In this document: in pieces, positions 1 through 21,535 of the stretch
Layout: each line of letters starts with the position of its first letter
How positions within the stretch are numbered: position 1 is the first letter of the stretch
IMG/VR virus record: IMGVR_UViG_3300020153_000075
Span: 1 to 21,535 of that record
Reading direction: 5' to 3' (one strand)
Length of the DNA: 21,535 nt
Source of the DNA: a virus
Notes under the pieces: generated by a model
Seen by the model: only the letters and a program-made list of their open reading frames with translations
Databases searched by the model: none
What the model was told of the DNA's origin: nothing
Translations under genes and position numbers: made by a program

Positions 1-220
1 GTTCCCTTTCACGCAGTATCCTTTCTATCGTTGCGTCTCTGTCAAACGTCTCCTCGTAACCTGCCCATTTTCCTATCAGGATTTCAAAGTATTCGTGGTT
101 CACCAACCCAAGAAACTGTGGCAGAAAGAGTTTCCCTGAATAACCAAACTGTTCCATTAACACAACACGCAGTGGGCATTGGTGATAGTTTTCCAGTTTA
201 TAGTATGCTATTTTATACAT
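1..220 (-). CDS. RecB/Cas4-like PD-(D/E)XK nuclease, N-terminal fragment cut by window edge
   Basis: The reading frame opens at an ATG (220-218) that overlaps the stop of the RuvC-like gene upstream and runs open off the left edge, giving 73 visible codons. The start of the protein reads as a Cas4/RecB-family exonuclease: a YYKLENYHQCPLR segment at residues 6-18 matches the usual 'S.L..Y..CP..Y' opening, where the Cys can be an Fe-S ligand in Cas4 and AddB. LGLVNHEYFE at about residues 36-45 matches nuclease motif I (G..xHe..E). The D and E-x-K motifs would lie beyond the edge, so activity cannot be judged. It has no clear Shine-Dalgarno sequence, so translation is probably coupled to the RuvC-like gene. 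Next to a Rad52-like annealing protein, it would be the natural 5'-3' exonuclease partner. The family call is an inference from two short motifs. Confidence 0.6.
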   Translation of the reverse strand, partial: MYKIAYYKLENYHQCPLRVVLMEQFGYSGKLFLPQFLGLVNHEYFEILIGKWAGYEETFDRDATIERILRERE

Positions 221-728
221 CGTCTACGCTTACAGGAAACCGCTTAACGGTGGCTGTTTCTATCTTACCGTAGAAAGTAAAATACATGCCCAATGCGTCT
301 ACAATGTGTTCGGATGGAGTAAAACGCTTGAAGCCCAATTTACGCGGATTGACACCCGCCCTTAAACTCCAGTTGCTGGGATGTGCCCAACGTGTCTCAA
401 TACCAAAGCCCCGCAGGTAACCGCTGACGAAACCACAAGCCCCCGCTAACCTGATGTTCGGGTAAACGGGTTCTTCTATAACGGCTTCCTCTTCTTCATG
501 TGGGTCGGTATTGGTATAGATAAACCTTTGAATGAAGTCGCAGGCTTCACCAGTGGAAGCGTAAATTGTAAAACAGTTCAAACCGCCTTTGGTCGCAAAG
601 AGTAATCCCCAGTGTCCTCTATGAACCCGTTCACCGTCGGCTTTCCATCCTGAAGACGCTGGGTCTACACAGATAACGCCCTTCTTTGGTGGGTCGCATT
701 TCACGAGATAGGCTTCTATTATCTTCAT
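213..728 (-). CDS. RuvC-like Holliday junction resolvase / RNase H-fold nuclease
   Basis: The product has 171 residues, close to the usual RuvC size of 150-175. It carries the acidic residues in RuvC order: VICVDPASSGW (D22; compare RuvC GIDPG), VIEEPVYPN (E85/E86; compare AIEQVF), then a helix rich in G and A, and SEHIVDALGMY near the C-terminus (H141, D144; compare the HAADALA motif). Members of this family cut four-way DNA junctions symmetrically, and in phages they resolve recombination intermediates or trim branched DNA before packaging. Two adjacent ATGs are possible. The second (728) is chosen because it sits 6 nt from the GGGGG core of the ribosome binding site, whereas the first (731) is only 3 nt away. 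It follows the Rad52-like gene after a 51-nt gap that contains a 9-bp hairpin. The family call is strong; the exact substrate is inferred. Confidence 0.8.
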   Translation of the reverse strand: MKIIEAYLVKCDPPKKGVICVDPASSGWKADGERVHRGHWGLLFATKGGLNCFTIYASTGEACDFIQRFIYTNTDPHEEEEAVIEEPVYPNIRLAGACGFVSGYLRGFGIETRWAHPSNWSLRAGVNPRKLGFKRFTPSEHIVDALGMYFTFYGKIETATVKRFPVSVDDV

Positions 729-746
729 CATTCACCCCCTGTGAAA

Positions 747-770
747 GGGAAGGGGTTTTCTCCCCTTCCC
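747..770 (-). repeat. 9-bp perfect hairpin between annealase and resolvase genes
   Basis: GGGAAGGGG (747-755) and CCCCTTCCC (762-770) form a perfect stem with a 6-nt loop. In the transcribed (minus) direction the stem is followed only by TTTC, so it would be at most a weak terminator. It ends about 16 nt before the resolvase ribosome binding site. It may attenuate transcription, protect mRNA ends, or affect translation of the resolvase. Confidence 0.6.
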
Positions 771-779
771 TGCGTTTGT

Positions 780-1562
780 CTACCGTCGTGAACCAAGCAC
801 TTTGTCAAGGTGTGCCTTGATTTGTGCATCGGTCGGAAACTCATCATCGCTTTCAGGCGGTTCGGCATTCCGCATGTAGGCGATAGCCTGCTTTCTGGTT
901 ACTTTGCTGATTTCCAGAAAAGCATCCACCGCCTCATCGGGGTTGTATACGCCAAAGAAGTCAAGCCACTCTTCCTTGATGTTCTGTGCCGAAGCACTGC
1001 CACTGCTTTTGGTGGTTGCTTTTGTCTCTTCTTCGCTGTCGCGGTTTCTTTCGGGATAGAACACGACTTCCATCTTTTCCTTCAGGTTCATGGCATGGCG
1101 AAGCGCATCCAATGGGTCGGCGTCGTAGATAATACGTCCGTTATCGTCCTTTTTCCCGCTGAGATGTATCTTGGGCAGGTGATAGAGATACCGCCCCAAT
1201 CCGATATGGCTGAGCAAACGCCGATAGAGGTCGGTGATAGCCGACTTCGGCGGTTCTGCACTCTGCGCCTGTGCGTAACCCGCATCTGCGACACGATAGA
1301 CAGTGGCTTCTTCTTCGTGGGGTAGCGTAACCACCATGCTTCCCAAAGCAACGGTAGCGTCGCCCATCTCCTTCAGGCTTTCCACAGTGATTTCTACCTT
1401 CGCACCTGCGGGAAGCACTTCCTGCAACCGCTGTTCCATTGTGCGAAGGTCAATGTAGTAAGCCAACCAGAAACCGCTTCGGGTCGTAGACACGATACGA
1501 TATTCGTGTTCCTCAACAGGAAACGGTTGCGACAGCATACTCACCAGTTCGTTCAGTGTCAT
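780..1562 (-). CDS. Rad52-family single-strand annealing protein
   Basis: The product has 260 residues. The N-terminal 130 follow the Rad52/22 domain: an opening helix with PFP..EHEYR (residues 13-22), a YYIDLRTMEQRLQEVL segment (35-50) matching the family's 'Y......v..rLdev.g', strands, and then the signature SAITDLYRRLLSHIGLGRYLYHLP (residues 107-130), which corresponds to 'A.sdA.kRaa...GiGRYLY'. These proteins form rings that anneal complementary single strands and serve as phage recombinases alongside an exonuclease. Residues 170-195 are a charged, S/T-rich linker, and the C-terminal tail is acidic (ESDDEFPTD), as in many annealases that contact SSB or partner proteins. The start is supported by AGGAGG about 9 nt upstream, the only canonical Shine-Dalgarno sequence noted in the window. 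The start lies inside the previous gene, overlapping it by 50 bp. Confidence 0.85.
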   Translation of the reverse strand: MTLNELVSMLSQPFPVEEHEYRIVSTTRSGFWLAYYIDLRTMEQRLQEVLPAGAKVEITVESLKEMGDATVALGSMVVTLPHEEEATVYRVADAGYAQAQSAEPPKSAITDLYRRLLSHIGLGRYLYHLPKIHLSGKKDDNGRIIYDADPLDALRHAMNLKEKMEVVFYPERNRDSEEETKATTKSSGSASAQNIKEEWLDFFGVYNPDEAVDAFLEISKVTRKQAIAYMRNAEPPESDDEFPTDAQIKAHLDKVLGSRR

Positions 1563-2004
1563 GGTCGTAAGCCTCCTTTGTTTGTTTGGTGATTTTGTCT
1601 AAGACGGTAAGCGGATTGCCCCGCATGGTCAGCGTGGCGCACCTTTTGCTGAGGCGTATGAGAAGATATGCCTTCTCTTCCTTCTCGTCGGTAAACGAAA
1701 GGGACAGTGTGCTTTCCTCTTTGAAGCGCACCACCTGCAAAACGACTTCCTTCTGTGCGCCAAAAACATACTCTACGGAGCCTTCCATTTCACCGTCGGG
1801 AATGGTCTTGATGGTTATCACCTTTGGAAGGATGTCCTTGTTTCCGACGGAAAGAACGGCTTCAGCCCTGATGTTGTCAAACACCACCGAAGCGTAGGTG
1901 TCTTCCTTCTCCCAACCGATAGCACCGCGAACCAGAATGCCTGCGGGTGCAAAAAGGTCGGCGTTCATGTTGTCAACGCTGATTTTTCTGTAGTATTCGG
2001 TCAT
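1513..2004 (-). CDS. Unrecognised 163-residue protein upstream of the annealase
   Basis: I do not recognise this protein. It looks like alternating beta strands (for example KVITIKTIP, SVEYVFGAQKEVVLQVVRF, TLSLSFTD, AYLLIRLS) followed by a short helix near the C-terminus (NPLTVLDKITKQTKEAYD). This shape resembles several plus-strand small proteins further right. AAGGAGAG lies just upstream of the ATG at 2004, and the stop of the preceding gene (2008-2010) falls within that ribosome binding site, so the two are translationally linked. Its last 50 bp are shared with the start of the Rad52-like gene in another frame. Because it is co-transcribed with recombination genes, a role in DNA binding or recombination is possible, but nothing in the sequence proves it. 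Confidence 0.75.
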   Translation of the reverse strand: MTEYYRKISVDNMNADLFAPAGILVRGAIGWEKEDTYASVVFDNIRAEAVLSVGNKDILPKVITIKTIPDGEMEGSVEYVFGAQKEVVLQVVRFKEESTLSLSFTDEKEEKAYLLIRLSKRCATLTMRGNPLTVLDKITKQTKEAYDHDTERTGEYAVATVSC

Positions 2005-2007
2005 CTC

Positions 2008-2469
2008 TCACTCTCCTTCCTCTGGGTAGTTTCGTTCTTTCCACTCTTTGCAGAACCTCTCAATCTCTGCAACGGGATTGCCGTAGCATTCAGAGTAAGC
2101 CCAGTCTTTGTAATCGGTCATAAACACAAACAGACTGGTGGACGCAGTAACGATAACCTGCGCAGGGTTGTCTTCTGGTGCGTTTGAATTGAAAATAACA
2201 ACACGAACCACCACTTCGCCATCATCATTGCACCAGTGCCAAATGCTGGTGGTTCCGTCTTCGTTGGTCTCTTCGTATCCCTTTGAAACCTCTATCTCGT
2301 ATTCGTCCCAGCCTTCGGGGTCAAGCAACCACAGCCCTGAAGTCTTTTGCAGTGCGTTGCAGACGAGAAGCGGAAGTTCGCCCTCAATCTCTACGGATTT
2401 GATGAGTTTCTTTTCTTCGTCTATAACCACCAGATAGAAGTCGTTGTTGTAATGAAAACGGTGTGTCAT
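2008..2469 (-). CDS. Unrecognised acidic 153-residue protein
   Basis: No family is recognised. The protein is acidic and rich in W, Y and E, with predicted strands (FYLVVIDEEKK, EVVVRVVIFN, AQVIVTASTSLFVFM) and a C-terminal helix (PVAEIERFCKEWKER). It contains WLLDPEGWDEYEIEV and SIWHWCNDDGE. The frame stays open upstream to 2541, but the ATG at 2469 is chosen because it is preceded by AAACCAAAGGGGGTGAA, the standard ribosome binding site of this genome. The longer version would start without such a site. It is the second gene of the leftward operon, 40 nt after the first. It resembles an early phage protein of the small acidic type, with no function assignable. Confidence 0.75.
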   Translation of the reverse strand: MTHRFHYNNDFYLVVIDEEKKLIKSVEIEGELPLLVCNALQKTSGLWLLDPEGWDEYEIEVSKGYEETNEDGTTSIWHWCNDDGEVVVRVVIFNSNAPEDNPAQVIVTASTSLFVFMTDYKDWAYSECYGNPVAEIERFCKEWKERNYPEEGE

Positions 2470-2509
2470 CGTATTCACCCCCTTTGGTTTTGTTTCCGTT
2501 CTATTAGAC

Positions 2510-3031
2510 TTAGACGTGTTCTGTGTCCAAAAAGTTCCCACCGTTTAAGTCCCATGTTCGTAGTGCCTTTACAGCACCGCTAACAGGGGTTAACGGATAG
2601 TCAGTGTTGACAGGTGGTTCGGGATAGGTAATCTTCTCCAATTGCTTTTCAATCTCTGTGGTGTCTTCTGCAGGATTTAAAAGATAAACCTGCGGATAGC
2701 ACACGCGGTGAGCAAAGAGAATAAACAGAGAAACAAGAAGGTCTTCGTTCTTCTGACCTTTGACGCAACGTATGAAACTGGTGATAGGATTGACGGCTAT
2801 TACAAACGGCGTAACGGCATAAAAAAGTTGAAGCAAACCGTTCAGCACCTCTACGGCGTTGCGGGGATATTCGGCGTTAGTAACACTGAAGAACCTAATA
2901 CCCAACAGCCGATTGTATTTGTGAACATACTTGTATTCTTCGGAAACGGTCTCGTTGTCATAGCCTTCGGCGAAAACGAAGATTTTCGGTTCTCCGTGTT
3001 CACCAAGTTTGGTCTCTATGTATTCCACCAT
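2510..3031 (-). CDS. Unrecognised 173-residue protein, first gene of the leftward operon
   Basis: I do not recognise this protein. It has charged ends and a hydrophobic centre (NGLLQLFYAVTPFVIAVNP and DLLVSLFILFAHRVCYPQVYLL, about residues 65-120). These could be buried strands and helices or weak membrane segments. The pattern F-V-F-A-E-G-Y-D near the N-terminus followed by charged helices is consistent with a soluble alpha/beta fold. The start at 3031 is preceded by AAAGGGGG with about 9 nt spacing, and a longer in-frame version to 3073 would begin inside the promoter. A clear extended -10 element lies 31-39 nt upstream of the ATG, which makes this the promoter-proximal gene of the leftward set. 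Confidence 0.7.
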   Translation of the reverse strand: MVEYIETKLGEHGEPKIFVFAEGYDNETVSEEYKYVHKYNRLLGIRFFSVTNAEYPRNAVEVLNGLLQLFYAVTPFVIAVNPITSFIRCVKGQKNEDLLVSLFILFAHRVCYPQVYLLNPAEDTTEIEKQLEKITYPEPPVNTDYPLTPVSGAVKALRTWDLNGGNFLDTEHV

Positions 3032-3061
3032 ATTAAAAGCCCCCTTTCTTTGGATGGGTCT

Positions 3062-3070
3062 ATTATACCA
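3062..3070 (-). promoter_or_regulatory. Extended -10 promoter for the leftward operon
   Basis: On the minus strand the sequence reads TGTGGTATAATAG, a perfect TATAAT (3067-3062) with the TGn extension. No good -35 hexamer lies 16-18 bp upstream (AAAAGT at best), as is common for extended -10 promoters. The predicted start would be about 3055, some 20 nt before the ribosome binding site of the first leftward gene. The same 12-mer TGTGGTATAATA recurs on the plus strand at 20731-20742. Confidence 0.7.
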
Positions 3071-3374
3071 CATTTTTCTGTTTCACTTTTTAGACGACGA
3101 AAGTTCAAAAAATGTTCCCATTTTGGTAAGCACAGGTTGTTAAATTGCATAAAAGAAATACATAATTTTCGTAAATCTTACGGTTCTATGTTTTTCTCTG
3201 AGTTCACTAAAGTATACTTTACTAAAATGCGTTTAACTGTGATTATACTAATTTAACTTATACTATCGGAATAAAAACGAACAGCTGTTATAAATAATAT
3301 ATATTTATTATTTAAATATACAACGTTCGTTAATTACGTAGTAAGTAAGTATATCCCCAACGATACCCTTTAGT

Positions 3375-3423
3375 TTTAATTCAATACATACTCAATTCTA
3401 AGAACAGTATGTATTGAATTAAA
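3375..3423. repeat. 17-bp perfect inverted repeat (hairpin) in the divergent region
   Basis: TTTAATTCAATACATAC (3375-3391) is the exact reverse complement of 3407-3423, with a 15-nt loop. Two more pairs form if T3374 is bulged. The stem is A/T-rich, and no T tract makes it a terminator of either operon. It sits about 130 nt before the rightward -10 element, so it may be an operator, an origin hairpin or a cruciform-forming site. Confidence 0.75.
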
Positions 3424-3556
3424 CTTATGAGTGTGTGAGAGGGGCTTTCCAAAAAGAAGTTGGCGTTGCAAAAATTGCGAACCGCACCAACCCGCCGATG
3501 CCACCGCAGGGCATGAAAGGTTTTCGCAGATTGGAACAAAATCGGCGAAACCGTCG

Positions 3557-3562
3557 TATAAT
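3557..3562 (+). promoter_or_regulatory. Putative -10 element for the rightward operon
   Basis: A perfect TATAAT (in GTCGTATAATAG) lies 31 nt before the ATG of the first rightward gene, with AAGGGGGTG between them. TTGGAA at 3531-3536 resembles a -35 box, but the 20-bp spacer is too long for a standard promoter, so an activator may be required. The call rests on the -10 match and the position. Confidence 0.55.
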
Positions 3563-3592
3563 AGAGTAGAACATAGAAGGGGGTGCAACGCC

Positions 3593-3988
3593 ATGCCAAA
3601 GTGGATTGTGGTTGATACGTCCTACAATGAACATCTGAAAAGATTACGCCGTATGCAGAAAATAGGCAGGACTATACCTGTTCGTTTCGTAGCCGAAACG
3701 ACTGAAAGGGAAACGGTGGTCGTAGCCCCGATAGCAGAAGCCCTACGGTTGGTTTCCACTGGAGAAATCACAGTGGTTTCTGAACCGCTATGGCGTCTGT
3801 TCGCACCCGAAAACTGGTGTTTGGTGCAGAAACTTCTTTTTTATCTCCTGCACAACGTGGAGTTTATCATTACCACGAAAGACCTGCTTACCGTTCCACC
3901 CGAAAACGTGAGGGAAGAGAGTGCGTCCTATGGTATGATTGACTATCATACCGCGAAACCGATTTACGAAGAGAGGGTGAGAAAATGA
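3593..3988 (+). CDS. Unrecognised 131-residue protein, first gene of the rightward operon
   Basis: No family is recognised. The N-terminus is basic (SYNEHLKRLRRMQKIGR, residues 10-26), followed by a strand-rich middle (IPVRFVAETTERETVVVAPI) and a hydrophobic helix (WCLVQKLLFYLLHNVEF). The ATG at 3593 is chosen because AAGGGGGTG lies just upstream and the -10 element lies further up. The frame stays open back to 3431, but that would run through the promoter. The stop overlaps the primase-helicase start by 4 bp (ATGA). Its place at the head of the replication operon and next to the presumed origin would suit an origin-binding or regulatory protein, but no DNA-binding motif is evident. Confidence 0.75.
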   Translation: MPKWIVVDTSYNEHLKRLRRMQKIGRTIPVRFVAETTERETVVVAPIAEALRLVSTGEITVVSEPLWRLFAPENWCLVQKLLFYLLHNVEFIITTKDLLTVPPENVREESASYGMIDYHTAKPIYEERVRK

Positions 3989-6270
3989 CATACACACGCG
4001 ATGAGGTCATGGCTAATCCACTGGGGTTCGTCCACTTCTTGAAGAGGCTTCCGTTTGTCCATACCGTCTTTCGGTGCGAAAACAAAGCACCGCTGTTCAA
4101 CGAATGGACGCAAAAAAGCGAAGACGACGAAGTGCTTGAAAAGCACATGCGCAAAGGTGGACAAATCGGTTTATCGTTGAAACAGGGATGGGTTGTGGTG
4201 GACATAGATGACAACCCAGACATCGCAAAACTGAAACTGAACTATCGCCACATTTTCAAAACCGTTCGTGGTGTTCATCTTCTCTTTCGTATGCCTGCGT
4301 GGGCTAACCTGAAGTGTGAAACAAAGGTAGAAACGCTGTCTGGAATGACGGTGGATTATAAGGTTCTACGTCCCAACAGGAAGGGCGTTTACATCATAGC
4401 ACCATGCACCGAAGAGGGACGGGACTTTGCAAACATTCCCACGAGTGAAGACGAGGTAGACTTTCTTCCAGTGGAGTTTTACCTTCGCAGGTATTTGCCG
4501 TTTCCCGTTGGCGAAGGTAAGCGCAACGATACGCTGTTTAGGCTTTTGCGCCATATCAGGCTGTTTTTAGAGGAACACGCAAAAGACGCAGAGACCGAAC
4601 TGAAAAAAGTCGGTTTTAGGCTAAATAACCTGCTTGACGAACCGCTTGATGAGGCTGAGGTGGAAAGGCTGATAGAAAACGCCTTTACTCTCCCTAACGA
4701 GGACGGCTTTGAAGAGACCATTCGGCTTGTGGAAACCGCCGAAGAAGAGAGTGTTCATACCAACCCTTTTTTGAATATCAAGTCCGTCGGCGAAATAGGC
4801 GGTAAACCACGACCATACTATTGGGACGGCGTATGCCGACGGGGCGACGTGGTTCTTCTCTCTGGTGCGCCAAAAAGCGGAAAGTCCACATTTGTTCGTT
4901 CTTTGGCGTTGTCAAGCGTGAACCACACGGGTTGGTTTGGAGAGATGGCAGGTGGCAGCGTTTTGTGGTTTGCGTTAGAAGAATACGCCATTGATATAAG
5001 AGACATCATTCTGTTGGCTTCCGAAAGATACGGTTTGAACACCGACGGTATCTACATCGTGGAAGCCAACCCATCGGACACCAAAGAACCCGTTGCCGAT
5101 TTTCTGGAAGCCCTGCGTGTGCTGTCTGAACAGACCAACCCCGCTTTGGTTATTGTGGACACCGTAGGGCGTCTGATGGGCGGGATTGACATCAATGACT
5201 ATCTTAGCGTTGGTAGATTTATAGAGAGTATTCGTTTTGCCGTTAGAGACATACCTTCGCAGCCTGTGGTGCTTTTGGTTCACCATACCAACAAGGCACT
5301 GGAAAAAACGCCGTTGGGCAGTCAGGCTTTTCAGGGTTCCTGTGATGTGCTAATCACGCTGGAACGCAACCAGAGTGAAGCCACTTTTAGCGTGGTGGGA
5401 CGCGGAACGCATCCGCGATATATGGAGAAGACGCCACTTTACTTTGACATGGGCATACTGCGAATGGGCGAAGCTGTTCCACAGGGCGTTGCAAAACTGG
5501 TGCGCTTGATTTATCACCGAAAGATGAACAGCGCAGAGGCGATAATGAACTACGGTCGCGGTGCTTTCAGGGCAGACATCCGCCGTCTGTTTCGTATAGG
5601 ATTACTCTATGAGGACGGCGATAAGATTTACGTTAACGAACGGCACAGGTTACTTGACCGCTATCTAAGCGATACCATAACAGATGCCGAAGAAGAAGCG
5701 ATGCTATTCAGCCACGAGGAAGAGATTGCACAAATCCATCATGCTATGGTAGAATATCTACCAGAGGAACCAGCGAAAGAACCTGTGGTGGAACCAGAAC
5801 CTGCGGAAGAAACCGAAGGAGAGGGGGAAATAGAGATGCTAAAAGAACGCTTTGCAGAGAAGGGCTGGGTGTTTCTCAGCGAAGTAGACCCATTTATCAA
5901 CGACCAGTTTGTGAAACAGACAGACCATCAGTTTTTGAATGTTTCAACACCAGAAGAAGCACTGGAAAGGATACGGAGTGAACCCGAAGAATACTCTCTA
6001 GTGGATGTGTTGAACAGGGTTTACTCCAGTTTTCCGTTTCCTATTCGTGGTGAACTGCTGGAAGAGGTAACAGACACCGTTTGGGTAACGAAAATACCTG
6101 TAGCCTTCCTGCCTACAACCGTTTATGGTAAGACGCGGTGGGTGGCGTTCTATGCACCACCAGAGGCTGACCTGTCGGCACTTGTGGTGCAGGGTAGGAA
6201 TGCTGTTCGTAAAGGGTTACCGTTTTTCTTGGCAAAGCCGAAAGAGGGGGAACTGGTAGATGACGGATGA
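3985..6270 (+). CDS. Bifunctional Prim-Pol primase-polymerase / RepA-like helicase
   Basis: This 761-residue replication protein joins two known modules. Residues 1-170 form an AEP-type Prim-Pol domain: VVVDIDDNP with metal-binding D73 and D75, TVRGVHLLF with H98, and VDYKVLRPN. Residues 265-490 form a RecA-fold RepA/AAA_25 helicase: Walker A GAPKSGKST (294-302), Walker B LVIVDTVGRL (D392), VLLVHHTNK (429-437), and GSQAFQGSCDVLITLER. A small winged-helix-like segment follows (about 500-560). An acidic linker (590-617) then leads to a C-terminal domain (618-761) that I do not recognise. All visible catalytic residues are intact, so it should both prime and unwind. Such fusions are typical of phage and plasmid replicons. 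The first four bases overlap the previous stop, and the end overlaps the next gene by 11 bp. The linker contains a strong internal ribosome binding site. Confidence 0.9.
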   Translation: MTYTRDEVMANPLGFVHFLKRLPFVHTVFRCENKAPLFNEWTQKSEDDEVLEKHMRKGGQIGLSLKQGWVVVDIDDNPDIAKLKLNYRHIFKTVRGVHLLFRMPAWANLKCETKVETLSGMTVDYKVLRPNRKGVYIIAPCTEEGRDFANIPTSEDEVDFLPVEFYLRRYLPFPVGEGKRNDTLFRLLRHIRLFLEEHAKDAETELKKVGFRLNNLLDEPLDEAEVERLIENAFTLPNEDGFEETIRLVETAEEESVHTNPFLNIKSVGEIGGKPRPYYWDGVCRRGDVVLLSGAPKSGKSTFVRSLALSSVNHTGWFGEMAGGSVLWFALEEYAIDIRDIILLASERYGLNTDGIYIVEANPSDTKEPVADFLEALRVLSEQTNPALVIVDTVGRLMGGIDINDYLSVGRFIESIRFAVRDIPSQPVVLLVHHTNKALEKTPLGSQAFQGSCDVLITLERNQSEATFSVVGRGTHPRYMEKTPLYFDMGILRMGEAVPQGVAKLVRLIYHRKMNSAEAIMNYGRGAFRADIRRLFRIGLLYEDGDKIYVNERHRLLDRYLSDTITDAEEEAMLFSHEEEIAQIHHAMVEYLPEEPAKEPVVEPEPAEETEGEGEIEMLKERFAEKGWVFLSEVDPFINDQFVKQTDHQFLNVSTPEEALERIRSEPEEYSLVDVLNRVYSSFPFPIRGELLEEVTDTVWVTKIPVAFLPTTVYGKTRWVAFYAPPEADLSALVVQGRNAVRKGLPFFLAKPKEGELVDDG
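5821..5838 (+). promoter_or_regulatory. Internal ribosome binding site and in-frame start in the primase-helicase
   Basis: GAGGGGG (5821-5827), then eight bases, then ATG (5836-5838) in the same frame as the primase-helicase. It matches real starts in this genome (for example GAGGGGGAACAGCCTATG at 18021). Use of it would give the C-terminal 144 residues (from M618) as a separate protein. The sequence encodes an E/G-rich linker, so the match could be accidental. Confidence 0.4.
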
Positions 6271-6706
6271 ACAGAAGCAAAAACTGGTAGCCTATTTTGC
6301 CGAAGGGCGTAGTGTAGAATACATCATCAAGCAGATGCGGGGTGAGGGCGTTTTTCTCACCCCAAGCGATGTTTTGCGTTTGCGTGAAGAATACGACAAA
6401 GAGGTGGAAGCGTCCCTTCGTTTTGTAGGATACATAGACTGGAGTAACCTGCTGACGCGAACCCTGTCGGTGTTGGATGCCATTCAGGATAACCTGAACC
6501 CCAAGCGACCTGATGCTGTGGTAACAGCCCTGCGGTTGGTGGCTGAAATCCTCAAACTACGTATGACGTCAGAAGAGGAACGACGGCGCATGGAAGAAGA
6601 GGTCATGCGCAAACTGCGTATCATTGAAGAACGTGGCGACGAACTGAAGGAAATGCAGAGACTGGGTATAGTCCGATTTAAGGAGATGGAGATACATGGG
6701 GATTGA
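6260..6706 (+). CDS. Putative small terminase subunit
   Basis: The 148-residue protein sits directly before the large terminase and overlaps it by 11 bp, the usual place for the DNA-recognition subunit of the packaging motor. Residues 1-45 look like a helix-turn-helix (KLVAYFAEGRSVEYIIKQM, then a second helix after LTPSDV). The rest is helical and charged, with a long coiled-coil-like stretch (EEERRRMEEEVMRKLRIIEE) that would suit ring assembly. The length is normal for small terminases (about 140-200). No specific family signature is visible, so the call leans on position and helical makeup. It also overlaps the primase-helicase by 11 bp, tying packaging to the replication operon. Confidence 0.65.
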   Translation: MTDEQKQKLVAYFAEGRSVEYIIKQMRGEGVFLTPSDVLRLREEYDKEVEASLRFVGYIDWSNLLTRTLSVLDAIQDNLNPKRPDAVVTALRLVAEILKLRMTSEEERRRMEEEVMRKLRIIEERGDELKEMQRLGIVRFKEMEIHGD

Positions 6707-8084
6707 AGTTTCGTTAACCGATGTAACGCGAAAACCATACCTGTTTGTGGTTCCGCCAAACGATAAGATACTGGAGTTTTGGAAATCGCCTGCAAAGAAC
6801 AAGGTGCTTCTCGGCGGAAACCGAAGCGGGAAAACGGAAAACTGTGCCATAGAGGTTATATGGCACTTACTGGGGGAACATCCTTTTCTTGAGGTTCCTG
6901 AGCCACCTGTCCGTTGGCGCATACATCTGGTGAACTTCGCAAAACTGAAGGAAGTCATAGAAGAGAAGTTTGCGAAGTATCTTCCAGAGAGTTTACTTTG
7001 GGGCGGTTCATGGAGAACCGCATACAATCAGCGTTTTAACATCCTGCGATTGAAGAACGGTTCTACCGTTTCGTTTACTACTCACAGGCACACCATCCGC
7101 GAATTGGAAGGGGCTTCGCTGCATGGTGTCTGGATAGATGAGGAGTGCCCCGAAGAACAGTATAGGGCAATGCGCTTTCGTCTTCTGGACACGAACGGAA
7201 AGATACTGGTATCGGCTACGCCGTTGGACGGTATCACATGGCTTTACGAACTGGTGGAAAGGAGTGCCTATGACCCGAACTATTTTGTGCAACAGGTCAG
7301 CGTCTATGAGAACCGCTACATAGACAAAAGCGTCATTGAAGACATAGAGAAGGTAGTTACACCAGAAGAACGGGACATACGGCTTTACGGTAAGATTTTG
7401 AACCGAAGCCGACGGGTATACAGTGGATTTGATGAAAGCAAACACGTCGTGGGTATAACCACTATGCCACCGTCTAATGCCCTGTGGGCTGTTGGTTTGG
7501 ACTGGGGTTGGCGTCATAACAGCGCACTGGTGTATGCATGTAAACTGGACGACATCATTTACGTCGTAGATGAGTTTGTGATGAAGGGCGTTCCGTTGGG
7601 TGGACTGGGTGAAGAGATTGTCTCGTGGTGCATGGACGCAGGCATACCGCCCTCACGAATGCGTGTTATCTATGACGCACAACTGAAAGCGGTGGATACC
7701 AACGGACAGCCAATGATTAACGTCGTGAATGCACATCACCCCCTACGGTTGCTACCGTCCACAAAACGTGAAGAAAGCGTCGCAACCGTTAATGACCTTC
7801 TCCAAAAGGGAAAGGTGTATATCAGCGAAAACTGCCATCACCTGATAGAAGGGCTTAAGCACTTTTACTACAGAAACAGTATAAAATCCATGACCGAAGA
7901 CGAACATAAGGACGTTTGCGACGCCTTTCGGTATGTGGTATATTATCTGCGAATGATAGAAGACGTGGACGAAGAGGAAGAGGACGAAAGCGCATTCGGT
8001 GCGCCTTCGGGTGTAACGCGAATAATGGATGCTATTCTGGAACGCAGGAAGCGCACAGGGAACCCATACCTGCGAAGGGGGTGA
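6696..8084 (+). CDS. terL: Terminase large subunit (packaging ATPase and nuclease)
   Basis: At 462 residues this is a normal-sized TerL. The ATPase half has Walker A GGNRSGKT (40-47), Walker B GVWIDEE (D148, E149) and the coupling motif VSATPLDG (172-179). The nuclease half, an RNase H fold, has VGLDWGWRHNSA (D269), VIYDAQ (D327) and HKDVCDAFRYVVYY near the C-terminus (D406, D409). The protein threads DNA into the empty head through the portal and cuts the concatemer. The region is complete, with no frameshift. The layout resembles terminases of the large group with a 'GGNRSGKT' P-loop. The cutting strategy (cohesive, headful or direct repeat) cannot be told from this. It ends 6 nt before the amidase start. 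Confidence 0.93.
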   Translation: MGIEVSLTDVTRKPYLFVVPPNDKILEFWKSPAKNKVLLGGNRSGKTENCAIEVIWHLLGEHPFLEVPEPPVRWRIHLVNFAKLKEVIEEKFAKYLPESLLWGGSWRTAYNQRFNILRLKNGSTVSFTTHRHTIRELEGASLHGVWIDEECPEEQYRAMRFRLLDTNGKILVSATPLDGITWLYELVERSAYDPNYFVQQVSVYENRYIDKSVIEDIEKVVTPEERDIRLYGKILNRSRRVYSGFDESKHVVGITTMPPSNALWAVGLDWGWRHNSALVYACKLDDIIYVVDEFVMKGVPLGGLGEEIVSWCMDAGIPPSRMRVIYDAQLKAVDTNGQPMINVVNAHHPLRLLPSTKREESVATVNDLLQKGKVYISENCHHLIEGLKHFYYRNSIKSMTEDEHKDVCDAFRYVVYYLRMIEDVDEEEEDESAFGAPSGVTRIMDAILERRKRTGNPYLRRG

Positions 8085-8090
8085 TGGTTT

Positions 8091-8597
8091 ATGAGTTACA
8101 CTTTCTTTTTAAAGCCTGAAGAGTTATTCAAACAAAAGGGGTGGAGTTGGGTAACCCGTAAAATTGATACTGTCGTTTTACATTATTCGGCTGTTACGGG
8201 AAAAAAGACGGCAGAGAGTGTGCGTCAGCAATTGGAAGCTATTCGCCAATACCACGTAAAGAACAGGGGTTGGAAGGACATCGCCTATCATATCGGTATT
8301 GACCTTCTTGGGCGTTATTGGGCATTGCGTCCAATAAACCAAATGGGGGCGCATTGCAAAGGGCATAACGCTACCAGCATAGGTGTTGTGTTGTTGGCTG
8401 ACGAAGAACAGTTACAATCAGCCCCGCTGTTAGAGGAAGCCGTTTTGAAGCTGTTCAGTTATCTAAACATTCGTTTTAAGCAACCCGCCTTTTTCCTTCA
8501 CAGGCAGTTAAATAAGACGAAGTGTCCGCCTATACGGAAAGAGTTTGAAGAGAGATTGTATAACTTGGGTTATCTTAGCGGGGGTGATGATGAATGA
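8091..8597 (+). CDS. N-acetylmuramoyl-L-alanine amidase (phage endolysin)
   Basis: The 168-residue protein is a single amidase_2/PGRP-type domain that cleaves the bond between muramic acid and L-alanine in peptidoglycan. The zinc ligands are in place: H31 in VVLHYSA, H137 in FFLHRQLNKTKCPP and C145 in the same motif. DIAYHIGID (Y66) and MGAHCKGHNATSIGVVLL are standard family motifs. It has no signal peptide, membrane anchor or cell-wall-binding domain, so export would depend on a holin; a T7-lysozyme-like role is also possible given the size. The start at 8091 follows AAGGGGGTGATGG. Its end overlaps the portal gene by 4 bp. Position between terminase and portal is unusual for a lysis gene. 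Confidence 0.9.
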   Translation: MSYTFFLKPEELFKQKGWSWVTRKIDTVVLHYSAVTGKKTAESVRQQLEAIRQYHVKNRGWKDIAYHIGIDLLGRYWALRPINQMGAHCKGHNATSIGVVLLADEEQLQSAPLLEEAVLKLFSYLNIRFKQPAFFLHRQLNKTKCPPIRKEFEERLYNLGYLSGGDDE

Positions 8598-10201
8598 TTG
8601 AACAGAAACAGATTGCTGAAATCTATCAGAACTATGTAACTGCCTATTCAAAGCGGAACGAGAATATCAAACAGTTAAGACAGCAGGCGTATGCAGAACG
8701 GTTTCAGCGCACTCCCGCCGTAGAGGGCGGAAGTAATCTTCAGCTGCCTTTGACGCGATGGGTTATAGATGTCATACAGGAAAGACTGTTTCTTTCACTT
8801 TTTGGACAACCCGATTTTGTTCGGGTTATCCCAAAGTCTCTGGACGATACCGACTTAGCCGAAAGCATGGCTAAGATTATAAACCACTATGCCCAGCCGA
8901 TGGCTGTCTTTTTGGCGTTAGGAGACGCCCTACTGTTGGGCGAAGGTGTTATCCGACTTGGGATTGAGGTTGCCGAAGAACGATGGGGAAAGAAGAGAAA
9001 AAGCAGACGCCCTTTCTGGGAATGGATACCGCTTGAAAACACCTTCTTCTTTTCGCCTTACACAGACGAACCCGAAAAGCGTGGTTGCTTCTGGGTGCAT
9101 TATGTGAAAAAGAAAACGCTGAGGGATATGTTTGAGGGCGAAGAGGAAACGATGAAAAGAATACCAGAGACGCAGGAAACGCCGTTTTTCCTGCCGTCGG
9201 CTATAGAAGAGATGTTACCCGCGTCCATGTTTGCTGGTGAAGATGAGGCGATGGTCAAGTTAGCGGACTTTTACTTTCCTGATGAGGAGATGGGCTATCG
9301 GCATGTGGTGTATGCACCCGACGCCAACCTCATTCTCAAAGACGAAAAGTCCGTTTTACCGTTTGACGGTGCGCCTATTTTCCTGTTGAGGCTGTTCCCA
9401 TTCGGTAGTGGCGGTTTGGGTTCGCTGCTTTCGCCGATAGAAGAAGAACTGACGGCGTATCATAACCAAAAGGTGGACGCCAACACTCTGCGTCTTTTTC
9501 CGATTTACAGAGTGGTATCCACATCGCCTGCGCTGAGGGACAAAGAGAACTGGACTGCGGGGAAGCGGATAGTGGTAGACAGCCCAGATGACGTAACGCC
9601 GTTGCCTGTTCAGGAACTGGTTACCAGTGATAGGGACGAAAACTTTCTGTGGGAATTAGCCAAACTGGTTTCGGGTGTGAACGAACTGCTTAGTGGCTCA
9701 CCAACAGTCAGGGGCGAAAACACGGCGTATGAAGTGGAAGTGGCTATGGCTGAAGGAAGCGTTCGCTTCAGGCGGTTTATGGTGTTCGTTGCCGAATGGA
9801 TGCGAAGGATAATCCAACATGAACTGTTGCTGTTGCAGGTGCTGGGGGACGACGAAGAGATAGCCGAAGTGTGTTTTCCTTCACCAAATCCGCTAACCTT
9901 GATTGAACCTCTTGACATCAGGCATAGATTTGTGTATAATTTTAACACAGTGCTGACCAACAGGCAGATGGAGATACAAAAGTGGGTATTGCTGAGGAAC
10001 CTGTTGGCGCAGGAACCAATGTTCGCAGAGAACAGACAGGCGCAGTGGTATGTTTTGCGCCAAATCTTGACGGCGTTTGACGTTGACTACAGGCTTGTAA
10101 TTGGGGACAAACCTGTAGAAGCCGAAAAATCCCCAATTGACATAGCGACGCTTTTACAAACACTTGGTAAAGGGGGAATAGCGAATGCTGGAGAGGTTTA
10201 A
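8594..10201 (+). CDS. Portal protein
   Basis: The 535-residue protein follows TerL and the amidase, and its sequence has portal features. These include an early helical stretch with SNLQLPLTRWVIDVIQERL (47-65), a DALLLGEGVIRLGIEV segment (111-126) where portals typically have 'A...G.g.~v.~', PFWEWIPLENTFFFSP (140-155), corresponding to the 'V.p.d.~~dp' motif, and GSGGLGSLLSPIEEELTAYHNQKVD (271-295), corresponding to the 'G.g...l......~n.~~~' stem helix. Portals form a twelve-fold ring at one capsid vertex that passes DNA and joins the tail. The C-terminus is glycine-rich and overlaps the next gene by 17 bp. The subfamily is not identified. Confidence 0.8.
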   Translation: MIEQKQIAEIYQNYVTAYSKRNENIKQLRQQAYAERFQRTPAVEGGSNLQLPLTRWVIDVIQERLFLSLFGQPDFVRVIPKSLDDTDLAESMAKIINHYAQPMAVFLALGDALLLGEGVIRLGIEVAEERWGKKRKSRRPFWEWIPLENTFFFSPYTDEPEKRGCFWVHYVKKKTLRDMFEGEEETMKRIPETQETPFFLPSAIEEMLPASMFAGEDEAMVKLADFYFPDEEMGYRHVVYAPDANLILKDEKSVLPFDGAPIFLLRLFPFGSGGLGSLLSPIEEELTAYHNQKVDANTLRLFPIYRVVSTSPALRDKENWTAGKRIVVDSPDDVTPLPVQELVTSDRDENFLWELAKLVSGVNELLSGSPTVRGENTAYEVEVAMAEGSVRFRRFMVFVAEWMRRIIQHELLLLQVLGDDEEIAEVCFPSPNPLTLIEPLDIRHRFVYNFNTVLTNRQMEIQKWVLLRNLLAQEPMFAENRQAQWYVLRQILTAFDVDYRLVIGDKPVEAEKSPIDIATLLQTLGKGGIANAGEV

Positions 10202-10928
10202 ACAGTTACTGGGTATTGGCGACGATGCCGAAAATCTTAGCCCAACCGAAGGTGCTAAGGGTGGCGTTCCGAACAACACCGAAGGACAGGGCGAAGCCAA
10301 TCCTTCTGAGGAGATAGATGCAAAGACCTACGAAGAAATCTTCGCCGAACTGGTGAAGACCGCAGAAGAAGAAGCGAAGAAAGAGGCAGAGAAGTTTCAG
10401 GAAAAGACCAAGAAGATGTTAGAAAGCGAACCTGTTCCGCAGGACAGCGAAGCCGAAAAGGAAAGGGAACCACAAATCAACCTTGACGAAAACGCTACGG
10501 TAAACGATTTGCTGAAGGCTGTTTTGTCTGAGGTAGACAAGCGCATTCAGCAGACAATCCGCGAAGTGCTGGGTGGTATCCCCAGTGGGGTGGTGGAAAG
10601 TATCGTAAGGGAAAACCCAGCCCTGAAGTCTGTAGAGGACGAAGCTATGCGGATTGTAGAGAAACTTCCACCTGAAGCGAAGCGTCGGGAGACTGTGGAG
10701 ATGCTGATGTGGGCATTGAAGGGCATGAAAAGCGAAGCGGAGAAGCGCAGTTTCGCTTCTGAACTCTTGGAGAGTATCGTAGGCGAAAAGCGCAGGGAAA
10801 CGAACTTCGTTCCGTTGCCCTACAGTGCTTCCGAAATAGAGGACTTCGCACAGAAACTAAGGCTTGACCCGACTACGCTAAAGAGGCGGTTAGCCGAACA
10901 AATGATGAAAGGGGGATTTGAGAAATGA
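10185..10928 (+). CDS. Putative capsid scaffolding protein
   Basis: This 247-residue protein is strongly charged and helical, with E/K-rich coiled-coil-like segments (for example YEEIFAELVKTAEEEAKKEA at about 49-68, ending in KKM), a low-complexity N-terminus and a C-terminal helix (LKRRLAEQMMKGGFEK) that could bind the capsid protein. This composition, together with the place right after the portal, is typical of scaffold proteins that guide capsid assembly and then leave or are degraded. No protease domain or catalytic triad is visible. AAAGGGGG lies upstream of its start, which overlaps the portal end by 17 bp. The assignment rests on position and composition, not on a family motif. The major capsid gene is five genes downstream rather than next door. 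Confidence 0.6.
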   Translation: MLERFKQLLGIGDDAENLSPTEGAKGGVPNNTEGQGEANPSEEIDAKTYEEIFAELVKTAEEEAKKEAEKFQEKTKKMLESEPVPQDSEAEKEREPQINLDENATVNDLLKAVLSEVDKRIQQTIREVLGGIPSGVVESIVRENPALKSVEDEAMRIVEKLPPEAKRRETVEMLMWALKGMKSEAEKRSFASELLESIVGEKRRETNFVPLPYSASEIEDFAQKLRLDPTTLKRRLAEQMMKGGFEK

Positions 10929-11419
10929 GTAGGAAAGCGGTAAATAATACGGAGTTTGTGGAACAGAAGGCGGAAACCACACCAAACGCGGAAGCTACCA
11001 CGAATGTGGAAGTTAACGAGGCGACGCTCTTTGAGAAGGCGAACGTGTCGCCATTAAAGCCGAAAGACCCAAACGACGGTTGGTCATATTATTGGGCTAT
11101 CGCTGAAGGAAGCGGTGTAGGCACTGCCTCTCGTATGCGCCTTCGGGGCTTTGAGAAAGTGAGGGCGTATAGTGATGGTGAAATCCCGACCTATGGCGGT
11201 GAAAGAAACGAAAACAACGAGGTGGTTTACGGCGGATTGGTTCTTATGAAACGACCCAAGTCGCTGACCGAAAAGGAAAGAGAGGCTAAAATCCGCGAAT
11301 ATCGCCGTTTGGCGAACCAGAAAGAGGCAGAGTTTGAAGAGGCAATGGAACGTGAGGGTGCGGAATACCACCCGAACAGAAGCAGTTTTTACTTTGCCGA
11401 AAATCCTTTGGCAAAATAG
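10925..11419 (+). CDS. Unrecognised 164-residue head-region protein
   Basis: No family is recognised. Residues 1-40 are low-complexity (T, E, N, A). Residues 50-110 form a W/Y/G-rich segment (NDGWSYYWAIAEGSG, then IPTYGGE, then YGGLVLMKRP) that looks like a compact fold. Residues 110-145 form a charged helix (LTEKEREAKIREYRR). A gene of this shape between scaffold and capsid could be a scaffold cofactor, a head protein or an assembly chaperone. It overlaps the scaffold-like gene by 4 bp (ATGA) with GGGGG upstream, so the two are translated together. Confidence 0.7.
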   Translation: MSRKAVNNTEFVEQKAETTPNAEATTNVEVNEATLFEKANVSPLKPKDPNDGWSYYWAIAEGSGVGTASRMRLRGFEKVRAYSDGEIPTYGGERNENNEVVYGGLVLMKRPKSLTEKEREAKIREYRRLANQKEAEFEEAMEREGAEYHPNRSSFYFAENPLAK

Positions 11420-11432
11420 GGGGTGAATTAGT

Positions 11433-11996
11433 ATGCTAAATCCAATTCCTGCAGAACTGGGCGACTTCAGCGAAATCAGACGTTTGAATAGGGCTGGTTC
11501 AGACCCTGCAATTATCCGTCGGGGCGTATTGGGTAAACTGGAAAGCAATGGGACTGTTTCTGTTGTCGCTCTTACTGGTTCTTCTTACCCGTCGGGTTCT
11601 AACCTGCTTTCTTCGGTTACCACTCTTTTGGGTGTAGTTACGAAAGACTATTCTACGACACCCGACCCCGTAACCGAACAGACGCAGGAATATGGCGGAC
11701 AAGCCGAAAGCACAACCGCGAAGGTGCATATTGCTCTGATGGGTGCGCACAGAGAGATTATCCTGCCGACTGTTAACAATAGTGGGGAACTTGACCCCTC
11801 TATCGCCGTTCCGTCTAATATTGGTAAGGCTGTTACTGTGAGGGCGCAAAACTATTCCATTACTGCAGGTAACAATAAATACTGGTGCTATCCTGCGGTA
11901 GTGTTGGGTGGTAACGATGGTATTATCGTTGGTTTGGCTGGACGGGGTAGAGTGATTGTGCGTCTGAAGAGAAGTTTCTTCGTGGAGATGCAGTAA
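11433..11996 (+). CDS. Beta-rich structural protein, possible head decoration
   Basis: The 187-residue protein is rich in T, S, V, G and N and looks almost entirely beta-stranded, as expected for a virion surface or decoration protein. Recognisable pieces are GVLGKLESNGTVSVVALTG, TLLGVVTKDYSTTPDP, AKVHIALMGAHREIILP and IGLAGRGRVIVRLK-like ends. It has no transmembrane segment or signal peptide. The ribosome binding site is AGGGGGTGA. It and the next gene share a similar plan: a 'G..vr....G' start, a 'G(V/I)(V/I)(T/S)' centre, then 'A.V.' strands. It sits between the portal/scaffold group and the capsid gene, which supports a capsid-associated role. Decoration is an inference. Confidence 0.6.
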   Translation: MLNPIPAELGDFSEIRRLNRAGSDPAIIRRGVLGKLESNGTVSVVALTGSSYPSGSNLLSSVTTLLGVVTKDYSTTPDPVTEQTQEYGGQAESTTAKVHIALMGAHREIILPTVNNSGELDPSIAVPSNIGKAVTVRAQNYSITAGNNKYWCYPAVVLGGNDGIIVGLAGRGRVIVRLKRSFFVEMQ

Positions 11997-12011
11997 ACAG
12001 GGGGTGATTGA

Positions 12012-12677
12012 ATGAACGCCTTGTCTCTTGAACAATTGACCCCACGTGTTATCGGAGACGGCTACAAAAGGGTTATCATGACGCCACCGTCAAACACGAC
12101 CATTACCCCATACAAGGGGTGTTTTGTGCGTTACAGGATTAAAAGCGGTGGAAGTCCCACTCTGAATACCATTAAATTGGTTAGTGGAGAAACTTGGAGT
12201 TACTACGAAGCGGTTCAAAACGACGGTAACTACAACAACCGACCTTTTGGTATCATTAGTAACAACCCCGCAGAAGCCGACGCGGTAAAAGACCCGTCGG
12301 CAGGAAAGTGGGCTGTTATTGTGTTTGATACCGAAGACGCACCAATAAGGGTGGCATTCAGAGTAATCAACGATAACTATCATTTTGAACCCGCCGTTAA
12401 AACTATGCTGGGGAAGAGATTTATCATTGCTGGTAAGGAGATAACAACGAACGAGGGCACTTTCGTTCTACCGTTTGCAATGCAATATGGGTCTGGTGGT
12501 TTGATTTGCCGACAGGTCTATCCTGCAATCCAGAAAGATGAAGCGAACTCAGGCGTCTATGCAGACTACGGATGGGTGGTGTTGGATTTGAACTATGCAT
12601 TAGGTTTAACAGACCAAACAGAAGAAGATAAGTTTCTAAGTTTTCCTTACGTTATTCCGTTTGTGCCACCAACATAA
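12012..12677 (+). CDS. Beta-rich structural protein, possible second decoration protein
   Basis: The 221-residue protein has many strands (IKSGGSPTLNTIKLVSGE, PFGIISNNPAEAD, GKWAVIVFDTEDAPIRVAFRV) and a hydrophobic C-terminal part ending in proline-rich PYVIPFVPPT. The order of segments recalls the preceding gene: a strand pair, then a 'GI(I/V)S' turn, then an acidic loop, then an 'A.V.~' strand. The resemblance is too weak to prove paralogy by eye. CAGGGGGTGATTG precedes the ATG. The last base is shared with the start of the next gene, indicating coupled translation. A virion role is inferred from position and composition. Confidence 0.6.
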   Translation: MNALSLEQLTPRVIGDGYKRVIMTPPSNTTITPYKGCFVRYRIKSGGSPTLNTIKLVSGETWSYYEAVQNDGNYNNRPFGIISNNPAEADAVKDPSAGKWAVIVFDTEDAPIRVAFRVINDNYHFEPAVKTMLGKRFIIAGKEITTNEGTFVLPFAMQYGSGGLICRQVYPAIQKDEANSGVYADYGWVVLDLNYALGLTDQTEEDKFLSFPYVIPFVPPT

Positions 12678-13264
12678 TGGAGTGGGAAGACTATACACAA
12701 TCGGTATTGCGCAGGGGTGAGAGTGAACGGATTGTGGAATTATCGGTTAATCAGCAGGACGTTGCTGCTGGGCTGATAATTCCACGCCGTGAACTCGTTG
12801 CCATTCAAGACGGCGAAGTCCGTCCGCTGTATACCTATCCGTCTTTTTCAGGAAGGATATTCGGAACGGTAGTAGAACCTTCACGCAAACTGGGCGGTTA
12901 CGTCATAGACGAACCGTATGATGAAGACGGCAATTTGAAAACAACAAGAAAAGTATGTATAATAAGAAACGGAGTATTGCAGATACCTGTCCTCTTTGTG
13001 CAGCACACGTGGATTAACATTAAGCACATGAAAGAGTGGGCTTTCACACTACAGCGGGTGGACATCGGTGGGAAGCGAAGGATAGTAGGGATACTGTATT
13101 ACCATCCTGATTATGATTACTGGTATAATATCTTTTACATTTACAGGGCGGGTTGGTGTAGAGACTTTATCAGGCGTCAATGGATTGGCGGTAGTTATGA
13201 GTGGTTATGCCAAGCGAAGGTTACCTTCCTTCCGCAATATGTTTTAGGTTGGGGGTGGGACTGA
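12677..13264 (+). CDS. Unrecognised aromatic-rich 195-residue protein
   Basis: No family is recognised. The protein is unusually rich in W, Y and F, especially near the C-terminus (YYHPDYDYWYNIFYIYRAGW and SYEWLCQAK). It has an N-terminal segment with charged helix-like residues (DYTQSVLRRGESERIVEL) and a middle of strands (VCIIRNGVLQIPVLFVQH). Its ATG overlaps the stop of the previous gene by one base and lacks a Shine-Dalgarno sequence, so it probably depends on translation of the gene before it. It overlaps the next gene by one base too. Aromatic-rich small proteins near capsid genes may be head-completion or connector proteins, but this is not shown. A TGGTATAAT sequence at 13121-13129 is likely coincidental coding sequence. 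Confidence 0.65.
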   Translation: MEWEDYTQSVLRRGESERIVELSVNQQDVAAGLIIPRRELVAIQDGEVRPLYTYPSFSGRIFGTVVEPSRKLGGYVIDEPYDEDGNLKTTRKVCIIRNGVLQIPVLFVQHTWINIKHMKEWAFTLQRVDIGGKRRIVGILYYHPDYDYWYNIFYIYRAGWCRDFIRRQWIGGSYEWLCQAKVTFLPQYVLGWGWD

Positions 13265-13443
13265 TGGCAAAGACTTCTGGAAAGAAACCACCTCTGGGAA
13301 CAGGGGAAAGGTTCAGACAACTTACGGGGCAACTTAGGCGAAAGGGCGTTAAAGACCCCGAAGCCTTAGCAGCATGGATTGGCAGAAAGAAATACGGGAA
13401 AGAACGTTTTCAGAAATTAGCCCAGAAAGGGCGAAAGAAATAG
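13264..13443 (+). CDS. Small basic phage protein with LGTGERF...GRKKYG motif
   Basis: This 59-residue protein is very basic and reads like a family of short phage proteins found near virion genes, with PPLGTGERFRQL at the start, KDPEALAAWIGRKKYG in the middle (residues 30-45) and a lysine-rich tail. The function of that family is not known to me; charge suggests nucleic acid binding or packing inside the capsid. The ATG at 13264 shares its A with the previous stop and is preceded by TTGGGGGTGGG, which favours it over an upstream in-frame start. It ends 13 nt before the major capsid gene, and the two share the same transcript. Confidence 0.7.
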   Translation: MAKTSGKKPPLGTGERFRQLTGQLRRKGVKDPEALAAWIGRKKYGKERFQKLAQKGRKK

Positions 13444-13456
13444 GGGGTGAACGTTT

Positions 13457-14356
13457 ATGATTACGAGTGGTCAATTGAACCTGTTACGGGTAGGACTTAC
13501 TGAAATCCTTATGCGGGAGTTTCAGAAGCCGAATATTTACAGCCGTATCTATGAAGAGGAGACTTCGGATAAAGAATATGAAGAGTATCAGCACATCGTG
13601 GGGTTGCCAACCGTTCCTGAGTGGGACAGCGATGGTTCTGAACTGCCGTTCGTGAGTGCTTCCAACGGATATAAGGTGCTGTTTGTGCATAAGGACTACG
13701 GTATGGCGTGGGCGATTAGTAAGCGTCTGATGCGTGGAGACCAGTATAAGGTGGTTGCTGGGCGGTTGACCCGAACAGCGGTTAGGGCTGCGCAGCATAC
13801 CATTGAACTGTTGACCACCGCCTTTATCGCCACCAATCCGACTTGGGTGGACGGCAAATCTCTCTTTGCCGACGACCACCCGATTGAAGGTGGTGGGGTC
13901 TACGACAATAAGATTACTGCTGCTCTGTCAGAAGAGGGATTGACTGAAGCCCTTGTTCGGTTCCGCAGGGCTGTTGACTGGAGAGGCAATCCTATCATCA
14001 TTGAACCAAAGATTTTAATGGTTCCGCCTGAATTGGAAGTAAAGGCGAAGGTGTTTGTCGGTAGCATGGCTTATGTGGAACCTACTACTAGCCCACCATT
14101 CAGGAGTAACGCAGGCGTTCTGAACCCGTTTAAGGGAACTCTGGACGTGGTGGTCAACCCGTATCTGACTGATAGTAACGACTGGTATCTTTTCGCTGCG
14201 CCATCCGAAGGTTCTCTGAAGTTTTTCTGGAGACAGCGACCTGAAATCGTAACCGAGAGGGACTTCCGCACTCAGGGTATCATGAACGCTATCACTATGG
14301 CGTTCAGTTACGGTGCGGTTGACGTTATCGGTATGGTTGGTGCTTCAGTAACGTAA
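13457..14356 (+). CDS. Major capsid protein (Mu gpT-like, HK97 fold)
   Basis: The 299-residue protein has the pattern of Mu-type major head proteins (gpT family). An N-terminal region contains LPTVPEWDSDGSELPF (50-65). A run of helix (AISKRLMRGDQYKVVAGRLTR) leads to DGKSLFADDHP (132-142), which matches the 'dGkpLF...Hp' loop, and then PKILMVPPELE (184-194), which matches the 'P..LvVpp.Le' strand. No N-terminal extension that would need proteolysis is seen, and no capsid protease gene is recognised nearby. The length is normal for the family. TAGGGGGTGAACG precedes the ATG, a strong site consistent with high expression. It assembles around the scaffold to form the icosahedral head. Confidence 0.85.
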   Translation: MITSGQLNLLRVGLTEILMREFQKPNIYSRIYEEETSDKEYEEYQHIVGLPTVPEWDSDGSELPFVSASNGYKVLFVHKDYGMAWAISKRLMRGDQYKVVAGRLTRTAVRAAQHTIELLTTAFIATNPTWVDGKSLFADDHPIEGGGVYDNKITAALSEEGLTEALVRFRRAVDWRGNPIIIEPKILMVPPELEVKAKVFVGSMAYVEPTTSPPFRSNAGVLNPFKGTLDVVVNPYLTDSNDWYLFAAPSEGSLKFFWRQRPEIVTERDFRTQGIMNAITMAFSYGAVDVIGMVGASVT

Positions 14357-14358
14357 CC

Positions 14359-14655
14359 ATGATAGAGATAGTGAAGCAGTGGGAGTTTTCTTGGGTATGT
14401 ATTATCGCTGGGGCAATCGGCGGGTTAATAAAGGCGATTGCTTCAGCGGAACACTTCACCCTTCCTTCGGTTTCGGGGCACAAAATCTTCTTGGCGTCTC
14501 TTAAAAGTGTGCTGGTGGGTGCTTTCATCGGCTTCGTGGTGGACACCCACCCCGTCTTTTCTGCCCTTCTTGGTTACAGCGGAATGGATGTTCTCCAGAT
14601 GTTAGAAACGAAGGTTCGTAAACATTTAGAAAAGGGTGGTGAGAACAATGCTTGA
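14359..14655 (+). CDS. Holin-like small membrane protein
   Basis: This 98-residue protein has a hydrophobic N-terminal segment with small residues (WVCIIAGAIGGLIKAIA, about 12-28), a second hydrophobic stretch (LASLKSVLVGAFIGFVV, about 45-61) and a charged tail (VRKHLEKGGEN). This arrangement, with two helices, an AIGGLIKA motif and a charged C-terminus, suits a phage holin that would release the amidase encoded upstream. It is also similar to small phage membrane proteins of unknown role. There is no Shine-Dalgarno sequence, so it is probably coupled to capsid translation (2-nt gap). The holin role is an inference, since genes at 16539, 17697 and 21117 are also membrane proteins. Confidence 0.6.
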   Translation: MIEIVKQWEFSWVCIIAGAIGGLIKAIASAEHFTLPSVSGHKIFLASLKSVLVGAFIGFVVDTHPVFSALLGYSGMDVLQMLETKVRKHLEKGGENNA

Positions 14656-14821
14656 AAGGCTGTTCAGACGACGGTTACGCCGATGGCTGGAAGAGAGGGC
14701 ACTTCGTTTACCGCAAAGTGAACGAGAGAAGATTGCAAAAACACTCGGTGTAGAAGTAGAACTGATTGAGGCAATAGAAGAAGCCATTCGGACAATCATC
14801 ATTAAGCAACTTGGGCTGTAA
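14648..14821 (+). CDS. Small charged helical protein (57 residues), end of the structural operon
   Basis: No family is recognised. The protein begins with a strongly basic helix (ERLFRRRLRRWLEERALRL, residues 3-21). A helix-turn-helix-like segment follows (SEREKIAKTLGVEVELIEAIEEAIRTI), which resembles a small DNA-binding or ring-forming domain. The start at 14648 lies within the previous gene (8-bp overlap) and follows GGTGGTGAG. The gene ends 25 nt before a strong terminator, so it is the last gene of the long rightward operon. Confidence 0.6.
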   Translation: MLERLFRRRLRRWLEERALRLPQSEREKIAKTLGVEVELIEAIEEAIRTIIIKQLGL

Positions 14822-14845
14822 GACTTTTGAAAATCTTTCTGAAGG

Positions 14846-14869
14846 GTTCCCCGTGTGGGGAACTTTTTT
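14846..14869 (+). terminator. Intrinsic terminator of the long rightward operon
   Basis: GTTCCCC (14846-14852) and GGGGAAC (14857-14863) pair perfectly around a GTGT loop and are followed by six T. It has every feature of a factor-independent terminator and separates the structural operon from the small-gene region. Confidence 0.92.
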
Positions 14870-14922
14870 GCTTATGGTTGCGTCTATAAAAGTGAAAAAC
14901 GCACACATGGTGAGGAACCGAG

Positions 14923-15165
14923 ATGAGACCGAAGTATGTTCTGGAAATCCACGCTATGCGACCCATCAGCAAAGACTGGGTTGCAGTAACGGTAAAAGCA
15001 GAAGAGGGAACCTACGAAGAGAAGGAACGACACATCCCGTTGGTTTTTTACTTCTTCTGCGACAGTGAAGAAGAAGCAAAGGCGTTGCGGGACGAGATAA
15101 TCTCCCGCTACCCAGACGTCTACGAAGTCATCAGGAAGGGGGAAGAAAAAGATGAAATACTGTGA
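14923..15165 (+). CDS. Unrecognised 80-residue alpha/beta protein
   Basis: No family is recognised. It has two strands (YVLEIHAM and WVAVTVKAEE), a hydrophobic strand (PLVFYFFC) and a C-terminal helix (SEEEAKALRDEIISRYP), ending in a charged tail. This beta-beta-beta-alpha order recalls small ferredoxin-like or nucleic-acid-binding folds. It is the first gene after the terminator. The ribosome binding site is weak (GTGAGGAACCGAG). It overlaps the next gene by 14 bp. Confidence 0.65.
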   Translation: MRPKYVLEIHAMRPISKDWVAVTVKAEEGTYEEKERHIPLVFYFFCDSEEEAKALRDEIISRYPDVYEVIRKGEEKDEIL

Positions 15166-15775
15166 TGTATGCAAACGCGAAGTCCCGAAAGCCGAAGAGA
15201 GGGTGTTGGCAGGCGTAAGGCTGTCCGTCTGCCCATATCATAGCCGACGGCTGTTTGCGTTCCATCCGTTTATCTATGTAGACGGCGTGGACGTAGAGAC
15301 GGCTGATGAACTTCTTAACGACAGCGGTATCGTTAAGGTGTTCTGCCGTCATAATCCGCTGGAAGATGAGTTTGCGGAAGACTATATGGTCATGCTCAGC
15401 ATTCTGCGCCATGCTTCTAACGCACTTTACAAAGGCGAAAAGACGGGGCTGTTCTTCGTGTTGAACAGTCCACTAACTGTCTCTTCGTGGTTAGGTGGAA
15501 TACCACAAGACCTGACGCGGAACTTTATCCGACCCGCCGTTTGGGTTAACGCGATGGACTATCAGATACGTATCGGCGATAAGGTGATGGGCATACGGCG
15601 GTTTATCAACAGTCTTACCAAACAGTTTCCGCCGACTGAAGTCTTTCAATACCGAAGTCTTCCAAGCGACGAACGAGGCGTATCCAACATGCTGAACATG
15701 GCATGGAACCTGTGGAGACGACAACACGAAAACTATCTAGAACGCAGGAGAAGGAAAAATGAAAACGAGGATTGA
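15152..15775 (+). CDS. Unrecognised 207-residue protein with N-terminal zinc-ribbon-like motif
   Basis: The N-terminus has CDVC (C4, C7) and CPYH (C27, H30), spaced like a small zinc finger or zinc ribbon. The rest has a long segment with LFFVLNSPLTVSSWLGG and a C-terminal basic helix (WNLWRRQHENYLERRRRK). The motif suggests binding of DNA, RNA or RNA polymerase, but no specific family is recognised. AGGAAGGGGGAAGAAAAAG precedes the ATG, which is a good site. It overlaps both neighbours by 14 and 17 bp, so it belongs to the same transcription unit as the genes at 14923 and 15759. Confidence 0.7.
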   Translation: MKYCDVCKREVPKAEERVLAGVRLSVCPYHSRRLFAFHPFIYVDGVDVETADELLNDSGIVKVFCRHNPLEDEFAEDYMVMLSILRHASNALYKGEKTGLFFVLNSPLTVSSWLGGIPQDLTRNFIRPAVWVNAMDYQIRIGDKVMGIRRFINSLTKQFPPTEVFQYRSLPSDERGVSNMLNMAWNLWRRQHENYLERRRRKNENED

Positions 15776-16046
15776 CATCGCGACAACCGAAATCAGCATA
15801 GAGACGCCGACAGGACACCGCAGTTTTGAATGGGTTGATGGCGAAGTCTACCTTAATGGCAAACCGCTGAAGACGGTAGCATCGCCACAGTTACGGGGAA
15901 CCGACTTCTGGACTGCCGAAAAGCCGTATGTGAAACTCTGTTCTATTATCAACGGCAGTTTCGTGTGGTGGGTTCCGTCCCTTCAGGAATACCTGAACGA
16001 CAAAAAGGAAGGGGTGAAGGCGAATGCTGACAGAGAAACTGTATGA
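15759..16046 (+). CDS. Unrecognised 95-residue protein
   Basis: No family is recognised. The first half has strands (RIDIATTEISIETPTG and SFEWVDGEVYLNGKPLK), followed by W-rich sequence (GTDFWTAEKP and GSFVWWVPSLQEYL). It may be a small beta barrel with an ending helix. The ribosome binding site is AGGAGAAGG. It overlaps the neighbours by 17 and 23 bp. Confidence 0.65.
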   Translation: MKTRIDIATTEISIETPTGHRSFEWVDGEVYLNGKPLKTVASPQLRGTDFWTAEKPYVKLCSIINGSFVWWVPSLQEYLNDKKEGVKANADRETV

Positions 16047-16533
16047 TTGGGTTCACGCAATCCTACCGCAGACCGATGTCAATGTAGAACTACGCGAAAA
16101 CTTGGTGCGGGTGTCTTCCGCAGAGGTAACGATTGAACTGCGTCCCGACCGAGTAGAGGTTTACGTAGACGCGGTGCGCAACATGCGGATAGGTAAGGAA
16201 GGTTTCTTCATCTCTGGAAAAGCCGTAGACGCAGGCTACGACAGGGAAACAGGTAGTGCCTTCCGACAGTCATTCTATCACCGCTACGGCTTTACGAAGT
16301 ATTATACCTTCCTGTTCAGACAGCGAAGGCGCAACGAAGGAGACGGCGTAAAAATCACCGTAGAACTAGAGTTAGAATGGCTGAAGAACGAGTTTGCTGA
16401 AAGGGAACAGATTACTGCAGGCTTCTACGAAAAGGACGGGATAGCGCAGGCTGAGTGGGTTTTCGTGGGCAACGCCTTTCGCCTTTGCAGTCGTCTGAAG
16501 AAGGCAATCACAAAGGCATTAAAAGAGAGGTGA
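16024..16533 (+). CDS. Unrecognised 169-residue beta-plus-helix protein
   Basis: No family is recognised. It is strand-rich in the first two thirds (VNVELRENLVRVSSAEVTIEL, then VEVYVDAVRNM), with a basic stretch FRQRRRNEGDGVKITVELELEW, and ends in an amphipathic basic helix (FRLCSRLKKAITKALKER). That architecture resembles several neighbours (genes at 17260, 18021, 18790 and 19308). The ribosome binding site is GAAGGGGTGAAGG. Its basic C-terminal helix could contact nucleic acid, but this is speculative. Confidence 0.7.
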   Translation: MLTEKLYDWVHAILPQTDVNVELRENLVRVSSAEVTIELRPDRVEVYVDAVRNMRIGKEGFFISGKAVDAGYDRETGSAFRQSFYHRYGFTKYYTFLFRQRRRNEGDGVKITVELELEWLKNEFAEREQITAGFYEKDGIAQAEWVFVGNAFRLCSRLKKAITKALKER

Positions 16534-16538
16534 TAACC

Positions 16539-16772
16539 ATGCGGGAACCACGAGAGTTTGACCTATTCGGTTTCATTGCGTTTGCGGTAAGCGTTCCGAT
16601 TGCGCTGTTAATACCTTTAGCGCAATTGGCGGTGCTGGTGTTGGGCGTTTACTCTTTCGTCCATCACGTTTACGCACCACAGCAGGAGAAGCCGAAGACG
16701 GTTTACGAAGAGAACATGCGGAACTATCAGGAGTTTCTGGAAAAACAAAACGACTTTCTTAGGGGGTGGTAA
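16539..16772 (+). CDS. Single-pass small membrane protein (77 residues)
   Basis: Residues about 12-45 are hydrophobic (IAFAVSVPIALLIPLAQLAVLVLGVYSFV), followed by a charged, Q/N/E-rich helical tail (YEENMRNYQEFLEKQNDFL). With PREFDLFGF before it, the protein looks like an inner-membrane protein with a cytoplasmic or external tail. The start at 16539 follows AGAGAGGTGATAACC; the longer frame back to 16455 is inside the previous gene. It ends one nt before the secreted-protein gene, so the two probably act in the same compartment. Confidence 0.65.
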   Translation: MREPREFDLFGFIAFAVSVPIALLIPLAQLAVLVLGVYSFVHHVYAPQQEKPKTVYEENMRNYQEFLEKQNDFLRGW

Positions 16773-16773
16773 G

Positions 16774-17244
16774 ATGACCAAACTTATTCGCTACATCACC
16801 GTTGCGGTTGTAATCGTTCTCCTGTCGCTGGTTGCTACCCACGCAGAGGAAAAGCGCATTCCGTTCACGGCTTTGGAGGAACCCGTAGGGGTGCGCTTGG
16901 AGACGCCGAACCGCATACGGGTTGGGCAGGAAGCCACCATACGGGTTATTCTGCGCAACCCCTACAGAGATGAACAGATAACGCTGACCGCCTACGCTAC
17001 CTATTTAGTGGGCGAAGCCGAAGTCGTTTCGTCAGCGTCTACCACGCTGACTGTTGACCGCAGTCTGGTGATGAGGGTAGACCTTAATCTGGGATTGCTT
17101 TCTCTTGTGGCGGGTTCACCCACTTTTGACGGTGTGCCGATAAGCAACGTTGTGAGAAACAACACCAACGTATTGACGTTTCCGCAGATAGAACTACCTG
17201 CCGACGACAACGACCACGTTTTGGAAATAAGGGTAATCCGTTAG
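16774..17244 (+). CDS. Secreted or periplasmic beta-sandwich-like protein
   Basis: Residues 1-24 form a typical signal peptide: basic start, hydrophobic core (ITVAVVIVLLSLVA) and a THA-EE cleavage site. The mature part has a GVRLETPNRIRVGQEATIRVILRN segment that looks like an immunoglobulin-like strand pattern. Several further strands follow, with threonine-rich VSSASTTLTVDR. It has no lipobox cysteine, so it should be released into the periplasm or outside. A secreted phage protein outside the lysis genes suggests interaction with the envelope, superinfection exclusion or a virion role. The fold is not known. The start has GGGGTGGTAAG upstream, and the gene follows the membrane protein at 16539. 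Confidence 0.7.
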   Translation: MTKLIRYITVAVVIVLLSLVATHAEEKRIPFTALEEPVGVRLETPNRIRVGQEATIRVILRNPYRDEQITLTAYATYLVGEAEVVSSASTTLTVDRSLVMRVDLNLGLLSLVAGSPTFDGVPISNVVRNNTNVLTFPQIELPADDNDHVLEIRVIR

Positions 17245-17259
17245 GAAGGGGGAACGAGA

Positions 17260-17685
17260 ATGAGACAATCAGAGACGAACATTCGGTTGGACAGGGACAG
17301 CGCAGTAATCGTCTTTGGTAACCAGTTTACCATTACCATTGAGGAAGGCGGTTATATGGGAATAGGCAACGCCGAAGGAAAGGAACTGCGCTACCGACCT
17401 ACGCGACTGGAGAACCCAGCAAAGGTGGACAACCAGTCAATCCTACCTGTGGGTGAACGGATGGAAAGCGAACAAGTCATCAGGGTGGAAGACAATCTCA
17501 TGCTGGAACTACGAACCAGTAGGATAGACAACCACCTGAAAGCCGAAGTGCTGTTCCGTATCATTGCGGATGGGGAAAGTCTATTCGCGGGTGTATTCGC
17601 CGAGTGGGTTGACGGCGACTGGGTAATCGGTTTTCGGCGAATGGACGACTTCCTGACGCTGGTTGATAAAGTCTTCAGGTTGTAG
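17260..17685 (+). CDS. Unrecognised 141-residue beta-plus-helix protein
   Basis: No family is recognised. Strands dominate (SAVIVFGNQFTITIEEGGYM and NLMLELRTSRIDNHLKAEVLF), followed by acidic FAEWVDGDWVIGFRR and a final amphipathic helix (MDDFLTLVDKVFRL). It shares this layout with neighbours at 16024, 18021, 18790 and 19308, though no sequence identity is obvious. The ribosome binding site is AAGGGGGAACGAG. It is 15 nt after the secreted protein gene. Confidence 0.7.
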   Translation: MRQSETNIRLDRDSAVIVFGNQFTITIEEGGYMGIGNAEGKELRYRPTRLENPAKVDNQSILPVGERMESEQVIRVEDNLMLELRTSRIDNHLKAEVLFRIIADGESLFAGVFAEWVDGDWVIGFRRMDDFLTLVDKVFRL

Positions 17686-17696
17686 GATGAAAGGCT

Positions 17697-17981
17697 GTGG
17701 GTTGGGTGTTTGCATACGTTTTGCTTTGTCATATTCTCCTGTTGAAAACCCAACCCACCGTTGCTTTCTTTCTATTAGCAATTGTCTTTACGACATTCCT
17801 CATCATTGCTTTTTCGGTTTATCAGCCGACGGAGAGGGAGAAGACCGTTTTCGTTGTCATCTATACTGTGTTTGCCCTTACGCTACATCCGTTTTCGGCT
17901 GACGCAATCCTATCGTGGTGGATAGCCACCTTTCTTTTGGTATGCGAAGGGGGAAACAAACGGTGTAGAAACGACGTCTAA
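17697..17981 (+). CDS. Multi-pass membrane protein (94 residues), GTG start
   Basis: The frame starting with GTG at 17697 encodes a hydrophobic protein with about three membrane segments (WVFAYVLLCHILLL, AFFLLAIVFTTFLIIAFSV and VFVVIYTVFALTLHPF, then LSWWIATFLLV), with short charged loops (YQPTEREKT). An overlapping frame starting with ATG at 17687 gives a Cys/His-rich product without any sensible fold, so the GTG frame is preferred. AGGATGAAAGG lies just upstream, making GTG usable. This is the most hydrophobic protein in the window and a second holin candidate, or a host-membrane protein. Confidence 0.55.
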   Translation: MGWVFAYVLLCHILLLKTQPTVAFFLLAIVFTTFLIIAFSVYQPTEREKTVFVVIYTVFALTLHPFSADAILSWWIATFLLVCEGGNKRCRNDV

Positions 17982-18020
17982 TGAGATAGAAGAAGACGCT
18001 AATGAGAGGGGGAACAGCCT

Positions 18021-18494
18021 ATGAATGACGCAGAAGAAATCATGTCAAGGCTTGGCAAAGAGAACATGACCCTATTGGCGCAGGCGGTGTATTCTCTTCG
18101 GCTTTTGCGGGAACTGTTTTTGCAGTATCGCGAATACACCCAACCGCTGTCGGACGTCATTACCGACGCCATGAACAGGCGGGTGCTGTTAGACAAACGG
18201 TTTCGGGAAGGCGGTTACTTTGCTTCCGTTCGGTATGATACCAACAGCGACCAGCATACCTGCGAAATGGAGTTTCAGTGCGAAGCCGAAGGCGTTTTCA
18301 GTTTTGGCATCACCGTCTACGAAGATGAAGACAACGACGTCTTTGAGATAATTCTGGAAGAGGGGGCGTCCACCGACTTTATCAGGCGAATGCTGGAAAC
18401 CCTGCTGATATGCCACATGAACCTTTACGAACAGTTAACGGCTGTTAGCAAAGGCTACGGACAGTTTATCGTAGAACCCAAAAAGCCTAACTGA
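18021..18494 (+). CDS. Unrecognised 157-residue protein, alpha then beta
   Basis: No family is recognised. Residues 1-60 are helical (MSRLGKENMTLLAQAVYSLR and LRELFLQYREY), followed by strands (GYFASVRYDTNSD, CEMEFQCEAEGVFSFGITVYE) and an acidic loop (DEDNDVF), then a helix (DFIRRMLETLLICHMNL). The last part resembles neighbours at 17260, 18790 and 19308. GAGAGGGGGAACAGCC precedes the ATG. It ends just before a strong hairpin terminator, so it is the last clear gene of its transcription unit. Confidence 0.75.
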   Translation: MNDAEEIMSRLGKENMTLLAQAVYSLRLLRELFLQYREYTQPLSDVITDAMNRRVLLDKRFREGGYFASVRYDTNSDQHTCEMEFQCEAEGVFSFGITVYEDEDNDVFEIILEEGASTDFIRRMLETLLICHMNLYEQLTAVSKGYGQFIVEPKKPN

Positions 18495-18757
18495 TGGTCA
18501 GCCGAAGCCAAGACCGATGGCGAAGCGGGATGGTTTCCTTTCCGCTTCGCCTTTTCGTTGCGCAAACACACACAGGAAGAGGGTGGGTTGGTGAACCTAT
18601 TTACTCCACCGACCACAGTAAGGTTGGTGGGGTTGGTGAGGACACTGAACTCATTTACTTTACTGACTACGGCGACCTCTTCCACCGCCGACTGTGGACG
18701 GCGTTACCTTTATATATGGTGGACAGTGGGAACCTTTGGGCGCATACCTGCGTCTAA
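18494..18757 (+). CDS. Doubtful 87-residue ORF coupled by TGATG overlap
   Basis: The ATG shares its A with the TGA of the previous gene, as in two clear gene pairs here (12677 and 13264). The frame runs 87 codons, and its second half has a protein-like composition with two similar pieces (EPIYSTDH and ELIYFTDYGD). Against it: no ribosome binding site, no recognised family, and a perfect terminator hairpin (18519-18551 plus TTTT) inside codons 9-20, which would stop transcription before the ORF is complete. Either the gene is read only when termination fails, or the ORF is accidental. Treat with caution. Confidence 0.3.
   Translation: MVSRSQDRWRSGMVSFPLRLFVAQTHTGRGWVGEPIYSTDHSKVGGVGEDTELIYFTDYGDLFHRRLWTALPLYMVDSGNLWAHTCV
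18519..18555 (+). terminator. Intrinsic terminator after the 14923-18494 gene group
   Basis: GGCGAAGCGG (18519-18528) pairs perfectly with CCGCTTCGCC (18542-18551), with a 13-nt loop, followed by TTTT and CG. The stem is long and G/C-rich, and the T run is short, so it may be only partly efficient. Confidence 0.75.
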
Positions 18758-18769
18758 GTGAGTGAAACT
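18556..18769. other. Low-confidence spacer with hairpins; no sure gene
   Basis: Between the terminator and the ribosome binding site of the gene at 18790 the sequence is G/T-rich with 'GGTTGGTG' repeats (for example near 18588 and 18631). A 9-bp stem CCACCGACC/GGTTGGTGG (18606-18630, with one G-U pair) has a 7-nt loop, and there is a short CGCCG/CGGCG hairpin (about 18686-18703). It may hold a small RNA, a leader or the doubtful ORF above. A clear promoter was not found. Confidence 0.35.
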
Positions 18770-18789
18770 AAACCAAAGGGGTGAACAAG

Positions 18790-19227
18790 ATGGAGAACAC
18801 CATTTACATTCGCACCAAGACCGAAGGGGAAACCACTTGGTTAACCTTCTATCCGCAACACGAAGACCTGCTTTACCTGAACATTCAGGCTAATCGCAAA
18901 GGTTTTCACATTCGCGGTGAAGTCCTCCACGACGAGAAAGGCTATGCCTGTGGGCTAAAGGTAGAGAGAGAGACTGCTGTTGCGTCCTTCGGAGAGAAAG
19001 AGGAAGTCCTGCGGGTGGTGGTGTCCTGCGGAGACAATTCATTATTACTTCTCTGCAACACCTTCGCTGATGTTACCGTTATTCCGCAGTTTGAAGGTTA
19101 TGCTTCTCTGGACATCTATTCAGGGGACGAACACCTTCGGGTTAGTTACGACTATCTCTACCGTTCTATCGTGGTGGACGGCAGTCTGCGTCCTTTGGTG
19201 AAACTGCTGAAAGGCATTCTGCCATAA
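18790..19227 (+). CDS. Unrecognised 145-residue beta-plus-helix protein
   Basis: No family is recognised. The protein alternates strands (TIYIRTKTEGETTWLTFYP, LLYLNIQANRKGFHIRGEVL, VLRVVVSCGDNSLLLL, YASLDIYSG, HLRVSYDYL) and ends with a short amphipathic helix (SLRPLVKLLKGILP). It belongs with the similar small proteins nearby. The ATG at 18790 is favoured over the GTG at 18781 because AAACCAAAGGGGTG lies at the correct distance. It is followed by its own terminator hairpin, so it appears to be a one-gene unit. Confidence 0.75.
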   Translation: MENTIYIRTKTEGETTWLTFYPQHEDLLYLNIQANRKGFHIRGEVLHDEKGYACGLKVERETAVASFGEKEEVLRVVVSCGDNSLLLLCNTFADVTVIPQFEGYASLDIYSGDEHLRVSYDYLYRSIVVDGSLRPLVKLLKGILP

Positions 19228-19247
19228 GGTAGACCAGTAATCTGAAG

Positions 19248-19275
19248 GGACGGAGTTTAACTCCGTCCTTCTCTT
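19248..19275 (+). terminator. Terminator-like hairpin after the 18790 gene
   Basis: GGACGGAGTT (19248-19257) and AACTCCGTCC (19259-19268) form a perfect 10-bp stem with a one-base formal gap, realistically 9 bp with loop TTA. It is followed by TTCTCTT, a poor T tract, so termination may be incomplete. A shared AAACCAAAGAGAGGGG leader begins 12 nt after that T tract (19287). Confidence 0.65.
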
Positions 19276-19307
19276 AGCAGATACCAAAACCAAAGAGAGG
19301 GGTGGGC

Positions 19308-19736
19308 ATGATGAAAGTCTATCTAATTGGGCAAAAAGGGCAGGAAAAGGGCAAAGTGGACATTAACGCAGAGGACGGCGTATTGGTGATAGATGAACAA
19401 CATGCCGTCTACACCAACCGCTACGGCGTAGAGTATGTTTTGCCTCGTGTGGGCAGTTACTTTAAGGCAGGACGTTACCGCCTATCCTTTAACCCGAACA
19501 GAAACCCTGCGCTGATTATCTTTAAGTGGAACACGACCAGCAGAACCGTTCAGGTAGTCTGCGAAGTGTGGAGTGTGGGAGACAGCGCAGAGGCAGAAGT
19601 AAAGGGCGACAGAGGGCAACTGCTTCAGCTGATGGAACACCTGTTCTGTCTGTCCGTCCCTGTTGGAAACTACATCCCCAATCCCGAAGAGGGAGAGGGC
19701 GATTATATCCTGTTTGCGAACTACGACAGGATGTAA
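19308..19736 (+). CDS. Unrecognised 142-residue beta-plus-helix protein
   Basis: No family is recognised. Strands include KVYLIGQKGQEKGKVDINAE, GVLVIDEQHAVYTNRYGVEY, YRLSFNPNRNPALIIFKW and TVQVVCEVWSVG, with a helix (RGQLLQLMEHLFCL) near the C-terminus, and a final PNPEEGEGDYILFANYD. This again matches the small-protein layout of its neighbours. Two consecutive ATGs (19308 and 19311) follow AGAGAGGGGTGG; the first is listed, and either is possible. The gene is preceded by the AAACCAAAG leader box. Confidence 0.75.
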   Translation: MMKVYLIGQKGQEKGKVDINAEDGVLVIDEQHAVYTNRYGVEYVLPRVGSYFKAGRYRLSFNPNRNPALIIFKWNTTSRTVQVVCEVWSVGDSAEAEVKGDRGQLLQLMEHLFCLSVPVGNYIPNPEEGEGDYILFANYDRM

Positions 19737-19855
19737 ACATGGAAAACCATTTTTCTGAAAATAGCCCTCTGAACGTGAAACTTTTTGAGTGTCTCCTGCG
19801 TCTATATATGTGGAAAGCGAAAAACGCTTTGAAAACTGCAAAGGGGGTAAACGAA

Positions 19856-20686
19856 ATGAAGACCTTCTACGTGGTGGGTATCCAGAGTGCTAAGCAGTCT
19901 GACGGTATTGGGTTGTGGACTGATGGCAATACCATCTACCGAGACCCGATACGAGTTTACGACAACATTCAGGAAGCCCTGAAGGCAGGACGTGAGAACC
20001 GACAGGAGTGCATCCTAGAGGTATGTGCCAACGACCCCGAAGGTAACGCATTCCTGAGTTACGCAGAAGACCTTAACCAGCGTCTGCGCATTAGTAACGC
20101 CTTTGCCGTAGGGGAAACGACAGGACTGACCCAATTGTATCAACCGATAGAGGTGGACGGTGCTGCTTTTAGCACCTTCACCGTAGCGGAGAGACCAATT
20201 GAGGGATGTAGTGTTATCCCATGCCGTTACCGCTTTCTGTCTACTAATGAGATAGAGGGTAGGTTTACCTACTACCTGAACCTGCTGATAGCCAAGACCC
20301 AGAAAGCAGGGAGTATCTTTCTCTATGACGGCAAAACGGCATATACCGTCAAAATTGGACGCTTCGCCTTTGCCCCGAATGGGGTAGGCTATGAGGTTCC
20401 TGCGGTGCGATACTGCTACGGTAATGATGACGACCTACTCTACAGCGTTGCATTTACCGCAAACGGTAGGAAGTGGTGCTGTTTCAGGGGACTACCGCAG
20501 GAAGTCAAGGACGAACTAGGAGAAACCTTTAAGAAGAATGGGAGAAGCATTCCCCACCTGCTAAGAAAGGTGATAGGCTATTGGCGTCTTACGGGTGGTG
20601 ATGGGTATGTTAGTGATACTCCTTCGCCTTATGCTGTAATAAATGTTAAACTGGGCGAAGGAGAGTGGGTTAACCTTCTCCCATAG
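19856..20686 (+). CDS. Unrecognised 276-residue protein
   Basis: No family is recognised. It is the largest product of the right-hand small-gene region. The N-terminus has a strand-rich opening (KTFYVVGIQSAKQSDGIGLW, then NTIYRDPIRVYDNIQEALKAG), recalling domains that read host or phage proteins. Later parts include strands and loops (IEGCSVIPCRYRFLS) and a cysteine-containing segment near 200-230 (VRYCYG, then RKWCCFRG). The ATG at 19856 follows AAGGGGGTAAACG and is preferred. An in-frame ATG at 19739, just after the previous stop, would add 39 residues and has only a weak AGGATG site. The sequence 19737-19855 would otherwise be non-coding. It ends seven bases before a strong inverted repeat. 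Confidence 0.7.
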   Translation: MKTFYVVGIQSAKQSDGIGLWTDGNTIYRDPIRVYDNIQEALKAGRENRQECILEVCANDPEGNAFLSYAEDLNQRLRISNAFAVGETTGLTQLYQPIEVDGAAFSTFTVAERPIEGCSVIPCRYRFLSTNEIEGRFTYYLNLLIAKTQKAGSIFLYDGKTAYTVKIGRFAFAPNGVGYEVPAVRYCYGNDDDLLYSVAFTANGRKWCCFRGLPQEVKDELGETFKKNGRSIPHLLRKVIGYWRLTGGDGYVSDTPSPYAVINVKLGEGEWVNLLP

Positions 20687-20692
20687 GAAAGA

Positions 20693-20725
20693 GGGGAAAC
20701 GGCGAAAAAACATTGCCGTTTCCCC
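20693..20725. repeat. 11-bp inverted repeat overlapping the -35 of the next promoter
   Basis: GGGGAAACGGC (20693-20703) is the exact reverse complement of GCCGTTTCCCC (20715-20725) with an 11-nt A-rich loop. There is no T run on either side, so it is not a standard terminator. The right arm holds the -35 hexamer TTGCCG partly (20713-20718). It could act as an operator, or as an RNA hairpin that ends or protects the previous transcript. Confidence 0.8.
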
Positions 20726-20741
20726 AAAACTGTGGTATAAT
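20713..20741 (+). promoter_or_regulatory. Sigma-70-type promoter with extended -10
   Basis: TTGCCG (20713-20718; four of six matches to TTGACA), a 17-bp spacer and perfect TATAAT (20736-20741) preceded by TGG. The 12-mer TGTGGTATAATA is identical to that of the leftward promoter at 3062-3070. It drives genes at 20790 and 21117, with an estimated leader of about 40 nt. Confidence 0.8.
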
Positions 20742-20789
20742 ATAGGTGAAGATAAGAACCCCGAAACCAAAGAGAAGGGAGTGCTAAGA

Positions 20790-21098
20790 ATGACTATCAC
20801 CAAACTACTGTCCGAAGGTTGCCGTCCTTCACCTGTCGCGGAAACCTTCCTGAAGAAGATTACCGAACTGGAACCGCTCCATGCATTCACTAAGTCTGCT
20901 GTTGTCCCAGTGGGTGCATATCTGGTTCCCTTCGTAGACAGGAACGGCAAACTGGTGGCATGGTGTCCTTTCGTAACCCGTCCTTCTGTTGGGCAACCGC
21001 TTTATGTGCAGATGGAATACAGAGACCCAAATACGGTGTGGCGGTTGACCGAAAGCGGGTTTGTGAAGGTGGCATCCGCCGTTAACGAAGACTACTAA
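20790..21098 (+). CDS. Unrecognised 102-residue protein behind a strong promoter
   Basis: No family is recognised. The protein is compact, with an early helix (SPVAETFLKKITELEPL) followed by strands (AVVPVGAYLVPFVDRNGKLVAWCPF and QPLYVQMEYRD) and aromatic residues. The ATG at 20790 follows AAGGGAGTG; a GTG nine bases upstream is in frame. It is the first gene of the last transcription unit, directly behind the TATAAT promoter, so it is likely expressed early or strongly. The AAACCAAAGAGAAGGGAGTG leader box recurs upstream of other genes. Confidence 0.75.
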   Translation: MTITKLLSEGCRPSPVAETFLKKITELEPLHAFTKSAVVPVGAYLVPFVDRNGKLVAWCPFVTRPSVGQPLYVQMEYRDPNTVWRLTESGFVKVASAVNEDY

Positions 21099-21116
21099 AC
21101 GGAAGGGTGAACCGAC

Positions 21117-21302
21117 ATGAGGACGGAAACCAGTATCAAACTGTCAGCAGTGGTGTTATTGCTGACGGCGTTAATAGTCCCCGAAGGGTTTAAGGAATAC
21201 GTAGCATTCTGCTGGGAAAAGGCTCCCTATACGGGACTGCTGTTAGCAATACACTACGGAAAGCCAATTCTGAGATGGCTCCGCTTCCTACTCTACGCAT
21301 AA
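21117..21302 (+). CDS. Small membrane protein (61 residues)
   Basis: Residues 8-22 (KLSAVVLLLTALIVP) and about 38-60 (YTGLLLAIHYGKPILRWLRFLLYA) are hydrophobic with basic residues between them, so it should insert in the cytoplasmic membrane. The family is not recognised; it could be a holin, antiholin or host-membrane protein. GGAAGGGTGAACC precedes the ATG. It is the second gene of the last unit and is followed by a terminator. Confidence 0.65.
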   Translation: MRTETSIKLSAVVLLLTALIVPEGFKEYVAFCWEKAPYTGLLLAIHYGKPILRWLRFLLYA

Positions 21303-21359
21303 AAAGGGGGGTAACTGACAGGGAAGAAGAAGGAAACTGACACAATTGAATAAGGAAGA

Positions 21360-21384
21360 GGCAGGGTTAACAGCCCTGCCTTTT
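21360..21384 (+). terminator. Intrinsic terminator near the right edge
   Basis: GGCAGGG (21360-21366) and CCCTGCC (21374-21380) form a perfect 7-bp stem with a 7-nt loop, followed by TTTT then GCG. The short T run makes it moderate. It ends the 20790-21302 unit. Confidence 0.8.
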
Positions 21385-21535
21385 GCGTTATATAGGGTAG
21401 GCAGCCAAAAGGCAGGAGAGAAAGTGAGAAGGAAGGAAGGTGGGAGAGAGGGTAAGCCCAGCACTTTTGTGTGCGTTTCTGTCCCCCACCGACAACTGTA
21501 GCCCCGCTTACAAAGGCTCTGCCGTCCGTCGTTTG
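21385..21535. other. Right-edge region with a purine-rich tract and no supported gene
   Basis: Positions about 21408-21452 are almost all A and G on the plus strand (with few C or T), and the rest is mixed. Frames on both strands are open to the window edge in places, but none has a start, a ribosome binding site or a recognisable product. No tRNA fold was found. Confidence 0.5.

What the first reader, a model, noticed from the sequence alone, without database searches (positions are those of the whole stretch)
1..1562. Compact recombination cassette: Rad52-type annealase, RuvC-like resolvase and RecB/Cas4-like nuclease
Three adjacent, co-directional genes supply the parts of a complete strand-annealing pathway: an exonuclease-type fold (partial), an annealase with the Rad52 GLGRYLYHLP signature, and a resolvase with the RuvC catalytic residues D22, E85/E86 and D144. 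Known phage systems pair an annealase with an exonuclease, but the addition of a RuvC-like resolvase in the same operon, with a Rad52-type rather than RecT or Red-beta protein, is less common. The nuclease start overlaps the resolvase stop, which suggests coordinated production. The pathway role is inferred from the families.
Basis: partly seen in the sequence, partly recalled or inferred. Interest (0 to 1): 0.65.

Follow-up and report, generated by a model that had tools for sequence, protein, structure and literature searches.

The report
Phage operon for DNA strand annealing
A tailed-phage fragment carries, side by side, genes for a Rad52-type DNA-annealing protein, a probable junction-cutting enzyme too divergent for any tested family library, and a Cas4-like DNA nuclease; it is a clean but fairly ordinary phage recombination kit, with an unexplained conserved RNA hairpin between two of its genes.

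Summary
Three minus-strand genes lie at 2-1562 of a tailed-phage record: annealase (780-1562), putative resolvase (213-731) and the first 73 residues of a nuclease cut off by the window edge (2-220). Three related IMG/VR contigs keep the order annealase > resolvase > nuclease and continue into a family-B DNA polymerase. A fourth is truncated inside the resolvase.

The annealase is a Rad52/Erf-type protein (profile comparison E=3.6e-14 with other phage annealases; Pfam Rad52_Rad22 above cut-off for a 62%-identical homologue). The complete nuclease homologues are PD-(D/E)XK enzymes with D...DxK, QxxxY and four cysteines, close to Cas4/RecB.

The 'RuvC' label is the weak part. No Pfam, PHROG or NCBIfam model recognises the protein, profile comparison is within noise, and the predicted fold failed (pLDDT 35). 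Still, the RuvC catalytic acids D/E/(E,H)/D align in order, and the motif found only RuvCs and this family among 483 ORFs.

Annealase + nuclease + resolvase is a known phage arrangement (SPP1). RuvC-like > Cas4-like > polymerase also occurs in Moorella phage MTATph1. New here are the orphan resolvase family and a GC-rich hairpin between annealase and resolvase in all five phages, with unrelated stem sequences.

The parts
780..1562 (-). Rad52/Erf-type single-strand annealing protein, 260 aa; Rad52-like core about residues 3-152, confident helical C-terminal domain about 197-257
   Evidence: PHROG 1097 Erf-like E=6.1e-9; homologue L002 Pfam Rad52_Rad22 22.1 bits, cut-off 20.3; hhalign E=3.6e-14; RM378 annealase 30% identity, E=2e-4; model: core below pLDDT 65, C-terminal domain about 85
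746..771 (-). GC-rich hairpin between annealase and resolvase genes (10-bp perfect stem, 6-nt loop)
   Evidence: z=-3.1; a hairpin at the same position in all four relatives with different stem sequences (z -3.2 to -6.0)
213..731 (-). putative RuvC-like (RNase H-fold) junction-resolving nuclease, 172 aa; D23, E86/E87, E141/H142, D145
   Evidence: ordered motif, invariant in 4 phages; no family hit; weak PHROG 1770 'Holliday junction resolvase' for homologue L002 (E=0.17; 0.0013 per genome)
2..220 (-). N-terminal 73 aa of a Cas4/RecB-like PD-(D/E)XK nuclease (contains C15 and H42); the rest lies outside the window
   Evidence: 68-70% identical to full-length homologues in L002-L004, which hit PDDEXK_1 at 4.7e-15 and PHROG 1706 at 2.7e-9
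213..220 (-). 8-nt overlap of resolvase stop and nuclease start (ATGTATAA)
   Evidence: same overlap in L003 and L004
1513..2004 (-). upstream co-directional gene of unknown function, probably same operon; overlaps the annealase ORF by 50 nt
   Evidence: homologue found by tblastn in L017, 34%
2008..2541 (-). upstream co-directional gene of unknown function
   Evidence: homologues in all four relatives
2510..3073 (-). upstream co-directional gene of unknown function, first gene of the leftward cluster
   Evidence: homologues in all four relatives

Best explanation
This is the recombination part of the leftward DNA-metabolism operon of a tailed dsDNA phage. Proposed working: the Cas4/RecB-like nuclease resects double-strand ends; the Rad52-type protein coats the exposed single strands, probably as rings, and anneals them to complementary strands at other ends or at forks; the RuvC-like nuclease cuts the resulting four-way or branched junctions so that concatemers can be extended by the phage polymerase and packaged by the terminase. 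Shown: identity of the annealase and nuclease families, gene order, conserved acids, 8-nt overlap, adjacent polymerase B in relatives, conserved hairpin. Inferred: all biochemical activities, cooperation between the proteins, resection polarity, operon transcription. The hairpin probably sets expression so that the annealase, needed in bulk, is made in excess over the downstream enzymes; this is inference.
For: Annealase family. Nuclease motifs and family in three full-length homologues. Resolvase acids aligned by MAFFT to RuvC D7/E66/D138/D141; motif found in 8 of 8 RuvC controls, 2 in 50,000 shuffles, and among 483 ORFs only in RuvCs and this family. Conserved order ending in polymerase B. 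Same RuvC > Cas4-like > DNA polymerase order, with one regulator gene between, in Moorella phage MTATph1. Precedent for the pathway: SPP1 G34.1P/G35P/G44P (PMC3485210).
Against: No family library recognises the resolvase, and the profile comparison with RuvC (score 17.1 against 13.0 +/- 2.9 for shuffles) is not significant. The GxGxAxK stretch of cellular RuvC has no counterpart. Both fold predictions are poor because only 4-5 relatives exist, and Foldseek found nothing usable. No activity data. The motif was written after seeing the sequences.
Confidence: 0.72

Rival explanations
1. The middle gene is an RNase H-fold protein with another job (an RNase H-like primer-removal or flap enzyme, or a binding protein), so the operon is annealase + exonuclease without a resolvase.
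For: No RuvC, PHROG or NCBIfam hit; RuvC profile comparison not significant; GxGxAxK region missing.
Against: E-E after a hydrophobic strand and (E/H)xxxD near the C-terminus match RuvC order and spacing; the only weak family hit is a Holliday junction resolvase; its neighbours are recombination genes.
Confidence: 0.2
2. The Cas4-like nuclease serves counter-defence (interference with host CRISPR adaptation) or general DNA processing and is not the partner of the annealase.
For: Similarity to Cas4 (TIGR00372 E=4e-5, below its cut-off; PHROG 1706 'CRISPR/Cas system associated').
Against: Its place between resolvase and DNA polymerase B is conserved in three phages, with a stop/start overlap in two of them and in the window; similar genes sit beside RuvC and polymerase genes in other phages.
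Confidence: 0.12
3. The genes are simply part of a general early replication operon; co-directionality reflects shared timing and not a coupled pathway.
For: They are followed by polymerase B and preceded by three unknown genes in one direction.
Against: The three genes stay immediate neighbours in the related contigs, while the upstream unknown genes diverge faster (about 28-48% against 57-71% identity).
Confidence: 0.25

Closest known systems
Phage Rad52/Erf-type annealases (PHROG 1097; RM378 Rm378p018, Thermus phage MN1_340, Vibrio phage D65, Pseudoalteromonas H6/1 gp33)
   Same: Rad52 core with G-x-G-(R/L)-YLY motif; significant profile match
   Different: 19-30% identity; the window protein has its own helical C-terminal domain; those loci pair the annealase with an exonuclease (MN1), an SMC-like protein and RusA (H6/1) or another resolvase (D65)
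Moorella phage MTATph1 replication cluster
   Same: RuvC-like resolvase, Cas4-like nuclease and DNA polymerase in the same order and direction
   Different: a regulator gene separates resolvase and nuclease; no annealase recognised nearby in the one candidate scanned (CDS0069)
SPP1 recombination set (G34.1P exonuclease, G35P annealase, G44P Holliday junction resolvase)
   Same: three-part exonuclease + annealase + resolvase pathway leading to concatemers (PMC3485210)
   Different: G44P is RusA-like and lies in a different early operon from G34.1P/G35P (PMC3485210)
Archaeal virus operon with ssDNA-binding, annealing and nuclease activities (Guo et al. 2015, seen as a reference in PMC8093625; paper not read; identification with SIRV2 gp17-19 is from memory)
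   Same: annealing protein and nuclease encoded together in one viral operon
   Different: archaeal virus, different annealing protein, no resolvase in that operon as far as I recall
Microbacterium phage Xitlalli (cluster EK1)
   Same: leftward DNA-metabolism genes with primase/polymerase, RuvC-like resolvase, DNA polymerase and Cas4-family exonuclease; rightward structural genes (PMC9933652)
   Different: polymerase I in place of B; no annealase reported; genes not immediate neighbours

Membership tests
Rad52/Erf single-strand annealing superfamily | significant sequence match to a curated family | tested here: met
   PHROG 1097 E=6.1e-9 for the window protein; PF04098 22.1 bits above its 20.3 cut-off for L002, not for the window protein itself; hhalign E=3.6e-14
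Rad52/Erf single-strand annealing superfamily | Rad52 fold (three-stranded sheet crossed by a helix, then hairpin and helix) | tested here: inconclusive
   predicted element order a-b-b-a-b-b-b-a-b-b-a is compatible, but core pLDDT is at most about 65 and Foldseek gave no match
Rad52/Erf single-strand annealing superfamily | ssDNA binding and annealing, ring or filament formation | not testable with these tools
   needs purified protein
RuvC Holliday junction resolvases | match to PF02075 / PHROG RuvC families | tested here: not met
   no PF02075 match in four records; none in Pfam, PHROGs or NCBIfam; PHROG 1770 only weakly and only for L002
RuvC Holliday junction resolvases | four acidic catalytic residues D7/E66/D138/D141 (D138 is His in some members) | tested here: met
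   D23, E86, E141 or H142, D145 align by MAFFT and are invariant in 4 phages; position correspondence is alignment-based
RuvC Holliday junction resolvases | RNase H-like fold and dimer | tested here: inconclusive
   AlphaFold2 mean pLDDT 34.6 with only 4 sequences
RuvC Holliday junction resolvases | profile-profile similarity above chance | tested here: not met
   hhalign 17.1 against column-shuffle mean 13.0, sd 2.9; both alignments are shallow
Cas4/RecB-like PD-(D/E)XK nucleases | PDDEXK_1 domain with D...(D/E)xK and QxxxY motifs | tested here: met
   in homologues L002 and L003 (PDDEXK_1 4.7e-15, 2e-12); D131, D144-L-K146, Q158...Y162 invariant in the three homologues; beyond the window edge for the window copy
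Cas4/RecB-like PD-(D/E)XK nucleases | four cysteines for an Fe-S cluster | tested here: met
   C15, C226, C231, C237 invariant; C15 present in the window part; cluster itself not testable
CRISPR Cas4 proper (TIGR00372) | score above the equivalog cut-off and CRISPR context | tested here: not met
   23.5 bits against 65; no cas genes noted beside it in L002-L004

The most novel reading that the evidence does not exclude
The 172-aa protein founds a new, very divergent clade of RuvC-superfamily junction resolvases dedicated to annealase-driven (not RecA-driven) phage recombination. It is dosed relative to the annealase by a conserved intercistronic hairpin whose stem is kept while its sequence turns over.
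Probability: 0.35. Interest if true: 0.45.

Novelty: new variant of a known kind. Interest (0 to 1): 0.32.

Why it matters
It shows a compact phage-encoded set of annealase, end-processing nuclease and probable resolvase next to the replicative polymerase, in a phage lineage with a handful of metagenomic relatives and no cultured one found. The resolvase is invisible to current family libraries, so similar junction nucleases may be missed in other phage genomes. If the proteins come from a hot environment (suggested only by RM378, a phage of Rhodothermus marinus, as nearest named annealase relative), they could be heat-stable annealing tools; this is inference.

Tried and rejected
Searches for hosts or proviruses: two scans of genome contigs found no relative of resolvase or annealase. 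Resolvase in phage records: no match. A degenerate EEPxYxN...G..G DNA pattern recovered only the three known relatives plus two chance hits, L043 and L044, rejected on reading them. Resolvase and annealase fold predictions were too poor to use; Foldseek hits to gyrase, relaxase and SH2 domains are treated as meaningless. PDB sequence searches gave nothing for the three proteins. My first RuvC motif expression missed all true RuvCs and was corrected for the first strand before use, so it is partly post hoc. Tempting Pfam hits such as NDUF_B4 and Jag_N are below cut-off and discarded. The intercistronic hairpin as a canonical intrinsic terminator: not favoured, because at most four T follow the stem in the sequences read.

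Full report
Setting. The window is a linear virus record of 21,535 bases. Rightward genes from 3,985 encode a primase-polymerase/AAA helicase, terminase large subunit, amidase, portal and major head protein, so it is a tailed phage. Leftward genes from 3,073 down to the window edge include the finding. The host is unknown: no tRNA and no relative in genome collections.

Observation. Four IMG/VR contigs are relatives: L002, L003, L004 and L005. In the first three the order annealase, resolvase, nuclease is kept and continues into a family-B DNA polymerase (PHROG 262, 1.8e-32 for L002). L005 stops inside the resolvase. The 8-nt stop/start overlap of resolvase and nuclease is kept in L003 and L004. 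In L002 the nuclease appears to start at a GTG 7 nt after the stop.

Annealase. The window protein hits PHROG 1097 (Erf-like annealing protein) at 6.1e-9 and the RM378 annealase at 30% identity, E=2e-4. Pfam Rad52_Rad22 is reached above cut-off by the L002 homologue, not by the window protein itself. A profile of the five relatives matches a separate profile of five other phage annealases at E=3.6e-14 over residues 3-143 of the window protein. The predicted order of helices and strands fits the Rad52 layout described for the superfamily (PMC11783212), but core confidence is low. A C-terminal domain (about 197-257) is confidently helical and may recruit partners, by analogy with Red-beta (inference).

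Nuclease. The window holds only 73 residues, with C15 and H42. The full-length homologues are PD-(D/E)XK nucleases (PDDEXK_1 4.7e-15 and 2e-12; PHROG 1706 2.7e-9) with invariant D131, D144-L-K146, Q158/Y162, and cysteines 15, 226, 231, 237. It is Cas4-like but falls far below the Cas4 equivalog cut-off.

Resolvase. This is the uncertain part. No Pfam, PHROG or NCBIfam model matches the window protein, PF02075 finds nothing in the records, and the only whisper is PHROG 1770 'Holliday junction resolvase' for the L002 copy (0.17; 0.0013 per genome). hhalign against RuvC is inside the shuffle distribution, and the fold prediction failed. Against that, MAFFT places D23, E86, E141/H142 and D145 on the four RuvC catalytic acids, all are invariant in the four phages, and a motif built on them matches 8 of 8 RuvC controls, 2 of 50,000 shuffles, and among 483 ORFs only RuvCs and this family. 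The motif was written after seeing these sequences, so the figures overstate the strength somewhat. I read it as RuvC-like in mechanism, not as a shown member of the RuvC family.

Hairpin. In the gap between annealase and resolvase all five phages have a GC-rich hairpin: window 746-771 (10-bp stem), L002 (10 bp), L003 (interrupted 18-bp stem), L004 (12-bp perfect palindrome), L005/L020 (11 bp). Shuffle z-scores are -3.1, -5.9, -6.0, -3.2 and -3.5; for L004 the minimum-energy fold is a different one, so its z-score does not measure that palindrome. The stems have unrelated sequences. Perfect stems of 9 bp or more are few elsewhere in these records. A structure kept while sequence changes suggests function: attenuation of the downstream genes, or protection of the annealase transcript. 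Few T follow the stem, so it is not a canonical intrinsic terminator.

What is known. Exonuclease, annealase and Holliday junction resolvase together are known from SPP1 (PMC3485210). RuvC-like resolvases without RuvB are common in large phages (PMC7824862). RuvC-like, Cas4-like nuclease and polymerase in this order occur in Moorella phage MTATph1, and RuvC-like next to Cas4-like in Enterococcus phage KEN05. Rad52/Erf-type annealases sit near RusA or another resolvase in Pseudoalteromonas and Vibrio phages. I did not find all three parts of this exact kind side by side in a named phage, but I did not survey that systematically.

Verdict. Interest 0.32.

Noticed in passing
window 746-771 (-); L002 5939-6000; L003 5917-5991; L004 5937-6003; L020 120-185 (-): GC-rich hairpin between annealase and resolvase genes in all five related phages, with unrelated stem sequences; possible attenuator or mRNA-stabilising element.
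   Followed up: partly
window 3074-3430; L003 3719-3873; L004 3276-3450; L005 6299-6437: The gap between the divergent leftward and rightward gene clusters is AT-rich and full of long perfect or near-perfect palindromes (18-nt arms at 3375/3406 in the window; 19- and 23-nt perfect arms in L003); L003 and L004 share a CGGGTGGGGTTTT palindrome. Candidate origin or regulatory region.
   Followed up: partly
window 1513-3073 (-): Three leftward genes upstream of the annealase have no family hit and diverge fast (about 28-48% identity to the relatives); L017 carries a second copy of the 2008-2541 type.
   Followed up: no
window 8091-8597 (+): An N-acetylmuramoyl-amidase-like lysis gene sits inside the packaging module, between terminase large subunit and portal, in all the relatives.
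   Followed up: no
window 15759-21302 (+): A run of small rightward ORFs, several without a detectable homologue in the relatives by tblastn; the last third of the window is poorly conserved.
   Followed up: no
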